64,000 nucleotides of DNA from Ruminococcaceae bacterium Marseille-P2935 (GTDB lineage Bacteria; Bacillota; Clostridia; Oscillospirales; Ruminococcaceae). Positions within the stretch are counted from its first letter, which is position 1, and the number at the start of each line of letters is the position of its first letter. The notes beneath the pieces are model-generated. The model made no database searches. It was not told where the DNA came from and saw only the letters and a list, made by a program, of their open reading frames with translations. The translations under genes were made by a program, and so were the position numbers. Location: assembly GCA_900104565.1 (NCBI GenBank), contig LT629952.1, forward strand, positions 991,604 to 1,055,603, read 5' to 3'. Positions 1 to 64,000 of this stretch are shown in pieces.

Positions 1-1755
1 CAGCCTGCCGCTAACGTAGTGTATGTAGCTAAATGGAAAGAGAACGACAAGTACTCCGTCACCTACAAGATGTATGCAGACTCCACCGATTCTGATGAAA
101 TCGTGGACGGCGGCAGCCGGTACGAAGGCGTCAACTACACTGTAGCTGCCAACACCTTTGTACGCCCCAACTACACCTTTGACGGCTGGACCACTGCTTC
201 TTCCGTTTCTACCACTGTTGGCGCAACCCAGGCTCAGCCTGCCGCTAACGTAGTGTATGTAGCTAAATGGAAAGAGAACGACAAGTATTCCGTCACCTAC
301 AAGATGTATGCAGACTCCACCGATTCTGATGAAATCGTGGACGGCGGCAGCCGGTACGAAGGCGTCAACTACACTGTAGCTGCCAACACCTTTGTACGCC
401 CCAACTACACCTTTGAGGGCTGGACCACTGCTTCTTCCGTTTCTACCACTGTTGGCGCAACTCAGGCTCAGCCTGCCGCCAATGTGGTATATGTAGCTAA
501 ATGGAACTATACTCCAGCGCTGCATAATGTAACCTTCCACTTCCTTGGTGATGTTCCATCTTCTGCATCAGTGCCAGACCCAATTACTGGTATCATTGAT
601 GGTGAAACAATTAATCAACCTGTAATAGATGTTCCAAACCGTTATGAATTTACCGGTTGGTTCACCAGCGAAGGCTGCACCGAACTCTTTAGTTTTGATA
701 CCCTTATCACCGAAGATAAAGATCTTTATGGTGTTTGGGAAAGACTTCCTGACGAATTCTATGAGGTAAATATTCCTGTAACCCATGAATATTACACCAA
801 CGGTAACTTCTCTGGCAGCAGAGAAGGAACTTCCGTTTCTCTTAAGATTCCTGCAGATGGTTCTCCTTACACCATCGCGATGACTCGTTTTGCAGAACGC
901 AATTATGTCTTTAGCGGTTACAACTATAAATTCTCCTCGATTAAAATTATTGGAACCTTAATTACACCGGAAGAGGAAATTGCTGTATTGAATGAGGCTC
1001 CTGCATCCAGCGAAGCTTCTGCATCCAGCGAGGCTCCTGCATCCAGCGAAGCTTCTGCATCCAGCGAGGCTCCTGCATCCAGCGAAGCTTCTGCATCCAG
1101 CGAGGCTCCTGCATCCAGTGAGGCTCCTGCATCCAGTGAGGCTCCTGCATCCAGTGAGGCTCCTGCATCCAGCGAAGCTCCTGCATCCAGTGAGGCTTCT
1201 GCATCCAGCGAGGCTCCTGCATCCAGTGAGGCTCCTGCATCCAACGAAGCTCCTGCATCCAGCGAAGCTCCTGCATCCAGTGAGGCTCCTGCATCCAGCG
1301 AAGCTCCTGCATCCAGTGAGGCTCCTGCATCCAGCGAGGCTCCTGCATCCAGCGAGGCTCCTGCAGCTAGCGAGGCTCCTGCATCCAGTGCAACTCCAGA
1401 GGCTCCACGAACCTTAACACTGGACGCTGCTGTTGTTCAAAAACCTGCGACTGTAACCTATACCGGAAGCTTCACTTATGACCCTGACTACGAGTATGAG
1501 GTTATTATCACCTATACCCGTACCACAGGCGGAGGCAATTGGTGGCCTGAAGATCCAACCGATATTCCTGACGATCCCGTTCCTCTGGGACCTGGCCCGG
1601 TAACCATTCTGGACCCTGAAGTTCCTCTAGGCGGCCTGCCAAATTCCGGTAGTTCTTCTAAGGTCATTGCTATGGCTGGATCTCTGGTTGTTGTAGCTGC
1701 AGTTGGTGCAAAGTTGTTTGAGAAAAAGCGTAAAAAAAATAATGTGGAAAAATAA
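1..1755 (+). CDS. Repeat-rich cell-surface protein with InlB-type repeats and LPxSG anchor (5' end missing)
   Basis: The reading frame is open from base 1 and enters inside a repeat, so the start lies upstream; the first possible start (GTG at 19) is internal. From the 5' edge come two near-identical 78-residue repeats ending in VYVAKW, like Listeria-Bacteroides (InlB B) repeats, then a more diverged copy. Next is a segment of 22 six-residue EAPASS/EASASS units (994-1389). The C-terminus has a Trp-Trp/PLGPGP linker, LPNSG, a hydrophobic helix and a Lys/Arg-rich tail: a sortase-type wall anchor, with Ser where Thr is usual. It is probably a wall-anchored stalk or adhesin. The next two genes share the anchor region. 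No sortase is in the window. Confidence 0.9.
   Translation, partial: QPAANVVYVAKWKENDKYSVTYKMYADSTDSDEIVDGGSRYEGVNYTVAANTFVRPNYTFDGWTTASSVSTTVGATQAQPAANVVYVAKWKENDKYSVTYKMYADSTDSDEIVDGGSRYEGVNYTVAANTFVRPNYTFEGWTTASSVSTTVGATQAQPAANVVYVAKWNYTPALHNVTFHFLGDVPSSASVPDPITGIIDGETINQPVIDVPNRYEFTGWFTSEGCTELFSFDTLITEDKDLYGVWERLPDEFYEVNIPVTHEYYTNGNFSGSREGTSVSLKIPADGSPYTIAMTRFAERNYVFSGYNYKFSSIKIIGTLITPEEEIAVLNEAPASSEASASSEAPASSEASASSEAPASSEASASSEAPASSEAPASSEAPASSEAPASSEAPASSEASASSEAPASSEAPASNEAPASSEAPASSEAPASSEAPASSEAPASSEAPASSEAPAASEAPASSATPEAPRTLTLDAAVVQKPATVTYTGSFTYDPDYEYEVIITYTRTTGGGNWWPEDPTDIPDDPVPLGPGPVTILDPEVPLGGLPNSGSSSKVIAMAGSLVVVAAVGAKLFEKKRKKNNVEK
22..489 (+). repeat. Two tandem 234-bp repeats
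   Basis: Copies at 22-255 and 256-489 encode 78-residue InlB-type repeats and differ at only a few bases. The sequence before base 22 matches the end of a further upstream copy, so the array continues outside the window. Such similarity suggests recent duplication or gene conversion. Confidence 0.93.
994..1389 (+). repeat. 18-bp tandem repeat array (22 units)
   Basis: Twenty-two units of 18 bp encode Glu-Ala-Pro/Ser-Ala-Ser-Ser with small variants. All frames lack stops, which produces long shadow ORFs on both strands. Unit number is expected to vary between strains by slippage, always in frame. Confidence 0.92.
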
Positions 1756-1773
1756 TTCAGCTATAACTTAGCA

Positions 1774-1812
1774 AAAAAAGGCCTCACTACGGTGGGGCCT
1801 TTTTTATTTTGA
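1774..1812 (+). terminator. Rho-independent terminator
   Basis: Stem AGGCCTCAC / GTGGGGCCT with one wobble pair, followed by a T tract, directly after the first surface-protein gene. Confidence 0.88.
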
Positions 1813-1908
1813 TTTTTTCAAAAATGTTACTGGCTTGTGACTAAATTATGGAATAATATGGGCAGAAGGAATGAATAATAAAGTAATAATTATTTGGGAG
1901 GAAATATT

Positions 1909-3093
1909 ATGAAGCGTATTTGGGTAATGTTAATCGCTCTTTTGGTTACAATCTCTGCTTCTATTACCGCACTTGCAGAGTCCCCTGCTGTTCCAACAGC
2001 CAGCGGCTCGTTTACCATTACAAGTTTTAAAAAGACAGATGGTTCTAGCGCACAAAAAGTAAAATATAACGGCCAAGAATACCGTGGCATTGTAATGACC
2101 GAAAATGATTTGATTGTTGTAAAACAAGGCACCTTTGCTATTGTATGGACGAAAGACCCTATTCCATCCTCCATTCAAAATGACGTTTGGAAAGCACTAA
2201 AAGCCAAAGATGCTTCCTTAAAAACCGCTGATAGTGATCATATCTTCACCACCAACACAGCCGAAGATCACTATGCAAGCTATAAAAACGGCGGAACCTA
2301 TTACTTTAATGTAAGAATTGGCGATAAATATTTTGCGCTTGCTCCTAAAGTAAGCCACTTTGATCGTTTTGGCTATGAGCTGGTTCTGCCCGGTTCCTCC
2401 AGTTCCAGTGCAGCTCCATCTTCTACTAGTTCCGAGGCTCCTGTAAGCTCTGAGTCTTCCGTAAGCTCTGAGTCTTCTGTAAGCTCCGAATCTTCCGTAA
2501 GCTCCGAATCTTCTGTAAGCTCCGAATCTTCTGTAAGCTCCGAATCTTCTGTAAGCTCCGAATCTTCCGTAAGCTCTGAATCTTCTGTAAGCTCTGAATC
2601 TTCTGTAAGCTCTGAATCTTCTGTAAGCTCTGAATCTTCTGTAAGCTCTGAATCTTCTGTAAGCTCTGAATCTTCTGTAAGCTCTGAATCTTCTGTAAGC
2701 TCTGAATCTTCTGTAAGCTCTGAATCTTCTGTAAGCTCTGAATCTTCTGTAAGCTCTGAATCTTCTGTAAGCTCTGAATCTTCTGTAAGCTCTGAATCTT
2801 CTGTAAGCTCCGAGGCTTCAAACTCTACCAGCCAACCAACTACAACTTCTCGTACTACCAGCTCTCCTGACTGGTGGGATAATTCATCTACCGTAACAAT
2901 TTCTGAAGGGTCTGTTCCTCTGGGGCCTGGACCAAATAACGACAAACTGGTAACTATTTTGGATCCGGAAGTACCTCTGGGCAATCTGCCTGTTTCCGGC
3001 GGCGCTTCTAAAGTAATCGCTGTAACTGGTGCTATGGTTGTTGTGGCTGCTGGTGCTATGGAAATTGTAAGCAGAATGAATAAGAAAAAATAA
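1909..3093 (+). CDS. Secreted LPxSG-anchored surface protein with Ser-Glu repeats
   Basis: 394 residues. The ATG at 1909 is chosen because GGGAGGA lies just upstream; the longer frame from TTG 1894 would put that site inside the gene. An N-terminal signal peptide (MKRIWVMLIALLVTISAS) is followed by a globular region of about 125 residues that resembles the same part of the next gene and that I do not recognise. Then come 21 units of VSSESS, a Trp-Trp/PLGPGP linker, LPVSG, a hydrophobic helix and a Lys-rich tail. It is probably cell-wall anchored. Paralogous signal peptide and anchor in the next gene point to local duplication. The binding target is unknown. Confidence 0.9.
   Translation: MKRIWVMLIALLVTISASITALAESPAVPTASGSFTITSFKKTDGSSAQKVKYNGQEYRGIVMTENDLIVVKQGTFAIVWTKDPIPSSIQNDVWKALKAKDASLKTADSDHIFTTNTAEDHYASYKNGGTYYFNVRIGDKYFALAPKVSHFDRFGYELVLPGSSSSSAAPSSTSSEAPVSSESSVSSESSVSSESSVSSESSVSSESSVSSESSVSSESSVSSESSVSSESSVSSESSVSSESSVSSESSVSSESSVSSESSVSSESSVSSESSVSSESSVSSESSVSSESSVSSESSVSSEASNSTSQPTTTSRTTSSPDWWDNSSTVTISEGSVPLGPGPNNDKLVTILDPEVPLGNLPVSGGASKVIAVTGAMVVVAAGAMEIVSRMNKKK
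2443..2820 (+). repeat. 18-bp tandem repeat array (21 units)
   Basis: Units encode Val-Ser-Ser-Glu-Ser-Ser. Many central copies are identical at the DNA level and the outer copies carry synonymous changes, a pattern expected from slippage in the middle of the array. Confidence 0.93.
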
Positions 3094-3136
3094 TAAAAAA
3101 ACACGAAATTAATTATAATATTTGTAAAAAACATGA

Positions 3137-3180
3137 AAGAGCAACGCAATGCACATTATGTATTGCGTTGCTCTTTTTTA
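3137..3180 (+). terminator. Rho-independent terminator
   Basis: Stem AAGAGCAACGCAAT with its exact complement, 11-base loop, then T6, after the second surface-protein gene. Confidence 0.92.
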
Positions 3181-3309
3181 GAATTTTCACCTTTTTACTA
3201 TAATATTTTTCAATAATATAAATATAATATTACAGCTACATTACCGCCATATATCATAACTAACCGGTTAAAGCCAACATGCACATATTATTTTGTAGGA
3301 GGAAATTAT

Positions 3310-4398
3310 ATGAAGCGGATCTGGATCATGTTAATCGCACTTCTAGTAACAATTTCGGCTTCAATTTCTGCACTTGCCGGCCCCCCAGACCTTCCAATTC
3401 CTACGGTAGAATTCGATGTTATTTCTTTCCAAAAGTATGAAAAAGAGCAAACCCAGGACATAATCTATTCCGATGGATATATCTATTACGCACTTACAAT
3501 GTCTTCGCTGAATATGATTGTTGTAACTGTGGATAATTTAGCAATTGTTTGGACAGAAGATCCTTTACCTGATTATGCACAAAATGTTGTCTGGAATGAA
3601 TTGGTAAAATCAGATAGTACGCTTTTATCTGCCAGCAATCATGTTTTTATCTATGGTTCTTCCGCTTTTCTATATCCCACATTGTATGGAAATACTTTTC
3701 GTTTTAATGTAGAGTACAATGGTACAGTTTATGCACTAGCCCCGGACATCAATCACTTTGACCGTATCACTTACAACATATTGTATTGCTATACAAGTTC
3801 AAAAGAAGTATCCTATTCAACGTCTCCATCCTCCGGTTCAGCGCCGCCCATATCTTCCAGTTCCTTGGCCCAGTCGTCCTCCAGTTCAGCGCCGCCCATA
3901 TCTTCCAGTTCCTTGGCCCAGTCGTCCTCCGGTTCAGCGCCGCCCATATCTTCCAGTTCCTTGGCCCAATCGTCCTCCGGTTCAGCGCCGCCCATTTCTT
4001 CCAGTTCCTTAACCCAGTCGTCCTCCAGTTCAGCGCCGCCCATATCTTCCAGTTCCTTAGCCCAATCGTCCTCCAGTTCAGCGCCGCCCATATCTTCCAG
4101 TTCCTTAGCCAAGTCGTCCTCCAGTTCAGCGCCGCCTACGTCATCTGCAAGTCAAGACTTCTCATACAGTCAATCATCCCTCTACCACAGCAATAATTCA
4201 ACTGATTGGTGGGATACCACAAAAATTAGCAGCAAGATGTCAGAAAATGAAACTCTTACAGTATTTGATCCGGATACCCCTATGGGGGATCTTCCTGTTT
4301 CAGGCGGAGCTTCAAAAGTTATTGCCTTGGTTGGTCTTATAGTTACTATTACCGCAGGCACTGTAGAAGTCATCAGCAGAACGAACAGAAAAAAATAA
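3310..4398 (+). CDS. Secreted LPxSG-anchored surface protein, paralogue of the previous gene
   Basis: 362 residues; ATG preceded by TAGGAGGAAAT. The signal peptide (MKRIWIMLIALLVTISAS) is almost identical to that of the neighbour. A region of about 125 residues shares the pattern AIVWTxDPxP, QNxVW, ALAPxxxHFDR with it. Six 16-residue Ser/Pro units (APPISSSSLAQ plus Ser run) follow, then a short linker, LPVSG, a hydrophobic helix and a basic tail. It is likely exported and sortase-anchored. Its repeat sequence is unrelated to that of the neighbour, so the low-complexity spacer was replaced or re-evolved while both ends were kept. Confidence 0.9.
   Translation: MKRIWIMLIALLVTISASISALAGPPDLPIPTVEFDVISFQKYEKEQTQDIIYSDGYIYYALTMSSLNMIVVTVDNLAIVWTEDPLPDYAQNVVWNELVKSDSTLLSASNHVFIYGSSAFLYPTLYGNTFRFNVEYNGTVYALAPDINHFDRITYNILYCYTSSKEVSYSTSPSSGSAPPISSSSLAQSSSSSAPPISSSSLAQSSSGSAPPISSSSLAQSSSGSAPPISSSSLTQSSSSSAPPISSSSLAQSSSSSAPPISSSSLAKSSSSSAPPTSSASQDFSYSQSSLYHSNNSTDWWDTTKISSKMSENETLTVFDPDTPMGDLPVSGGASKVIALVGLIVTITAGTVEVISRTNRKK
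3838..4135 (+). repeat. 48-bp tandem repeats (six units plus partial)
   Basis: The GCGCCGCCC core recurs every 48 bp from 3841 to 4129 and encodes 16-residue Ala-Pro-Pro-Ile-Ser units. Copies differ by a few substitutions. Confidence 0.9.
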
Positions 4399-4431
4399 CT
4401 CATTGAATCTTAACCAGACCTGATAAACAGT

Positions 4432-4475
4432 AACCCCCACAGCTTGTTGAATTTATGCTGTGGGGGTGCTTTTGT
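4432..4475 (+). terminator. Rho-independent terminator
   Basis: Stem ACCCCCACAGC with its complement, about 13-base loop, short T stretch. Lies between the convergent surface-protein gene and rnr. Confidence 0.85.
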
Positions 4476-4530
4476 GATTCCTTATCATTCTAGTATAAGC
4501 TCGAGGCTGACTAGAATAAATAGTAATTTA

Positions 4531-6753
4531 TTATTTATTTTGCTGAAAATCCTCCAGCGTCATACCTTCGGTATAGGGTGTAAAGTCAATTTTACCGGAA
4601 GAAACATCAGATGCCACAACCATAATACGGATGGCATCCCCCACCCGGTAAACACGCTTGCTGTATTTCCCTGCAAACTGTACTTTCATTTCATATTCAT
4701 ACTCGTCGTCCGGCAGGTTTTCCACCCGGATCATCCCCTCCACAGTGTTGGGCAGCTGCACATATAATCCATGTGGAGCCACTGAAGAAATGACACCGTC
4801 AAACACATGTCCAATGTATTTTTTCATATATTCCGCTTTATAGCAATCCTCACAGTCACGTTCAATGTTCATCGCACGAATTTCTCTGGCTGAAGATTGG
4901 TTTGCTGCGGGTTTTACAAGGGGCTCAAAGCGCTTAACTATATTTTCCGGCCGCATGCCTGTCACATAGGCCGAAAGAATGCGATGAATCATAAGGTCAG
5001 GATACCGCCTGATAGGCGAAGTAAAATGGGAATAATCATCCATTACAAGCCCAAAATGTCCAATATTCCTGTCGCTATACACTGCCTTGGCCATAGTGCG
5101 CAAAATTTGGTTATTGATCAGCAGTTCCAAAGGTTTTCCCCGTACCTGCTTCAAAATAGCAGAAAGTGCAGCAGGGCTGGCAGCCCCGTCCCGAATTCCG
5201 GCACAATTGATTCCCAAAGTATTCAACAAGTTGACTAGGTCCTCCACCTTTTCCTTGGGTGGCTTTTCGTGTACGCGGTATAAAAATGGCAGCTGTTTTC
5301 CTCCGCCCATTTTGGCAGCAGCCTGGTTGGCCTGCAGCATAAATTCTTCAATGATCGACTCACTTTCCCCCTGAACCCGCGGAAGAATGTCCACAGCAAT
5401 TCCATTTTCATCTAGAATAATTTTAGATTCCTGGGAAGAGAGGTCAACCGCGCCACGGCTTGCCCTGCGCTTGGATAGGATGCCGGCTAATTCGCGCATT
5501 TCAAAAATAGTGTCAGTTAACCCGTCATATTTATTTAAAATTTCAGCAGAAGCGGTTCCCTTTAAAATCTCGTTTACCTCTGCATAAACACCTTTTACCC
5601 GGGAACGAATGATTGTCTTTTTAAAGGAATAGGAGGTCATTTCCCCTGCTGCGTCCAATTCCATCAGTGCCGAAAATGCCAGACGGTCTTCCCCCGGGTT
5701 TAAAGAGCAAATACCATTTGAGAGCTCTTTGGGCAGCATGGGAATGACACTGGCTGCATAATAAATAGACGTGCCCCGTTCAAAGGCTTCGCGGTCTAAG
5801 CTGGAACCATGCTGCACATAATAGCTGACATCGGCGATGTGTACACCCAGCTTCCACCCATACTCGGTTTTTTGAATAGAAACCGCATCATCCAAGTCTT
5901 TGCTGTCAGCACCATCAATGGTAAAAATAACATCCTGCCGCAGGTCAAGTCTGCCGGCAGCTTCTTTCGGATGAATTCCCGCCTGCGAAACCAGTGCGGC
6001 TTCGGCCTCTACCTCTGGCGGAAAGTCGTAATGGACTCCGGCGCTTTCCACAATGGCTTTTGCGCAATTGCCCGCTGTCTCGGAACTTCCGTATGCTTTA
6101 ACAATTTGTGCAATATGTCCGGAATGGCGCTCCCCTCTGGTAGAAATACGAGCCAGAACTTTATCGCCATCTTTAAGCTTCATGTTTTGCCCACGCTTTA
6201 CTTGAATGGGAAAACGCACATACTTGTCCGGTACAATCATCAGGCTGCCTGCACGCTTTACGACCCGGCCTGAGAAAGAAAGGTCGTTTTTTTCGATAAT
6301 CTTTATAACTTCTGCGGTAGGCAGGTCTCCTCCCTTAGAATCGGGCATGGTTTTAACCAGCACCATATCGCCAGGCATGGCCCCATGCAAAAAACGTCCC
6401 GGTACAAACAGCTCTTCCTCTGTATCCAGCTTTTTCACAAAGCCATACGTTTCGTTAATCTTGCTAATTTCCCCTGGGCTCAACCCAAAATTCTTGCTGT
6501 AAAATAGCCTATGTTTTTCTTCAAACAGCTGTCCGCGCTGTTTCATCTCCTTCAGGCAGCCGAGGAATTCATCCTGCTCATGAGCTTGTATTCGGGCAGC
6601 TTTAGCCAGTTCCTTTAATGTGGTTGGTTTTCGTTTCAGCTGTAGCAGTGCCTGCTGCACTTTCTTCTCTAAACTATTCTTTTTTTCTGCCCCCGCACTA
6701 TCATTACGGGAGTATTTTACCTTTGCTTTTGTTTTTTTCTTTTTCTGTTCCAT
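4531..6753 (-). CDS. rnr: Ribonuclease R
   Basis: 740 residues, usual length for RNase R, a 3'-5' exoribonuclease that degrades structured RNA and works in mRNA and rRNA turnover. Lys-rich N-terminus, helix-turn-helix-like region (about 30-90), cold-shock/OB domains (about 90-235), RNB catalytic domain from about 240 with the aspartate cluster GADSKDLDDAVS near 281-292, and a C-terminal S1 domain (about 645-735). Lies downstream of secG, a common Firmicutes order, but a terminator sits between them. The usual smpB partner is not next to it. The 5' untranslated region is purine-rich. Confidence 0.97.
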   Translation of the reverse strand: MEQKKKKTKAKVKYSRNDSAGAEKKNSLEKKVQQALLQLKRKPTTLKELAKAARIQAHEQDEFLGCLKEMKQRGQLFEEKHRLFYSKNFGLSPGEISKINETYGFVKKLDTEEELFVPGRFLHGAMPGDMVLVKTMPDSKGGDLPTAEVIKIIEKNDLSFSGRVVKRAGSLMIVPDKYVRFPIQVKRGQNMKLKDGDKVLARISTRGERHSGHIAQIVKAYGSSETAGNCAKAIVESAGVHYDFPPEVEAEAALVSQAGIHPKEAAGRLDLRQDVIFTIDGADSKDLDDAVSIQKTEYGWKLGVHIADVSYYVQHGSSLDREAFERGTSIYYAASVIPMLPKELSNGICSLNPGEDRLAFSALMELDAAGEMTSYSFKKTIIRSRVKGVYAEVNEILKGTASAEILNKYDGLTDTIFEMRELAGILSKRRASRGAVDLSSQESKIILDENGIAVDILPRVQGESESIIEEFMLQANQAAAKMGGGKQLPFLYRVHEKPPKEKVEDLVNLLNTLGINCAGIRDGAASPAALSAILKQVRGKPLELLINNQILRTMAKAVYSDRNIGHFGLVMDDYSHFTSPIRRYPDLMIHRILSAYVTGMRPENIVKRFEPLVKPAANQSSAREIRAMNIERDCEDCYKAEYMKKYIGHVFDGVISSVAPHGLYVQLPNTVEGMIRVENLPDDEYEYEMKVQFAGKYSKRVYRVGDAIRIMVVASDVSSGKIDFTPYTEGMTLEDFQQNK

Positions 6754-6840
6754 TTCTTTCTTTCCGATTCCTCATCATCTTACTAGTTGTCATTATTTTG
6801 TCCGGCCAATCAAAAATTACGCAGAATGAGCCGTATAAAA

Positions 6841-6872
6841 CAAAAACTGCTCTGCGAAAACACAGAGCAGTT
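6841..6872 (-). terminator. Terminator between secG and rnr
   Basis: Ten-bp stem AACTGCTCTG / CAGAGCAGTT followed on the minus strand by a T tract. It should end most secG transcripts before rnr. Confidence 0.85.
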
Positions 6873-6881
6873 CAGGTTTTG

Positions 6882-7133
6882 CTATTTCAAATATGCAATA
6901 ACAGCGGATACAGCAACTGTAATAATAAACAACACGATTGCGCTGTATTTTGTTGCTTTCGCAAGGGTAGATTCCAAAGTTCTGGATTTTCCCTTTGAAA
7001 GGTATTGTTCACTTCCGCCACCAGAAATTGTACCCAATCCGTTTCCTTTTGGCTGCTGCAGCGTTACCGCAATTACAATTACAATGCTGGTTAAAATCAG
7101 CAGGATGCCTCCAATTATTTCTAACGGTCCCAT
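6882..7133 (-). CDS. secG: Preprotein translocase subunit SecG
   Basis: 83 residues, typical for SecG, the small non-essential subunit of the SecYEG channel. Two hydrophobic helices (about 5-25 and 62-82) flank a Gly-rich cytoplasmic loop with LQQPKGNGLGTISGG, the family hallmark. ATG is preceded by AGGAGG at ideal spacing. A promoter lies at 7170-7198 and a terminator follows, so it is probably mainly monocistronic with some read-through to rnr. Confidence 0.96.
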   Translation of the reverse strand: MGPLEIIGGILLILTSIVIVIAVTLQQPKGNGLGTISGGGSEQYLSKGKSRTLESTLAKATKYSAIVLFIITVAVSAVIAYLK

Positions 7134-7169
7134 CTCTGTACCTCCTGAATTCTATCGTCTACTCAAGTT

Positions 7170-7198
7170 ATGATACCATATTCCCCATGTTTTTGCAA
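7170..7198 (-). promoter_or_regulatory. SigA-type promoter for secG
   Basis: Minus strand: TTGCAA, 17-bp spacer, TATCAT. About 37 bp upstream of the secG start codon. Confidence 0.65.
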
Positions 7199-7415
7199 CT
7201 GTTTTTTCTTGCTATCCAATAAAAAAGATAAGCTGTCCCAGGCTAAGGGCAACTGCTTTTTGCTGGCGGCCTAGAGCCGCACTTTATGGCCGTGTCCCAG
7301 CCTCAGGCCATAAAGTGTGCCGCCCGGCCACATAGTGGGGACATGCGTAAAAAAACACAACTAAAACACGCTTGCTATGCATCATTAATTTTTACTGTAA
7401 AAAAGAAACGATACG

Positions 7416-7495
7416 AAGTGATGTAATGGCAGCACAAATATCTCTGCCGGGTTTCGTTCCCAATTTGGCAGGTCTCCTGACTTGTCTAATCACTT
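7416..7495 (-). other. Cloverleaf-like inverted-repeat element with a perfect B12-box motif
   Basis: Outer arms AAGTGAT (7416-7422) and ATCACTT (7489-7495) enclose three small stem-loops: GGCAG/CTGCC, GGG/CCC and CAGG/CCTG. On the minus strand the last contains AGTCAGGAGACCTGCC (7467-7482), which matches the conserved B12 box near the 3' end of cobalamin riboswitches. The rest of a riboswitch (about 150 nt upstream on that strand) is absent: that space holds the small ORF 7497-7649. It could be a riboswitch remnant, a variant aptamer or chance. Confidence 0.4.
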
Positions 7496-7496
7496 T

Positions 7497-7649
7497 TTAC
7501 AGCCAATCATTTATTTTTACTTCTTCATCCTGCTCGTAGTGCAAATCAATCTGATGAATTAGCGCACCGTAGCCAAGAGCCAATATGAAAATTACACCCA
7601 CACTTCCTAATACCATGAACATTTTTACGATTACCTCAAATGCTGTCAT
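7497..7649 (-). CDS. Small single-pass membrane protein (50 residues)
   Basis: Not recognised. ATG at 7649 has AAGGAGG seven bases upstream and a promoter at 7694-7722, so expression is likely. The peptide is MTAFEVIVKMF..., with one hydrophobic helix (about 7-32) and an acidic C-terminal tail (HYEQDEEVKINDWL). This N-out or N-in single-span plan with a charged tail resembles small accessory subunits of membrane complexes, but no partner is nearby. The stop codon touches the structured B12-box element. Confidence 0.7.
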   Translation of the reverse strand: MTAFEVIVKMFMVLGSVGVIFILALGYGALIHQIDLHYEQDEEVKINDWL

Positions 7650-7693
7650 CCGGATTCCTCCTTGCAACAGTATTTGAATTTCTTCCCGGTTTT

Positions 7694-7722
7694 ATTCTAG
7701 CATGATGACAAGGCCAATACAA
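7694..7722 (-). promoter_or_regulatory. SigA-type promoter for the 50-residue ORF
   Basis: Minus strand: TTGTAT, 17-bp spacer, TAGAAT, about 45 bp upstream of the start codon. Confidence 0.6.
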
Positions 7723-7800
7723 TCATGATTGACAATTTGAACGTGAAAATGATTTTTTTACATTCCGCATAATTATTTACATCCGCAACATACTAATAGA

Positions 7801-7890
7801 GGCTTTATTCCCTCATTTACGTTGCGTTTGCTAAAATTTGGGTGGGGTAAAGCCAAAGCCGGAAGCGTCTTTCGCTTCCGGCTCTTTTTC
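7801..7890 (+). ncRNA. Candidate small RNA 3' end with two hairpins
   Basis: Plus strand: GGCTTTA (7801-7807) pairs with TAAAGCC (7848-7854), followed directly by a strong terminator hairpin and T tract (7857-7890). No plus-strand gene lies upstream that would need it. A TTGACA sits at 7729-7734 but no good -10 follows, so the 5' end is undefined. Confidence 0.35.
7857..7890 (+). terminator. Strong terminator with no plus-strand gene upstream
   Basis: Stem AGCCGGAAGCG / CGCTTCCGGCT, 5-base loop, then CTTTTT on the plus strand. It could also partly act on the minus strand downstream of the ParC gene, but the T tract is on the plus side. Confidence 0.75.
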
Positions 7891-8016
7891 GTTTTATTGT
7901 CGCTGTATGGCACATCAGCTAAAAAATTATTTTAGAAAAACAGGAGCAGATGTAAAGCCATGCCAAAACAGAAGATTAAAAATACACCGAATGTTTTTTA
8001 GCGAATAAGCTTTGGG

Positions 8017-10257
8017 TTAAATTAAAGTCATCTGTTCGCCAAAATCCTCCGGACGGGGCAGCATGCCTGCCGAAGGCAGCGTTTTGGTCCGGAAACGATG
8101 GGGGTTGGCCACCATTCCCTCTTCAAAGGGCTTAAAGCTTGCAACCGTCTGGTTTTTCTTTAATGTCATAGCCGCAACACCCTGCGTGTCCTTGGTGGTT
8201 TTGGCATTAAGCGCCCCGGTATGCACCACCAGCATCCGCCCTGCAGAAGAGGTAAGCAAAAACTCCTGATCTTGCCGGATATAAGCGGCACCCACCAACG
8301 GCGATTTATTGCTGTAGGCTTTCAGCAGCTTTTTACGGTTCAGCTTGGTTTCATAGGCAGTCATTTCTACCTTGGCTACCTTACCATTTTCAAAGCAGAA
8401 CAGCATAAATCCGCTGTAGTCATCCGTTACTGCCATATAACAGGCAGCTTCGCCTTCCTCCATACCCAGCTTGGCAGGAATATAATCCCCCAGCACGCTG
8501 GCTTTTGTATCTTCAAAATCGCAGGCACGGGCTTTATAAACCTGACAGCGGTCTGAAAAGAACAGCAGGCTGGCCTTGTTTGTGGACTCAATGACCTGAG
8601 TCACCTCGTCACCATCCTTCAGCTTTTGTTCGCCGCTCATACGCAGAGACTGAGGCGTAATCTTTTTAAAGTACCCCTCTTTGGTAAAGAAGAGGTTTAC
8701 CGCATAGTCTGGAATTTCTTCCGCTTCATCTGCGATTTGGGCTTCAGCTGCTGAAATAATCTCGCTGCGGCGGGGCTGTGCATGCCGCTTCATTACATCT
8801 TTCAGTTCGTTTATCATAATTGATTTTATTTTGCGGTTGTCTTTCAAAACAGCTTCCATCTCGGCAATGTCAGCTTCCAGCTGGGAGGTTTCATCAGTGC
8901 GCTTGAGAATATATTCCCGGTTCAGGTGGCGCAGTTTAATTTCGGCCACATATTCCGCCTGGATCTGGTCAATTCCAAAACCGATCATCAGGTTGGGAAC
9001 AACCTCTTTTTCCTCTTCGGTTTCCCGAACAATTTTAATTGCCTTGTCTATATCCATTAGAATCTTCGCAAGACCCTTTAACAGGTGGAGTTTTTCCTTC
9101 TTTTTGGTAAGGTCAAAATACACCCTGCGGCGGATACATTCCTGGCGGAACGCAATCCACTCATTCAACAGCTCCCGTACTCCCATAACCCGGGGCATGC
9201 CTGCAATTAAAACATTAAAGTTACAGCTGAAGCTGTCTTCCAGCGGAGACATTTTGAACAGCTTTGCCATCAGCTTTTCGCCGTCAACCCCTCGTTTTAA
9301 ATCGACGGTAATCTTCAGGCCATTCAGGTCGGTTTCGTCCCTCATGTCTGAAATTTCCCGGATCTTACCCTGTTTAATCAGGTCTACCACCTTATCCATA
9401 ATGGCTTCTATGGTGGTAGTGGGCGGAATTTCGGTAATTTCAATGCAGTTATTTTTTTCATCAATACGATACTTGGAACGCACCCGGATGGAACCTCGCC
9501 CGGTTTCAACAATTTGGCGAAGCTCCTTCTCGTTATAAAGCACATACCCTCCGCCAGAAAAATCTGGTCCTTTTATGGTAGAAAGGATGTCGTGGGACGG
9601 GTCTTTCATTACTGCAATGGCCGTTTCGCACACTTCGGTCAGGTTAAAGGAGCAGATGGAGCTTGCCATACCAACCGCAATACCCATATTGGCATTGACC
9701 AGAATGGATGGGAAGGTAACAGGCAGCAGGGTCGGTTCCTTCATTGAGCCGTCATAGTTGTCTACAAAGTCAACAGTGTCTTTGTCAATATCCAAAAACA
9801 GCTCCCCGGCAATGGCGTCCAGTTTTACTTCGGTATAACGTGAGGCCGCATAAGCCATATCGCGGGAATAGCTGCGTCCAAAGTTACCTTTGGAATCTAC
9901 ATAGGGGTGAAGCAGCGCCTGATTGCCGCGGGAAAGGCGTACCATGGTTTCGTAAATAGCTGCGTCTCCATGGGGGTTAAGCCGCATGGTTTGCCCCACC
10001 ACGTTGGCAGATTTGGTGCGTGTACCGCTCAGCAGCCCCATTTTGTACATAGTGTACAGCAGCTTTCGGTGTGAAGGCTTAAACCCGTCAATTTCGGGGA
10101 TTGCCCGGGAAACAATTACGCTCATTGCATAGGGCATATAGTTTTGTTCCAGCGTATCTACAATGGGCTGGTTAATAACCAGGCCTGCATTTTGAATAAA
10201 TACCTTATCGCTTACCGGCACTTTAGCCGGCTCTTTTTCCTTTTTACGTGGAGCCAT
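8017..10257 (-). CDS. Type IIA DNA topoisomerase subunit A (ParC-like, divergent)
   Basis: 746 residues from the ATG at 10257; the longer frame starts at a TTG directly abutting GGAG. This is the DNA-cleaving subunit that changes topology and decatenates with the ParE-like partner upstream. The breakage-reunion domain carries GFKPSHRKLLY and the catalytic Tyr in AASRYTEVKL (Tyr 141). A coiled tower region precedes a short C-terminal beta-pinwheel-like region. The GyrA box (QRRGGKG) was not found, which favours topoisomerase IV over gyrase. Sequence is clearly divergent from standard GyrA/ParC, and a normal gyrase is not in this window. Ordered ParE-Cdd1-ParC on one strand. Confidence 0.9.
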   Translation of the reverse strand: MAPRKKEKEPAKVPVSDKVFIQNAGLVINQPIVDTLEQNYMPYAMSVIVSRAIPEIDGFKPSHRKLLYTMYKMGLLSGTRTKSANVVGQTMRLNPHGDAAIYETMVRLSRGNQALLHPYVDSKGNFGRSYSRDMAYAASRYTEVKLDAIAGELFLDIDKDTVDFVDNYDGSMKEPTLLPVTFPSILVNANMGIAVGMASSICSFNLTEVCETAIAVMKDPSHDILSTIKGPDFSGGGYVLYNEKELRQIVETGRGSIRVRSKYRIDEKNNCIEITEIPPTTTIEAIMDKVVDLIKQGKIREISDMRDETDLNGLKITVDLKRGVDGEKLMAKLFKMSPLEDSFSCNFNVLIAGMPRVMGVRELLNEWIAFRQECIRRRVYFDLTKKKEKLHLLKGLAKILMDIDKAIKIVRETEEEKEVVPNLMIGFGIDQIQAEYVAEIKLRHLNREYILKRTDETSQLEADIAEMEAVLKDNRKIKSIMINELKDVMKRHAQPRRSEIISAAEAQIADEAEEIPDYAVNLFFTKEGYFKKITPQSLRMSGEQKLKDGDEVTQVIESTNKASLLFFSDRCQVYKARACDFEDTKASVLGDYIPAKLGMEEGEAACYMAVTDDYSGFMLFCFENGKVAKVEMTAYETKLNRKKLLKAYSNKSPLVGAAYIRQDQEFLLTSSAGRMLVVHTGALNAKTTKDTQGVAAMTLKKNQTVASFKPFEEGMVANPHRFRTKTLPSAGMLPRPEDFGEQMTLI

Positions 10258-10279
10258 TCTTTTCTTCAACTCCTGTTAC

Positions 10280-10531
10280 TTACATTTCATCTTTCCAGTT
10301 CCACCACTTCAGCTTTTCTGGTTCTGGTTTTTCGGCACTGGCAAAGTACACCGCACAGCGGTAAACATACAGCTGACAGCGGTCAATCTGCACGCCGCGC
10401 ATCAAACAGTCCTTCTGGTATATTTCTTCTGGGTTGGCACCTTTTAACGAAGCGATGGTAGGGTACCCCAAGCGGATCAGGTCCTGCTCGGTCTTTTTCC
10501 CAACCCAGGGAATCTGCCGCAATCCCCCCAC
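10280..10531 (-). CDS. Cdd1-like helix-hairpin-helix protein
   Basis: About 83 residues. Resembles the Cdd1 (pathogenicity locus) family: LRQIPWVGKKTEQDL is a helix-hairpin-helix motif, then a conserved region with DRCQLYVYRCAVYFA and a KWWNWKD C-terminus. Members probably bind DNA or act with nucleases; biochemical role is not established. Start is uncertain: the frame is open to TTG 10552, but GTG 10531 has AAAGGCGG upstream. It lies 22 bp before the ParC start and 210 bp after ParE, so it is probably co-transcribed with the topoisomerase genes. Confidence 0.8.
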   Translation of the reverse strand: MGGLRQIPWVGKKTEQDLIRLGYPTIASLKGANPEEIYQKDCLMRGVQIDRCQLYVYRCAVYFASAEKPEPEKLKWWNWKDEM

Positions 10532-10741
10532 ACTAACGCCGCCTTTCTGCAATTTTTTAGGTCATGCCAACCGAAAAACCGTTTGAAATAGCGTTTTTAT
10601 AAACACCGGTAAAAAACTGCTCATTCCATGGTTAAAATCCAGGCAGCTGCTCGAAGTGCATTGGCCTCAGAGGCAGCCAACATTCTTTACGAGGCTGTCA
10701 CTTTTTTAAGCCAGGTTACCAAACAATACCGTATAAATTGA

Positions 10742-12727
10742 TTAAGAAATATCTGCTAATTCCAGGTATTGGGCCCCGTTTTGGGCGATATAATCTTTGC
10801 GCCCCTGCAGGTTGTCCCCCAGCAGCAGGTCAAACATTTGAGCTGTTTGCTCGGCGGAAGAAGGGTCCACTTTAATAATTCTGCGCGTTTCGGGATTCAT
10901 GGTGGTAAGCCACATCATATCCGGCTCATTTTCACCCAACCCCTTAGAACGCTGCAGGGTGTATTTCTGGCTGCCCAGTTTAGCCGCAATCTCGGCCTTT
11001 TCCGCATCAGAATAGGCAAAATAGGTTTTGTCTTTGCAGGTAATCTCGTAAAGGGGTGATTCCGCAATATAGACATATCCCTTTTCTATCAGGGTCGGGG
11101 TAAGACGGTAAAGCATGGTAAGAATTAAGGTGCGGATTTGAAAACCGTCTACATCGGCATCAGTACAAATCACTACCTTGTTCCATCTGAGGCCGTCCAG
11201 GTCAAAGGAAGACAGCTCCTTGTTGGCTTTGGAGGTAACCTCCACACCACAGCCAAGCACTTTGATAATATCGGTAATAATTTCGTTTTTAAAAATCTTA
11301 TCGTACTCGGCTTTGAGGCAGTTTAAAATTTTACCGCGTACCGGAATAATCGCCTGGAATTCGCTATCGCGGCCCAATTTGCAGGCACCCAGCGCCGAGT
11401 CACCCTCTACGATATAAATTTCACGGCGGTTTACGTCTTTGGTGCGGCAGTCGACAAACTTTTGCACCCGGTTGGAAAGATCGATGCTGCCGGCCAGTTT
11501 TTTCTTCAGGTTCAGCCGGGTCTTTTCGGCATTTTCCCGGCTGCGCTTATTAATCAGCACCTGCTCGGCAACGCGGACTGCATCGTCCGGGTTTTCAATA
11601 AAGTAAACCTCCAGCTGGTGCTTAATAAAATCGGTCATAGCCTCGTAGATAAAGCGGTTGTTAATGGCCTTTTTGGTCTGGTTTTCGTAAGAGGTTTGGG
11701 TGGAAAAAGAAGAGGATACCAGTACCAGGCAGTCCTCCACATCCTGGTAGGTAATCTTGCTTTCTCCTTTTAAATAGCGGCTGGTTTGCTTCAGATAACT
11801 GTCAATCTGGTTTACAAAAGCTACTTTCACCGCTTTTTCAGGCGAACCGCCATATTCCAGCCAGCTGGAATTGTGATAATATTCGGTGCGTTTGACCCGG
11901 TTGGAAAAGCACACTGCAATATTCAGTTTCACCCGGTAATCAGGCTTGTCCTCCCGGTCACGGCCACGCCGCTCACACTGCCAAAACTGCACCGGGGTAA
12001 GCGGTTCCTCCCCTGCCAGTTCGGCAGTATAATCATAAATACCGTTAGGGTAAAGAAACTCTGTTTCTTCAAAACCGGAATCGGTCTCTTCCCGGTATAA
12101 AAACCGAAGCCCGCCGTTTACCACAGCCTGGCGTTTAATCGTATCTAAAAAGTATTCGGTGGGCACCGCAATATCGGTGAACACCTGCAGGTCAGGACGC
12201 CATCTGGTACGGGTGCCGGTTTTCTTCTGGCGGGTGGGTTCTTTGGTTAAGCCACCCACGTTTTCGCCTTTTTCAAAGTGGAGCTTGTATAAAAAACCAT
12301 CCCTTACAATCTCCACATCCATATATTCCGAGGCATATTGGGTGGCACAGGCACCCAATCCGTTTAACCCAAGGGAAAATTCATAGCTTTCGCCCTCGTT
12401 AGTGTTGTACTTACCGCCGGCGTACAGCTCGCAGTAAACCAGTTCCCAGTTAAAGCGCTCCTCCTTGGGGTTGTAATCCACCGGGCATCCCCGGCCAAAA
12501 TCCTCTACCTGAATGGAGTTGTCTTTAAATTTTGTTAAAATAATGGTATCACCATGCCCTTCTCGGGCCTCATCTATCGAGTTGGAGAGTATTTCAAAAA
12601 TAGAATGTTCGCAGCCCTCCAGCCCGTCAGAACCAAAAATAACCGCCGGACGTTTGCGTACCCGGTCGGCGCCTTTTAGTGAGGAGATACTCTCGTTATC
12701 ATAGCTTTTGGTTGTCTTTTTTGCCAT
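10742..12727 (-). CDS. Type IIA DNA topoisomerase subunit B (ParE-like, divergent)
   Basis: 661 residues; ATG 12727 follows TGGAGGC at good spacing, so the longer frame to 12772 is not used. This is the ATPase subunit partnered with ParC. The GHKL ATPase has EILSNSIDEARE, VEDFGRGCPVD and GLNGLGAC; the transducer follows; the TOPRIM domain has EGDSALGACKLGRD and CTDADVDG; the C-terminal part has RSKGLGE. In standard GyrB/ParE the TOPRIM motif reads EGDSAGG, so this is an outlying lineage. The promoter is at 12807-12834 and the 5' leader contains a small hairpin (about 12770-12788). Confidence 0.92.
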   Translation of the reverse strand: MAKKTTKSYDNESISSLKGADRVRKRPAVIFGSDGLEGCEHSIFEILSNSIDEAREGHGDTIILTKFKDNSIQVEDFGRGCPVDYNPKEERFNWELVYCELYAGGKYNTNEGESYEFSLGLNGLGACATQYASEYMDVEIVRDGFLYKLHFEKGENVGGLTKEPTRQKKTGTRTRWRPDLQVFTDIAVPTEYFLDTIKRQAVVNGGLRFLYREETDSGFEETEFLYPNGIYDYTAELAGEEPLTPVQFWQCERRGRDREDKPDYRVKLNIAVCFSNRVKRTEYYHNSSWLEYGGSPEKAVKVAFVNQIDSYLKQTSRYLKGESKITYQDVEDCLVLVSSSFSTQTSYENQTKKAINNRFIYEAMTDFIKHQLEVYFIENPDDAVRVAEQVLINKRSRENAEKTRLNLKKKLAGSIDLSNRVQKFVDCRTKDVNRREIYIVEGDSALGACKLGRDSEFQAIIPVRGKILNCLKAEYDKIFKNEIITDIIKVLGCGVEVTSKANKELSSFDLDGLRWNKVVICTDADVDGFQIRTLILTMLYRLTPTLIEKGYVYIAESPLYEITCKDKTYFAYSDAEKAEIAAKLGSQKYTLQRSKGLGENEPDMMWLTTMNPETRRIIKVDPSSAEQTAQMFDLLLGDNLQGRKDYIAQNGAQYLELADIS

Positions 12728-12806
12728 GAGTCGGCCTCCAAAAATTTTCTTTTGCCATTTATTAAGTATCAACGGCTTCTTAGCCGTTATTCATTGCCAT
12801 ATACAG

Positions 12807-12834
12807 TTTATACGTTTTCAAGCGGGTTTGTCAA
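12807..12834 (-). promoter_or_regulatory. SigA-type promoter for the topoisomerase operon
   Basis: Minus strand: perfect TTGACA, 16-bp spacer, TATAAA, about 80 bp before the ParE-like start. Confidence 0.7.
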
Positions 12835-12923
12835 GTTTTGGCAGCGTTGCAGGCGGCTTTTCAAACCGGGAAGATGGACTAAACCAAGTTTTGCAAACGG
12901 TGATACCCGCTGCGGTAAAAAGT

Positions 12924-12946
12924 CAGAAATACTATTAGTATTTCTG
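12924..12946. promoter_or_regulatory. Perfect 9-bp inverted repeat between divergent promoters
   Basis: CAGAAATAC-TATTA-GTATTTCTG lies between the promoters of the ParE-like gene and the inositol-phosphatase gene. It could be an operator. A T stretch (GCTTTTTGCC) to its right also allows a terminator reading, but no plus-strand transcript should end there. Confidence 0.4.
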
Positions 12947-13009
12947 TGCTTTTTGCCTTGTGGCTGCACACGAATTGCTAAAAGGAAATCCGGCAAATAA
13001 TCCAAGAAA

Positions 13010-13038
13010 TTGTGTTTTATTCAGACGTATGCTACAAT
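13010..13038 (+). promoter_or_regulatory. SigA-type promoter for the inositol-phosphatase gene
   Basis: TTGTGT, 17-bp spacer, TACAAT. It overlaps the GTG at 13012 that would begin the longest frame, which argues for the internal start at 13072. Confidence 0.7.
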
Positions 13039-13071
13039 ATAGATGGTTTTATTGGAATGGGAGGGAATGTT

Positions 13072-13887
13072 TTGGATTATTTTGCGTTATTTAAAAAGGC
13101 CGAGGCGATTGTTTTTCAGGCCGGGCAGGCAATATTAACGGAGATGAACCATCTGCAGGTAGACTGTAAAGGCGTTTCCAACTATGTAACCAATTTAGAT
13201 GTGGCTACCCAACGCCGGCTGGTGGCTGATTTGACTCAGCTGCTGCCGGGCTGTGGTTTTATTTGTGAAGAGAACACCGAAATTCCTGCTGGGAGGGAGC
13301 AAAGTGCGGTTTGGGTGATTGACCCGGTGGATGGCACAACCAACTTAATGCATCGTTTTCCTGCTTTTACAATCTCTGTGGCGCTTATGGTAGAAAATGT
13401 TCTGCAGCTGGGGTTTGTATATAACCCAAGCCGGGAAGAAATGTTCTCGGCCCAAAAAGGGGTGGGCTCTTTTTTAAACGGCAGTCCTATCCATGTTTCA
13501 AGCCATAAGGAACTGGCTCATTCTCTTCTGGCTATGGGAATGCCGTATGACCGGGCTTTGTCCGCTGTTATTTTAAACGCTGCCGGAGAGATGGTTCTTC
13601 GCTGCCAGGACTTACGGCGTACCGGGTCTGCCGCATATGAACTTGCCTGCATTGCCTGCGGCAGGGTAGACGGCTTTTTTGAGATAAATTTAAACCCTTG
13701 GGATGTTGCCGCCGGAATGCTGCTGGTAGAAGAAGCCGGGGGCAGTGTGGTACGGTGGGACGGCAGCGCTGGCCACTGCTTAAAAAGTAACCAGATATTG
13801 GCGTCAAACGGGCTTATCCAAAACGAATTAGTACAGGTAGCATCTCAATTTCTTGAGCAAATTAAGGGGCACCTTACGCAATATTGA
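13072..13887 (+). CDS. Inositol-1-monophosphatase family phosphatase (SuhB-like)
   Basis: 271 residues from TTG 13072, with GGGAGGG six bases upstream and a promoter just before. Mg2+-dependent phosphatase of the inositol monophosphatase / FBPase superfamily, cytoplasmic. Seen: EEN metal ligand region (EENTE), the signature WVIDPVDGTTN, and the second signature NPWDVAAG near the C-terminus. The true substrate may be inositol phosphate, fructose-1,6-bisphosphate, NADP or PAP; sequence alone does not decide. It stands alone, divergent from the topoisomerase operon. Confidence 0.9.
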   Translation: MDYFALFKKAEAIVFQAGQAILTEMNHLQVDCKGVSNYVTNLDVATQRRLVADLTQLLPGCGFICEENTEIPAGREQSAVWVIDPVDGTTNLMHRFPAFTISVALMVENVLQLGFVYNPSREEMFSAQKGVGSFLNGSPIHVSSHKELAHSLLAMGMPYDRALSAVILNAAGEMVLRCQDLRRTGSAAYELACIACGRVDGFFEINLNPWDVAAGMLLVEEAGGSVVRWDGSAGHCLKSNQILASNGLIQNELVQVASQFLEQIKGHLTQY

Positions 13888-14056
13888 TGCACAGGTGGTT
13901 TTAGCTTTATCTTTCCTTATGATTCGTCCTCATCGTCGCATGTTCCCCCGTAAGGATTTTGAATTGCCTGTGTCTTCTCCCCCTGTATGAATAAATGCCT
14001 ATTAATCATTATTATATTTACCCTTATTTAAAAATTCCTAACCCAAAACAATTTAT

Positions 14057-14084
14057 AAAACCGCCCCAATTGGGGCGGTTTTTC
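14057..14084. terminator. Bidirectional terminator
   Basis: AACCGCCCC-AATT-GGGGCGGTT with T tracts on both strands, between convergent genes ending at 13887 and 14119. The intervening 13888-14056 shows nothing else. Confidence 0.85.
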
Positions 14085-14118
14085 AGATGAATAAACATTA
14101 TTCTCTTCATGCTCTTTC

Positions 14119-14496
14119 TTAGGACTCCCGGGTAATATACTGGCAGAAAACATAAATATTCTGAATTTTTTTTGCCTGTACCCCATCGTCTGCTTCAATC
14201 ACCGGCTGTGTTTCCGACGGGGTGATGTAAAGCTTAAAGACGATAGCATCCTGCCCTACACGCATTCTGCGAATACGCTTATAGGCAAAGTCCCGCTTTT
14301 CAATTCCAAGGTATTCATGAACTACCCGTTCAAATTCCGTATCGGCATAGCACCGAATAATATCTTCCGGGTCGTACATTTCAATAATGGCCTTGGCCTC
14401 CTCGAAGGAAAGATTTGTCGAACGATAGGTTCCTGCACCAATGACATACATGGAGTTGTTATCCAATAACAACAACGGCTCTTTCTTTGCTGGCAT
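14119..14496 (-). CDS. DUF1874 / STIV B116-like protein
   Basis: 125 residues; ATG 14496 has AAAGGGGG upstream and a promoter at 14554-14582, so the longer frame is not used. The pattern GTYR...LSFEEAK...HEYLGIE...MRVGQDAIVFKLY resembles the DUF1874 family, whose structural prototype is B116 of an archaeal virus and which also occurs in bacterial elements and phages. Function unknown; a nucleic-acid-binding role has been suggested for the fold. The C-terminal extension (NIYVFCQYITRES) is less typical. It is a single gene with its own promoter and shared terminator. Confidence 0.65.
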   Translation of the reverse strand: MPAKKEPLLLLDNNSMYVIGAGTYRSTNLSFEEAKAIIEMYDPEDIIRCYADTEFERVVHEYLGIEKRDFAYKRIRRMRVGQDAIVFKLYITPSETQPVIEADDGVQAKKIQNIYVFCQYITRES

Positions 14497-14553
14497 CTTT
14501 AAGTTCCCCCTTTCAAAACATGCGGTAAATACGGAAATTTCTCTCCTGCTTCT

Positions 14554-14582
14554 ACTATACACAGGATTGATGGAAGATGCAA
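14554..14582 (-). promoter_or_regulatory. SigA-type promoter for the DUF1874-like gene
   Basis: Minus strand: TTGCAT, 17-bp spacer, TATAGT, about 58 bp before the chosen start. Confidence 0.65.
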
Positions 14583-14754
14583 GAGCGGAAAACAGCACAT
14601 TCCGTCAGATGTAAAATACAAACTAACATGTTAAAAAATTTACAGAATAGACGAAGCATTATAACACCAAAATTCAGCGTCAAATCAACTACCTTTTTGG
14701 GTTATTGAAGCGAAAAATGCCTATAACTTCAATAGGCTCTGTCTGTCATTAACA

Positions 14755-14790
14755 TAAAAAGGCGGGTATTGATTGTTATCAATACCCGCG
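14755..14790 (-). terminator. Terminator of the LiaF-like gene
   Basis: Twelve-bp perfect stem GCGGGTATTGAT / ATCAATACCCGC, four-base loop, T5 on the minus strand. Confidence 0.9.
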
Positions 14791-14822
14791 AACCTGTTGC
14801 TTGGATTAAAATTACTGCAATA

Positions 14823-15515
14823 TTATAAGATCTCGCAACCTCCAAAAATAGAGACGCAATGAAAGGTGATCTGCGGTGCGTTTTGTACCGAAGCAGCTTC
14901 GTTGCTGTTGCCGCCAAAAATAGGCACGCCAGTCACCTGAACCTGTGCAAAAGTTGGGGCTTTTACGCTGATTCCCCCAAACACCGCTACACACTCAAAG
15001 GTGACGTCTTCGTAAAAGCTAACCTCAGACAGGTCAATATCCAGCCCGCCAAAAATAGCCAACGCCTTGCCGCCTTTAAAATCCTTATTATTGTTTTTGT
15101 GGTCAGAGCCTGAAAAAATAGCTATATACTCGGGGAATGCATCAAAATCCAATTTCAGGCTTCCTACGTTAACCATGCGATGGTTAGGGTCTTTTGGCTT
15201 GCGCCCTAAACCGATTAACAGAGCCAGACCTGCCACTACCAGCAGAATGGGGAATAATATTTTTAGTCCCACGCCATCGGGCAGGATACGCTGCCGGTCC
15301 AGCAGTAAAACAAGGCCCAAAATGCCAAGAATGGAATTGCCAACATTGATTCCATCCCGAACCATACTGACTACAGCAGGAATAATCAGAAACAGCGTCC
15401 ACCAACCTTCAAAAAACAGGTCAAAGTTCCACCAATGAAACAGGTCCCCGGTAAAGCCAATGCCAACAATTATAAGTATAACACCCCAAACAATTCTGCT
15501 AACTTTACCCTTCAT
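14823..15515 (-). CDS. LiaF-like membrane protein
   Basis: 230 residues from ATG 15515 (AGGGGTGAT upstream; the ATG ten codons earlier has no ribosome site). Four hydrophobic segments in the first 110 residues (LiaI/LiaF-like, DUF5668-type) precede a C-terminal right-handed beta-helix-like domain with repeated AVFGG/IFGG motifs typical of the LiaF C-terminal (cell wall-active antibiotic response) family. In Bacillus, LiaF restrains the LiaRS envelope-stress system; no liaRS is adjacent here, so the role is inferred only from the family. Confidence 0.8.
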   Translation of the reverse strand: MKGKVSRIVWGVILIIVGIGFTGDLFHWWNFDLFFEGWWTLFLIIPAVVSMVRDGINVGNSILGILGLVLLLDRQRILPDGVGLKILFPILLVVAGLALLIGLGRKPKDPNHRMVNVGSLKLDFDAFPEYIAIFSGSDHKNNNKDFKGGKALAIFGGLDIDLSEVSFYEDVTFECVAVFGGISVKAPTFAQVQVTGVPIFGGNSNEAASVQNAPQITFHCVSIFGGCEIL

Positions 15516-15853
15516 TCCTATCACCCCTCTCTTCTTTGTTTTCATTTTAACATAAACTTATTGTCAAAATAATTAAAACTTTCCCTAAATAAACGCCATT
15601 TTTCTGGCTGGATACCCACCTCTGCTTTGTTTGAAATTGCATAGCGGAATCCCCTGAATTTAATGCACTTTTTGCCGCTCTACTACCTGACCGCTACTGC
15701 TGCATTTGCCTCAACGCGTAATAATTTCCATTTCTCTGCACCAGTTGTAGAAGCAGCGGATTTTGTATAAAGACAAAAATCTACAAATTTAAAGGTTTGA
15801 TGAAAGACAAAAGATGATTTTGTCAAAAAATCAAAATTAAAATATTTTATCTA

Positions 15854-15882
15854 TTGACCGCGATAAGAAACTATAGTAGTAT
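15854..15882 (+). promoter_or_regulatory. SigA-type promoter for the riboswitch-permease transcript
   Basis: TTGACC, 17-bp spacer, TAGTAT, about 20 bp before the aptamer. Confidence 0.75.
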
Positions 15883-15904
15883 GTTAATGAAATATGAACA
15901 TGTG

Positions 15905-15971
15905 CCAATATAATCTGGGTGATAAGGTCCCTAAGTTTCTACCGAACGACCGTAAATTGTTCGACTATTGG
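15905..15971 (+). ncRNA. Guanine-class purine riboswitch aptamer
   Basis: P1 is CCAATA (15905-15910) with TATTGG (15966-15971). The conserved purine-aptamer core is present: TAATC...GATAAGG, AAGTTTCTACC and GACTATTGG. The specificity base is C (GACTAT rather than GATTAT), which predicts guanine/hypoxanthine rather than adenine. The 3' P1 strand ATTGG can instead pair with CCAAT (16040-16044) in the terminator, giving an antiterminator when purine is absent. It therefore fits an OFF switch for the permease that follows. Confidence 0.95.
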
Positions 15972-16025
15972 AGTACTTGCCCAGTATTTGTGCAGGTATA
16001 TCCTGTTGTTCCTACAAATTCTACG

Positions 16026-16055
16026 GCGATTGGTTTTTACCAATCGCTTTTTGTT
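16026..16055 (+). terminator. Riboswitch-controlled terminator
   Basis: GCGATTGGT / ACCAATCGC with T5. Its 3' arm contains CCAAT, complementary to the P1 3' strand of the guanine aptamer. Confidence 0.9.
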
Positions 16056-16118
16056 TTGGCATTAATTTTGTATCCTTACGGGTGTTATATACCGTAATAA
16101 TAATTTGGAGGATGGAAC

Positions 16119-17549
16119 ATGGACAAGTTTTTCAAGCTAAAGGAGAATGGCACCACGGTTTCAACTGAAATCGCCGCTGGCTTCACAACATTTTTTGCAA
16201 TGTCCTACATTATTTTTGTGAACCCAGATATGCTTTCTCAAACAGGTATGCCCTGGAACGCGGTTTTTCTGGCAACTATCCTCGCTTCTGTAGTAGGTAC
16301 TCTGGTTATGGGTCTTTTTGCAAACGTTCCCTATGCACAAGCCCCCGGTATGGGACTCAACGCTTTCTTCACATACACTGTGTGCTTTGGATTAGGCTTT
16401 AGCTGGCAGCAAGCGTTGGCAATGGTTTTCATCTGCGGTGTTATCAATATTATTATCACCGTCACTAAAATCCGTAAATCCATTATCAAATCTATTCCCT
16501 TAAGCCTGCAGCATGCAATCGGCGGCGGCATCGGCATATTCATTTCGTATATCGGTATTAAAAATGCGGGGCTGTTACAGTTTACTTCTGACCCTGGCAA
16601 AAACGTTGTATTGGACAGCGGCACTGTAATCTCTGACGCCAGCGCTGTACCGGCATTAGTTACCAATTATACCCCTGCTGTGCTGCTGGCGTTAATTGGC
16701 CTTGTGCTTGTTGTTATCTTGCTGGTTCTTAAGGTAAAGGGTGCCATACTGATCAGCATTATTGCCACCACCATAATTGGTATCCCTATGGGGGTGGTCG
16801 ATCCTGCTTCTGCAATGACCACCACAAATATCGGCTCGGCTTTTGCTGACCTGGGCACCACAATCGGTGCAGCTTTTGGCCCGCAGGGCATGCTTTCCTT
16901 GTTTTCCGATCCTGCAAAGATCCCTCAGGTTTTAATGACAATTTTCGCCTTCAGCCTTTCTGATACCTTTGATACCATTGGCACCTTTATTGGTACCGGC
17001 CGCAAGAGCGGCATCTTTAGTGCGGAAGATGAACGCACTATGGAAACCAGTTCCGGTTTTAAATCTAAAATGGACAAAGCTTTATTTTCTGACTCAATCG
17101 CCACCTCCATTGGTGCATTCTTAGGAACCTCCAACACCACAACCTATGTAGAAAGCGCAGCCGGCATAGGCGCAGGCGGCCGCACTGGTCTGACCAGCGT
17201 AGTTACCGCGATTTTATTCCTTGCATCTATTCTGCTGGCTCCGGTTGCCGGAATGGTTCCCTCCGCTGCTACCGCCCCGGTACTCATTATCGTAGGCGTT
17301 ATGATGCTTTCCTCCTTTACCGAAATTAAATGGAGCGAGCTTGAAGAAGCGATTCCCGCCTTTTTTGCAGGCATCTTCATGTCCTTCTGCTACAGCATCT
17401 CGTACGGTATTGCAGCTGGTTTCATCTTCTACTGCCTGATCGGTTTGCTGAAAAAAATTTTTGGTAAGCAAACCGAAAAATTACATCCGATCCTTATTGT
17501 TTCTACCATTTTGTTTATTCTAAACTTTATTATTGTGGGCCGTCTATAG
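16119..17549 (+). CDS. pbuG: Guanine/hypoxanthine permease, NCS2 AzgA-like family
   Basis: 476 residues with about a dozen hydrophobic segments. Transports purine bases with H+ across the cytoplasmic membrane for salvage. Family marks: GFTTFFAMSYIIFVNP near residue 20, APGMGLNAFF around residue 75, and the SSGFKSKMDKALFSDSIAT region. GGAGG lies eight bases before ATG 16119. Control by the guanine riboswitch upstream supports a guanine/hypoxanthine substrate, and hpt further along provides the salvage enzyme. Symbol by family resemblance; substrate is inferred. Confidence 0.93.
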   Translation: MDKFFKLKENGTTVSTEIAAGFTTFFAMSYIIFVNPDMLSQTGMPWNAVFLATILASVVGTLVMGLFANVPYAQAPGMGLNAFFTYTVCFGLGFSWQQALAMVFICGVINIIITVTKIRKSIIKSIPLSLQHAIGGGIGIFISYIGIKNAGLLQFTSDPGKNVVLDSGTVISDASAVPALVTNYTPAVLLALIGLVLVVILLVLKVKGAILISIIATTIIGIPMGVVDPASAMTTTNIGSAFADLGTTIGAAFGPQGMLSLFSDPAKIPQVLMTIFAFSLSDTFDTIGTFIGTGRKSGIFSAEDERTMETSSGFKSKMDKALFSDSIATSIGAFLGTSNTTTYVESAAGIGAGGRTGLTSVVTAILFLASILLAPVAGMVPSAATAPVLIIVGVMMLSSFTEIKWSELEEAIPAFFAGIFMSFCYSISYGIAAGFIFYCLIGLLKKIFGKQTEKLHPILIVSTILFILNFIIVGRL

Positions 17550-18332
17550 AATTTTGCTCAAATAAAAGCAACTGGTAAACTCAATTCCATAAATCAGCTT
17601 GTCATGGAACCACAGAGCCATCTGCTGTTATAAATTTATACGCAGATGATGTAATATCCAATCCCCCTAAGCCACAGGCAGGTGCAAAAGGGTAATGTTA
17701 GCCTCCTTTTTTTAGGGTACCCGCCTCACAGTTTTTCCCTTTATGGCGGCGCAATTTAAATTGTATGTGGCAAAGTTAAAGCTAAAAAATCGCCGGTTAA
17801 CGGCGGTTTTTTAGCATATAAACGGTCAAATGCCCACTTTGGTAAAAGTGCGCAACCTATCGATTCAAACTTATTTCAGTGTGGTTTATTTCCAATACGG
17901 ATAACATGTTATCGTTCATCTGTTTAACATTCACCCACCTGATACCAGTTTTTTTAAGATTTTACTTTAAATACAAAACAAGCTTTCAATCTGCTCCAGC
18001 TATTCAGGTAATAGTTTAACGTATTATGCTCCCATGCGCCCTACTCGGCGGCTATGCTCCGATTCACCTGTCTACATGGATATTTTGATAATATTTATTA
18101 GCTAGTTTCCCAATTTTATAAAATTACACGTCTTTTTTGACTGTTATCGTTTATGCATGGTGTTTCTGGCTGGGAAAGAACAAACAGAATATTTGTTTTA
18201 GAAAGTTCTGCATAAAGCGTACATTTCTGCTTATAGGGCGCCCCGATAAACAGATGAATAAGAGATGCCCAAGGTACAAAACAGGTAATATATGTTTTAA
18301 AAATTATGGGTATTGTCTTTATAAAAATTCAG
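17550..18332. other. Gene-free interval
   Basis: No convincing gene on either strand; short frames here lack ribosome sites. It contains one strong palindromic terminator (17781-17814). The remainder is A+T-rich and I see no recognisable RNA or mobile element. Confidence 0.6.
17781..17814. terminator. Long bidirectional terminator-like palindrome
   Basis: Perfect 15-bp arms GCTAAAAAATCGCCG around GTTAA, flanked by T and A tracts; 230 bp after the permease gene. Confidence 0.75.
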
Positions 18333-18366
18333 ATAAAAAGAGGCAGGAGTTTTTTCCTGCCTCTCT
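18333..18366 (-). terminator. Terminator of the gdpP-ftsH operon
   Basis: Ten-bp stem AGAGGCAGGA with its complement, followed on the minus strand by T5, two bases past the ftsH stop codon. Confidence 0.92.
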
Positions 18367-18368
18367 TT

Positions 18369-20366
18369 TTACACATTAGGGGAATTTTCATCATCGAATG
18401 AATTGGGGTTAGAACCGTCCAATACAATACCGGCATCCGAATCAGACTGAATGTTTCCGCCGCCTGATTCTTCCTCTTCGGGAGCAGTTTGGATAACAAT
18501 AGGCTCAACAGGCTTGCGCTCGGGGATCTCCCGGCCTTCCATCAGGGCCTTGAACTCCTCTTTCTCCATCTTCTCATGCTCTATCAGGAAAGCAGCAATC
18601 TGATGCAGCTGGTCTAAATGAGCAGACAGTACATCGGTACAGGTTTGGTAAGCAGTATCTACAATGCTGCGGATTTCAGCATCAATCTCGGCTGCAACTT
18701 CCTCCGAGTAATTGCGGGTGTGGCCAAAATCTTTGCCCAAGAACACTTCGTTTTCATCAGTGCCATATACAATTGGCCCCAGCTTATCGCTAAATCCATA
18801 TTTGGTAACCATAGCACGAGCAATGTTGGTTGCCCGCTCAATATCGTTGGAAGCACCAGTAGAAATATCATCCAGAATCAGTTTTTCCGCCACACGGCCA
18901 CCCAGAAGAACAATAATTTCGTCTTTCATTTCACCCTTTGTGCGGTAGTTGCGGTCCTCCTCGGGAAGAGAGAGGGTAAATCCGCCGGCCATACCGCGGG
19001 GAATGATGGAAATTTGATGCACATCATCCTGAGTTTTGGCATAATAGGTACAAATTGCATGGCCAGCCTCGTGGTATGCGGTCAGTTTTTTATCTTTTTC
19101 AGGCACCACATGAGACTTCTTTTCAGGGCCGGCTACCACTTTAATAGTAGCTTCCTGAATTTCGGTCATGGTAATCGCCTTTAAGCTCCGTTTAGCGGCC
19201 AACAGGGCGGCTTCGTTCACCAGGTTTTCCAAATCAGCACCGGTAAAGCCTACCGTGGTTTTAGCAATGGTTTTCAAATCTACATCCGGACCTATGGGCT
19301 TGTTGCGGGTATGCACCTTTAAGATTGCTTCTCTGCCCTTAACATCCGGGTAACCCACCACAATCTGGCGGTCAAAACGTCCAGGACGCATCAGGGCAGG
19401 GTCCAAAATATCCCGCCGGTTGGTAGCTGCAATGACTATAACGCCGGAGTTTGCACCAAAGCCGTCCATCTCGACCAACAGCTGGTTTAAGGTCTGCTCC
19501 CGCTCGTCATGCCCGCCGCCCAAGCCTGCACCGCGGTGACGGCCAACGGCGTCAATTTCATCAATAAATACAATACTGGGGGCATTCTTTTTGGCCTGCT
19601 CAAACAGGTCGCGCACACGGGAAGCACCAACGCCTACAAACATCTCTACAAAATCAGAACCTGAAATGGAGAAGAAAGGCACCCCGGCCTCCCCCGCTAC
19701 TGCTCGGGCAAGTAAAGTTTTGCCGGTACCCGGAGGGCCCATCAGCAAAACGCCCTTAGGAATTCTGGCACCCAGGTCACTGAACTTCCGGGGGTTTTTC
19801 AAAAATTCCACAATTTCAACCAGTTCTTCCTTTTCTTCATCAGCACCGGCCACATCAGCAAAAGTAACCTTACGCCCCTCATCTGGGGTTCGAGTTTTCG
19901 CTTTGCTGAAGCTCATAGCATTGCCGCCGCCTCTGGCCTGGCGCATCATAACAAACCACAATACAACCATAACGCCAATCAGCAGCAAGGATGGTACCAA
20001 ACTTACCCACCACGGCAGATCCTGTGGTTTTACATAGTTGTAAACCATTTGGTTGCCGGGGTTTGCCTCGTTATACTGTTCGATATAGCTACCTGTTTCA
20101 GAATCAATGTCATTTAAAAACAAGCTGACATTAGGAACCTTATAAAGGATCGGTTCTTCCTTACCTTTTACCTTCATCTGCAATTCGCTGGTTCCTAAAT
20201 CCAATTCAAATTCAGTAACCTGCAGATTCTTAAAATAGGTAACAATTTCGGAATACTTAGTGGTAGAAACCTGGGGCTTTGAGGTAAACAGCAAGGTTGC
20301 CATCACCAGCAAAAATACCAGCATTGCGATATACACACCAAAACCCTTTGATTTTTTATTCTGCAA
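18369..20366 (-). CDS. ftsH: ATP-dependent zinc metalloprotease FtsH
   Basis: 665 residues. Membrane-anchored AAA+ protease that degrades misfolded or regulatory membrane and cytosolic proteins. Two transmembrane helices (about 11-27, 119-141) flank the extracytoplasmic domain. Walker A GPPGTGKT (210-217), Walker B VFIDEID (266-272), arginine-finger region (RPGRFDR) and the zinc site HEAGH (432-436) are intact. The C-terminal tail is acidic and Ser/Gly-rich. Lies 31 bp after hpt in the classical tilS-hpt-ftsH order. No promoter seen in the gap, so it is probably the last gene of the operon. Confidence 0.98.
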
Positions 20367-20397
20367 TCATCTTCACTCCCTGTGTTTATGAGGTGGA

Positions 20398-20940
20398 TTA
20401 TTCCCCGCTGTAAACCTTCGGATCCAGAATACCCACAAACGGCAGGTTTCTGTAACGCTCGCTGTAGTCCAATCCATATCCAACAACAAATTCGTCGGGA
20501 ACGGTAAAGCAAACATAATCCGGCTGGATGGATACCTGTCTGCGCTCGGGCTTGTCTAACAGAGTCGCAATTTTAATGCTTCTGGGGCCACGCTGCTGCA
20601 AAATTTCTCTCAGGTAGCTTAAGGTCAGCCCACTGTCTAAAATATCCTCGACCAAAAGCAGGTCGTGTCCTTCCAGCGGAATATCCAAATCTTTAATTAT
20701 TTTAACCACTCCGGAGGTTTTTACACCGCCGCCGTAGCTAGAAACCGACATAAAATCCACGGTGCATGGAATTGTAATGCTGCGCATTAAATCAGCCATA
20801 AAAATAATGGAACCTTTCAGCACACTAACCAGCATCAGATTTTTGTCTTTATAATCCTCACTGATTTTAGCGCCCAGTTCCGCAACCTTTTTGGCAATCT
20901 GTTCCTCAGAAAGCAATACGCTTTTCACATCGTTTTTCAT
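20398..20940 (-). CDS. hpt: Hypoxanthine phosphoribosyltransferase
   Basis: 180 residues from ATG 20940, which overlaps the tilS stop (ATGA) and follows GGAGGGG. Converts hypoxanthine and guanine to IMP and GMP using PRPP in purine salvage. The PRPP-binding motif LLLVEDILDSGLTL, the SVLKGS loop and DEFVVGYGLDY near the C-terminus are all present. The longer upstream frame lies inside tilS and is not used. Translational coupling with tilS is likely. It complements the riboswitch-controlled purine permease. Confidence 0.97.
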   Translation of the reverse strand: MKNDVKSVLLSEEQIAKKVAELGAKISEDYKDKNLMLVSVLKGSIIFMADLMRSITIPCTVDFMSVSSYGGGVKTSGVVKIIKDLDIPLEGHDLLLVEDILDSGLTLSYLREILQQRGPRSIKIATLLDKPERRQVSIQPDYVCFTVPDEFVVGYGLDYSERYRNLPFVGILDPKVYSGE

Positions 20941-22310
20941 TCTGTCCCCTCCAACAGTTCTATCAAAAGAAAATTTTTCGTCTGTTCCCATGGCAAAACC
21001 CGTTCATCTGCGCCAAAATCTTCTACCCAAATAACTCCGTCAACGTCTGCCAGTACCGCAACCGCAGAACGCTTTTCGAAAGGAATCTTTGCTTCGTTAA
21101 AAAGTTTTTTCAATGATTTTGTACAGCCCCTGGCTTTTTGCCTGAGAGCATCCCCTGCTCTCCGACAGCGGAAAGTCATAACACCGTTTATTTTATCATA
21201 GTCCAGCACATTTTTTAAGTCATATTTTCCAAATTTCTTAAATTTATTAAATTGTTCACAATCCATTCGGCAAATACTCATACTTTTGCCCGCAAATAGC
21301 AGAATTTTCTGATTTTCTGACTGCAAAAGTTCTGGTACCGGGTGTTCAAACGGCGGCGTCTCAGGCAACCTGCTGACTACCTGTATCCGGCCGTTTCTGC
21401 ACTGCCAGAACAGATTCTGCCCCAGCTGACAGGTAAAACTTAACCTTCCGGCTGCTTGGTTTAGTTCGGTAATCCGCTCGTAATCGGCGGCAGTACCGGC
21501 GCTTTTTAACATTTTTTCTATTAAGCGGGTACGAATTGCCTCTGGCTGCTGTAAAAAGCCTTCCTGGTTTAATCCGTCCTCCTGCCATAGCTTCTGAAAT
21601 GCCTCCTCCGACAGCCTTTCCAAACAGTCCATATCCCGCTGCATCTGAACAGACAAATTTTCCAATGCTCTGTGTACCGCCGGGTTTAGCCGGTAAAGGT
21701 TAGGCACCAGATGATGGCGTATAAAATTACGGGAATATTCGTCTGTAAGGTTGCTGCTGTCGGTCACATAATCCAAATGATTTTCTTTGCAATAATATTC
21801 TATCTCTTCCCGGGTGCAGCCAATCAGGGGGCGTATAATTTGCCCTCGCACAGCGGGAATCCCCTTTAATCCCCGGCCTCCAGTACCCCGGGCCAGATGA
21901 AATAACATGGTTTCCATCTTATCGTTTAAGGTATGGGCTGTTGCTATTTTGGCTCGTTCTTCCCCTGCAATTCTCTCAAAAAAAGCGTACCGCTTTTCCC
22001 GGCTGTATTCCTCTACCGAACGTCCCGCTACAGCAGATTCCTCACTGGCCGCAAAGGAAAAAAGATGAAATGGAACCCTGTAACTCTGGCATAGCTTTTG
22101 TACAAACCATTCATCCCGGTTACTTTCTTCTCCTCTTAGGTGATGATTGATATGACACACCTCAACCGTTAAATTCCAGCGGGCGCGGTTTACCCATAAA
22201 AAATGGAGCAGGGCAACAGAATCGGCGCCGCCGGAAACACCGACCACCACCCTGTCACCTTGCTCAAGCATTTTATATTGTTTTATAGCGCGCAGTGCTT
22301 TATCATTCAT
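20937..22310 (-). CDS. tilS: tRNA(Ile)-lysidine synthase
   Basis: 457 residues from ATG 22310, which overlaps the dnaB stop by 8 bp and has TTGGAGTGG upstream. Attaches lysine to C34 of the CAU-anticodon tRNA(Ile), changing its codon from AUG to AUA and its charging from Met to Ile. The PP-loop SGGADS is near residue 29, followed by the HINHHLRGEES motif; the C-terminal TilS substrate-binding domains are present. Essential enzyme in most bacteria. Cotranscribed between dnaB and hpt. Confidence 0.96.
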   Translation of the reverse strand: MNDKALRAIKQYKMLEQGDRVVVGVSGGADSVALLHFLWVNRARWNLTVEVCHINHHLRGEESNRDEWFVQKLCQSYRVPFHLFSFAASEESAVAGRSVEEYSREKRYAFFERIAGEERAKIATAHTLNDKMETMLFHLARGTGGRGLKGIPAVRGQIIRPLIGCTREEIEYYCKENHLDYVTDSSNLTDEYSRNFIRHHLVPNLYRLNPAVHRALENLSVQMQRDMDCLERLSEEAFQKLWQEDGLNQEGFLQQPEAIRTRLIEKMLKSAGTAADYERITELNQAAGRLSFTCQLGQNLFWQCRNGRIQVVSRLPETPPFEHPVPELLQSENQKILLFAGKSMSICRMDCEQFNKFKKFGKYDLKNVLDYDKINGVMTFRCRRAGDALRQKARGCTKSLKKLFNEAKIPFEKRSAVAVLADVDGVIWVEDFGADERVLPWEQTKNFLLIELLEGTE

Positions 22311-23658
22311 CTCTGGACCACTCCAAGCCAGCAAATCGTGTAAATTCACCGTTCCAGCGCAGCTTCACACTGTCGGTTTCACCGTGGCGGTTTTTGGCTA
22401 TAATGCATTCGGCAATGCCATGGTCTTCACTGTCCCGGTCGTAATATTCATCGCGGTATAAAAACAGAACCATATCCGCATCCTGCTCAATGGAGCCGGA
22501 TTCACGCAGGTCGGAAAGCATGGGACGATGATCGGAACGGGAGTCAGGCCCACGGGAAAGCTGTGAAAGGGTAATAACCGGTACGTTTAGTTCTTTCGCC
22601 AATATTTTAAGGCTTCTGGTAATTTCAGAAACCTCCTGCACACGGTTTTCAATCCGCCGGCCGGAGGACATGAGCTGCAGGTAGTCAATAACCACCAGGT
22701 CAACTCCTCTTAACCGGCGAAGCTTGGCTTTCATTTCAGGGATTGTAATACCGGGAGTATCGTCAATATAAATGGGTGATTTGGCTAAAATTTCGCTGGA
22801 CATAGCCAGCTTGACCCAATCATCGGGAGTCAGGGTTCCGGTACGCAGCTGATGGCTGGGCACCAATGCCTCAGAAGACATAATACGAGACACCAGCTGC
22901 TCGGCACTCATCTCCAGTGAAAAGATTGCAACCTTTTTATTCTGCTTGGTTGCCACGTTGGTGGCAATATTCAGCGCAAACGAAGTTTTTCCCATTGCCG
23001 GACGGGCCGCCAGCAAGATCAAATCACTTTTCCCTAACCCGTTTATAACACGGTCAAGATCGGCAAAGCCGGTAGACAGTCCGACATATTCCGAGCGGTC
23101 CTCGCTGCTTAACCGCTGCAGCGTTTCGTAAGCCTGCATGATGACCTCGTCAATGCGCACCAGCCCGGTGGTATCCCTTCCCTGGCGAATTTCAAAAATG
23201 CGCTGCTCTGCCATATCCATTAATGTCCTGGCGTCAGCCTGGGCGTCTGAGGCATTCTGCATGATCTCCTGTGCCGTCACCATTAAACTGCGTACATACT
23301 GTTTTTCCTGCACAATTTTCGCATAGGACTCTACATTGGCGGTAGAGGGTACAATCTGAGCCAGCTGGGTCAAATAAATTTTAGCATCCTCATCGGTCGG
23401 GAATACCCCTTCCCGCTTCACGTTTTCCAGTACAGTAATAAAATCAATTGGCTGGCCGGATGTAAACATCCGTACCAAAATCGAGAATATTTCCTGGTGC
23501 TGCTGGCGGTAAAAACTCTCAATCCGTAAAAACTCCATCACCCTGGTCAGGCACTGGGAGTCGATGAGGATTGCGCCCAGCACCGACTGCTCCGCCTCCA
23601 GGTTATAGGGCAGAGTTTGGGAGAGAGCTTCGGTTGTAATATCTATTCTGGCAGCCAC
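22303..23658 (-). CDS. dnaB: Replicative DNA helicase DnaB (DnaC in Bacillus nomenclature)
   Basis: 451 residues from GTG 23658 with AGGAGG upstream; the extra 25 codons in the open frame include Cys residues foreign to the family and lack a ribosome site. Hexameric 5'-3' helicase at the replication fork. The N-terminal domain begins LPYNLEAEQSVLGAIL; the RecA-like domain has Walker A AARPAMGKTSFALN, Walker B LVVIDYLQLM and the QLSRGPDSR motif. Downstream of rplI, as in other Firmicutes. Confidence 0.97.
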   Translation of the reverse strand: MAARIDITTEALSQTLPYNLEAEQSVLGAILIDSQCLTRVMEFLRIESFYRQQHQEIFSILVRMFTSGQPIDFITVLENVKREGVFPTDEDAKIYLTQLAQIVPSTANVESYAKIVQEKQYVRSLMVTAQEIMQNASDAQADARTLMDMAEQRIFEIRQGRDTTGLVRIDEVIMQAYETLQRLSSEDRSEYVGLSTGFADLDRVINGLGKSDLILLAARPAMGKTSFALNIATNVATKQNKKVAIFSLEMSAEQLVSRIMSSEALVPSHQLRTGTLTPDDWVKLAMSSEILAKSPIYIDDTPGITIPEMKAKLRRLRGVDLVVIDYLQLMSSGRRIENRVQEVSEITRSLKILAKELNVPVITLSQLSRGPDSRSDHRPMLSDLRESGSIEQDADMVLFLYRDEYYDRDSEDHGIAECIIAKNRHGETDSVKLRWNGEFTRFAGLEWSRDE

Positions 23659-23985
23659 CGGTAATTCCTCCTGCTTTTTATGCTTGCATGATGGGCAAAA
23701 ACGGCCATAACCTAATTTCACCTGTCGTATCAATTTATTCTGCTTTGTAACGCACCCAAAAGTACTGCTTATAAATAAATAAGCAGATCCCCCCGTTTAT
23801 AAACGGGGGAAATCTTATTTTCAACAATTTGTTATTCTAAATTATTCAATTATTGCCACAGCAATTAATTATGTTAACTCTGCAATGAACACAACTTTGG
23901 CGTAATATTTGAAGTGGAAAACAGATGAACCCCATAAACATTCGTACTGGGGATACTTCACCTTTGTTGTTTCGTCTGATTGTTA
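23659..23985 (-). other. rplI-dnaB intergenic region
   Basis: No gene. It holds two small inverted repeats (GCTTA/TAAGC around 23767-23784 and CCCCGTTTATAAACGGGG at 23791-23808). Neither is followed by a clear T tract on the minus strand, so they may be RNA-processing or stability elements within the operon rather than terminators. Confidence 0.5.
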
Positions 23986-24432
23986 TTATGCTTCTCCAAC
24001 CATAACAAACAGCTTAGCAGAAATTCCATGGTTCAGTTTCACTTCGGTCTCGTAGGTACCAAAAGCCTTAATGTCACTGTCTAACACAATTTTTCGTTTT
24101 TCTACATCAACGTCAAACTGGTTTTTCAGCTCGGTGGCAATCTCTTTTGAAGTAACCGAACCAAACAGTTTTCCGCCTGTTCCGGCTTTTGCTGTTAACT
24201 TAATGGTCTTGCCGGATATTTTATCGGCAATTGCTTTTGCTTCTGCTTTTTCCACCTCAATTTTATGGGCGGCAGCAGCCTGTTTATTTTTTAAATCATT
24301 CATAGCGGCGGGGGTTGCCTCAATTGCCAATCCTTTTTTCAGTAAAAAGTTCCGGGCATAACCGTCCGCTACATTTACCAATTGGCCGGCCTTGCCGCTA
24401 CCCTGTACATCCTGTTTTAAAATTACTTTCAT
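23986..24432 (-). CDS. rplI: 50S ribosomal protein L9
   Basis: 148 residues from ATG 24432 (CGGAGG upstream). Binds 23S rRNA near the L1 stalk. N-terminal globular domain [19 protein letters not shown] with [15 protein letters not shown], a long connecting helix rich in Lys/Glu/Ala, and a C-terminal domain. Length and motifs are standard. Between gdpP and dnaB, as in Bacillus. Confidence 0.98.
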
Positions 24433-24476
24433 GGAAATTCCTCCGTTCATGGCGGCTTATTTACAGTGCCGCCAGA

Positions 24477-26516
24477 CTAATTTATTTTAGCTTCCGGCTG
24501 TTGCACCTTTGCCTGTTCAGGCTTCTGGCGATCCTCTGCCGGTTTTTCCAGGCCATTTTGTTTTTCGTAATATTGATCAATTGCCTCCAACAGGTTCTGA
24601 CGGGCATCCTCCATGGAAATACCGCTTACCTGAGCACCGGCCATGGTATGATGACCGCCACCGCCCAGTGATTCCATAATAATTTGTACATTTAAGTTGC
24701 CCATAGAACGTGCCGAATAAGAGATTCCCCCATCACATTCATACAAAACAAAGGAAGCATCAACATCGCTGATTCCCAAAAGCTCATCCGCTGCCTGAGG
24801 CGCCACCACGTGAATATCTGCTATTGGATCACTGGTCATTGCAATGGCACAGCCGCGGTAAATTTCTGCCGAGGCAACCAAGTGGGTCTTGCGCTGGTAA
24901 GCGTCCATAGAGGAAGCAAACAGCTTGCGCACCTCCACCGTATCGGCTCCCAGCCTTCTTAGGTAGGCTGCGGCTTCAAAGGTACGCACACCGGTGCGGA
25001 TGGTAAAGTTCTTGGTATCAAGCATAATGCCAGCCAGCAGCGCTTCGGCCTCCAGGCGGCCAAGCTTGTATTTATCGTCAAAATACTGCACCAGCTCGGA
25101 CACCATTTCCGAAGCGGAGGACGCATGGGGTTCATGATAAAAAATAACTGCATTGTCAATATGGTCCACCATTTTGCGATGGTGATCAATAACCACAACG
25201 TTTTTGCAAGCCTTATATATTTCTTCAGATTCCAAAAAGTGCCGGATATGCGTATCGACTACAATTAACAGGGTTTTTTCTGTAATCAGCGGCAGCACCT
25301 CGGTCGGGTTTAAAAACATATTTTCAAACCCGTTTTGAATAAGCCTGTCATAAAGAGGCCTTGCCAGATTCCGCTCCTTATCGACTGCCACTACAACATC
25401 TTTGCCACGAATTTTTACCGCCCGCGCCATACCCACAGCAGAACCAAAACAATCCAAATCTGCAAAATGGTGGCCCATTACCACAACATTGTCGCAAGCG
25501 TCAATCAGCTCTGCCAAAGCTGTAGCAACAATTCGGGTCTTTACCTTAGTACGTTTTTCAACGCCTTTGGAAACACCGCCGTAAAATTCAAAGCCATTGG
25601 GGGTTTTAATAGCGGCTTGGTCGCCTCCGCGGCCCAATGCCATGTCTAAAGCCTGACGGGCCATCTGTTCCCCTTCACGGAAATTTGCTGCGCCGCGCCC
25701 TACCCCTATGGAAAGGGTCATGGGGATCCGATCTCCGGTTTGTATGTTGCGAACATCATCCAATATTTGAAAGCGCTTGGCCAATATGCTGCGCATATAC
25801 CGTTCTTCAATTACCGCAATATAGCCATCGCGGTCAATTCGGCGAAAGAGACCGTTGTTGTCTTCTACAAATTGTTCTATTTTATATTCAGCCTCGCTTA
25901 CAATGCGGGACCGCTCATTCTCCTTCATCAGCTGCGCCATGTCCTCATGGCCGTCTAACATGATAATAAACACGGAAGGCCTTGAATCAAAATAATCCCT
26001 AGCATATTTTTTCAGCTGGGTATCATCGATCATAGTAAGGACATACATGCGGTTTTCGGTGCCGGAAGACGCGCTTAAATGCAGGGTAAACTGCCGTTCC
26101 CCAACCGACACATCCAAACCTTCCGGCGGGCATTTGGCTGTAAGGGACAGGTTGGGCAGCATCGTGACAATATTTTCGCCGTAGACATCTTTCCCTGCGA
26201 AAACCTTATCCTTAGCAGGGTTATTGTACCAGACAATCTCCCCGTCTTCCTGGGTAATAATTTCGGCCACAGGCGAATCAATCAGGCTTTCTTCCTGAAT
26301 TTTACTAAGTGATCGGCCCAAATATTGTAAAAACTTTTTGATATCACGATCAAAATAACGCAGCAGAATCAATGTAACAATACAGCCCACAAATAAAATT
26401 CCTGTACAGATAGCAAATAGCTTGCGGTCAAAAAAGGCCGAGACAATCGTCATGACGATGCTCATGCCCATCAACAGAAAAAATATCGGTTTAAAAAAGA
26501 TTGTCCTATCCTTCAC
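24477..26516 (-). CDS. gdpP: Cyclic-di-AMP phosphodiesterase GdpP
   Basis: 679 residues, GTG start with GGAGGGGG upstream. Hydrolyses c-di-AMP and so affects osmotic balance, wall stress and beta-lactam tolerance. Two N-terminal membrane helices (about 12-53), a PAS-like domain (about 75-170), a degenerate GGDEF domain (about 175-305), then DHH (GHHFADLDCFGS, VVDTHIRHF, IDHHRK) and DHHA1 (GGGGHHTMAGAQ) domains. First gene of a likely gdpP-rplI-dnaB-tilS-hpt-ftsH transcript; promoter at 26745-26773. Confidence 0.96.
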   Translation of the reverse strand: MKDRTIFFKPIFFLLMGMSIVMTIVSAFFDRKLFAICTGILFVGCIVTLILLRYFDRDIKKFLQYLGRSLSKIQEESLIDSPVAEIITQEDGEIVWYNNPAKDKVFAGKDVYGENIVTMLPNLSLTAKCPPEGLDVSVGERQFTLHLSASSGTENRMYVLTMIDDTQLKKYARDYFDSRPSVFIIMLDGHEDMAQLMKENERSRIVSEAEYKIEQFVEDNNGLFRRIDRDGYIAVIEERYMRSILAKRFQILDDVRNIQTGDRIPMTLSIGVGRGAANFREGEQMARQALDMALGRGGDQAAIKTPNGFEFYGGVSKGVEKRTKVKTRIVATALAELIDACDNVVVMGHHFADLDCFGSAVGMARAVKIRGKDVVVAVDKERNLARPLYDRLIQNGFENMFLNPTEVLPLITEKTLLIVVDTHIRHFLESEEIYKACKNVVVIDHHRKMVDHIDNAVIFYHEPHASSASEMVSELVQYFDDKYKLGRLEAEALLAGIMLDTKNFTIRTGVRTFEAAAYLRRLGADTVEVRKLFASSMDAYQRKTHLVASAEIYRGCAIAMTSDPIADIHVVAPQAADELLGISDVDASFVLYECDGGISYSARSMGNLNVQIIMESLGGGGHHTMAGAQVSGISMEDARQNLLEAIDQYYEKQNGLEKPAEDRQKPEQAKVQQPEAKIN

Positions 26517-26744
26517 AGCCGCTACCCCCTCCTTTTAAACCGTAAAACTAATCCTTTTATTCCACAATTCCAAACAGTTCCTATATAAATCCGATCCGGT
26601 AAATTTTACTACCCTTGCGGCAAAGCAGCAAATAAATGTATGACACAACACCTCACGGTCCTGGCCCGCTTTCGCATGAAATGCGTCAGGTCAGTTACGC
26701 TTTTTTTCACTGCATATTATGATAACCGTGCTGATGATAGCACA

Positions 26745-26773
26745 ATTATAGCACAACTGGCACAGCCTGCCAA
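26745..26773 (-). promoter_or_regulatory. SigA-type promoter for gdpP operon
   Basis: Minus strand: TTGGCA, 17-bp spacer, TATAAT. The -35 lies within the right half of the 12-bp hairpin 26761-26795. The leader is about 220 nt and I recognise no riboswitch in it. Confidence 0.65.
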
Positions 26774-26801
26774 CAGTTAAGAATGGCAGGCTGTGTTTTT
26801 T
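26761..26801 (+). terminator. Plus-strand terminator overlapping the gdpP promoter
   Basis: CACAGCCTGCCA / TGGCAGGCTGTG with an 11-base loop and T7 on the plus strand. No plus-strand gene precedes it in 26517-26760. Confidence 0.7.
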
Positions 26802-26918
26802 TATTTATTTTCTGTTTTGCTAACTGTTTCAGTACCAGCATGTAATCAAAACAGCATTGCTGCCGGCAATTACAAATGCAGCTGCCATTTAGTAAGGCTG
26901 TTTGTTTTTCATAACAAA

Positions 26919-26946
26919 CCTGTTTTTTGTGGAAAACAGGCTTTTT
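26919..26946. terminator. Terminator-like hairpin after the RNase J gene
   Basis: CCTGTTTT...AAAACAGG about 20 bp past the RNase J stop. The T tract is better on the plus strand, so strength on the minus strand is doubtful. Confidence 0.5.
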
Positions 26947-26963
26947 CTGAAAACAATAGTTTT

Positions 26964-28991
26964 TTATACTTCTTGAATAATTGGTAAAATCATAGGTTTG
27001 CGTTTTGTGCGGTTATACAGGTAATCGCCTAAACGGTCCTTTACCTGCTGTTTCAGATGATTCCAATCTTTCACACCGCCATTTACGCTGTTTTCTACTG
27101 CCTGACGAATAATGGATCGGGCCTCGCTCATCATTTCTTCCGCCTCGCGCACATAGACAAACCCGCGGGAAACTACATCTGGTCCAGCCAAAATCTGGCC
27201 GGTGACCGAATCGATTGTTACAACGGCAATAATTAAGCCGTCCTCACCCAGATGCTTACGGTCACGCAGTACAATGCTGCCTACATCGCCGACCCCCAAA
27301 CCGTCTACCATTACCTGGCCTGCGGGTACATTGCCCACAATCTGCATGGTGACGCTGTCTGTCTCAATTACATTGCCAATATCGGCTATAATTACATTTT
27401 TACGGTCCATTCCCATAGAAATTGCCAAATCGGCATGTTTACGCAGGTGTTTATACTCGCCATGGGCCGGAACGAAAAACTTAGGCCGGGTAAGTGCCAG
27501 CATCATACGCAGCTCATCCTGGCAGGCGTGACCGGAAACGTGTACATCGTACATTTTTTCGTACAGCACTTCAGCTCCTAGCTTCATCAGCTCGTTTACT
27601 ACCTTGCCCACCAGCTTTTCGTTGCCGGGAATGGGGGTAGCCGAAATAATAATGCAGTCGTTGGGGGTAATCGACACCTTGCGGTGGTCGCCCATAGCCA
27701 TGCGGGTAAGGGCACTCATCGGCTCGCCCTGGCTGCCGGTAGTGATAATGGCAATCTTCTCATCCGGGTAACGGTTGATCATATCAATGTCCACCAGTAC
27801 GCCCTCGGGAATGCGCAGATAACCCATTTCAAGGGCAATGCCAACTACGTTGATCATGCTGCGGCCCGATACGGCAATTTTACGCCCATATTTGATGGAG
27901 GAGTCCACAATCTGCTGGATGCGGTGAATATTACTGGAAAACGTAGCAATAATCAGCCGGCGCTTACTGGCGCGGGCAAACAATTTTTCAAACGATTCTC
28001 CAACAGTGCGCTCGCTGGCTGTGCTGCCGGGACGCTCGGCGCCTGTAGAGTCGGAAAGCAGAGCCAGCACCCCATGGCTGCCCAGCTCACCAAACCGGGC
28101 CAGGTCAATCACGCCGCTCTCGATTGGGGTATAATCAATTTTAAAGTCACCGGTTTGAATCACCACACCGGTGGGGGTGTGAATTGCCATGGCACAGGCG
28201 TCGGGAATAGAATGGTTAACCCGAATAAACTCTACTGACATACAGCCCATCTTAACTGTTTGCCCAGGCTGGACCACCTGCATTTTGACCCTGCCGCTCA
28301 GTCCATGCTCCTTCAGTTTGCAGTCTACCAATCCCAAGGTAAGGCGAGTGCCATAAACCGGAATATTTACGGTTTTCAGCAGGTACGGCAATGCACCAAT
28401 ATGGTCCTCATGGCCATGGGTAATCACAATTCCACGAATTTTATCTTTGTTCCGTTCTACAAAAGTAAAATCAGGAATTACCAGATCGATGCCCAACATA
28501 TCCTCATCGGGGAATGCAAGGCCGCAATCTACAATAAACATGTCTCCCCCACATTCATACAGGGTCATGTTTTTGCCAATTTCGTTTAACCCGCCCAAAG
28601 GAATAATCCTCAGCGGCGTTTTTTTCTGCACATTTGCCGCCGGCTCCTTATTTCCTTTGCGTTTTTTAGCTGCTTGGTTTTGACGCGCTTTATTGTTTTC
28701 CGTCTTTGCCTTGGCGGCACCGTCTGCGCTTTTGGCAACATTTTTGTTTTGGTTAGGCAGGGATAAAATCTCCTGTACAATTGTTTTTTCGGGGGACTTT
28801 TTTGCGCCTGGCCGGCGGCGGGGCGCCTTTGTACCCTTTACTGCGGGCTGCGCTACTGCCGGCTCTGCCGGCTTTAGTGCCGGCCGTCTTTTATTCCCCG
28901 GTGTATTGGATGGCTTGGAAGAAGCGTTACTGGGCTTCTTATCAGCAGGCTCTTTGGCCGCTGTGCCATCTTGTTTTAATTCTGATGCCAC
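26964..28991 (-). CDS. rnj: Ribonuclease J with long basic N-terminal extension
   Basis: 675 residues; GTG start with GGAGG upstream. RNase J is a metallo-beta-lactamase/beta-CASP nuclease with endonuclease and 5'-3' exonuclease activity in mRNA decay and rRNA maturation. The core starts near residue 125 (PLRIIPLGGLNEIGKNM); the zinc motif THGHEDHIG and the beta-CASP region follow. About 120 residues rich in Lys, Ala, Pro and Asn precede it, longer than the usual 555-residue enzyme, and are probably disordered and RNA- or partner-binding. Promoter 29247-29275; leader of about 250 nt. Confidence 0.95.
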   Translation of the reverse strand: MASELKQDGTAAKEPADKKPSNASSKPSNTPGNKRRPALKPAEPAVAQPAVKGTKAPRRRPGAKKSPEKTIVQEILSLPNQNKNVAKSADGAAKAKTENNKARQNQAAKKRKGNKEPAANVQKKTPLRIIPLGGLNEIGKNMTLYECGGDMFIVDCGLAFPDEDMLGIDLVIPDFTFVERNKDKIRGIVITHGHEDHIGALPYLLKTVNIPVYGTRLTLGLVDCKLKEHGLSGRVKMQVVQPGQTVKMGCMSVEFIRVNHSIPDACAMAIHTPTGVVIQTGDFKIDYTPIESGVIDLARFGELGSHGVLALLSDSTGAERPGSTASERTVGESFEKLFARASKRRLIIATFSSNIHRIQQIVDSSIKYGRKIAVSGRSMINVVGIALEMGYLRIPEGVLVDIDMINRYPDEKIAIITTGSQGEPMSALTRMAMGDHRKVSITPNDCIIISATPIPGNEKLVGKVVNELMKLGAEVLYEKMYDVHVSGHACQDELRMMLALTRPKFFVPAHGEYKHLRKHADLAISMGMDRKNVIIADIGNVIETDSVTMQIVGNVPAGQVMVDGLGVGDVGSIVLRDRKHLGEDGLIIAVVTIDSVTGQILAGPDVVSRGFVYVREAEEMMSEARSIIRQAVENSVNGGVKDWNHLKQQVKDRLGDYLYNRTKRKPMILPIIQEV

Positions 28992-29202
28992 TAGAATACC
29001 TCCGTTTTTCTATTTTGTACGCACCAAACTAAAACTCCCCTTTTAACGGCCAAGGCGAGTTTAAATTGCTGCACATTTCAGTTTTGATCTATGGAAATCC
29101 GAACCAAAATCCATTCTAACCGCTAAATAACCCAAACAGGCCATCTGCTGTACCTGGAGTCCCCGGCGAACTCTTCGCGGAACCCCGATTTCATTCTTGT
29201 TT

Positions 29203-29225
29203 CCCGGCAGCACCGGGAAACCTTC
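29203..29225 (-). promoter_or_regulatory. Hairpin in the RNase J leader
   Basis: GTTTCCCGG-TGCTG-CCGGGAAAC, close to the predicted transcript start and not followed by T. It may protect the 5' end or act in autoregulation. Confidence 0.45.
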
Positions 29226-29246
29226 CGATCGATTACTGATGGTAAT

Positions 29247-29275
29247 ATTGTATTCTTTCCAATACAAAATGTCAA
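29247..29275 (-). promoter_or_regulatory. SigA-type promoter for the RNase J gene
   Basis: Minus strand: TTGACA, 17-bp spacer, TACAAT. It overlaps the stop codon of the upstream nucleotidyltransferase gene. Confidence 0.75.
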
Positions 29276-31581
29276 GACAGCTCCTTTTGATCACGGATTA
29301 GTTCCTCTACTCTGGCACACAATTCTTCGGCTGTTTCAGATGACAGGCATTCTGCCAAAATACGCACCGAACGACCGTTTTTTGACGGCCGAATGAGTGC
29401 GGTGCCACAGTCAAAGTCTACCAATACCCCTTCGGTAATGCCAGTGCTTTCTCTCCGTTCAAACCGTCCAAGTATTCCTGCGGGGTTGCCGTCTACCGGT
29501 ACCTGGCGGCTGGCCAACTGGTACCTGGGCAGAAGCTGAACCAAATCTTCCAGTTTTCCTTCCTTTTCGGCTAAAAAAGAAAGAAATTTTACACAAAGCA
29601 TGAGGGCATCGGTTACCCACAGCTGCCCGCCTGCCATTTCACGTGCATAGGCGTCCCCGCCGTCTGCCGGGCAGCTGAAGTAACGGTACACCTTTCGGTC
29701 ATACTCCTCTGCTAAAGCATCTAAAATACGGGGGGCCTCATACGGCACCGAAACATCCTGGCCATGCAAAAATTCCTGAATACAGCAAAGTGTAAGCAGA
29801 TTATGATGGGCAAGCTCAGCCTTGCCATGGCGCATACGCACTGTTTTTCCGTCAGCTGAAATGAAAAACAACGGTTCTTCCGTGCGATTACAGCCCAAGC
29901 TTGTTAAAACATCCCCTAAAATTATGTGAATTTGCCGGGAATCACTCTGCACCCCGGCTTCAATCCCCGAAAGTCCAAGCGGCGCCATTCCGAGCAGCGC
30001 TGCCCGGTAAAGCACAGCCATTCCGGTAAGGTCCATTACATCTCCGAACCGGGAGCAGGGCACCCGCCGGAACTCCCCGCGGGATAATATACCTTCCAGG
30101 CTGCGCTCCATTGGCCGGGTTGCAGGCAGTCCGCTGTCGCTAACCAGGCGTAAGGTGCCATGCCCGTCAGACGCTGCATAAATTCCAAGCTTAAGGCCGC
30201 AGTAAGCTACCGAAAAGCGGAAAAGACTCTCAAAGGAAGCGCCAAAATCCATGACTCCAGCTCCTGCAGACTGAATTCCTGCCGACAGCGCGTTTTTCAG
30301 GGCTTTCGAACCGGGAGTACCGTCGCAGCCTAACCCGATTCGCCCTTTCACCCCAACGGTTGCCAGCGCAGCTCCAACCCGGGCACAAAACTCCGGGGTC
30401 AGTTCCACGCCAATTTCGCCGCTGATGCCATCATCATCAAAATACTCCCGGGCGAGCACCGAGCTTTTTAAATGCCCGGATAAAAGGGTAAAATCCTCCA
30501 CGCTTTTTTGCGGCCAAACCTTTACCCCAGGGGCGATAACCGCCTCTTTGCCCACCACTGCCCCGGAACCAATGGCACATCCTTCGAACAGCATGGCCCT
30601 GTTCTTCAGGGATGCCGAATTACCAACAATTGCTCCGGTGGTTTTTACCCCGCTCATTAACATAGCGTTGGGCAGCAAAATGGAATCGGTCACCCGAACA
30701 CCATCCATCAGCTGGCATCCATCGTCCAGTACACTGCCTTCCACAACACAACCCGACCCAACCGATACAGCTTTTCCGATATAACAAGGGGGGACAAGCC
30801 GGTAATTGCCCTTTGGGGGAATGTCGGCAAAAACATTTCCTTCCGCGTCCCGTGTTCCATTCAGCTCACAGTCCACCCTTCCCTCCAGAATATCCTTCTG
30901 GCAGGTTCGATAGGTGGTAAGGTCTCCAATATCGCACCAGTAACCCTCATCCTCATAAGCCATCATTGGAATTTGCTTTTCCATCATAAGCGGAAACAGG
31001 TTTTTGCCAAAATCATAGGGACGCTCCGGTGGAATCAAGTCAAGCGCCTGCCGGGATAAAATATATATTCCCGTGTTTGCCAAATCGCTTACCGCCTGGG
31101 TATAGTCTGGTTTTTCTAAAAAACCGATAATTTTCCCGTCTGTGCCGGTTCGGATCAGTCCATACTCTCTTGGGTCGGCTACCCGTTTCGCTATAATTGT
31201 TGCCGCCGCCTTATTGTGAAGATGGAACTCCATCGCTTTTGACAGGTTAAAGTCACAAAGCGCGTCACCGCTTATGACAAGGACTGCATCATCTTCTTTT
31301 GTTACCGCATCCGCTACCGAGCCCGCCGTACCCAAAGGCTCTTCTTCCCGTTTAAATTTCATCGAAAGTATGCCATAACGCATTTCGGGGTATGCATCGG
31401 CAATCATATGGCTCAAATATCCGGTGGTTACCACTGCCTGGGTAAAACCATGCCGGCACAGCAAATCTAAAATGTATTCTAAAATTGGCCTGCCGCATAA
31501 ACGTGTCATGGGTTTTGGCAGATCACAGGTCAACGGGCGCAGACGGCTCCCCTCTCCACCTGCCATAATAACTGCTTTCAT
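29272..31581 (-). CDS. Sugar-1-phosphate nucleotidyltransferase fused to a degenerate phosphomutase domain
   Basis: 769 residues from ATG 31581 (GGGAGG upstream); the 44 extra codons of the open frame lack a ribosome site. Residues 1-240 form a GT-A-type nucleotidyltransferase with MAGGEGSRLRPLT and KPM, probably making GDP-mannose or a related NDP-sugar. Left-handed beta-helix hexapeptides follow (about 250-345). The remaining 400 residues align with phosphoglucomutase/phosphomannomutase, but the catalytic TASHNP loop reads AASDGHGT and no DGDADR metal loop is visible, so this half is probably non-catalytic. Similar fusions are known in other bacteria. Alternative substrate: glucose-1-phosphate. 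Confidence 0.88.
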   Translation of the reverse strand: MKAVIMAGGEGSRLRPLTCDLPKPMTRLCGRPILEYILDLLCRHGFTQAVVTTGYLSHMIADAYPEMRYGILSMKFKREEEPLGTAGSVADAVTKEDDAVLVISGDALCDFNLSKAMEFHLHNKAAATIIAKRVADPREYGLIRTGTDGKIIGFLEKPDYTQAVSDLANTGIYILSRQALDLIPPERPYDFGKNLFPLMMEKQIPMMAYEDEGYWCDIGDLTTYRTCQKDILEGRVDCELNGTRDAEGNVFADIPPKGNYRLVPPCYIGKAVSVGSGCVVEGSVLDDGCQLMDGVRVTDSILLPNAMLMSGVKTTGAIVGNSASLKNRAMLFEGCAIGSGAVVGKEAVIAPGVKVWPQKSVEDFTLLSGHLKSSVLAREYFDDDGISGEIGVELTPEFCARVGAALATVGVKGRIGLGCDGTPGSKALKNALSAGIQSAGAGVMDFGASFESLFRFSVAYCGLKLGIYAASDGHGTLRLVSDSGLPATRPMERSLEGILSRGEFRRVPCSRFGDVMDLTGMAVLYRAALLGMAPLGLSGIEAGVQSDSRQIHIILGDVLTSLGCNRTEEPLFFISADGKTVRMRHGKAELAHHNLLTLCCIQEFLHGQDVSVPYEAPRILDALAEEYDRKVYRYFSCPADGGDAYAREMAGGQLWVTDALMLCVKFLSFLAEKEGKLEDLVQLLPRYQLASRQVPVDGNPAGILGRFERRESTGITEGVLVDFDCGTALIRPSKNGRSVRILAECLSSETAEELCARVEELIRDQKELS

Positions 31582-32235
31582 TTGATTATATCCTCCCTTT
31601 TCGGACCTTGTTATACTATTTCTAAACCCGCCACTTAACGGCGTGATGGCAACACAACCGCCAAAATCCGTACAATACTGATTTGGCAGCATAGATACGA
31701 CTGTTTTATTCAAACTGTCACAGACAGTTTGAATTGCGCATTAGGGCGAAAACCAGTAGGCGGATCACCTGCGCATAGCTTTTTATAAAAAAGACAGCGG
31801 GTCTTTTCGTTTTACGGAAAGCGGTACTGTTCTATTAAACATAGTATGGTTCTTTTTTTATCCGAATAAGCGAAAGATTTTTAGTTTTTTAGATTTTTGT
31901 TTTGGTTCCCCTATTTGATCTATGTTCCATGGTTGTTGAAAATAAATTCCCCCGGCTAACTCTGCAAAAGCAGTCAGGTACACCTTATTCGCTTTTAATG
32001 ATGCTTAAACTTGAACTCACCATCTCTGTGGCTATGGGTATAGCTTTTTATAAAACAGCTGATATTCCTGTTACACTGCGCTGTTCTATGAAAAATCCTG
32101 CTTCTATGATCCCTTAAGAGTCATGTTGCAAAAAACTATTCAACCAGAAAACAAACCAAACAAACATAGAACAGACATAAAAAGAAATGGATTGGTTCAA
32201 CTTGCTGTTTTTTGCGGATTCTTAGGGAAAACCTC
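31582..32235. other. Gene-free interval
   Basis: No supported gene; the 71-codon frame at 31902 has no ribosome site. It contains a perfect palindrome (31708-31734) and two loosely similar stretches beginning TAGCTTTTTATAAAA (about 31778 and 32041). Confidence 0.5.
31708..31734. promoter_or_regulatory. Perfect 12-bp-arm palindrome
   Basis: ATTCAAACTGTC-ACA-GACAGTTTGAAT, about 130 bp upstream of the nucleotidyltransferase gene. No T tract on either side, so an operator or other protein site is more likely than a terminator. Confidence 0.45.
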
Positions 32236-32264
32236 TTGTTACATGTACTTTTTTGGTATATAAT
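32236..32264 (+). promoter_or_regulatory. SigA-type promoter for rnhA
   Basis: TTGTTA, 17-bp spacer, TATAAT, 27 bp before the start codon. Confidence 0.75.
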
Positions 32265-32290
32265 AGTAAAGCAATTTAGGAGGTTCTGCC

Positions 32291-32734
32291 ATGAAATGTA
32301 TCGAGGCGTTTACCGACGGAGCCTGTTCGGGCAATCCTGGCCCAGGAGGCTGGGGTGTGGTGCTTCATTATAAAGGCAACCGAAAAGAACTAAGCGGCGG
32401 AGAACCCGCTACTACCAATAATCGCATGGAATTAACTGCCGCCGTAAAAGCATTGGAAGCATTGAAGGAACCCTGTAAAGTCACCCTCATCAGTGATTCT
32501 AAGTACCTGGTGGATGCCATCAACCTGGGATGGGTCAAACGCTGGAAGCAAAATGGCTGGATGCGCGGCAAAGGGCAGCCTGCATTAAACAGTGACCTTT
32601 GGCAGCAGTTGTTAAAACAGCTTGAAAAGCATGAGGTCACTTTTGTTTGGGTAAAAGGTCATGCCGGTCACCCCGAAAATGAGCGTTGTGATGCGCTTGC
32701 CGTAGCCGCTATTGAAGCAGTTCGAAATAACTAA
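32291..32734 (+). CDS. rnhA: Ribonuclease HI
   Basis: 147 residues; ATG with AGGAGG upstream. Cleaves the RNA strand of RNA-DNA hybrids. Catalytic residues are visible: Asp in FTDGACSGNPGPGGWG, Glu in NNRMELTA, Asp in ISDSKYLV and the C-terminal His/Asp region VKGHAGHPENERCDALA. Length is standard for the E. coli-type enzyme. It has its own promoter and precedes the isc operon promoter. Confidence 0.97.
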   Translation: MKCIEAFTDGACSGNPGPGGWGVVLHYKGNRKELSGGEPATTNNRMELTAAVKALEALKEPCKVTLISDSKYLVDAINLGWVKRWKQNGWMRGKGQPALNSDLWQQLLKQLEKHEVTFVWVKGHAGHPENERCDALAVAAIEAVRNN

Positions 32735-32753
32735 AAATATTTTATTGGAACGC

Positions 32754-32782
32754 TTGCAATATATACTAAAATAGTATATATT
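32754..32782 (+). promoter_or_regulatory. iscS promoter with embedded 25-bp palindromic operator
   Basis: TTGCAA (32754-32759), 17-bp spacer, TATATT (32777-32782). The palindrome AATATATACT-AAAAT-AGTATATATT (32758-32782) fills the spacer and the -10. Size and A+T content fit an Rrf2/IscR-family site, which would make cluster synthesis self-limiting. No iscR gene is in the window. Confidence 0.6.
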
Positions 32783-32969
32783 ATAATTAGCATCAAAGGA
32801 ATACAAAAATTCCCTTTTTATGCCGAAGTGATTGACTACACAAATGCGGCGGCATACTAAGGCATGTAACAACAGGTATCTTCCGCCTAACCGTTTTCCT
32901 GTGCACAATCTAAGGCGGATAAACAAGTTTAAATAAAGCCGGCGCACAGCGGCAGATTGGATGGGAAAT

Positions 32970-34157
32970 ATGAAACGTTTTGTTTATGCAGACAATTCAG
33001 CAACCACTAAAATAGACAAACAGGTTTTGGACGTGATGCTTCCCTGGCTGCAGGAGGGGTACGGTAACCCTTCCAGCATTTATGAATTAGGCCGCGAAGC
33101 CGGTTTTGCTATTCAGGAGGCAAGAGCTAAGGTAGCCGCTGCTTTAGGTGCTGCCCCGCAGGAAATATTCTTTACCTCCTGCGGATCCGAATCTGACAAC
33201 TGGGCACTGCGTGGCGCCATGGCCCGGTTGTCAAAAAAAGGCAAAAAACATATTATTACCACTGTTTTTGAACATCATGCCATTCTTCATACCGTGCAGG
33301 ACTTAGAACGCAAGGGCTTTACTGCCACCTACCTGCCTGTGGGGGAAAACGGTATCGTTAACCCTATGGATGTAAAAAATGCAATTCGGGAAGATACCGG
33401 CATTGTCTCAATTATGTATGCCAATAATGAAATTGGCACTATTCAGCCTATTGCAGAAATTGGTGCGATCTGCAAAGAAGCAGGCGTGCTTTTTCATACC
33501 GATGCGGTGCAGGCCGTAGGTAATATTCCTATTGACGTAAAAGAGCAAAATATTGACCTGCTTTCCCTGTCCGGACACAAAATTCATGCACCAAAAGGCG
33601 TAGGCGCTTTATACGTTCGCAAGGGAGTGCTGCTGGACACCTTTATTACCGGTGGCGGCCAGGAACGAGGCAAACGGGCAGGCACCGAAAACGTTGCTTC
33701 AATTGTTGCACTGGGAAAAGCCATGGAGCTTGCGGCCAGCGGCATTGAAGAAAAAGCTGCCCGCTTAACCCCTATGCGGGAACGTTTAATCGACGGCATT
33801 TTAAAAATTCCCGCTACCCGTTTAAACGGAGACCGCGAAAAACGCCTGCCAGGCAATGTAAACATTTCGATTGCCGGCGTGGAAGGGGAATCTCTGCTGT
33901 TAATGCTGGATATGCACGGCATTTGTGCTTCTTCGGGCTCTGCCTGCACTTCTGGTTCGTTAGACCCCAGCCATGTGCTGCTTTCTATTGGCCTTTCCCA
34001 CGAAATCGCTCATGGCTCCCTGCGCCTTTCTCTTGGAGATTACAATACCGAAGAAGATGTCGATTATATTCTGGAAGTATTGCCCGGTATTGTTCAGCGG
34101 CTTCGCGCTATGTCTCCGCTTTGGGAGCGTATGCAGAAAAACCACGAAACCGTATAA
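32970..34157 (+). CDS. iscS: Cysteine desulfurase (IscS/NifS-like)
   Basis: About 395 residues. PLP enzyme that releases sulfur from cysteine to the scaffold for Fe-S cluster assembly. The N-terminus [15 protein letters not shown] lysine in [13 protein letters not shown], and the sulfur-carrying Cys in [10 protein letters not shown] are intact. ATG 32970 is preferred because the family starts MKxxYxDNSATT and GGATGGG lies before it; ATG 32961 is also possible. The 180-nt leader has a CCGCCT/AGGCGG hairpin (about 32881-32920). Followed by iscU, as in NifS/NifU pairs. Confidence 0.96.
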
Positions 34158-34285
34158 TCACTCAATATACTGGAAAGCGGCAGTTTGAAAGGATAGACTT
34201 AATCTACGTCAGCTGCCGCGTCATTCAAAACGTTCCGGTTTTGAAATTACTTGAGTATAAATAACCATTCGAAAGGACTGATCTT

Positions 34286-34720
34286 ATGTTATATTCCGAT
34301 AAAGTATTGGAACATTTCTCTAACCCCAGAAACGTAGGCGAGTTGGAAAACCCCGACGGCGTTGGTGAGGTTGGCAATGCCAAGTGCGGCGATATTATGA
34401 AAATGTACCTTAAGGTAGAGGACGGAAAAATCTCTGATGTCAAATTTAAAACCTTTGGGTGCGGAGCTGCCATCGCCACCAGCTCGATTGCAACCGAAAT
34501 GATTAAGGGAAAGCCCATTGAGGACGCTTTAAAACTTACCAACAGTGCGGTGGTTGACGCGCTGGACGGTCTGCCTGCTTCTAAAATCCATTGTTCGGTA
34601 CTGGCAGAACAGGCAATTAAAGCCGCACTTTCCGATTACTATACCAAGCAAGGGGTTGACCCTGAACCAATCGTGGGGAAACTGGAAGATACTGACCACG
34701 ATCACAGTTCTGAGGAATAA
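34286..34720 (+). CDS. iscU: Iron-sulfur cluster scaffold protein (IscU/NifU N-terminal type)
   Basis: 144 residues. Scaffold on which [2Fe-2S]/[4Fe-4S] clusters are built with sulfur from the neighbouring desulfurase. The three ligand Cys are present in GNAKCGD, FKTFGCGAA and SKIHCSVLA. A short acidic/His C-terminal tail (DTDHDHSSEE) is extra. It lies 128 bp after iscS with its own weak ribosome site (GAAAGGA) and is probably co-transcribed. Confidence 0.96.
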   Translation: MLYSDKVLEHFSNPRNVGELENPDGVGEVGNAKCGDIMKMYLKVEDGKISDVKFKTFGCGAAIATSSIATEMIKGKPIEDALKLTNSAVVDALDGLPASKIHCSVLAEQAIKAALSDYYTKQGVDPEPIVGKLEDTDHDHSSEE

Positions 34721-34735
34721 TTTGGATTTTATTTC

Positions 34736-34782
34736 ATGACCGCCGGACAAACCAACTGTAAAATAGTTTGTCCGGCGGTCAT
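34736..34782 (+). terminator. Long hairpin after iscU
   Basis: Perfect 17-bp arms (34736-34752 with 34766-34782) starting ATGACCGCCGG, but only a weak T stretch. Probably a terminator or a 3'-end stabiliser of the isc transcript. Confidence 0.65.
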
Positions 34783-34895
34783 GGTCGTTTTGGGATAGTC
34801 ACCGGAACAAAGAAACCATCATCTACAGTCAGGTAAAATCAACGTTGTCTCAGCTTCTTAGGGTGTCACTGTTGCCATAATTCAGTACTGCATAT

Positions 34896-34927
34896 AAAAA
34901 GCCCCCGGCTGTAGCCGGGGGCTTTTT
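34896..34927. terminator. Bidirectional terminator
   Basis: AAAAAGCCCCCGGC-TGTA-GCCGGGGGCTTTTT. Ends the MTAN remnant from one side and backs up the iscU terminator from the other. Confidence 0.9.
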
Positions 34928-34966
34928 AAGTGGTTTGATCTGCATGGCCGACATGGCCTTCGACCA

Positions 34967-35365
34967 TTAAATTTTGTTTATCAAATCAGTAGTAATTTCT
35001 GCTGAAATTTTTAAGGCCATTTCACAGTTTTTCTCAAAGTTTTCTATTCCATTATGAGCCGCCGTATAGGTAATAGTCCTAACCGCAAGAAAAGGAATTT
35101 TATTTACATAACAAACATGTGCAATACCCGCAGTTTCCATATCGACCGCCAACGGTGCAAATTTTTTGTTTATTTGCTCCCTTTCTTTTCCTTCAATAAA
35201 TTGTTCGCCAGTAACAATCGTTCCAAACAAGATAGGAAACTTTGATGTATGACTATATTCTTTGTCCATACAAAGCAATTTTTTGTCCGTTTGAAAATAA
35301 ACCGATTGCAGCCATGGGTGAAAATCCGTTAATATATCGTCAGCCACATCATGGTAAGCAAAGCT
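34967..35365 (-). pseudogene. Truncated 5'-methylthioadenosine/S-adenosylhomocysteine nucleosidase
   Basis: Only about 130 C-terminal residues remain (frame begins after a TGA at 35366-35368, reading SFAYHDVADD). The family's first 80-90 residues are missing and the upstream gene takes their place 5 bp away. Family features kept: AYHD, GTIVTGEQFI, APLAVDMETAGIAHVC. The catalytic Asp (RAISDVAD in E. coli MTAN) is not there; the region reads RTITYTA. It is therefore a decaying or non-enzymatic remnant. Its codons still look ordinary, so the loss may be recent. Confidence 0.75.
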
Positions 35366-35370
35366 TCATA

Positions 35371-36447
35371 TTATCCCTTGTTTTTCTCGATTAATACAAA
35401 AATAGGCGGGCAGTTAGGTCTATTAAAAAAGTCCTGCACCATAACGGTATACCGCTTAGAATCTACTCCGCGCAAATACTCCATAAGCGCGTCTTTTTCT
35501 TCGAAGCCGGAATCGCCTCCGTAGTAGATGCAAAGCGATACAAAGCCATCTTCTGTTATGATAGAAAGGGCAGCTTCTATTGCTGCAATGCTGCTCTCTT
35601 TTTTGGTAAATACAGCATGATTGCCGCCGGGAAGATACCCGAAATTAAAGATGACGCATTTTGCAGAACCAACATACTGGGTCATATTTTCGTGACTGTC
35701 TAAAATCACCTGGGCTTGGTCAGCATAACCTTCCCGTTCCAGCAGGGCCTGGGTACTTTTTACCGCCTCGGGCTGAACGTCAAACGCGTAAATTTGGCCT
35801 GCCGGGCCAGCCAGTTCACACAACAGCGCCGTGTCCTTTCCCCGGCCGGCTGTGGCGTCTACACAAACATCCCCTGGGCGAATATGCTCTTTCCAATAAG
35901 CATGCGCAAGTTTTAATGCGTTTTGCTCGGAATAACTGACTGATTGCCGTTTGAGAGGGACCTCAATTCCATAATACAGGTGGGAGCAGATATACCCACT
36001 CATGTCAACCACATCCGGCATAGTCCCCCAATGTTTAAACCCGCATTTTTCCAGCATACCCACACTGGCCAAATTATGGCTGAGCAGAACAGCAATTACA
36101 TGGTGAAAACCATAGCTTGGGGCGCATTCCAGCAAATAACGCAGCAGCGCTTCGCCTACACCTCTTCTACGTACATCTTTATGTACATAGTAGCTTACTT
36201 CTCCCGTACTCCGGAAGCCCTTTTTATTGGAATGATACTGATTAATGGAAGCCCAGCCAATGACCGAACCGTCCGATTCTGCAACAAAAATCGGGAACTT
36301 ATCCGCCGGATGTTCCTTCTTCATCCATTTGGCTCTTTCCTTCATTGACACAGGATTCATCTGGGCATTCCAACGTTCCTCAACCCCTTGGTTATAAATC
36401 GCTGTAATGGCCTCCAAATCTTTTTCTTCTGCCGGACGTATCCTCAT
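35371..36447 (-). CDS. GNAT acetyltransferase fused to MnmM/YtqB-type tRNA methyltransferase
   Basis: 358 residues; ATG 36447 follows GAGGTGA. Residues 1-165 are a GNAT domain of the phosphinothricin-acetyltransferase type with the acetyl-CoA motif RRRGVGEALL. Residues about 175-358 are a class I SAM methyltransferase of the YtqB (rRNA_methylase/MnmM) family, with VDATAGRGKDTALL and the family hallmark FNFGYLPGG. MnmM methylates nm5s2U34 of tRNAs in Gram-positive bacteria. The two are normally separate proteins; the GNAT partner may act on tRNA, on the same pathway or on an unrelated small molecule. Confidence 0.88.
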   Translation of the reverse strand: MRIRPAEEKDLEAITAIYNQGVEERWNAQMNPVSMKERAKWMKKEHPADKFPIFVAESDGSVIGWASINQYHSNKKGFRSTGEVSYYVHKDVRRRGVGEALLRYLLECAPSYGFHHVIAVLLSHNLASVGMLEKCGFKHWGTMPDVVDMSGYICSHLYYGIEVPLKRQSVSYSEQNALKLAHAYWKEHIRPGDVCVDATAGRGKDTALLCELAGPAGQIYAFDVQPEAVKSTQALLEREGYADQAQVILDSHENMTQYVGSAKCVIFNFGYLPGGNHAVFTKKESSIAAIEAALSIITEDGFVSLCIYYGGDSGFEEKDALMEYLRGVDSKRYTVMVQDFFNRPNCPPIFVLIEKNKG

Positions 36448-36604
36448 GCTGTTCACCTCATGGCATTATTTTTTGTAAAACCTGATTGGTTCGCGTATTT
36501 TGCTCGGCTACCGGTGGCAGCCACAGTTCTTATAAAAACTCATGCACACAAATATTCAGATGCGCAGTAGTACGTAAGTTTTGTTGCCGTTGCCTCCTGT
36601 CATT

Positions 36605-36931
36605 TTATTCCGCTTTCTTCCTCAGCAGTAAACCCAATCCAATTCCGCCCAGCGTAAGCGCCAGGTAAACCCAGGTATAAAATACGGCCGACTCATTATA
36701 GTAAAGAAAAGCCGAAGGAAGGAACAAGATTGGCAAAAATAAAAAATACCAGCAAAAACCATGCTTTGCTGTATATACCATACCACTGCCTAAACAGAAG
36801 GCGGGGTTAACCAACAGCAGCACAGCAATTACCCACCCCTTAGGCAGATGTAGCCAATAGGTAAACGGAAGCAAATAAAATACCGCCAGAAAGGTAGCAA
36901 AATACGGAATCAGCCTCTTGAATCTGTTCAT
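36605..36931 (-). CDS. Small four-helix membrane protein, unknown
   Basis: 108 residues from ATG 36931 with AGAGGAG upstream; the longer frame is not supported. Four hydrophobic segments with basic ends (MNRFKRL start, LLLRKKAE end) make it an integral membrane protein. I recognise no family. It is 157 bp upstream of the GNAT-MnmM gene on the same strand, without a terminator between, so co-transcription is possible. Confidence 0.7.
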   Translation of the reverse strand: MNRFKRLIPYFATFLAVFYLLPFTYWLHLPKGWVIAVLLLVNPAFCLGSGMVYTAKHGFCWYFLFLPILFLPSAFLYYNESAVFYTWVYLALTLGGIGLGLLLRKKAE

Positions 36932-37521
36932 TTTTCTCCTCTTTTCCCGGTAAATTAATTCATTTGCACCGGCAAGCGTTTCATCAGTAACAGCCCTTTT
37001 TTGGGGGTGCAGCTGCCTTTCATGAAATAATATTTTACCGCAACTGCCATGCCTTGGCTGCAAATAAACTGAAGCATCTTAAGCAGATTGTTCTTGCTGC
37101 AAAATGAAACGTAAATCGGGGGCTTTTCATTGCAGGTTCTGATAAGCACATTTTATGCTCTGTCTGCAACGCCGTTCCTATTCGTCACTCTAACCTGCGG
37201 AACGGGCTTTTAAGCAGATGCATGCCTGATCGTATGGTAAAAGCCGGCACCGGAATGGGTGTGTTTTCCCCGTCTCTAAACAGACGGCAAAAAGATTCAG
37301 CCGGCAGCTAACAAACCAGCGCTTAAAATTTTATGCTTCTTTGCGCTGTGCATTAGTTTGCCCTTTGCCTAAAGGTAAACTTTTCTTTTTCAAAAGAACA
37401 AGCGCCTTTTTCGTGCTAATGCGTATAAAACCGTTTATGGTATGCCTTTGTAGGTATCTTGTTCTTATTATATGCGTTCTTCGCCAGCGAATCAATTTAA
37501 AAAAATCGCTCATACGCCTGT
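36932..37521. other. Gene-free interval
   Basis: Only short frames without ribosome sites. No repeat, RNA or mobile element recognised. No clear terminator for the ABC-F gene ending at 37522 was found. Confidence 0.5.
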
Positions 37522-39087
37522 TTATAAAAAAAGGTATTGCGTTGCAATTTTTTCTAAAAACATTTGGTCATGCTCGACAAAAACCATGGTGGGGCAAGCT
37601 TTTAGTATTACCTCTTCAATTTGACTGCGGGAAAGAACATCTATATAATTTAGCGGCTCATCCCATATAAATAGCTGTGCAGGCTTGCAGAGGCTTGCAG
37701 CCAGAAGTACCTTTTTCTTCTGCCCCCCGCTGTAGTCCTCCATACTTTTTTCAAACTGTACCCGTGAAAAATCCAGCTTTCGCAAAATAGATTTGAACAA
37801 GCTTTCGTCTAGTTTATTGGCTTGGCAAAAGTCTGTCAGACCGCCTTTTAAAAAAGAGGTGTCCTGCGCCAGGTAGGAAATTTCTAATTTTCCCAGAATC
37901 AGGTTTCCATTATACCTAATATTTTCGCCCGCTAACAGCCGCAGCAAAGTTGATTTACCGCATCCATTACGCCCTATTACCGCCAGCCGTTCCCCTTCCT
38001 TAACCGTAAAGCTGACCGGTTCAAACAAAGGTTGGTTTCCTATAAAAGCGCTTAAATTCACCGCCTCAACGACCTTCTTTTTGGTGTATGGCAGCACATG
38101 CATTTTTAGAGGCGGGTTTTCTTCCACATTCTTTAAAAGCCCCAATTTTTCCTCCGCCGCTTTATTCTGGCGTGCTTCAATCGATTTTGCACGCTTCATC
38201 ATTTTAGCTGCTTTATGACCGACAAAGCCTTTATCGGCCGCACCAGTTTTTGATTTTTCTGTTTTGTCCGACCAGTTTTCGGCCCGTTTGGCGGCCTGTC
38301 GCAGGCGGACAATATCTTTTTTCAGCCGCTCATTCTGTTCTATCTCCATTTGGTCCTGTCTGGTTTTATTCACAAGCCAGCTGGAATAGTTGCCCCGCTG
38401 CACCTCGATGTTCCGGCGGTTAATACTTAAAATATGGTCCACCGATTCATCCAAAAATTTTCGGTCGTGTGAAACCAGGATAAACCCCTTTTTCCCGCTT
38501 AAATAGTTTGCCACTACCTGCCTGCCTTGCTGGTCCAGGTGGTTGGTTGGCTCATCAATCAGCAAAAAACGGTTCTTTTTTAAAAAAAGTGCCGCAAGCA
38601 TCAGTTTTACCTGCTCCCCGCCAGAAAGGCTGTTCCAGGACCGTTCCAGAGTATCCGGCGTTACTTTTAACTTTGCACTTTCCACTCGTATCCAGTCTTC
38701 CATTTCGTAGCCATCATGAGCAAGGTATGTTTCTAACACCTCGCCATACTCCCGCAAAGCGTTTTCTCCTTTGCTGTTAAGAGCTTGTTCCATCCGCTGT
38801 TCCCATATGCTGTAGGGTGCAATCATATCTTTAACCGTCTGCAGAGTGTTTTTCTTTTCTGCCGGGGCTTCAAACGGAAAGTATTCAAAAGCAGCCGCAG
38901 CTGTAATGGTCCCGCTATAAGGGTATTTCCCTTGCAGCAGCCTTAAAAAAGTGGTTTTCCCCCGTCCGTTGCGGCCAATCAACCCCAGCCTCCAGTCTGT
39001 ATCAATTTGAAAAGAAACCGATTCAAAAATTGGTTCAAAGCTGCTTTCGTAGGAAAAGGAAAGATTTTGAATATCAATCAGGGACAT
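37522..39087 (-). CDS. ABC-F ATPase, Lsa-like ribosomal protection protein
   Basis: 521 residues from ATG 39087 with AAGGAGG nine bases upstream. Two ATPase domains without membrane segments: Walker A GRNGRGKTTFL and GRNGCGKSTLL, signatures LSGGEQVK and YSGGQKKK, and a charged inter-domain linker (about 235-310). The C-terminal end PTMVFVEHDQMFLEKIAT resembles the Lsa family, which displaces lincosamides, streptogramin A and pleuromutilins from the ribosome. Resistance is inferred, not proven. A consensus promoter, leader ORF and terminator upstream (39154-39363) strongly support antibiotic-inducible control. Confidence 0.9.
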   Translation of the reverse strand: MSLIDIQNLSFSYESSFEPIFESVSFQIDTDWRLGLIGRNGRGKTTFLRLLQGKYPYSGTITAAAAFEYFPFEAPAEKKNTLQTVKDMIAPYSIWEQRMEQALNSKGENALREYGEVLETYLAHDGYEMEDWIRVESAKLKVTPDTLERSWNSLSGGEQVKLMLAALFLKKNRFLLIDEPTNHLDQQGRQVVANYLSGKKGFILVSHDRKFLDESVDHILSINRRNIEVQRGNYSSWLVNKTRQDQMEIEQNERLKKDIVRLRQAAKRAENWSDKTEKSKTGAADKGFVGHKAAKMMKRAKSIEARQNKAAEEKLGLLKNVEENPPLKMHVLPYTKKKVVEAVNLSAFIGNQPLFEPVSFTVKEGERLAVIGRNGCGKSTLLRLLAGENIRYNGNLILGKLEISYLAQDTSFLKGGLTDFCQANKLDESLFKSILRKLDFSRVQFEKSMEDYSGGQKKKVLLAASLCKPAQLFIWDEPLNYIDVLSRSQIEEVILKACPTMVFVEHDQMFLEKIATQYLFL

Positions 39088-39153
39088 CTGGTGCAACCTC
39101 CTTAAGGCGCGGCGCTGTTTATGTCCCCAGGCAATTTATTCCCTGCAAAAGTA

Positions 39154-39190
39154 AACAAAAAACCGCAGGACGGATTTACCCCCCTGCGGT
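39154..39190 (-). terminator. Attenuator terminator of the ABC-F gene
   Basis: Minus strand ACCGCAGG...CCTGCGGTT followed by T6. Its 5' arm is made of the last codons of the leader ORF, so leader translation can control its folding. Confidence 0.9.
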
Positions 39191-39262
39191 ACAAAACCGT
39201 AAGCAGAAAAGCAAAACCTTTTTCTTGCCCGTGGCAACACAAACAAAGCGCCTGATGCGCAT
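39176..39262 (-). CDS. Leader peptide of the ABC-F attenuator (28 residues)
   Basis: ATG 39262 to TAA 39176. The peptide starts MRIRRFVCVATGKKK and ends CTAGG. The first codons sit in a long hairpin (AACACAAA/TTTGTGTT), and codons 12-15 (GCAAGAAAAA) can pair with TTTTTCTTGC upstream of the ORF; the last four codons form the terminator arm. Ribosome stalling early in the ORF would change which helix forms. The Arg-x-Arg start recalls macrolide-arrest leaders containing Arg-Leu-Arg. No strong ribosome site is visible before the ATG. Confidence 0.75.
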   Translation of the reverse strand: MRIRRFVCVATGKKKVLLFCLRFCTAGG

Positions 39263-39334
39263 CTCGTTTTGTGTTCCAAGTTCTAGCAAGAAAAATGCTT
39301 CACGTTTCCAGCTCCTATCTATTGATTTGCCCTA

Positions 39335-39363
39335 ATTATAGGACAGTATTTCTTAATTGTCAA
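39335..39363 (-). promoter_or_regulatory. Consensus SigA promoter for the ABC-F leader RNA
   Basis: Minus strand: TTGACA, 17-bp spacer, TATAAT, a perfect match. It gives a leader of about 240 nt, as expected for a gene kept off by attenuation rather than by weak initiation. Confidence 0.9.
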
Positions 39364-39411
39364 ACGGCCAAAAGTCGTTCCGTTAACTTCACCATGCATA
39401 CGGTTTCTATA

Positions 39412-40347
39412 TTAACGGAACAGACCCTTTTTCTTTAAAATCAGACCCGCAACAGCAGTAATGACAGCTGCCAATGTAATGGGAAACCAGCCGTTATCAA
39501 GCGGCAGATAGCTGACATTCATTCCGTAGTAGCTAAATACAATCGTCGGAATAGCCATACAAATGGTCAAAGAGGTAAGTACCTTCATTACAATGTTCAG
39601 GTTGTTGGAAATAACCGAAGCGAAGGCATCCATTGTACCGGAAAGAATACTGGAATAGATATTACACATTTCAATTGCCTGCTTAATTTCGATCAGTACA
39701 TCCTCCAGCATATCCTGGTCATCTTCGTACAGCTTGATAATACGGCCACGGAGGATTTTTTCCAACGTTATTTCGTTGGATTTTAAAGAAGTTGAAAAAT
39801 AAACAAGGGATTTTTCCAGCCCCAGCAGCTGGATCAGTTCTTTATTCTTCATAGATTTATGCAGCTGCTGCTCAGTCATGGAAGAAATTTTGTCAATTTG
39901 TTTGAGGTACTGCAGGTACCGCATGGCTACCCTTAATAATAACAGCAGCAAAAAACGGGTTTTCAGGTGAGTGGGTACATTCTTAACCAGACCATCCGCC
40001 AATTCGCTGATAACAGGATTAGCCCGCACACTAATAGTAATAATATGTTTATCGGTTAAAATAATACCGATTGGCATAGTGGAATAGATGATGGTTTTTT
40101 CATCTTCCTGTTTTTCTGCAGTTGGAACGTCCACAATTACCAGTGTCTGGCCATTGTCCTCCGTTTCAATATGAGAAGATTCCTCTTCATCCAGCGCTGA
40201 GCGGACAAAATCCAGCTCAATTCCCACCGTACCGGTTAAAAATTCCACCTCTTCTTCGGTAGGGCTTACTGCACAAACCCAGCAGTTATCTTCCAGCTCC
40301 TCCAGCTTTGTCAGCCGGCCATTTATTGTTTTATAAAAATTAATCAT
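39412..40347 (-). CDS. corA: CorA-family magnesium/divalent cation transporter
   Basis: 311 residues. CorA forms a pentameric Mg2+ (or Co2+/Ni2+/Zn2+) channel. A long soluble alpha/beta and helical N-terminal part precedes two C-terminal membrane helices (about 250-272 and 285-305), with the signature YGMN in the loop between (VFSYYGMNVSYLP). ATG has AAAGGGG seven bases upstream; this site can be masked by a hairpin with CCCCT of the preceding leader ORF. The leader 40363-40437 ends 15 bp before the gene. Confidence 0.95.
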   Translation of the reverse strand: MINFYKTINGRLTKLEELEDNCWVCAVSPTEEEVEFLTGTVGIELDFVRSALDEEESSHIETEDNGQTLVIVDVPTAEKQEDEKTIIYSTMPIGIILTDKHIITISVRANPVISELADGLVKNVPTHLKTRFLLLLLLRVAMRYLQYLKQIDKISSMTEQQLHKSMKNKELIQLLGLEKSLVYFSTSLKSNEITLEKILRGRIIKLYEDDQDMLEDVLIEIKQAIEMCNIYSSILSGTMDAFASVISNNLNIVMKVLTSLTICMAIPTIVFSYYGMNVSYLPLDNGWFPITLAAVITAVAGLILKKKGLFR

Positions 40348-40362
40348 GCATTTTCCCCTTTC

Positions 40363-40437
40363 TCAGGGGCGCACCTGCATGGCTCCCCTGACTAGAATAA
40401 GTTGAATTAAGTAAGTACTTCCAGGGTCAGGGTTCAC
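40363..40437 (-). CDS. Leader peptide MNPDP... upstream of corA (24 residues)
   Basis: GTG 40437 has a strong GGAGGTGG five bases upstream and ends at TGA 40363. The peptide starts MNPDPGSTYLIQLILV. An acidic/proline start like this (compare Met-Glu-Pro-Asp-Pro of MgtL) is known to destabilise ribosomes when Mg2+ is low. Three exclusive helices are visible: 40386-40392 with 40426-40432; 40385-40390 with 40364-40369; 40365-40369 with 40355-40359, the last covering the corA ribosome site. A Mg2+-sensing translational switch is inferred. Confidence 0.7.
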   Translation of the reverse strand: MNPDPGSTYLIQLILVRGAMQVRP

Positions 40438-40591
40438 TGTTTCCACCTCCAAATGCGTTTTGCATCTAAAATTTTTAGAATACTCCATAAGATGATACAA
40501 CCGTTTGTTTTTGACCGGTTACCCGCCTTGTGCCAAAAGGGCCACTAGGGGAACACTTCACTTTGGTTGTTTGGATTATAACTACCTCAAA

Positions 40592-40775
40592 TATTATACC
40601 ATGAACAGAAGTGTGAATGGTATAATTGGCCATTGCCGTATGGCAGGCCGTAGAAATACGTATAATAAGCGCTTTGCGGTTATTATACCATAAACAGAAG
40701 TGTGAATGGCTATTGGGCGCTTGTCGGCCTGGCCATGAAAGTATAATAACTGCCTAGCAGTTATTATACCATAAA
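40592..40775. repeat. Three-copy interspersed palindromic repeat
   Basis: TATTATACCATRAA recurs at 40592, 40681 and 40762; the first two copies continue identically through ACAGAAGTGTGAATGG. Copies two and three are each preceded by a hairpin whose arms start GTATAATAA (40660-40688 and 40741-40769, the latter with perfect 13-bp arms). Unit spacing is about 81-89 bp. It looks like a small non-coding repeat family. Confidence 0.75.
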
Positions 40776-41170
40776 ACGGTAAAAATTCAACAGAACCTTT
40801 CGATTTCGCGTTAAATCGGGAACTATTCACCTTAATCGCATGATAAATGCAAAAATTACAAGTATTTTAGCGAATACGGCTCAATACCAAATAATATCCA
40901 TCTTTTTCATCCATTATTCTGCCCGAATATCTCTAGTATATCAACGGCATTTTTCGGAATAGTAACATGGAAAAGCTTTTTTTCAGTTACAATGTGGTAG
41001 GCTGGCATCGAAAAATAATAGCTACTGTACTATACGATTGCCTGCTTTTTTGCCACAACAGCTAAACTTTGATTTAAATTTAAGTTTTTTAAGCTGTACA
41101 GTATCTGTATTACAGAAAAAAACTGTCGTCTTAGAAGGCGGCAACACCTTGTTTTGACAGGAGGCAAACT
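40776..41170. other. Gene-free interval before the 175-residue ORF
   Basis: A+T-rich and without genes. It must hold the promoter of the gene at 41171, but I cannot choose one with confidence; a CTGTACAG palindrome lies at about 41095-41102. Confidence 0.4.
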
Positions 41171-41698
41171 ATGATCAGTGTAATTGTTGTGGGAAAGAAC
41201 AGCGGTATTTCATTAGATCGATTAAAGCAGTCTTTTCACTGCAAAAAAAATATCTGGCAGTTTGATGAAAACCGGGTTGCCATGAACAATCTGCCTCCAG
41301 ATATTTTGCTCATGCGATGCAAAAGACCTGCCCAGCTTTTTCTTACCCGTTCTATTTTAGTGGTAGATACCGACCCGCCGGAGTCCCCATGTTCTTTGAC
41401 TGGTGAATATATTGCCATTGTACGCTCAGACCATACAGCCGGACTGGACTTTTTATCAAATCAAAAAATTCCTGCAATTACTTGCGGGCGATCGCCTCAG
41501 GACACCATAACGCTTTCCAGCTTCACCGAAGACAGCGCCGTAGTTTGCGTGCAGCGTCCTATTTGTACCTTAGGTGGAAAAACGATAGAACCTTCTGAAT
41601 TTCCATTGTGCGACTATACCAACACCGATCCCTTTTCCATTATGGCAAACACCGCAATTTTATTGCTATGCGACTGTCCGCCGTCCGGTGTTCAATAA
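41171..41698 (+). CDS. Conserved-looking hypothetical protein
   Basis: 175 residues; ATG with AGGAGG at good spacing. I do not recognise it. The start MISVIVVGKNSG and alternating hydrophobic strands (ILVVDTD, YIAIVRSD, IPAITCG) suggest an alpha/beta Rossmann-like fold. There are eight Cys, mainly in the C-terminal half, with no simple CxxC pair, and no signal peptide or membrane helix. It lies 130 bp upstream of the spore-protein gene, so a role in sporulation is possible but not shown. Confidence 0.75.
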   Translation: MISVIVVGKNSGISLDRLKQSFHCKKNIWQFDENRVAMNNLPPDILLMRCKRPAQLFLTRSILVVDTDPPESPCSLTGEYIAIVRSDHTAGLDFLSNQKIPAITCGRSPQDTITLSSFTEDSAVVCVQRPICTLGGKTIEPSEFPLCDYTNTDPFSIMANTAILLLCDCPPSGVQ

Positions 41699-41829
41699 TT
41701 TTTCACCGGTATTTGGCAGCGGCTTTTACAAAAATTAGCATTCATAAACCAGAACACCATGCCTATAATAATACTGCAAACGCAAATTGGAACAATTAAA
41801 TTTTAAAAAAATGAGGAGTGTAATTTATT

Positions 41830-42021
41830 ATGTCTAGCAACAAAATTGTCGTTCCTGCAGCTAAAGAAGCTATGGAAAAGTTCAAAATGGAAGCTGCTAA
41901 CGAAGTAGGCGTTAGCCTGAAACAGGGTTATAACGGCGACCTGACTTCGAAACAGGCAGGCTCTATCGGTGGACAGATGGTTAAGAAAATGATCGAGTCC
42001 TACGAGAACTCCATTAAGTAG
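41830..42021 (+). CDS. Alpha/beta-type small acid-soluble spore protein
   Basis: 63 residues; ribosome site GAGGAGTG. These proteins coat and protect DNA in dormant spores and are degraded by the GPR protease at germination. Family signature seen: KFKMEAANEVGVSLKQGYNG (GPR cleavage region) then LTSKQAGSIGGQMVKKMIE. Expression would be SigG-dependent in the forespore; I could not fix the promoter. It shows that the organism, or a recent ancestor, forms spores. A good terminator follows. Confidence 0.97.
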   Translation: MSSNKIVVPAAKEAMEKFKMEAANEVGVSLKQGYNGDLTSKQAGSIGGQMVKKMIESYENSIK

Positions 42022-42039
42022 TCAAATTTATAATAAAAA

Positions 42040-42071
42040 CCGGGACTGCAAATGCGGCCCCGGTTTTTTTA
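42040..42071 (+). terminator. Terminator of the SASP gene
   Basis: CCGGGACTGC-AAAT-GCGGCCCCGG, imperfect stem, followed by T7. Confidence 0.88.
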
Positions 42072-42182
42072 GTAACAATTCTTTTGATTTACTGCACATA
42101 GACCGGGTCAGTACTTGAGCTTAGGATTGGTTGAAAAAAGCTCACACTCTTTACATAAAATACGACGCTTTTCAGAAATATT

Positions 42183-42833
42183 TTATTTCAGCAAAAACTC
42201 TTCCATTTCCGCTACATTTGCAGTAGCAAGCACATGTGGGAACTGCATAATCTCTTCTGCATTATTAAAGCCGCCGCCATAATAAACGCCAATAAAATCT
42301 ACGCCGGCATCCCGGGCGCCAATAGCATCTCCGGCGCTGTCCCCAATCATTACCGTCGTTTCCGGACTGCTTGTGGTTTTTTCCATTGCCTCTTCAATCA
42401 GCTGGGCTTTGGTCAGCTGGGTGTATTCCCCAGGGGCGGCAATATAGTCGAAATAGCAATCTATATGAAAATGCTTTAAGGCAAACAGAACAAAAGGTTT
42501 AAATTTCATACTGGCAATTCCAAGTTTACAGCCTTTGTTCTTTAAGTTTTGCAGCATACTTTCCATTCCATCAAAAGCCCTGGCTTCATAAATTCCCTTG
42601 GTTTCATACCTGCTTCGGTAAATATGAATAGCCTGGGCAGTCTCCTGTTCGTTCATATGACAAAATTTGGAGAACGCCTGGCTAAGCACCGGACCAATAA
42701 ATTTTCGTTCCACATCTGGCGGCAACTGGGGGCGTTTCATCTGCTCCATAGTGTAGCGAATACTTTTAATGATTCCCTCACTGGTATCAACCGTAGTACC
42801 ATCCATATCTAAAATAACCGTTTGATATTTCAT
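42183..42833 (-). CDS. HAD-family hydrolase (phosphoglycolate phosphatase-like)
   Basis: 216 residues from ATG 42833 (CGGAGG upstream). Phosphatase of the haloacid dehalogenase superfamily, Gph/PGP-like with a helical cap. Motif I VILDMDGTTVDTSEG (nucleophile Asp), motif II GIASMK (Ser), a Lys in LTKAQLIEEA, and motif IV MIGDSAGDAIGARDAG are all present. The usual second motif I residue pattern DxDGT is intact. Substrate cannot be read from sequence; phosphoglycolate or a nucleotide or sugar phosphate are options. A separate single gene. Confidence 0.9.
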   Translation of the reverse strand: MKYQTVILDMDGTTVDTSEGIIKSIRYTMEQMKRPQLPPDVERKFIGPVLSQAFSKFCHMNEQETAQAIHIYRSRYETKGIYEARAFDGMESMLQNLKNKGCKLGIASMKFKPFVLFALKHFHIDCYFDYIAAPGEYTQLTKAQLIEEAMEKTTSSPETTVMIGDSAGDAIGARDAGVDFIGVYYGGGFNNAEEIMQFPHVLATANVAEMEEFLLK

Positions 42834-43156
42834 GATTTCCTCCGTTCCTGTTTTGGGTAAAGCAACTTTTATTCCAATATCGTGCAGCTGCCGGTTTTGA
42901 TTTTCAGAAAATGAACCTGCACAAAATATCATGATTGCTGTTGTAATAATCATACCATAATTTTCCCCAGGTGAAAACCGCAGACGCCAGATAAAACGGA
43001 TTTCGTGCTTTTACGCAAGGATTTATTCAATTTCTGCCGCATATAGGGCTGGATCGCTAAAAGTAAATATAACAGTTCCAACTGCTCTCAGTTTAACTGG
43101 AGCCCATCCTGACTGTTCAGCAAACAAAAAACTGAGCCAGTAATTGGCCCAGCTTT

Positions 43157-43333
43157 TTAATCAAAATTTACTTTTTTTAATATTAATGCCCCATCTTTAA
43201 TGTGAAACTGTACTTTATCGTGAGAATTTAGTTTTAAATAGCGCCTAATATCAACCGGAATTGCAACCCGGCCCAACTCATCAATGGAACGAATGAACCC
43301 GCTTTTTTCTAAATCCATATAAAATAAATCCAT
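43157..43333 (-). CDS. AbrB/MazE-like DNA-binding protein
   Basis: 58 residues from ATG 43333, with AAGGGTGA upstream. The swapped-hairpin (SpoVT/AbrB) fold is recognisable in SIDELGRVAIPVDIRRYLKL followed by a short beta region (DKVQFHIKDGALILKK). It could be a transition-state-type regulator or an antitoxin; no toxin gene is adjacent. It is divergent from an XRE-type regulator, with near-consensus promoters back to back. Confidence 0.85.
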   Translation of the reverse strand: MDLFYMDLEKSGFIRSIDELGRVAIPVDIRRYLKLNSHDKVQFHIKDGALILKKVNFD

Positions 43334-43350
43334 CAAATTCACCCTTTTTT

Positions 43351-43379
43351 ATTATAAACAACATAAAAATCATTGTCAA
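43351..43379 (-). promoter_or_regulatory. Consensus SigA promoter for the AbrB-like gene
   Basis: Minus strand: TTGACA, 17-bp spacer, TATAAT. The -35 is part of the inverted repeat ATTGT-CA-ACAAT (43373-43384), a possible operator. Confidence 0.85.
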
Positions 43380-43394
43380 CAATTCATTATACTT

Positions 43395-43424
43395 TTGTTA
43401 GATAGTTTTTGCCATGGTTATACT
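43395..43424 (+). promoter_or_regulatory. SigA-type promoter for the XRE regulator
   Basis: TTGTTA, 18-bp spacer, TATACT. It lies across the first codons of the longest frame, so the gene must start further on (TTG 43455). Confidence 0.65.
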
Positions 43425-43454
43425 ATACTTATAAAAAAGGAGGGAACGGACGTT

Positions 43455-43802
43455 TTGGATGATCAATACATTTACGACTTTGGCATGATAGTTAGAATGC
43501 TGCGTGAAAACAAAGGATGGTCTCAGCAACAGTTGGCAGAAAAATTAGGAATAACAAAGCCCACTGTCAGTTCCTACGAAAACAATTATGCGTTTCCATC
43601 TTTTGAAGTGATCAAGCAAATGGCTGTTTTGTTCCGTGTTACCTCTGACTACCTGTTAGGGTTAGATTATCGCACCGTATTTGCCCTGGAAAGCAACAAT
43701 GAGGAAAAAATAAAACTAATTGCACACACCATAGATTACATCGAATCTATGGAAGAAAAGCTGAAAAGCTGCGTTGATAAAACAAGTAAAAACATATATT
43801 AA
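43455..43802 (+). CDS. XRE-family transcriptional regulator
   Basis: 115 residues from TTG 43455, nine bases after GGAGGG and downstream of the promoter. The helix-turn-helix (about 10-65) reads VRMLRENKGWSQQQLAEKLG...TKPTVSSYENNYAFPSFEVI, typical of SinR/phage-repressor relatives, followed by SDYLLGLDYR. The C-terminal half is a short Glu/Lys helix that may dimerise. It probably controls itself and the divergent AbrB-like gene. Confidence 0.9.
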   Translation: MDDQYIYDFGMIVRMLRENKGWSQQQLAEKLGITKPTVSSYENNYAFPSFEVIKQMAVLFRVTSDYLLGLDYRTVFALESNNEEKIKLIAHTIDYIESMEEKLKSCVDKTSKNIY

Positions 43803-43831
43803 AAAACGCCTGAAAAGGCGTTTTTATTTTT
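43801..43831 (+). terminator. Terminator of the XRE gene
   Basis: AAAAACGCCT-GAAA-AGGCGTTTTT overlapping the stop codon, then more T. Confidence 0.92.
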
Positions 43832-44375
43832 CAAACGGCTTTGTTGGGGTTAGCAGGCGGCTTGCAAAAATCTCTTTAGGCCTGCGGCCTGGTTCAACAC
43901 TGCAATTACCCGAACAGGTTGGATTTGGGGCTGCTTTTCACAGCCTTTTGTGGGGAAACAGCCCCGCAAAATTGTGAAGCGCCCCTTTTCCCATATGCGC
44001 TCAAGCCATTCGTATTCTGCCCAGGCATATTCACGCCACTTTTTTATTCCAGAACGGCGCCAGTTCGCCAATAAACCAGCAGCGTCCTCTGCTGGTACAA
44101 AACCGCATGGTATACGGCAGCCAGCTGCAAAAGCTAAGCACTTTTATCTGGCATACCGGTTGATGCGAATCTGAAATAACAAGTTTAGCTTTTCATATAC
44201 AGGGTGGAACAGCAGGCAGGGCGTGAACCTGGGTCACATCTTATATTATCTGCCTGCATTTTGCCACAGAAAAATGCGATTGCAGAGCAAAAACTTTTTC
44301 AAGTTTTCACGCATATAGTATTTATAAATGGTTTTGGATCATTCAAAACAGCCGCCCTTTTCTTTCTGTGTAAAA
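43832..44375. other. Gene-free interval
   Basis: Short frames on both strands lack ribosome sites and resemble no family. No terminator for the ABC exporter gene ending at 44376 was identified with confidence. Confidence 0.5.
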
Positions 44376-46127
44376 TCAGACCGTTGTATACATATGATAC
44401 AGCTTATAATAAGTTCCCTGCTTTTCCATCAGCTCCTGGTGGCTCCCTTGCTCTTCAATACCATTTTCGGTAAGCACCAGAATAGTATCGGCCGAACGTA
44501 TAGTAGTAAGCCTGTGGGCAATGGTAAAGGTGGTGCGCCCTTTCGAAAGCTTTTCCAGCGACTGCTGAACAATCAGCTCACTTTCGTTATCGAGCGCCGA
44601 GGTTGCCTCGTCTAAAATTAAAATCGGCGGGTTTTTCAAAAACACCCGGGCGATGCTGATCCGCTGTTTTTGGCCACCTGAAAGCTTGGTCCCCCGTTCG
44701 CCCACAAAGGTATCGTACCCATTGGGCAGTTCCATAATAAATTCATGGGCTCCCGCCTGTTTCGCAGCCTCTATGACCTCCTGCCTGGTAGCGCCCGGCT
44801 TGCCGTAAACAATGTTTTCAAACACCGAGCCGGAAAAGAGGTAAACGTCCTGCTGCACCATGCCAATTTGAGAGCGCAGCGAATGTAATTTTAAATTTTT
44901 TACGTCCTGTCCGTCAATTAACACCCGGCCGCCGGTCGCATCGTAAAAACGGGGGATTAAATTGCACAAAGTGGTTTTTCCGCTGCCGGATGGCCCCACA
45001 ATGGCCACATTTTCCCCTGCCTTCACCTGAATATTAATATGATCCAGAACATGCTGTTTATTGTCGGCATATTGGAAGGTAACGTCCTCGAATTGAATGG
45101 AACCCTTCACATTGGTCAGTTCCTTGGAATTTGGAGTATCCTGCATTTCTACCGGGACATCCATGATTTCAGTAAAGCGCCGGATTCCTGTGACCCCTTT
45201 TTGGAACTGCTCGGTAAACTCCACGATTCGGCGCACCGAGGTAAGTAGTGTAGAAATATACAAAAGGTATGCCATAAGGTCTGCTGGGGTAACCTTGCCA
45301 TCCAGCATAAACAGCGACCCTGCCAGCAGCACTCCGACATACATAATGCCGTCCAGCAGCCTGGTGGAGGAGTGCATCATTGCTAAGAAATGGTACATAA
45401 CCTTTTTTATCTGCAAAAACTTCTGATTGCCCTGTTCAAACTTTTCAATTTCAATCTCTTCATTGGCAAAAGATTTTACCACACGAATCCCCAACAGGCT
45501 GTCCTCAACCTGGGAATTAATTTCTCCCACCTGGTGGCGGGAATGCATCATGGCTTTTTGGGCCTTGCGGTTAAAATAAATCGCCAGCAGCAGCATAAGC
45601 GGCAGTGCAGAAAAGATAATCAGCGTGAGAAAAAAATTGATTGAACTTAAAATGACAAAAGAAATCACTATTTTCAGCCCGGCAATAAAAAATTCCTCAG
45701 GGCAATGGTGGGCAAATTCGGTAATATCAAACAGGTCGCTGGAGATTCTGGCCATTAACTGGCCAATTTTGGTGTCATCGTAATAGGAATAGGACAGGCG
45801 CTGCATTTTACCAAACAGATCGCGGCGCATGTCCGTTTCTATTTTTGCACCCATTACATGCCCAATTGACCCCATGTAATACTGGGCTACTGCATCCATA
45901 ATGCGCAGTGCAATATAAAGCAGGGCTACCCTTACAATTATTTGCACCGTAAGGCTCTGTAAATTTGTCATACCGGTAGAGGTAATAAACCGTACAATTA
46001 AAGGCAGTACCAGCTCACACACTGTGGTCAGCGCCGCACAGAACAGGTCCAGTACCATAATCCATTTATATTTTTTAAAATAGGGCCAAACACGGCTAAA
46101 AACGCTCTCTTTTTTTGTCTTGTTCAT
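44376..46127 (-). CDS. ABC exporter, fused permease and ATPase
   Basis: 583 residues; ATG 46127 has CGGAG eight bases upstream, better than the longer frame. Six-helix type IV exporter membrane domain (about 1-330) with SYYDDTKIGQLMARISSD, then an ATPase domain: Walker A GPSGSGKTTL, signature LSGGQKQR, Walker B ILILDEATSAL, H-loop AHRLTT. MsbA/LmrA-like; works as a homodimer or with a partner, though no second half-transporter is adjacent. Substrate unknown: lipid, drug or peptide. Confidence 0.92.
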   Translation of the reverse strand: MNKTKKESVFSRVWPYFKKYKWIMVLDLFCAALTTVCELVLPLIVRFITSTGMTNLQSLTVQIIVRVALLYIALRIMDAVAQYYMGSIGHVMGAKIETDMRRDLFGKMQRLSYSYYDDTKIGQLMARISSDLFDITEFAHHCPEEFFIAGLKIVISFVILSSINFFLTLIIFSALPLMLLLAIYFNRKAQKAMMHSRHQVGEINSQVEDSLLGIRVVKSFANEEIEIEKFEQGNQKFLQIKKVMYHFLAMMHSSTRLLDGIMYVGVLLAGSLFMLDGKVTPADLMAYLLYISTLLTSVRRIVEFTEQFQKGVTGIRRFTEIMDVPVEMQDTPNSKELTNVKGSIQFEDVTFQYADNKQHVLDHINIQVKAGENVAIVGPSGSGKTTLCNLIPRFYDATGGRVLIDGQDVKNLKLHSLRSQIGMVQQDVYLFSGSVFENIVYGKPGATRQEVIEAAKQAGAHEFIMELPNGYDTFVGERGTKLSGGQKQRISIARVFLKNPPILILDEATSALDNESELIVQQSLEKLSKGRTTFTIAHRLTTIRSADTILVLTENGIEEQGSHQELMEKQGTYYKLYHMYTTV

Positions 46128-46325
46128 CAAAATACTCCGTTCCGCCAAAAACGCACTGGCATAAATAGTAATGATAGCCACCAGCTATACCGGCGGCTTG
46201 ATTAGGCCCTGTAAGGGCCTGTTGCCGGCAGGCATTTAAAAACGCAAAACAAAATTTTCTTCCCATTTTTCACACTGCTGACGGGTAAATACCGGCAAAA
46301 AAATTTTCCAACCATAGGCAGCAGA

Positions 46326-46362
46326 AAAGGACAGCTAAACTGCTCCGCCGTCCTTTTTTGCT
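46326..46362 (-). terminator. Terminator of the YfhO-like gene
   Basis: AAAAGGAC...GTCCTTTT on the minus strand with a long loop, about 130 bp past the stop codon. Confidence 0.6.
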
Positions 46363-46490
46363 ATCTGTATTCATACAGCAGTCGGTGCAAAAAATGATTC
46401 GCCTGTTTTAAAAAGTGTTTCTCTTTATCTGATGGATTCAGGATATCCTAATAAAGGAAATCTACGCTTTCCTGGTCACACACTGGTGAT

Positions 46491-49241
46491 TCAGAAAAGC
46501 ATTTTTACCAAGCCAATCAAAAAAGTGAATAAAGGTATGATATAAATCAAAACAAATGCTACCGCTACAGCTCCCCAATATATCTTATAGACGACCAACT
46601 CGGCTTTGCGGGTGTATTTAAGAAGGTCGTTGCCAAACAGGCAGGTGTTTGCCGCAAGCAATAGGATTGCAACCAGGAAGAACAGGCTTAACACGCTGCC
46701 GACTCCCAGGCCCGGCGGGGTATAACTGATTGAAATAACATTTTCGCCATCCACCAGCGGCACTGCCATCAGGTCGCCCATGGTTTTTACAATTTCCGCT
46801 TTTTTGTCGTTAATGGTACAGTGCCAGCCCTTATCGTAAGGGATCGCCAGCACCAAGGAGCTATCCTCCCCTGCCGCTGTCACTTTCGCGGTAATGCTGC
46901 TGCCTTCAGCCTTAATATCGCCCGCCTGTTTTACCGAAGATGCATAGGCGGTAAAAGTATCTACATTCAAGCCGCCCAATACAGCCTCTTTTAAAGTAAT
47001 CTCTTTTGGGACCTCCACCTTTACCTGTACCACCTGGTTTTCATACAGGCCAAGCTCCAGCAGGCCGTTATGGTAAGTAGCAGGAAAGCAGTCTTCCCCA
47101 ATGGTACCATTTTGCTGAATAGAGGTGGTAATGAGCGACCCGTTTACATACACTTTCATCTGGTTGTGGATGCCGGAGTTGACAGCATTATCAAGGTCCC
47201 CCAAAAGATCTAAATACAGCATTTGCCGGTTGGTAACGCTTGCAGTAAAATTAATATATCCGCTGGAGTCCTTACCAGTTGGGGTGAAGGTTGTTTTTCC
47301 ATCCTTGCCTTCCTTGGCGGTCAGGTCTACCAGGGTATAATCGTAGGTGTCAAACAGACGGTGTTCCTGGTTACCCAATACCAAAAACAGTTTGTTCTGG
47401 GTTTGGAAAACCGTATCTGTTTCATCTATTTTGGCGGCTTCTACCGCAGAATCCCCTAAAAGGAAACCCAGGGGCATTGCATATTTATATCGATAAACTT
47501 TATAAAGCGTCTGTTTATCCACCAGGTCATACAGCCTGGAATCCAGGTTCTGGGTACTAATGACATACTCGTTACATAACAGGCTATCAGTAAACAGGGT
47601 GCCATCTACACTGGAAGGAATGGTCCATACCGAACTGTAACCAAGCTGTTTCATGGTGCGCATATAATCTTTGTTGGTAAAAGAAGTAAAGTGCGCCAGG
47701 CTGTTTTGGCTATACATCAGGGATGCATTGTAATTCAGCAGCTCATTGCGGTCCTTTACCCGGTAGAACTCCCCTTCTTCGCCCAGTTTTGTTTGCTGTA
47801 ACGTGGTAACCAGCTGGTTTGAATTTTGTACCAGGGTGTTTTGCGAAGGGATGCCAATATACAAAAAAGAATTGAGCAGAATTTCTACCGCCATTGCCCC
47901 ACAGAGCACCGCCTTGCCGGTGCGGTGGCCTTTGTAAAGCTTAACCCCGACAAAATAAATTACCATCAGCATGAGGCAAAGGGCCAGCAGTACAAAAAAT
48001 GTGGTAGTGCCCTTATGCAGGGTCAGTTTTGCAATGGTTTCCTGGTTCGAGCTGAAGGTCAGTACAAATGCTAAAAGCACCGCAACCAAAAACCCCGCAC
48101 AAACAACTCCGCCTACCAGCCGGCCAACAGAGGTTAACCGAACCTTGGGCTCGGTTTCCCACACCTCCTGCAGATAATAGGCCGCCATCATAAATAAAAT
48201 AAACAAAGGAATAAAGGCATAACGGTATGGAAAAGAGGCGTAAGAACCGGCATGCCATATTTTATTAATAGGGTTGATCACCACCTGAATTGCCGTAAGA
48301 ACGAGCAGGGACAGGGAAAATCCAATAAATTTGCGATGGATCTTCAATTTTTGCAGCAACAACAGCACCAGCGTCAGCACTAATGCACTGCAGAAGAAAT
48401 AGGAAAGCTTGTCCAGCATATTGCTCAGCACACCATCGGTAAGCATAGAGAGTAGCCCGGGCTTTACCCTGCTAGAACCCATAACCTGCAGCCCCACTGG
48501 AATGATGATAAAAGAACAGAGCCCCAGTGCGCCAAGGGTGGAGCAGCCCAACAAAAACACCCCTCGAAAGCGCCGGCCTTTCGGCACATAATAAACCATA
48601 TAAACAGCCGAAGCAAAAAAGACAAACAGCAAAACCATATAGGAAAGATAAAAATTAAGGTAAATTATTGCAGCGAGGGTAAATAAAAAGCCAAACGGGT
48701 GGTGGTTATCCAGCAGCTCCCGCAACCCAATTAACAAAATGGGGAACAGGATCATAACGTCCAGCCACATAATATTGGTATATAAAATTAAAGTGTACCC
48801 GCTAAAAGCAAACATGACGCTAAGTATGGTTTTATAAAATTCATCCAGCTTTTTAAAAGTTCGGTTAAAAAAAATATAAGCTGTCAACGCAACCAGCATC
48901 ATTTTAAATAAAAGAATAATCGATGTTGCATAAACAATATTTTCTCGGGGAAACAGCAATACCAGAAAGGAAAAGGGACTGGTTAAAAAGAAGGCAAAAA
49001 CTCCCCAAAAGTTCATACCACCAGCCGCTGAAAAGCTATACAGCAAGCTGGCATTCCCTTTTATCACATCATAAAAATAGTAGAAGATAGGGGTATTAAT
49101 CTCGTACATGTCCCCCCAGTCAATGACCCCGGTGCCAAAGGGGTAAATTCCTTTTAGCCCGTAAACCACCAGCAAAAAAGCCGCTACAATCAGCGACGGC
49201 AGCACAAAGCGTATTTTGCTTTTTCGTTCACGCCTGCTCAT
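46491..49241 (-). CDS. YfhO-family polytopic membrane protein
   Basis: 916 residues; ATG with GAGGTGAGGG upstream. More than ten hydrophobic segments (one near 10-30, most between 80 and 480), a large extracytoplasmic region (about 490-860) and two C-terminal helices (about 855-915). Resembles the YfhO family, GT-C-like proteins implicated in glycosylation of wall polymers such as lipoteichoic acid; early DWGDMY and SFSAAGGMNFWG fit that family. Donor and acceptor are unknown. Monocistronic, promoter 49294-49322. Confidence 0.9.
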   Translation of the reverse strand: MSRRERKSKIRFVLPSLIVAAFLLVVYGLKGIYPFGTGVIDWGDMYEINTPIFYYFYDVIKGNASLLYSFSAAGGMNFWGVFAFFLTSPFSFLVLLFPRENIVYATSIILLFKMMLVALTAYIFFNRTFKKLDEFYKTILSVMFAFSGYTLILYTNIMWLDVMILFPILLIGLRELLDNHHPFGFLFTLAAIIYLNFYLSYMVLLFVFFASAVYMVYYVPKGRRFRGVFLLGCSTLGALGLCSFIIIPVGLQVMGSSRVKPGLLSMLTDGVLSNMLDKLSYFFCSALVLTLVLLLLQKLKIHRKFIGFSLSLLVLTAIQVVINPINKIWHAGSYASFPYRYAFIPLFILFMMAAYYLQEVWETEPKVRLTSVGRLVGGVVCAGFLVAVLLAFVLTFSSNQETIAKLTLHKGTTTFFVLLALCLMLMVIYFVGVKLYKGHRTGKAVLCGAMAVEILLNSFLYIGIPSQNTLVQNSNQLVTTLQQTKLGEEGEFYRVKDRNELLNYNASLMYSQNSLAHFTSFTNKDYMRTMKQLGYSSVWTIPSSVDGTLFTDSLLCNEYVISTQNLDSRLYDLVDKQTLYKVYRYKYAMPLGFLLGDSAVEAAKIDETDTVFQTQNKLFLVLGNQEHRLFDTYDYTLVDLTAKEGKDGKTTFTPTGKDSSGYINFTASVTNRQMLYLDLLGDLDNAVNSGIHNQMKVYVNGSLITTSIQQNGTIGEDCFPATYHNGLLELGLYENQVVQVKVEVPKEITLKEAVLGGLNVDTFTAYASSVKQAGDIKAEGSSITAKVTAAGEDSSLVLAIPYDKGWHCTINDKKAEIVKTMGDLMAVPLVDGENVISISYTPPGLGVGSVLSLFFLVAILLLAANTCLFGNDLLKYTRKAELVVYKIYWGAVAVAFVLIYIIPLFTFLIGLVKMLF

Positions 49242-49293
49242 TATCCCTCACCTCTTCTTAGTAACCGCACAAAATTTTCCATAATATAGTTAA

Positions 49294-49322
49294 ATGATAC
49301 CATGAAAGATGCGTTGATTCAA
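49294..49322 (-). promoter_or_regulatory. SigA-type promoter for the YfhO-like gene
   Basis: Minus strand: TTGAAT, 17-bp spacer, TATCAT, about 53 bp before the start codon. Confidence 0.7.
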
Positions 49323-49657
49323 CAAAACACAACTTTTTCTTCCTTAATATTTGTTCATAAAACCGCTTGAAAACCTCTGTTTTTGCAGCATATTCAGCCC
49401 AGTTTTATACAAATAGTAATAATATTAAAAATATTTTCTTAAAGTATCTATCTAGGCTTGATACCCTACAGATTAGTGCACAGTTTTTATGTAACTTTTG
49501 CATGACTGTACAACTTGGCATAGGCAAATGCATAACAGAAGCAGTAATAAGTTTTACTCCATTTTTCAGGCAACATGCTAAGGAGCTGCTGTACCAGCAG
49601 AATTTTTGGGTAAAGGGTGGTTCCAGTTATTATATATGTAAACTTCAGCTAAAATCA
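49323..49657. other. Gene-free interval beside the transposase relic
   Basis: No supported gene; the 103-codon plus-strand frame at 49367 has no ribosome site. It may contain decayed parts of the same insertion, but I cannot align them. Confidence 0.4.
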
Positions 49658-49898
49658 TCATATTCCAATGGTAAATAAACTGCTTTTCCCCTTTAGGTAA
49701 CCCATAAACCCCGAAACGCTCATTTTGGGTGGGATGCTAAGCAGTAAATACACGTAATCGGGGCAGATTTCTCCCTCAATAATTTCCACACCTTTCCACT
49801 GATACAGCGCCCTCAACATCTCTCGCATATCTTCAGTTTCTCATTGAAAAAATACTTGCTGACGATATTTAGGTGCAATTACTTCAAGGTGTTTTCTT
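49658..49898 (-). pseudogene. tnpA: IS200/IS605 TnpA transposase relic
   Basis: Reading the minus strand from about 49891 gives HLEVIAPKYRQQVFF, an in-frame stop, then KGVEIIEGEICPDYVYLLL and SIPPKMSVSGFMGYLKGKSS before another stop. This is the central part of the Y1 (HUH) transposase of IS200/IS605. The HUH motif, normally PDHVHML, reads PDYVYLL, so both metal-binding His are Tyr. The C-terminus with the catalytic Tyr is lost. A dead fragment; no terminal hairpins were identified. Confidence 0.85.
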
Positions 49899-49925
49899 TA
49901 TATATGTAACGCTTAAACTCTTTTG

Positions 49926-49952
49926 AACCACGCGACCATCGCGTGGTTTTCT
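49926..49952. terminator. Small terminator-like hairpin
   Basis: ACCACGCG-ACCAT-CGCGTGGT with TTTTC on the plus strand. It is next to the transposase relic; no intact gene uses it. Confidence 0.5.
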
Positions 49953-50042
49953 TCATACAAAAAGGCGGCTGCAATGGGATGGCTTTCAATAAGACAGTAT
50001 GAGAACATACCGGCACAGGGTAGCTACCGTGCAGGAGTGTAA

Positions 50043-50096
50043 CAAGAAAAATAGGCGATACCTGATTTTGAAAATCAGGTATCGCTTATTTTTTTA
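50043..50096. terminator. Bidirectional terminator after the MFS gene
   Basis: About 20-bp stem (AATAGGCGATACCTGATTTT with its near complement), T tracts on both strands, ending 14 bp past the MFS stop codon. Confidence 0.9.
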
Positions 50097-50109
50097 CGAT
50101 GCTTTTTAA

Positions 50110-51327
50110 TTATCTTTTGATTCTTCGCTTCAAAAGCAGTTGGAATATAGCTGAAAGGATGGGAAGCACACAACCTACCAGAACGGCAGCACGCAATCCG
50201 AACTGTTCTGCAGATATAGAGAGCTGATTGGGAGCTAAGTTGATGAACAGATCAGCAATAGTACCAATAAGATAGTTGGAAATGGCGGAGCCGAAATCTC
50301 CACCAGCCGCCAGCAGACCGAAGAGCGCGGCTCCCGCGGCAGGAAGCGCGGCGGAGGCGATCACCAAAGTCTCCGGCCACAGCAAACAGGTGGCTGCTCC
50401 GGCAGCCCAGCAGGCGACAACGGTCAGCCAGGTCCAGGGTGAAAGGGAAACGACAATGTAGCATACCACGGTCACGGCAGAGCCAAGTATGAGCACCTTA
50501 TGTATATCCCAGTTTTTGCCGAAACGGCTATACACAAGACGCCCCACACCAAAGCAAAGGGCAAAGCCGCAAAGTCCCAGCAGGTCGCCTGCCAGTTTCG
50601 ACATTCCTGCGCCGCGCTCCAAAAAGGCCGAGATCCACTGCATCAGAGACAGCTCTGCCGCCGCGCCAAAGAAGATGGCGGCGAAGCTCAGGAGAAAGAT
50701 GGGATTTTTCATAAGTGCGCCCGTTTTCATTCGCTGCTGCTCCGGCAGGACTGGTGGCATCCATGCACCCCAGAACAAAAGGCAGTTGATGATCGGAAGC
50801 GCCGCCCATACCAAAACGATCCACTGCCAGCTTTCCGTGCCGAACATGTTCAAATACAGTGTCGTTCCGGCGATGGCCACAATGATTCCCCACGCCAAAA
50901 AAGAATGGAGTACCGCCATGGAGGAAGCTGTGTGTTCTCCCGGAAAACCACCGACAATCGGGCTTAGAATTACCTCCAAAAGGCCAATTGCAAGGGAAAA
51001 AACTGCCGTGGAGATGCAGAACCCAACAAAGAGAAAACTGCCCGCCCAATAGGGAACTGTGGCGAACATAATAAGGCCCACGGCGCAGATCACCGGAGCG
51101 ATGTGGGAAAAGGGGCGGAAGCCATAGCGATCCACCGGCTTGCTAAAGATAGTATCAGCCAAAAGCTGAAACACAAAGTTTATGAACACGAGGACACCAA
51201 GCTGACTATAGGAAAAGCCGTGTAAGGTCTGCAGGGGCACGAACAGCACCGCTGTCAGATTCATTACAATTCCTTGAATAAAGTAGGCTAAATAGCATGA
51301 AGCCTTCGTCTTTACATATGCGGACAT
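50110..51327 (-). CDS. Major facilitator superfamily transporter
   Basis: 405 residues with twelve predicted membrane helices and a central loop near residue 195 (PEQQRMKTG). ATG has AAGGAG upstream. The early motif DTIFSKPVDRYGFRPF resembles motif A of MFS proteins. The substrate is unknown; a sugar is possible, given the divergent AraC-type gene. Long stretches are clearly richer in G+C than the flanking genes (for example 50281-50420), and a transposase relic lies just downstream, which suggests acquisition by transfer. Confidence 0.9.
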   Translation of the reverse strand: MSAYVKTKASCYLAYFIQGIVMNLTAVLFVPLQTLHGFSYSQLGVLVFINFVFQLLADTIFSKPVDRYGFRPFSHIAPVICAVGLIMFATVPYWAGSFLFVGFCISTAVFSLAIGLLEVILSPIVGGFPGEHTASSMAVLHSFLAWGIIVAIAGTTLYLNMFGTESWQWIVLVWAALPIINCLLFWGAWMPPVLPEQQRMKTGALMKNPIFLLSFAAIFFGAAAELSLMQWISAFLERGAGMSKLAGDLLGLCGFALCFGVGRLVYSRFGKNWDIHKVLILGSAVTVVCYIVVSLSPWTWLTVVACWAAGAATCLLWPETLVIASAALPAAGAALFGLLAAGGDFGSAISNYLIGTIADLFINLAPNQLSISAEQFGLRAAVLVGCVLPILSAIFQLLLKRRIKR

Positions 51328-51392
51328 AGTGATTGCTCCTTATTATTTTCTTATCTTCATTTTGAATAATATCATAAATTCTCCGCACATTC

Positions 51393-51422
51393 TTGCACAA
51401 TAATCCCAAATCATGATAAAAT
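51393..51422 (+). promoter_or_regulatory. Overlapping divergent promoters of the AraC and MFS genes
   Basis: Plus strand: TTGCAC, 18-bp spacer, TAAAAT. On the minus strand TTGTGC (51395-51400) with TATGAT 18 bp on would drive the MFS gene. The two -35 boxes share the palindrome TTGCACAA, so one bound regulator could control both. Confidence 0.5.
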
Positions 51423-51448
51423 ATCTCCAAAAGCTATTTGGAGGAAAA

Positions 51449-52318
51449 ATGAAGATCCATAGTATACCAACGGACGATACGATGCGCTCTCTGTTGACAC
51501 ATGGGAGCGCCGATTTCCCATTTGAGTATTATTTAGATGAGATAAGCCATTTTCGCAACAAGAGCATTGCATGGCACTGGCATAAGGAACTTGAGTTCTC
51601 CCTGGTTCTGAACGGAACTGTACAATGTTCCGATGAACAGACGATATATCATCTCGCTGCGGGAGATGGACTGTTTATCAATTCTGAAACTCTGCACCGT
51701 TTTGAGTCAGAGGACGACGGAATAATGGTCAATATGGTGTTTGCACCGAAACTGATCTCCCCGCAGGGGACATTAATTTTTACAGAGTACGTGGAAAAGA
51801 TGGTGACCTCGGACTTCCCGTTGCTTGTGTTTCGGAAAGATCACCCCAAACAACAGCAGGTTCTGAAACATATCACGCAGTTATACAATGCAGTGAGCAA
51901 AAACCTGTTTTCTGTCTATGCTGCGGTATACAGCTTGTGGGAAGCGCTTCTTGATTTTACCGGAGATGAGATTCCGCAAGGTCAAAATAAAGGGAGCAAA
52001 TTGCTGCGTGCCAGAATGCAGAAAATGGTACAATTTATCCACGAAAACTATCCTGAGCGTATTCGATTAAAAGAAATAGCTGAAGCCGCCAATATAAGCA
52101 CCAGCGAGGCGTTGCGGTGTTTTCACGCCTCGGCGCAAACAACTCCTATTAATTACCTCAACGACTATCGTTTGGTCCGGGCAAAAGAACTTCTTCTGTC
52201 CACCAATGATTCCGTTACAAGTATTGCTGCAGCTACCGGATTTGAAAATCCAAGCTATTTTTGTCGGACGTTCAGGAGAAAATTTGAAGATTCCCCCCAC
52301 CGGTTTCGCAAAGTTTGA
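51449..52318 (+). CDS. AraC-family transcriptional regulator
   Basis: 289 residues from ATG 51449 (TTTGGAGGAAAA upstream); the earlier start at 51413 lies within the promoter. N-terminal cupin sensing domain (HWHKELEFSLVLNG, then GDGLFINSETLHRF) and a C-terminal double helix-turn-helix with IRLKEIAEAANISTSEALRC and TSIAAATGFENPSYFCRTFR. Divergent from the MFS gene, which it probably controls in response to the transported compound. Confidence 0.93.
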   Translation: MKIHSIPTDDTMRSLLTHGSADFPFEYYLDEISHFRNKSIAWHWHKELEFSLVLNGTVQCSDEQTIYHLAAGDGLFINSETLHRFESEDDGIMVNMVFAPKLISPQGTLIFTEYVEKMVTSDFPLLVFRKDHPKQQQVLKHITQLYNAVSKNLFSVYAAVYSLWEALLDFTGDEIPQGQNKGSKLLRARMQKMVQFIHENYPERIRLKEIAEAANISTSEALRCFHASAQTTPINYLNDYRLVRAKELLLSTNDSVTSIAAATGFENPSYFCRTFRRKFEDSPHRFRKV

Positions 52319-52692
52319 TTTTGGGGACACAAGAAGATGATAAAAGTATTATTAATTTGAAACAGCAAAATTTGTCGGGTGTGACGAATAGTCTTATGTT
52401 ACCTCATGAGCCTTTTTTAAGCCGGGTAGCACAGAGCGGGTAGCACAGAGCAAGATTCTGCCATGGATCCAAATTTCGCTACATGCTCATTTTGACCGCA
52501 TGAAATCTTGTTGGGGAGTGACTTCCCCAAACCCTGCCAATACCAAAACGGGAAGCACATGACCAAAATCATGATGCTTCCCGTTTTGGTATGCTGTTTT
52601 ATTGAGCCGCCCCTAGCAGCCGCCCAAATTGATAAAGAAAATTTTGTAGTTGACCTGCTCAATAATTATTTTAACCAAATTATACTGTTTGG
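52319..52692. other. Intergenic stretch with a direct repeat and a long hairpin
   Basis: GGGTAGCACAGAGC occurs twice in tandem (about 52423-52452). GGGGAGT-G-ACTTCCCC forms a small hairpin near 52513. A perfect 18-bp inverted repeat beginning ATACCAAAACGGGAAGCA spans 52540-52592, probably ending the AraC transcript or the opposing one. No gene. Confidence 0.6.
52540..52592. terminator. Long perfect inverted repeat between convergent genes
   Basis: Arms ATACCAAAACGGGAAGCA (52540-52557) and its complement (52575-52592), with an inner CATGA/TCATG helix. T content after it is weak. Confidence 0.55.
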
Positions 52693-53358
52693 TTAAAAAT
52701 GAAACCTCTTTTTTAATTCATGCTTTGTTTTGCGGTCAGCAAACAAAAACATTCCCAAAAAAGTGCCTACCGAATAAAATGCTGCCGTTATTAAGGTCCA
52801 GCGCACAGTAGAAAGATGCAGCCACACCAATAACAAGCTAAGAAGCCCTAAAATGGCTATCTCCAGCAGATAGATAATATAATCTCGGAAGTTCATGGGT
52901 TTTACAATGGTGATAACGGTAATGAAAACTGAACCCGCAATAATTAACCCCGGCACCACATAATTAATTGACCAGCGGGCCCAGTCATTTACTGTCCAAT
53001 CAATTACCATACAAAACAGCGAAATACTGATAATTTGAATCAACACCGTAAGCCCCCAATTTTTTTTCAGCTTCAGCGCAATCCAAAAATTAATCCATAA
53101 ATAAATAATACCTGCCAGCACAATAACTGACCAGAGCACCTGGGTAGGGTTTAAATAATCCAATACAAAGCTGGCCCCCACCGCAACCAGCGACACCAAA
53201 AACACCAGCTTTACAATGGTGCGAAACAATTTGGAGGAGCGAATATTGGGGTAGTCCTGTTTATATACGCCATCCAATTCCTGCAGTTCTTTTTCGCACA
53301 ATGGGCAGCGGCGTATATTGTTTTCCACCTTTACCTGGCATACGTTACAATACTTCAT
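52693..53358 (-). CDS. DUF6320-like zinc-ribbon membrane protein
   Basis: 221 residues from ATG 53358 (GGAGGAAG upstream), overlapping the end of the acyltransferase gene by 14 bp. An N-terminal zinc ribbon (CNVC...CPLC, first 25 residues) is followed by six hydrophobic helices and a basic tail. It resembles DUF6320 proteins, which often accompany condensation-type acyltransferases in Clostridia. The pair is probably a functional unit of unknown purpose, perhaps envelope lipid or alcohol ester synthesis. Confidence 0.75.
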   Translation of the reverse strand: MKYCNVCQVKVENNIRRCPLCEKELQELDGVYKQDYPNIRSSKLFRTIVKLVFLVSLVAVGASFVLDYLNPTQVLWSVIVLAGIIYLWINFWIALKLKKNWGLTVLIQIISISLFCMVIDWTVNDWARWSINYVVPGLIIAGSVFITVITIVKPMNFRDYIIYLLEIAILGLLSLLLVWLHLSTVRWTLITAAFYSVGTFLGMFLFADRKTKHELKKRFHF

Positions 53359-54649
53359 TGTCTTCCTCCTCCGGGTCATTGCAGGCAAGCGTTACCGGCA
53401 CGCCCATCTGAACCAAGGTATGGAAGAAAAACCGCTGAATGTCGGTATCGTCCAACCCAGAGGTAAAAGAAAGCACCAGTTGGTCACCATAAGAACATAA
53501 CGCGGTTTTTAAACGCTGGTAGTTGGTGACACTGAGCATCACCTCAAACCGCTCCACAAACTTAGCCTGCTCTGGCGGAAGGTCAATCCGCCCCATATTG
53601 GACATGGTGGTGGTCTGGCCCTTTTCTCCCCGTTTATGGATGAGCTTTAGGGTTAAATTCTTTATAAAAAGGGGAACCACACGCAGCGCCAAACGCTGTT
53701 GAGCCTGCACATTATAATTAATTTTGGGTTCCAGTTCTTCTTTTGTCAGGTGCTGCTTCAGTTGTTCGGTCGTCTCAGCTATGACTTCATCCAGCAAATA
53801 ATCCTTTTGATAAAATGGAATTTTAACATCCACATAGGTAAAAAAATTACGCAGCGTAACCGATTTAAAATAGTTACGCAGATTCACCGGCACACAGGCT
53901 ACCAGCGATTTTTTTGTATTGATAAACCTTGCCTGAGATTCCTGTATGGAGTAAAGCAGCAGCGAAACCATCAAACCAGTTACGGTGGTATTTTTACTTT
54001 TGGCCAGCTGAAGCACCTGCCCAAGCGGCATAATACCCTGAATCACTCGTAATTCACTTCCAAACAGCTTGACCCCTTCAATATGAAACGCTTTTGGTGA
54101 AATAGGATTTTCAACCGAATCTCCGCTTTTGCGTTCCATCTGTACAAAGCTGTCTTCTTCCAATTGGTTATTGGTGTATTCCTCGTGGTCGGCTTTTTCC
54201 TGCAGGGGCACCTTATCTGGGTGAGCCAAACGCAGGTACCGGTAAAGCAGCTCTTTTAAAAATGCCAGCGCTCCCGTACCGTCTGCCAATGCATGAAAAA
54301 CCTCCAGGTTAATCTTTTCTTTATAGTAGGTCACCCGAAGCTGGTACCCGTTGTTCGAAAGCTTGTCTATCTTTGTACAGGGGTAACGGTTATCTTCTTT
54401 TACCACCGGCTTTGAAAAATTGGTTTCAAAGTAGTACCAAAACAACCCTCTTCGCATCTTAACACAAAAAGTGGGAATCACTTCCAGTGTCTTCTCCAAT
54501 GCGTTTTGCAGCAGTTCGGGCTGCACAGGTTCGGTCAGCCTTGCAGTAAAACGGTAAACATTGGGGGATTTGGCATTGGAGATTGCCGGAAAAATTTTTG
54601 CGGCATTGTCAAGCCTATGCCAGTAGTATTCCGAATAATATTTAGCCAT
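53345..54649 (-). CDS. Condensation-domain acyltransferase (alcohol acetyltransferase-like)
   Basis: 434 residues. Member of the CoA-dependent acyltransferase/condensation superfamily: the HxxxD catalytic motif reads FHALADGTG near residue 115-123, and a DFG-like region is replaced by MSNMGRIDLP around residue 350. Such stand-alone enzymes resemble yeast alcohol acetyltransferase and PapA-type acyltransferases. Acyl donor and acceptor are unknown. Translationally coupled to the zinc-ribbon membrane gene. ATG preceded by GGCAGGA. Confidence 0.82.
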   Translation of the reverse strand: MAKYYSEYYWHRLDNAAKIFPAISNAKSPNVYRFTARLTEPVQPELLQNALEKTLEVIPTFCVKMRRGLFWYYFETNFSKPVVKEDNRYPCTKIDKLSNNGYQLRVTYYKEKINLEVFHALADGTGALAFLKELLYRYLRLAHPDKVPLQEKADHEEYTNNQLEEDSFVQMERKSGDSVENPISPKAFHIEGVKLFGSELRVIQGIMPLGQVLQLAKSKNTTVTGLMVSLLLYSIQESQARFINTKKSLVACVPVNLRNYFKSVTLRNFFTYVDVKIPFYQKDYLLDEVIAETTEQLKQHLTKEELEPKINYNVQAQQRLALRVVPLFIKNLTLKLIHKRGEKGQTTTMSNMGRIDLPPEQAKFVERFEVMLSVTNYQRLKTALCSYGDQLVLSFTSGLDDTDIQRFFFHTLVQMGVPVTLACNDPEEEDNEVL

Positions 54650-55231
54650 ACCGTTCCTGCCTTTCTTCCCTGTTTTTTAGTCAAAGCTTTTGTATTTTCA
54701 GCGTAACCTTTGCCATTAGCAACGTTACGCATTTCTTGAACGATCTGTTCGAATTCATAAAACTTTTGGTACAGGATATAGTTTTCATTATACTTCCACG
54801 AAAAAAGAATTCAATCACCCTGCCGGCTATTCAGCCGTTTTCATAAAACTTTACATTTATTTGGCACCGCAGCCAATTTTTATGGTAATAATATAAGTGA
54901 TTCTTTTCTTTTATACCACGCTTATAAAAACATAAGTGCAGAGTGCATACGGCATAATGCCGATTAAAAGGCAGCTGCCTGATCAGAGGCGAGCTATTGA
55001 GCATAAATTGGTGCAATTGGCATTAGGTCCGGGGGCCGGAGGCATACCGGCCTGCACATAAAATGTGATGCCAGTAATATTTTATCTATCACATTTATCT
55101 CCTATACCAGTTGCCACCTGGCGGCAGCTCAATAGAAAGTTTTGTACAGTCATAGTAAACACCAGCCGAATACCAGGTCTTCAACATTGTTCATATCATT
55201 CTGCCCAACTCTGCATATTTCTGCAGCAACA
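54650..55231. other. Gene-free interval
   Basis: Contains the promoter region of the acyltransferase gene and a small CCGGAGGCATACCGG hairpin (about 55035-55051). No gene or RNA recognised. Confidence 0.5.
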
Positions 55232-55265
55232 GTAAAACACCGGCCTGGTTAACCCGGGCCGGTGC
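55232..55265 (-). terminator. Terminator of the nucleoside hydrolase gene
   Basis: Minus strand CACCGGCC...GGCCGGTG then TTTTAC, about 9 bp past the stop codon. Confidence 0.85.
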
Positions 55266-55273
55266 TGAAACAG

Positions 55274-56263
55274 CTATGATTTTCTATGATCCGCATCCAG
55301 TTTTAACACATCCATAATTACCTTGCCAAAGCGCTTTTCATCTCCGCTGTAGGCAATATAACAGTTTTCAGGCGCATGGAAGTGACGGGTATCAATTAAG
55401 AACATCCCCTGGGAAGCACCGGTATCCATACTAACATCCAAATGCACATGCCTTAGGTCGACTAAAACCTTTGGATCGATCAGGTATGCCACGCACAATG
55501 CATCATGGATTGGGGCAATATCTTTCCTCCACAGCGGCTGAAGCGCGTTGTAAACTTTAATACGTTCCCGCAGCATCTCGGCAAAAAAGTCGCCTACCGG
55601 AGTATGTAAATCTTCACATTTTGCTATATATTCTTTTGGCAGCGCCGCACGATGGGTTGCGTCCAATGGTACATAAACCACCTTTGCACCGCAGCGGGTA
55701 ACAATTTGAGCCGCTTCGGGGTCATGCCAGATGTTCGCCTCGGAACAGGTGGTAATATTATATTCTGCAATACCCCCGCCCATTACGACGATTTCTTCAA
55801 TATTTTTTGTAATGGAAGGATCCAGTTTAAGGGCATGCCCCAAATTGGTAAGGGGACCAACAGCCACCAATGTTACCGGCTCTTTGACATGGCGCAGATA
55901 ATCCACATAAAAGCTGACCGCGTGCTGATCTTCGGCTTTAACCTTAGGTTCGGGAAGATGAAAATCGTCATGGTAGCCAAATTCCTGGCCATTTTCATCA
56001 ATTCCGGTTTTGGGAAACTCGTACTCCTGTTTCCATTGGGGCAGCAGATCGCGCACCATAGGACCAGAGCAGCCTTTATAAACCGGTACTTTTTTACCAA
56101 CCAATTCGGTTACCATAAGGGTATGACGGGTCGTAATATCGACTTCACGGTTTCCCCATACGGTACAAATTGCCTCCAGCTGAATATCCGGCGAAAGGGC
56201 TGCGGTAATAATTGCGGTTGCATCATCGGTACCGGTATCAACGTCTAACAGTACTTTTCGCAT
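55274..56263 (-). CDS. Inosine-uridine preferring nucleoside hydrolase family protein
   Basis: 329 residues; ATG with GGGAGG upstream. Hydrolyses the N-glycosidic bond of ribonucleosides for salvage. The calcium-binding signature DVDTGTDDA is at residues 7-15; VAVGPLTNLGHAL, VVMGGG and the C-terminal His/Asp region (IHDALCVAYL) complete the active site. Purine or pyrimidine preference cannot be read. Single gene with promoter and terminator; it could feed purine bases to hpt. Confidence 0.93.
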   Translation of the reverse strand: MRKVLLDVDTGTDDATAIITAALSPDIQLEAICTVWGNREVDITTRHTLMVTELVGKKVPVYKGCSGPMVRDLLPQWKQEYEFPKTGIDENGQEFGYHDDFHLPEPKVKAEDQHAVSFYVDYLRHVKEPVTLVAVGPLTNLGHALKLDPSITKNIEEIVVMGGGIAEYNITTCSEANIWHDPEAAQIVTRCGAKVVYVPLDATHRAALPKEYIAKCEDLHTPVGDFFAEMLRERIKVYNALQPLWRKDIAPIHDALCVAYLIDPKVLVDLRHVHLDVSMDTGASQGMFLIDTRHFHAPENCYIAYSGDEKRFGKVIMDVLKLDADHRKS

Positions 56264-56299
56264 TTTTTACCTCCCAGTTTAAAGAGAATTAATATTAAT

Positions 56300-56328
56300 A
56301 TTATACCTCTGCTGTTTAAACGCTGCAA
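56300..56328 (-). promoter_or_regulatory. SigA-type promoter for the nucleoside hydrolase
   Basis: Minus strand: TTGCAG, 17-bp spacer, TATAAT, about 37 bp before the start codon. Confidence 0.75.
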
Positions 56329-56521
56329 TCCATAAAATCAAATTTAAAGTTAATTGTGTTATCTGTTTCAATTGCATCAACACCTCCTGCGCAGGAACCT
56401 GTACTGCTTAAAAAGAAACCAGATTATTCAACAGGCCCGCTAATTTTTGACGATTTAGCAAGGCAATCCACATGAAATTGGGAAAAAGGCACTTTGACTT
56501 GCGGCAGCAAGAACACACAAA

Positions 56522-56560
56522 GAAAAACACAGTGAGCATAACTGCCCCCTGTGTTTTTAT
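56522..56560. terminator. Bidirectional terminator after pgsA
   Basis: AAAAACACAG...CTGTGTTTTT with a 16-base loop, T tracts on both strands, about 85 bp past the pgsA stop. Confidence 0.75.
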
Positions 56561-56643
56561 GGTATTTGTAAAGCAAAGCGCAAAACTTGCGCATTACGGC
56601 CATTGCCTTTATTTTTGTTATGCTTCTCCACAAGGAGAACTTT

Positions 56644-57210
56644 TTACTTTGCCTGGCTGATAAAACTGCGGTTTTTCCATAGGTAGTTAATTCCGGAAAG
56701 AACAGTCAGCGCTGCGGTAATATACAGCAGAATATTGCCGATTGCCGTTACGTTTACCGAAGCCGGAATAATTCCTTGAATGGACAGTTCCTGCATTAGC
56801 AGGATTACCACAATTGACACCATCTGGCTGGCTGTTTTAAACTTTCCCCAAATATCTGCGGCAATTACCTTTCCACTGCCTGCCGCTACCAGGCGTAACG
56901 AGGTAACCAGCAGGTCACGGGATAAAATAATAATCACCACCAACGCTGATGTAAACCCAAGCTCCAAAAAGCAAACGATAGCCGACGTAACCAGCAGTTT
57001 GTCCGCCAACGGGTCCATAAACTTTCCAAAATCAGTTACCAGGTTATCACGCCGGGCCAAATAACCATCCAACAGGTCAGTAAAAGAGGCCGCCGCAAAC
57101 AAAATTGCAGCCACCAGAAAACGCCATGGTACAGCGGGTATCAGAAGCGCTGCTACAAACAGCGGAATCATTAATATTCGAAGCAAAGTTAATTTGTTTG
57201 GGGTATTCAC
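56644..57210 (-). CDS. pgsA: CDP-diacylglycerol-glycerol-3-phosphate 3-phosphatidyltransferase
   Basis: 188 residues, GTG start. Makes phosphatidylglycerol phosphate, the committed step to phosphatidylglycerol and cardiolipin. The CDP-alcohol phosphotransferase motif is intact: DLLDGYLARR then DFGKFMDPLAD. Five to six membrane helices. It lies 18 bp after rimO in the recA-recX-rimO-pgsA cluster and is probably the last gene of the transcript. Confidence 0.96.
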   Translation of the reverse strand: MNTPNKLTLLRILMIPLFVAALLIPAVPWRFLVAAILFAAASFTDLLDGYLARRDNLVTDFGKFMDPLADKLLVTSAIVCFLELGFTSALVVIIILSRDLLVTSLRLVAAGSGKVIAADIWGKFKTASQMVSIVVILLMQELSIQGIIPASVNVTAIGNILLYITAALTVLSGINYLWKNRSFISQAK

Positions 57211-57228
57211 ACTGTCGCCGCCTTTCCG

Positions 57229-58554
57229 TTAAGCCATTTTACCAACAAGGTCATAGTCAAATACATCCTCGACTACAACCGGCACCATTTCACCCTCCGC
57301 CACCTTGCGTGCAGCCGAAAAATAAACTTTGGTATCGATGTCCGGCGCGTCCATATAGCTGCGTCCATAGTAAAATTGGTTTTCAAAATCATACCCCTCT
57401 ACCAAAACGGTCAGGGTCTGGCCGATCAGTTTTTCGCCAATTTGGCGGGCAATATCCATCTGCTCGGTCATAATCAGCTCCGCTCTGCGGGCCTTTAGCT
57501 CTTCTTCCACCTGATTTTCCATTTCGGCTGCGGGGGTATCCTCTTCCTGAGAATAGGTAAAGCAGCCCAGCCGTTCAAACCGCACCTCTTTTACAAATTC
57601 GCACAGCTCTACAAAATTCTCTTCGGTTTCCCCTGGAAAACCGGTGATCAATGTCGTACGCAGCACCACACCGGGCACTTTGTCGCGTACACGCTGCATC
57701 AAGGCGGTCAGGCTTTCTCTGCTGCCCCGGCGGTTCATGGCCTTCAGCACACTGCTGCTGCAGTGCTGAATGGGAATGTCCATATATTTTACAACCTTCG
57801 GCTCCCTGGCCATAACATCCAGCAGCTCATCGGTGATACGGTCGGGGTAGCAGTAAAGCAGCCGCACCCAGCGCACCTCATCAATTTTGCATAGTTCGGT
57901 TACGAGTTCCGGCAGCATATATTTTCCGTACAAATCATCCCCGTAACGGGTAGTATCCTGCGCCACCACGTTCAGTTCCACCACGCCCTGCTTGGCCAAT
58001 TGTTTGGCCTGTGCAACCACGTCTTCCATTTTGCGGCTGCGAAAGCGCCCCCGTATACCGGGTATCGCGCAGTATGCACAGCGGTTATCGCACCCTTCGG
58101 CAACTTTAAGGTACGCAAAAAACGGCTGGTTGGCAAGCACCCTCCCGCCTTCCAGGGGCAGGTCGGTCTTTTCGCCAAAACGCAGCACCCGCTTGCCCTC
58201 CAGCGCCGAATGAATCGCTTCTACAATTCCGGCGTTGCTGCCGATGCCCAGCACAACGTCAGTCTCTGGAATCTCCCTTGCCAGTTCCTCACGGTAACGC
58301 TCGGCCAAACAGCCGGTAACCACCACTGCTTTTAGTTTATGCTTCTTCTTCAGTTGGCAGAATTCTAAAATTGTCTCAATGGATTCCTGTTTGGCGCTCT
58401 CAATAAAACCGCAGGTGTTAATCAGCACTACGTCACATCTTGCCGGATCTGCACACAGTTCAAAACCGCCCTCCTGAATAAGAGAAAGCAGCATTTCCCC
58501 GTCCACCTGGTTTTTTGAACAACCCAAGGATACCATTCCAACTTTAATCGCCAT
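57229..58554 (-). CDS. rimO: Ribosomal protein S12 methylthiotransferase RimO
   Basis: 441 residues. Radical-SAM enzyme that adds a methylthio group to an Asp of ribosomal protein S12. N-terminal UPF0004 domain with Cys of SLGCSKNQVDGE, INTCGF and VTGCLA (auxiliary cluster), the radical-SAM triad CDNRCAYCAIP, and a C-terminal TRAM domain. The start of the domain (MVSLGCSKN) separates RimO from MiaB. Start codon overlaps the recX stop by 11 bp. Confidence 0.96.
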   Translation of the reverse strand: MAIKVGMVSLGCSKNQVDGEMLLSLIQEGGFELCADPARCDVVLINTCGFIESAKQESIETILEFCQLKKKHKLKAVVVTGCLAERYREELAREIPETDVVLGIGSNAGIVEAIHSALEGKRVLRFGEKTDLPLEGGRVLANQPFFAYLKVAEGCDNRCAYCAIPGIRGRFRSRKMEDVVAQAKQLAKQGVVELNVVAQDTTRYGDDLYGKYMLPELVTELCKIDEVRWVRLLYCYPDRITDELLDVMAREPKVVKYMDIPIQHCSSSVLKAMNRRGSRESLTALMQRVRDKVPGVVLRTTLITGFPGETEENFVELCEFVKEVRFERLGCFTYSQEEDTPAAEMENQVEEELKARRAELIMTEQMDIARQIGEKLIGQTLTVLVEGYDFENQFYYGRSYMDAPDIDTKVYFSAARKVAEGEMVPVVVEDVFDYDLVGKMA

Positions 58555-59179
58555 ATATTTCCTCGTCCTTTACCATACGGTTAATCACATCCCGAATATC
58601 GTCATACCGGTACCCAAGCCGTACCAGCACGCTGATTAAGCGGGCACGGCCTTTTAAGTCTACCAGATAATTTTTATACTTTTGATTAATAATTTCAGTA
58701 ATTTTGGTACGGGGGTCAGCTTCGGCCTTTTGCGCCATCGCCTCCAGTGTTTCCTCTACAAGTTCTTTTTCCAGGCCGCGCAGGATAAGCTCCCTGCGGA
58801 TACGCGCCATACCGTACCCTTTGTTCTCTGCAAGCTCCTTGCAAAAACGCACGGCATATTCCTTGTCGTTAATCAGGCCAATCTCTTCCATTCGCTGTAC
58901 TGTTTTTTGGCAAATTTCAGGGTCGTTATATTGTGCAAGCTTGTCGTATAACCTCTTTTTCGTCATGGCAGAGCGGGAAAGCAGGCTTAACGCCCGCTCT
59001 TTAGCGCTCTTAAATTCTGATTCCAGCCGGATCTCCTCCAGCTGCTGTACTGTAAATTCATCTCCCACCTTAATATGATGGGCACCCAGTACATCGATGT
59101 GTATACTGAACAGAAACTCCCCGTCAACAAACAGGGAGTAACGTCCTTTTTTTGTACGCTCTATTTCTGTAATCTTCAT
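58544..59179 (-). CDS. recX: Regulatory protein RecX
   Basis: 211 residues; the ATG overlaps the recA stop (ATGA). RecX modulates RecA filament growth. Three-helix repeats of the family are seen, with [27 protein letters not shown] and [14 protein letters not shown] basic/beta N-terminal part ([16 protein letters not shown]) precedes them, as in Firmicutes RecX. Translational coupling to recA keeps the modulator in proportion to its target. Confidence 0.95.
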
Positions 59180-60285
59180 TCTTTATCAACCGCTATATCA
59201 ATATTCACCTTTGGCGCCGCCGGAACCTTGGCTGGCTCAGCTTGCGGCGCTGCCGGCGAAACAGCACCCAGTTTTTTCGCTGTTTTAGAACCAGATTTGG
59301 TCAGCTTGTCTGCATTTTCCATAACCTGTTTTGCAATTTTCTCGGCAAAATCCGGGTTCTGTCTTAGATACTCCTTTACATTATCTCTTCCCTGGCCCAA
59401 ACGGGTTTCCCCATAATTAAACCAGGAGCCGCTTTTATTAATAATATCCAATTTAACGGCCATATCCAAAATCTCACCCACCCGGGAGATTCCTTCGCCG
59501 TACATGATGTCAAACTCAGCCTCTTTAAACGGAGGCGCCACCTTGTTTTTAACAACCTTAACCCGAACCCGGTTTCCAATCATTTCACTGCCGCTCTTTA
59601 GCTGTTCAATCCGTCGGATATCCAGCCGGACAGAAGCATAGAACTTGAGTGCACGGCCGCCCGGGGTTGTTTCGGGGTTGCCATACATTACACCAATTTT
59701 TTCACGCAGCTGGTTGATGAAGATAACCACCGCATTCGATTTTGAAATGGCGCCGGTTAGCTTACGCAAAGCCTGGGACATCAGTCTTGCCTGCAGCCCC
59801 ACATGGCTGTCGCCCATTTCGCCTTCAATCTCTGCTTTGGTTACCATGGCGGCTACCGAGTCGATTACCACCACATCCACCGCACCAGAACGCACAAGCG
59901 CCTCGCAGATTTCCAAAGCCTGTTCGCCGGTATCCGGCTGGGAAACAAGCAGGGAATCAATATCCACTCCAAGGGCCTGTGCATAAACCGGGTCCAGTGC
60001 GTGCTCAACGTCAATGAACACTGCATCACCGCCCGCCTTTTGAGCCTGAGCAACCACATGCAGCGCGACCGTTGTTTTGCCCGAGCTTTCGGGGCCATAA
60101 ATCTCTACTATTCTGCCCCGCGGAACGCCGCCAATGCCAAGCGCCATGTCCAGCGAAAGGGAACCGGTGGAAATTGCCTCAACATTCAAAGTAGAATTCT
60201 GGCCGAGCTTCATGACCGCACCCTTGCCAAACTGTTTTTCAATTTGGGTAAGCGCAGTTTCCAACGCTTTTTGCTTATCTGTCAT
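59176..60285 (-). CDS. recA: Recombinase RecA
   Basis: 369 residues from ATG 60285 (GGAGG upstream). DNA strand exchange and SOS co-protease. Walker [13 protein letters not shown], the [13 protein letters not shown] region, Walker [12 protein letters not shown], loop L2 [20 protein letters not shown] and [12 protein letters not shown] are intact; the C-terminal tail is Ala/Pro-rich. A consensus promoter (60361-60389) and a LexA-type site (60409-60422) lie upstream. Followed by recX, rimO and pgsA. Confidence 0.98.
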
Positions 60286-60360
60286 ATGGTTCCTCCATTC
60301 CACCAGCAGCTACGCTGCGGCGCTAAGCGATTTAAAATTCTTACTATATTCTTAATACTT

Positions 60361-60389
60361 ATTATAATATAGAACTCTTTGAAAAGCAA
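60361..60389 (-). promoter_or_regulatory. SigA-type promoter for recA
   Basis: Minus strand: TTGCTT, 17-bp spacer, TATAAT, about 75 bp before the start codon. Confidence 0.8.
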
Positions 60390-60408
60390 TTGTTTTCCCA
60401 AAATACCA

Positions 60409-60422
60409 CGAACATATTTTCG
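60409..60422 (-). promoter_or_regulatory. LexA (SOS) box upstream of recA
   Basis: Minus strand CGAAAATATGTTCG, one mismatch from the Gram-positive consensus CGAACATATGTTCG, about 20 bp upstream of the -35 box. This position suits repression of recA and perhaps of the divergent permease gene. Confidence 0.75.
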
Positions 60423-60462
60423 CGTTGTGAACGCTGTTTATGGGGCAGAATTAAAAAAGACG

Positions 60463-60491
60463 TTTACTTTTGCTGCGGTTAGAGGTACAAT
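60463..60491 (+). promoter_or_regulatory. SigA-type promoter for the ArsP-like permease
   Basis: TTTACT, 17-bp spacer, TACAAT, about 32 bp before the GTG start. Confidence 0.6.
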
Positions 60492-60523
60492 AATAATATT
60501 CGACGATTTGGAGGTATTCCACA

Positions 60524-61489
60524 GTGTTTTTGTCAGCTGGCCATGAGCATCATGGTATAATTGCCGAGGCGTTGGAGCGCTTTTTAGAGGGTTCCAGTCT
60601 GCCGGAACCAGTACGGGAAATAATAGAACACACCGTTTTGGATTTTGGGCAGATTTTGCTGTTGCTGGTAGCAGTAGTCACCTTGGTTTCTTTTTTGCAA
60701 ACCTACATTCCCTACCATAAAATGCAGCATAAATTGCAGCATTTAAACGGGGTGGGCGGCTATACTCTGGCTGTTGGTCTGGGCCTGCTATCGCCATTCT
60801 GCAGCTGTACAATCATCCCTGTAGTAATGGGATTTGTGGCGGCTGGCGTTCCGCTGCCGCTGGTTCTTTGCTTCCTTACCACTGCCTCGGTAATCAACCT
60901 TACCTCCATCACCTCTCTTTCAGTTATGATGCCGCTTTCCTTTACGGTTATTTATGTCGCTTGCGGTCTTGTGCTTGCAGTGGGCAGCTCGCTGATCATT
61001 CAAACATTGAAGATTGAAAATCCTGTAATCGGGGCCATAAAAGTTCATGAACACTCTCATATAACTTCAAAACAAAACACCCTAACCAGCCGGATTCGCT
61101 GTGCTTTTTCCAACACCTGCCATATTCTGTCCCAGGTGTGGCTGACGCTGCTGATCGGCGTTGTTCTTTCCGCCACGATCATGGCTCTGGCGGATGCTGA
61201 GTTAATTGCCGGTCTGCTTACAAAATCGGGTATTCTGGCCTTTTTGCTGGCTGTAATATTGGGTGGTGTATTGCACTCTGACGTGTACTCTACCCTGCCC
61301 ATTATTATGCTGCTTTACCAGTTCTCTCCGCCATTGGCGCTGACCTTTTTGCTGTCGGTCATGGCGATCTCCGTTGCTGAGCTGGTGTTGCTGTCAAAGG
61401 TTTTCAGCCAAAAACTGCTGGGGGCCTACACCGGTGTTCTGCTGGGTATGTCTTTAATCGCAGGGCTTGTATGGCTGGCGGTTGCCTAA
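60524..61489 (+). CDS. ArsP/UPF0718-type permease
   Basis: 321 residues; GTG start with TTGGAGG upstream. About eight to ten membrane helices. The motif SPFCSCTIIPV near residue 90 and the second-half counterpart (GGVLHSDVYSTLP) are the two halves of the ArsP_1 (PF03773) permease fold. Some members export organoarsenicals, others are linked to thiol or metal homeostasis. A His-rich start (GHEHHG) and the SHITSK linker might bind metal. Substrate is unknown. Divergent from recA. Confidence 0.85.
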   Translation: MFLSAGHEHHGIIAEALERFLEGSSLPEPVREIIEHTVLDFGQILLLLVAVVTLVSFLQTYIPYHKMQHKLQHLNGVGGYTLAVGLGLLSPFCSCTIIPVVMGFVAAGVPLPLVLCFLTTASVINLTSITSLSVMMPLSFTVIYVACGLVLAVGSSLIIQTLKIENPVIGAIKVHEHSHITSKQNTLTSRIRCAFSNTCHILSQVWLTLLIGVVLSATIMALADAELIAGLLTKSGILAFLLAVILGGVLHSDVYSTLPIIMLLYQFSPPLALTFLLSVMAISVAELVLLSKVFSQKLLGAYTGVLLGMSLIAGLVWLAVA

Positions 61490-61893
61490 AACTTTTTAGC
61501 CCTGCATAATATACCGCATGCTTTGCCCGCCTTTTTAAAAGGGCACGGGCAGCCTTTTCGGATCGTCAAAGTACTCCCTCTGATGCGGGTATAGGTACCC
61601 GAAAAGCAGTGTATAGCCACCCCCTACACCACTGAACGAACTTTTTACAGATGAAATAGCAGACAGAGAACGAGGCTCTGCAACAGGCCCAGTGGACAGC
61701 CCAGAGGCGTCAGGAGCGACGATGCCTATTGGAAACTAACAAGCACAGGGTAGTAACGGCAAGTATTATTTCCTGAAAGGCTTTGTCAGAACACCCTCTT
61801 CACAGGTGGAAGGGGGTGCTTATTTTTATAAACAGCTCAGTTTTCTATCGGCAGCATGCTATCTTTTGATTGCAACCAAGGAGGTTTTTTAAT
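61490..61893 (+). other. Intergenic region before malQ
   Basis: No gene. An imperfect hairpin with T tract (about 61791-61828, CACCCTCTTC...GAAGGGGGTG) ends about 65 bp before malQ and may terminate the permease transcript or attenuate malQ. A second pairing CTTTTCGG/CCGAAAAG (about 61555 and 61598) is also present. Confidence 0.5.
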
Positions 61894-63366
61894 ATGAGAG
61901 GCAGCGGCATTTTACTTCATCTTTCTTCACTTCCATCACCATATGGAATCGGAACCATGGGCAAAGCTGCCTACCAATTTGTAGACTTTTTATGTCAATG
62001 CGGTCAGCGGTATTGGCAAATATTGCCTGTTGGCCCCATTAGCTATGGCGACTCGCCTTATCAGTCCTTTTCCACCTTTGCCGGCAACCCATATTTTATT
62101 GACTTTGATTTTTTGGCAGAAGATGGTTTACTTAAGCCGGATGAATACGTGCCGCTTCCTTGGGGAAATAACCCAGCCTATGTAAATTACGAACAGATTT
62201 ATCAATCCCGCTTTATCCCCCTAAAAAAAGCCGCAGCACGCGGCCTTGCCCGGGGAGAATCAGAGTTTAAGTGTTTTCGGGAGGAAAACAGTGCCTGGGC
62301 CGAGGATTATGGGCTTTACATGGCTGTAAAAAACTTCTTTGGAATGGCCAGCTGGCAGGAGTGGGAGGAAGGCATTCGCCTGCGCACTCCACAGGCTATG
62401 GCCCACTGCCGGGAAATGTTGAAAAACGAAATTGATTTTTGGATTTACCTGCAGTTTTTATTTTGGAAACAGTGGCGTGCATTAAAAACATATGCCAATG
62501 AAAAAGGCATTTCCATCATTGGAGATATTCCAATTTACGTAGCTGAGGACAGTGCAGATGTGTGGGCAAATCCGAACCTGTTCCTGCTGGACGAAACAAG
62601 GCGTCCCGTCATGGTGGCCGGGTGCCCGCCGGACGGCTTTAGTGCAGACGGCCAGCTGTGGGGAAACCCGCTTTACCACTGGGATGTGATGGAACAGGAC
62701 GGCTTTGCATGGTGGGTCTCCCGCATCCGCTGGGCAGTCAACACCTATGACCTGGTGCGAATTGACCATTTTCGTGGTTTTGATTCGTATTATGCAATTC
62801 CCTATGGCGCCAAGGACGCCAGAAACGGAAGTTGGAAAAAGGGTCCTGGCATGAAACTGTTTGAACAGGCAAAATTGGGGATGGGTGAGCTGCCAATTAT
62901 TGCAGAGGATCTGGGCTTCCTTACCGATTCGGTACGGCAGCTTCTAAAGGATTCAGGGTACCCCGGCATGAAGGTACTGCAGTTTGCTTTTGATGCAGAT
63001 TCCCATAATGAATATCTGCCCCATCAATATACTCCCCACTGTGTGGCCTATACCGGCACCCATGATAATGACACCTGTCTGGGGTGGATGGAAAGCGCCC
63101 CGGAGCATGCGCAAAACTTTTGCAAAGAATATTTAAACCTCACAGCAGAGGATTCCTTGCCTTGGGAGATGATTCGGGCCGTTTGGGCAAGTGTTGCCGA
63201 AACCGCTATTGCCCCTTTGCAGGAATTTTTAGAGCTTGGGAATTCATCCAGAATGAACCGTCCTTCAACGGTTGGCGGAAACTGGCAGTGGCGTGTTCTG
63301 CCCGAGCAGCTGGATGACAGCTTGGCACAAAAAATTATGCAAATCACACGGCTATATGGAAGATAA
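61894..63366 (+). CDS. malQ: 4-alpha-glucanotransferase (amylomaltase)
   Basis: 490 residues from ATG 61894 (AAGGAGG upstream). GH77 enzyme that transfers alpha-1,4-glucan segments between maltodextrins. N-terminus RGSGILLHLSSLPSPYGIGT is typical of bacterial MalQ. Active-site residues: Asp nucleophile in VRIDHFRGF, Glu acid/base in IIAEDLG, and Asp in YTGTHDNDT. Acts in maltodextrin or glycogen metabolism; no other glycogen gene is in the window. Confidence 0.97.
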   Translation: MRGSGILLHLSSLPSPYGIGTMGKAAYQFVDFLCQCGQRYWQILPVGPISYGDSPYQSFSTFAGNPYFIDFDFLAEDGLLKPDEYVPLPWGNNPAYVNYEQIYQSRFIPLKKAAARGLARGESEFKCFREENSAWAEDYGLYMAVKNFFGMASWQEWEEGIRLRTPQAMAHCREMLKNEIDFWIYLQFLFWKQWRALKTYANEKGISIIGDIPIYVAEDSADVWANPNLFLLDETRRPVMVAGCPPDGFSADGQLWGNPLYHWDVMEQDGFAWWVSRIRWAVNTYDLVRIDHFRGFDSYYAIPYGAKDARNGSWKKGPGMKLFEQAKLGMGELPIIAEDLGFLTDSVRQLLKDSGYPGMKVLQFAFDADSHNEYLPHQYTPHCVAYTGTHDNDTCLGWMESAPEHAQNFCKEYLNLTAEDSLPWEMIRAVWASVAETAIAPLQEFLELGNSSRMNRPSTVGGNWQWRVLPEQLDDSLAQKIMQITRLYGR

Positions 63367-63861
63367 AAACCAGGATGTATGAAAAAACACCTTTTCATGT
63401 GGTAACTCCATACTTTTTAATAACGCCATATTTGGGCTGCAACCAAAACGGTTGTATAAAAGTTATTCTTATAGGCATGAACAGGCCTATCGGTGCGGCC
63501 GTTCTTTATTCATACTATCAAAGGAAGCGGCGGTTAATTTGATATAGCCAGCCCAAAATGAACGACCTGGTCAAAACTGTCTATTTTTGTTTGGATATGA
63601 AAATGGGATCCCACCCAAATTCTAAATTTTCCATACTCTGAAATAAGGCGTTCCCCAGCTAACGAGTCTCTTTAAAAAGGCATACTACCTAAAGCTATTG
63701 CTGACCGGGAGGCCTGCGTGCAGCTTAAACGGCGCTATGCAGCCAATAATGTGGCACCTACATGCCTGCCGCCATGCACCAAATGTGTCCTCCCTTGTTT
63801 AAAAAGTTCTGCCCGCTAAGCGGTTTTTAAATGTTTTGCCATTTAAAAAGCCAACTAAAAC
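63367..63861. other. Gene-free interval
   Basis: No gene, repeat or RNA recognised on either strand. No clear malQ terminator was found. Confidence 0.5.
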
Positions 63862-63900
63862 AAATTTTAAACGCCGCCATGGAAAACCATGACGGCGTTA
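63862..63900 (-). terminator. Terminator-like hairpin after the last gene
   Basis: AACGCCGCCATGG-AAAA-CCATGACGGCGTT with one mismatch, 20 bp past the stop codon of the partial gene on the minus strand. Confidence 0.7.
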
Positions 63901-63920
63901 TTGATGCATAGAAAAATATA

Positions 63921-64000
63921 TTAGGCCCGTTTCATTACTTTGGTCAAAGGTACGGCTATCAGCACGGCAAGCACTACGGCAACAGCCATTTCCGCCATAC
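63921..64000 (-). CDS. C-terminal end of a membrane protein (cut by the window)
   Basis: The minus strand ends in a frame reading MAEMAVAVVLAVLIAVPLTK then VMKRA and a TAA at 63921. It is one hydrophobic helix with a basic end, probably the last transmembrane segment of a protein starting beyond base 64000. An ATG at 63998 could also start a 25-residue peptide. Family cannot be told. Confidence 0.6.
   Translation of the reverse strand, partial: MAEMAVAVVLAVLIAVPLTKVMKRA

Follow-up and report, generated by a model that had tools for sequence, protein, structure and literature searches.

Behind the field of drug-responsive leaders upstream of ABC-F resistance genes there reportedly stands a Term-seq study by Dar from 2016. 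According to the accessible sections of three reports, lincosamide, pleuromutilin and streptogramin A drugs arrest ribosomes close to the start codon of the short upstream open reading frames (uORFs) in such leaders, the published uORFs being MIN (vmlR), MR[I/M] (cplR), MK[L/Q] (vmlR2), MAGN (lsaA) and MLV (are5sc), and the switch logic that we propose below is experimentally supported there for vmlR, cplR and are5sc (PMC9226507, PMC10201436, PMC12421871). We compare with these systems the leader of an ABC-F gene in a 64,000-nt stretch of the genome of Ruminococcaceae bacterium Marseille-P2935, referred to here as the window. In vmlR of Bacillus subtilis, as in the window, a short uORF (MIN, three codons) lies in a 5' anti-antiterminator hairpin accompanied by a terminator and an alternative antiterminator, which in the window is a predicted one; initiation on this uORF is essential and lincomycin-type drugs arrest ribosomes near its start codon, whereas its uORF and RNA sequence are different and it carries an extra pause hairpin and a hairpin that sequesters the Shine-Dalgarno sequence (SD), as far as the accessible text of that article describes it (PMC9226507). 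No separate pause hairpin was identified in the window leader, and the potential pairing of GACAU before the ABC-F gene with AUGUC in its start region (39076-39125, minus strand) is equalled by shuffled sequences (z -0.3). The leader of cplR in Clostridioides difficile shares with the window a short uORF (MR[I/M]) in a 5' hairpin, a terminator, a host among the Clostridia and an ABC-F partner, but in the accessible account its terminator also covers the SD of the gene, its uORF consensus is another one and the gene is ARE1 and not Lsa-like (PMC10201436). The same source, available in part, gives lsaA an Lsa-type partner as in the window, but its MAGN is unlike MxxxSC*, compared by published consensus only (PMC10201436). 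The leaders of are5sc and tiaA in Streptomyces have short uORFs too, on which drugs of the lincosamide, streptogramin A and pleuromutilin classes halt ribosomes at the start codon, but differ in RNA, phylum and gene class (ARE5) according to the accessible text (PMC12421871). The "ABC-leaders" of Naville and Gautheret concern, in the available part of their article, transporters and other motifs (PMC2965389). The window leader is apparently of the vmlR/CplR kind, which is already known, and its RNA family is apparently undescribed. Rfam searches of the leader yielded no match at gathering score (best sub-threshold hit E 1.1), and a riboswitch or known RNA family was rejected on these grounds; the string MRNFSC, a uORF peptide of relatives, was not found in the literature searched, which mostly excludes subscription journals.

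Promoter, leader (about 240 nt) and ABC-F gene follow one another on the minus strand of the window. In the order of transcription, the features are:

39358 to 39363, minus strand: -35 box TTGACA (consensus 12/12 together with the -10 box)
39335 to 39340, minus strand: -10 box TATAAT (spacer of 17 nt to the -35 box)
39312 to 39316, minus strand: SD AGGAG of the six-codon uORF, 8 nt before its GTG (anti-SD duplex -10.7 kcal/mol)
39283 to 39303, minus strand: leader uORF GTG AAG CAT TTT TCT TGC TAG (MKHFSC*), the likely drug sensor, from conservation and SD
39286 to 39295, minus strand: arm A (UUUUUCUUGC), the 3' half of the six-codon uORF, from fold and comparison
39233 to 39278, minus strand: apical hairpin of the anti-antiterminator (helix 3), which holds the ATG of the 28-codon ORF
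39176 to 39262, minus strand: 28-codon ORF MRIRRF..., MRIRRFVCVATGKKKVLLFCLRFCTAGG*, judged a chance ORF
39217 to 39230, minus strand: arm B (GGGCAAGAAAAAGG), the partner of arm A, from fold and comparison
39203 to 39216, minus strand: B extension (UUUUGCUUUUCUGC), predicted partner of the 5' arm of the terminator under uORF occupancy
39157 to 39190, minus strand: intrinsic terminator with arms C and D and a U tract, from fold energy and shuffles
37522 to 39087, minus strand: Lsa-like ABC-F ribosomal-protection gene (ATG at 39087, SD AAGGAGG), from family models

We consider it highly probable that this leader is a ribosome-sensing attenuator of the ABC-F resistance gene, with MKHFSC* as the sensor and with drug arrest freeing arm B for read-through. 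In the absence of drug, ribosomes would leave MKHFSC* fast, the SD, start codon and coding bases of the uORF (arm A) would pair with arm B into a long anti-antiterminator hairpin, the terminator would form and transcription would end after some 170 nt. A drug that halts ribosomes at or just after initiation, which is where we infer the arrest to lie, would park one on the uORF, hiding arm A and freeing B; B and its 3' extension could then pair with the terminator, through its 3' side (arm D) in most relatives and its 5' side (arm C) in the window, so that the polymerase would read into the ABC-F gene, whose product would clear the drug site. The drug is most likely of the lincosamide, pleuromutilin or streptogramin A type, a class that we infer from how short the uORFs are and from the Lsa-like nature of the protein. 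In a preliminary description of this DNA, the Lsa-like ABC-F gene had been proposed to be controlled by a ribosome-mediated attenuator on which the ribosome stalls near a start codon, and both proposals are supported by the present analysis.

The encoded ABC-F protein passes the NCBIfam model for ribosomal protection NF000355 (477 bits, cut-off 380), its best family model is Lsa NF000167 (653 bits, below the cut-off of 750) and its best solved relative is Lsa(A) on the ribosome (7nhk, phmmer rank 1); the label "Lsa-like", already given to the gene in the preliminary description, is therefore right. PADLOC rows for the gene were disregarded as generic ATPase matches. The promoter had been called perfect, and TTGACA-17-TATAAT indeed agrees with the consensus at 12/12 positions and is the sole perfect match within 5 kb. 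The leader fold has a z of -4.1 (0/200 shuffles as good), and the nested hairpin exists as previously described, its A:B part alone having a z of -3.1 (1/200 shuffles equally good). Between the uORF and the ABC-F gene, about 26 nt from arm B, stands the intrinsic terminator ACCGCAGGGGGG..CCTGCGGT-TTTTT (-20.9 kcal/mol, z -5.2, 0/200 shuffles), the 5' arm of which consists, as had been reported, of the final four codons of the 28-codon ORF (ACC GCA GGG GGG); a simple terminator scan of the window does not list the 39190-39157 terminator.

Some neighbouring elements of the window are recorded here in their own right. Directly before the leader promoter, and just 3' of a gene at 39412-40347 that we take to be CorA-like, lies an inverted repeat TTCCGTTAA...TTAACGGAA (39375-39420, minus strand), possibly the terminator of that gene, and upstream of the same gene ATTATACCATRAACAGAAGTGTGAATGG occurs in two near-identical copies (40595-40770). 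A purine riboswitch is located at 15886-15987 on the plus strand (Rfam RF00167, 75 bits).

The 28-codon ORF beginning MRIRRF, present at 39262-39176 on the minus strand, had been taken for the leader peptide, with Arg-Ile-Arg close to its start as the site of a macrolide-type arrest. MKHFSC*, which sits just 5' of it and lies with its own SD inside the 5' hairpin in a conserved arrangement, was overlooked at the time. The anti-SD duplex of MKHFSC* amounts to -10.7 kcal/mol, compared with -3.3 kcal/mol for MRIRRF and -12.3 kcal/mol for the ABC-F gene. An SD as strong is found at 61 of the 5927 start codons of the window, ten of these 61 with a stop within 8 codons; given that such ORFs recur, the uORF alone would be unconvincing, and it is the conservation that convinces. 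The ATG of MRIRRF falls in the hairpin's apical loop. Of 44 aligned relatives, 14 have an ATG no more than 9 columns from this start, with unrelated peptides, and ORFs of 20-59 codons begin in the apical part at 46 of 54 sites found by the covariance model described below, so that an ORF like MRIRRF is expected by chance. When a ribosome is modelled on MRIRRF, occupancy of its codons 2-5 is inert, the cost of losing the terminator being 8.6-9.0 kcal/mol against 9.0 kcal/mol in the free RNA; at codon 1 it is 5.2 kcal/mol. Sensing by MRIRRF gains some plausibility from the end of the ORF in the terminator arm and from a fall in this cost to 2.4 or 3.8 kcal/mol with the ribosome at codon 8 or 12, but a ribosome at codons 24-28 abolishes the terminator without any drug, so that ordinary, undisturbed translation of MRIRRF to its end would itself antiterminate. 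Rejected as the leader for its weak SD, its lack of conservation and its inert codons 2-5, MRIRRF is in our estimation a very improbable sensor, and the argument from Arg-Ile-Arg and macrolide-type arrest consequently falls. An unconserved leader ORF beside a conserved terminator, the pattern that the preliminary description had held to speak against attenuation, is what we find for MRIRRF and not for the locus as such, as MKHFSC* is conserved.

Relatives were collected as 80 loci from a scan of genome contigs and as 30 loci kept after a protein search in the window's family, where 113 of 396 genomes matched at E<=1e-100. A rule-based reading of leaders reported 88 of 108 loci; 16 false, doubtful or too weak ones were dropped, and 45 of the resulting 72 leaders constitute alignment A1, and 27 near-duplicates or spares were set aside by hand. 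Most relatives share a common layout 5' of their ABC-F genes, consisting of an SD, a uORF of 1-7 codons, YYTGC, an apical hairpin, GCARR and a terminator. The uORF reads MRNFSC* in Merdimmobilis (L054) and Desulfosporosinus (L032), and MRNFTC* (L095), MYHFSC* (L096), MRISC* (L102), MMITC* (L018), MRQ* (L104) or MRK* elsewhere. The nearest ABC-F relatives are no more than 55-59% identical, no second genome of the window's genus was among the genomes searched, and a DNA search with the leader returned four weak matches of 24-38 nt besides the window in the 396 family genomes and none in plasmids and phages; the kinship of the leader is visible only through gene and profile. An nhmmer profile of A1 minus the window row found the window leader with an E of 5.5e-9, and with 13 family-level rows left out as well the leader was still the top match of the 64 kb, at the exact place (E 4.6e-6). 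The host genome contains one confident copy, the next match having an E of 1.7, its own reverse strand aside. Leaving out was performed by nhmmer; alignment A2, in which the GUAA box is out of register, was not used.

Because of the indels in A1, RNAalifold recovered 5 pairs only, and the 22 pairs of covariance model R2 were set by hand from pairs in single folds; the seed of R2 includes the window, which is also in the R1 seed, and 13 other family rows. At E<=0.01, R2 detected 68 sites in 67 of the 396 family genomes after removal of 6 opposite-strand duplicates. Sixty-three of these sites lie 80-649 nt upstream of an ABC-F match, in sense, and 2 more stand before ABC-F genes that a contig end or a broken frame interrupts (65/68), with L160 and L161 being apparent chance matches to ordinary hairpins. 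From a phylum sample of 398 genomes R2 retrieved, at E<=0.001, 25 genomes with one site each (3 further rows are opposite-strand duplicates); 23 of the 25 sites, the window included, stand before an ABC-F match and 2 before remnants (L167, L169), and at least one of the 25 (G654, apparently the same as L044) is also in the R2 seed. Counted from the genes, a detectable element precedes 63 of the 113 family ABC-F genes, the others having none at the R2 threshold of E<=0.01.

Two further observations arose from these searches. L167 and L169 have intact-looking leaders with truncated ABC-F remnants behind them, i.e., the switch outlives the gene. At L159 (G344:C16), an element at 28651-28775 on the minus strand with the uORF MIYVSC* precedes an apparent 571-aa ABC exporter, with a stub MINLHFIN* between the two.

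Among the relatives the paired RNA arms persist despite peptide change. YYTGC is in frame with the uORF at 47 of the 54 model-found sites, some of which are also in the R2 seed (45 by rule, L136 and L186 by eye), and out of frame or past the stop at 7 (L141, L156, L168, L173, L176, L181 and L187). At in-frame sites the Cys codon is TGC in 44 cases and TGT in 1, and the codon before it is TCT in 38, TCC in 6 and ACC in 1. As read from A1, the bases GUAA-N-UUUCUUGC tend to persist, with the start codon moving by two bases. Arms A and B pair in 48 of the 52 Paenibacillaceae-type loci fetched. In 27 of 48 Paenibacillaceae-type leaders, AUG-stop is the only ATG equipped with an SD (e.g., L030, L039, L040 and L069); it is one of at least two ATGs in 6/48, and 15/48 have a longer uORF. 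The share of A1 cells that are paired is 94% for the A:B helix, a biased count since the A and B arms were picked partly by pairing, 69% for the adjoining GUAA helix and 77% for the apical helix, which played no part in arm selection. The covariation score of 0.241 compares with 0.179 after shuffling (0/500) and exceeds that of every slid version. Comparison of sequences shows the uORF with its SD, the A:B hairpin, the terminator and the ABC-F partner to be shared, and argues for independence from the peptide. A conserved hairpin of this length and stability could also belong to a metabolite riboswitch or a protein-binding leader, but there is no Rfam match, the invariant core is made up of SD, start codon and alternating arms, and the partner is almost always a ribosome-protection gene; we regard sensing of a metabolite or protein in place of the ribosome as very improbable.

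The proposed attenuator further involves arm D, which resembles the uORF arm A, so that B is able to pair with either. Complementarity of B and D within leaders is -16.5 kcal/mol vs. -13.1 kcal/mol when permuted (0/5000), a comparison in which kinship is uncontrolled and a few terminators are mis-picked. This complementarity is common, not universal, among the R2 set, and the window, with weak pairing of -6.1 kcal/mol, ranks 40th of 42 and lacks it; we therefore place the window no closer to the set than as a divergent relative, on account of its sequence and layout. We modelled a ribosome as 34 nt barred from pairing, at the uORF start or at codon 3, on 44 leaders, with L028, L032 and L110 skipped. 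The probability of the terminator, P(terminator), drops by more than 0.3 with the uORF occupied in 22 of the 44 leaders and the remaining 22 exhibit no switch in the model, while control blocks of equal size have this effect in 0/44 (apical loop) and 0/36 (downstream of B). An earlier, cruder run had given 39 falls vs. 1 rise among 92, with the wrong start codon or terminator chosen in some loci.

For the window, P(terminator) is 0.98 in the free RNA and 0.97-0.98 with the uORF occupied, i.e., there is no equilibrium switch. The margin in favour of the terminator does decrease upon occupancy, from 9.0 to 2.5-4.5 kcal/mol (2.5 with the ribosome at the GTG), and from 12.1 to 7.2-3.9 kcal/mol under the other energy scheme, the two schemes yielding unequal absolute margins. 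In the prediction this loss comes about through UUUUGCUUUUCUGC (39216-39203) pairing with the terminator 5' arm, which would be the window's own antiterminator. The main rival to a working leader is decay, whereby uORF and terminator remain, the antiterminator has been lost and the gene is expressed constitutively at a low level, as the lost B:D complementarity and the missing ensemble switch of the window would suggest. However, occupancy of the uORF still trims the margin by 4.5-6.5 kcal/mol and exposes an alternative in which the B extension pairs with arm C, and the uORF, SD, A:B pairing and promoter of the window are intact. Moreover, Desulfosporosinus L032 has good B:D pairing and a similar residual cost with the uORF occupied (2.6 kcal/mol; 0.9 kcal/mol in Merdimmobilis L054). 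We hold decay to be unlikely and read the window leader as a divergent but probably working member of its family.

A variant arrangement was observed in five loci from Sedimentibacter and a Firmicutes MAG (L021, L024, L027, L035 and L079), which have the uORF MIR* and no classical terminator, but a hairpin over the SD adjoining the ABC-F start. Modelled occupancy of the uORF loosens this SD hairpin in L021, L024, L027 and L079, which would fit a switch at the level of translation there; at L035 the scan picked another hairpin.

The element was also encountered on plasmids. R2 matched 5' of lsa(E) in Enterococcus faecalis (plasmid locus L195, NZ_KT448817.1, 1124-1253; E 1.8e-13) and 5' of the plasmid-borne abc-f of Paenibacillus urinalis (E 2.2e-11), and gave no match upstream of lsa(B) and two other plasmid ABC-F genes among the five plasmid loci scanned. 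The lsa(E) leader has the uORF MYNFSC*, and in the model a ribosome on the uORF takes its P(terminator) from 0.99 to 0.00, with a partial return to 0.31 once the ribosome is shifted to the stop codon; the leader keeps the canonical B:D antiterminator, whereas that of the window is degraded. The leader region of lsa(E) occurs in 111 plasmid records, 102 of which cover 80% or more of its length, and a literature search, mostly without subscription journals, found no description of an lsa(E) attenuator.

Taken as a whole, the data incline us, with modest confidence, to the view that Lsa-like ABC-F genes throughout the Bacillota, from gut Clostridia to Paenibacillus, are under the control of one homologous RNA switch, as yet unnamed, which travelled with lsa(E). 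The sensor of this switch would be initiation and not the peptide, the terminator 3' arm would copy the uORF region with B choosing between the two, and the Sedimentibacter variant apparently acts on the SD of the gene. The chromosomal gene of the window is tied in this way to the RNA family of lsa(E), a mobile gene that confers resistance to lincosamides, pleuromutilins and streptogramin A, and a misidentified leader peptide is replaced by a testable sensor. If the AUG-stop leaders work, they would be a natural proof of arrested-initiation sensing without a nascent-peptide code, and would cleanly test the extent to which drug sensing needs leader peptides.

Follow-up and report, generated by a model that had tools for sequence, protein, structure and literature searches.

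A candidate family of Asp-Pro leader peptides upstream of corA and other Mg2+ transporter genes in Bacillota

Within the 64,000-nucleotide stretch of DNA that we analyzed (the window), a gene on the minus strand (39412-40347) encodes a 311-aa protein with a GMN motif (YGMN). The protein matches TIGR00383 with an E-value of 1.8e-27 and 96.6 bits, which is under the curated equivalog cut-off of 200.75 bits; judged by this family profile and the GMN motif, the product is a CorA-type transporter. The gene is preceded by a short upstream open reading frame (uORF; 40363-40437, minus strand), whose stop lies 15 nt before the corA ATG (40347). The uORF starts with GTG, stops with TGA and encodes a 24-aa leader peptide, MNPDPGSTYLIQLILVRGAMQVRP, which is a member of the M-x-x-D-P family described below (codons: GTG AAC CCT GAC CCT GGA AGT ACT TAC TTA ATT CAA CTT ATT CTA GTC AGG GGA GCC ATG CAG GTG CGC CCC TGA). 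Its Shine-Dalgarno (SD) sequence, GGAGGTGG, lies at 40443-40450 on the same strand. An earlier reading made from the letters alone (the sequence-only reading) had described a 24-codon ORF with a strong ribosome site that ends 15 bp before corA, and we find all of these elements on the minus strand. It had also given the peptide's start as MNPDP; the peptide is as claimed, while the GTG start codon was left unstated.

Directly downstream of corA is a gene for an ABC-F ATPase of the Lsa/ribosomal-protection type (37522-39096). We considered a corA-ABC-F operon, with a link resembling that of EttA, and ruled it out: the protein is of the Lsa type, and relatives do not share this arrangement; at 80 of their loci, the 3 kb around corA contain no ABC-F gene. 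The adjacency is therefore incidental. Upstream of the leader, a repeat of about 190 bp (40590-40790) contains internal inverted repeats and TATAAT boxes, as well as a promoter-like TTGAAT-16-TATAAT (40790-40763, minus strand); it has 48 BLAST matches in the same genome, some of them in tandem about 180 bp apart. An Rfam scan of the window places no family over the leader, and its sole match is a distant purine riboswitch (RF00167, 75 bits, 15886-15987). The M-box (RF00380) has no match in the leader or anywhere in the genome. No intrinsic terminator was seen in the leader, and folding points to masking of the ribosome binding site (RBS) instead.

Four regions of the leader, all on the minus strand, can pair in competing ways. 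Region 1 (CCCTGAC, 40426-40432) covers uORF codons 2-4, including Pro3-Asp4. Region 2 (GTCAGGGG, 40385-40392) can pair with region 1 or with region 3 (CCCCTG, 40364-40369). Region 3 overlaps the uORF stop and can alternatively pair with region 4, the corA SD (AGGGG, 40355-40359). The helices are 1:2 (CCCTGAC/GTCAGGG, 40432-40426/40392-40386), 2:3 (CAGGGG/CCCCTG, 40390-40385/40369-40364) and 3:4 (CCCCU/AGGGG, 40369-40365/40359-40355), the last of which contains the corA SD. Three competing helices, the last masking the corA ribosome site, had been proposed, and each could be located. An additional helix, absent from the sequence-only reading, pairs CAUGCA (40378-40373) with UGCAUG (40350-40345, minus strand); the latter includes the corA start codon, which this helix is predicted to conceal.

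For the free leader, folding predicts helices 1:2 and 3:4 together, with 3:4 burying region 4 and itself enclosed by the CAUGCA/UGCAUG helix. The minimum free energy is -32.4 kcal/mol (z = -2.3), and 7 of 200 shuffled sequences were equally stable. To represent a ribosome, we used constrained folding in which a 30-nt footprint blocks pairing. With the footprint on codons 1-6, the predicted structure moves to 2:3 and the accessibility of the corA SD rises from 0.17 to about 0.33-0.37. Accessibility is unchanged, at 0.17, with the footprint on codons 9-18. Once the footprint has reached codon 21 or beyond, the SD is left largely unpaired, but it would then lie beneath or beside the ribosome itself.

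For comparison, upstream regions were taken from 110 corA loci and about 85 further loci from the class, and were clustered to 166 non-redundant leaders. An SD-led M-x-x-D-P uORF occurs in 91 of these 166, as against a mean of 0.5 and a maximum of 2 in dinucleotide-shuffled leaders; the second-commonest dipeptide at positions 4-5 occurs only 7 times. We rely on this shuffle-controlled count instead of the information content of D4 and P5 in the selected set, which is circular and constitutes no proof. The motif GAYCC follows an SD-led start at a distance of 9 nt in 91 clusters and at any other distance in at most 17; most of the latter probably reflect alternative start codons of a single uORF. 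The sequence-only reading had named a lack of conservation of the ORF and its codons in relatives as grounds for its rejection; the conservation is in fact strong. It does not extend to the whole of the N-x-PDP motif that had been put forward, as Asp4-Pro5 is kept while Asn2 is present in 19 of the 91 clusters and Pro3 in 39. By these counts, the invariant core is Asp4-Pro5, not the entire NPDP.

The core is retained across synonymous codons (Asp GAC/GAT, 77/14; Pro CCT/CCG/CCC/CCA, 60/18/7/6), and the start codon may be GTG, ATG or TTG. In the home order the peptides begin MNPDP, MSPDP, MKPDP, MTADP, MSGDP and similar; in other orders of the class they take the form Met-Asp-x-Asp-Pro, e.g., MDADP, MDCDP and MDTDP. 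By eye, near forms that lack D-P (MSGDS, MSSDS, MPDAA) can be recognized at some corA loci. Many relatives of corA, chiefly outside the home order, have no such uORF, and one of 20 corA loci without a DP uORF has an M-box.

We then considered whether the predicted switching is a property of the family, using 60 leaders of the SD-sequestration type, in which the uORF starts 75-160 nt before corA. In these, the corA ribosome site is predicted to be buried; its SD has a mean predicted accessibility of 0.23 in the free leader, compared with 0.40 when a ribosome sits on codon 4 and 0.21 when it sits on codon 12. With a ribosome at codon 4, accessibility goes up in 30 of the 60 and down in 3 (Wilcoxon p of about 1e-7, which is optimistic since the sequences are related). 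Scrambling codons 2-7 raises accessibility to 0.31, while scrambling codons 9-14 leaves it at 0.23, i.e., without unmasking. The full three-way switch, from 1:2 plus 3:4 to 2:3 when region 1 is covered, is predicted in 24 of the 60 leaders; shuffling the stretch from codon 9 to the SD gives an expectation of about 1.0. Roughly one leader in two lacks the full switch, and the identity of the helices, as modelled, differs between lineages. At the wobble positions of codons 3 and 5, T-A, C-G and G-C types occur among the predicted pairs, but these pairs derive from energy-based folding and are canonical by construction, so the comparison with shuffles constitutes the evidence. We used shuffling and scrambling rather than covariation in alignment columns because the leaders diverge too fast for a clean alignment. 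Taken with the folding of the window leader, these statistics reproduce in prediction the earlier proposal that a ribosome on codons 3-5 would block region 1, allow 2:3 to form and thereby free corA.

Other leaders are organized differently. The uORF stop lies at most 35 nt from corA in 40 of the 91 clusters and more than 35 nt from it in another 40, and the uORF overlaps the corA start in 11. In the overlapping type, codons 5-6 (CCTTTA) are predicted to pair directly with the corA SD (TAAAGG), and in two leaders (L011 and L100) this pair co-varies to CCCTTAT/ATAAGGG. With a ribosome modelled on codon 4, the SD becomes more accessible in 13 of 14 such leaders, and by at least 0.25 in half. A third type has terminator-like hairpins between the uORF and corA (a crude scan gives 12 of 91, some of which may be false). 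When leaders of this type from the Flavonifractor group were folded, the terminators were present, and a ribosome at codon 4 clearly altered them only in some. According to these models, a ribosome on Asp-Pro would turn corA on in at least two ways while the Asp-Pro itself is kept. Because at least two architectures share Asp-Pro, the conserved sensor would be the peptide or its codons, and not one RNA fold.

We also searched for the uORF independently of the downstream gene, using the pattern SD, start codon and x-x-D-P, with the reversed pattern as control. Among 394 genomes of the home order, there were 37 matches in 35 genomes and 4 for the control. Of 30 loci inspected, 20 are upstream of corA, and the remainder are mostly within unrelated coding frames. 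The MDxDP pattern yielded 27 matches in 391 genomes of the class, with 17 before corA and 2 before MgtE-type genes. With a looser pattern, whose control matches are frequent, we inspected 30 loci from 398 genomes of the phylum: 10 are before corA (6 of these 10 being divergent CorA) and 6 are before genes that Pfam assigns to MgtE or PRC-MgtE_N-CBS. Since the uORF precedes corA, divergent corA, mgtE and MgtE-like genes, the factor they have in common is Mg2+ transport. In one instance, uORFs of the form MDCDP...LFAVPF before corA (L228-L232, L253) and MDGDP...SLFAVPI before a PRC-MgtE_N-CBS gene (L233) have a similar C-terminal stretch.

When mgtE genes were chosen irrespective of their leaders, a strict D-P uORF was found in 7 of 88, mostly of M-[D/E]-x-D-P-G form; by count there is no clear excess of D-P in these leaders (the dipeptide DS occurs 8 times). 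A few mgtE genes have an M-box instead of the D-P uORF. Other acidic or proline-containing uORF starts recur among the 88, e.g., MESVPW about 100 nt upstream of mgtE in three genomes (L330, L332, L357), and MDSDSS, MDADSS and MEVDSVP at further mgtE genes. MESVPW and its kin may form a second Mg2+ leader-peptide family.

Several known systems resemble the window leader in part. MgtQ, in the Salmonella mgtC-mgtB intergenic region, has Asp2 and Glu5 and releases the mgtB RBS via 1:2, 2:3 and 3:4 stems (PMC8092293). It is likewise a short uORF with early acidic codons, where early ribosomes favour 2:3 and free the RBS of an Mg2+ transporter gene. However, it has 8 codons, is intergenic within an operon upstream of a P-type ATPase gene, and has been described only in Salmonella and listed relatives. 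E. coli MgtL carries EPDP, at which ribosomes drop off at low Mg2+ so that mgtA is induced; a toeprint is seen at Pro3, and EttA modulates the process (PMC11282234). The likeness here is in the acidic-Pro sequence directly after Met, where low-Mg2+ translation trouble raises expression of the MgtA transporter in the case of MgtL, whereas MgtL's output is Rho-dependent termination in place of RBS masking, it has two acidic residues, and its gene encodes a P-type ATPase. The MDxDP forms outside the home order are close to MgtL, whose destabilizing motif is EPDP. CorL precedes corA itself and is Mg2+-dependent, with uORF translation inverse to corA expression (PMC11552253, PMC6429828); it differs in being Rho-based, with a single proline and few acidic residues, and the corA motif is reported from gamma-proteobacteria only. 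The M-box (ykoK) is a cis-regulator of Mg2+ transport genes in Bacillota, but it is a ligand-binding RNA and has no uORF.

By its sequence and predicted folds, then, the window leader combines an MgtQ-like architecture with an MgtL-like peptide. Like the MgtL and MgtQ leaders, it carries a short, SD-led uORF ahead of an Mg2+ transporter gene, and has a conserved acidic residue and proline within the first five codons (Asp4-Pro5, or MDxDP in other orders). The repeated acidic residues of those systems, D/E-x(0,1)-D/E, are present in the MDxDP and MExDP members but not in the window peptide, whose first residues include just one Asp. Formal membership in the MgtL/MgtQ type is limited accordingly, as well as by the fold switch being a prediction. 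The destabilizing motifs tested in E. coli have repeated acidic residues, with DPEE the minimum for EttA dependence (PMC11282234), so that the many family members with one Asp, including that of the window, fit less well. Neither Rfam nor the open-access literature that we searched describes a Gram-positive counterpart. The earlier suggestion that such a uORF is unusual on a Gram-positive corA needs correcting: the uORF is common across the phylum and is found before mgtE as well.

We consider it probable that the leader controls corA in cis through a leader-peptide switch of the kind known from MgtL and MgtQ. With its strong SD, the uORF would be loaded with ribosomes, for which its first codons, M-x-x-Asp-Pro, may be difficult. 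Under ample Mg2+, ribosomes would clear these codons, and region 1 would re-pair with region 2, or region 2 would be covered; region 3 would then take the corA SD, turning corA off. When Mg2+ is scarce, pausing or drop-off at Asp-Pro and reloading would concentrate occupancy on codons 1-6, block region 1 and let 2:3 form, leaving the corA SD and start codon free. It counts against this scheme that drop-off by itself would restore 1:2, so that corA would stay off, unless ribosomes also reload or pause. The counts given above establish, at the level of sequence, the uORF family, its Asp-Pro constraint and its tie to genes of two unrelated Mg2+ transporter families; the switching by ribosome position is predicted by folding. 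We infer that the uORF is translated in vivo, with pausing or drop-off. By analogy with MgtL and MgtQ, and from the identity of the downstream genes, the signal is presumably Mg2+, with low Mg2+ presumably turning corA on.

The M-box, an amino-acid attenuator and plain coupling were all considered and ranked low. That the uORF merely brings terminating ribosomes to corA, with its Asp-Pro codons serving RNA pairing, would suit the 40 clusters in which the stop is close and the 11 in which the frames overlap, and the Asp-Pro codons do fall within a pairing region. It is an improbable account, as in as many clusters the stop is distant, and Asp-Pro stays constant while helices, platforms and wobble bases vary. 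Sensing of charged Pro-tRNA or Asp-tRNA is suggested by the classic attenuator layout of a leader peptide with alternative hairpins, and Salmonella MgtP responds to Pro-tRNA (PMC8092293). But the first few codons of the uORF include no more than one or two for Pro, the third residue is usually not proline, the remainder of the peptide is variable and the genes downstream are Mg2+ transporter genes; we regard attenuation as highly improbable.

A different kind of alternative accepts that the conserved uORF governs corA by ribosome position and changes the input, which could be Co2+, Ni2+, Mn2+, EF-P or ABC-F status, or the general elongation rate. CorA-family proteins can transport other ions. 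A single Asp-Pro is weaker than the known destabilizing motifs, and MgtL in E. coli is modulated by EttA (PMC11282234). We nevertheless think another input rather unlikely, given that Mg2+ is what links the CorA, MgtE and PRC-MgtE_N-CBS genes preceded by the uORF, and that distant members have two acidic residues, as in MgtL.

These leader peptides are best read as a family in Bacillota that resembles MgtL and MgtQ. We lean, with some reservation, towards a broader proposal: that M-[x/D/E]-x-Asp-Pro leader peptides, found across the phylum before two unrelated classes of transporter gene (corA, and mgtE with its relatives), are the Bacillota's own, previously undescribed ribosome-based Mg2+ sensor, which arose independently of enterobacterial MgtL, with a single Asp-Pro being sufficient and with at least three outputs (a three-way RBS switch, an RBS masked by the uORF start and, probably, terminators). 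In the open literature, we found ribosome-based Mg2+ sensing by an acidic or proline-containing nascent peptide in enteric bacteria only (mgtL, mgtQ, corL). If a conserved counterpart in Clostridia and their relatives is true, such sensing would be a general bacterial strategy. Such a counterpart would also provide more than 100 naturally occurring sequences to define the nascent residues that ribosomes find hard to pass, and would account for how Mg2+ controls corA in lineages where this gene has no M-box.
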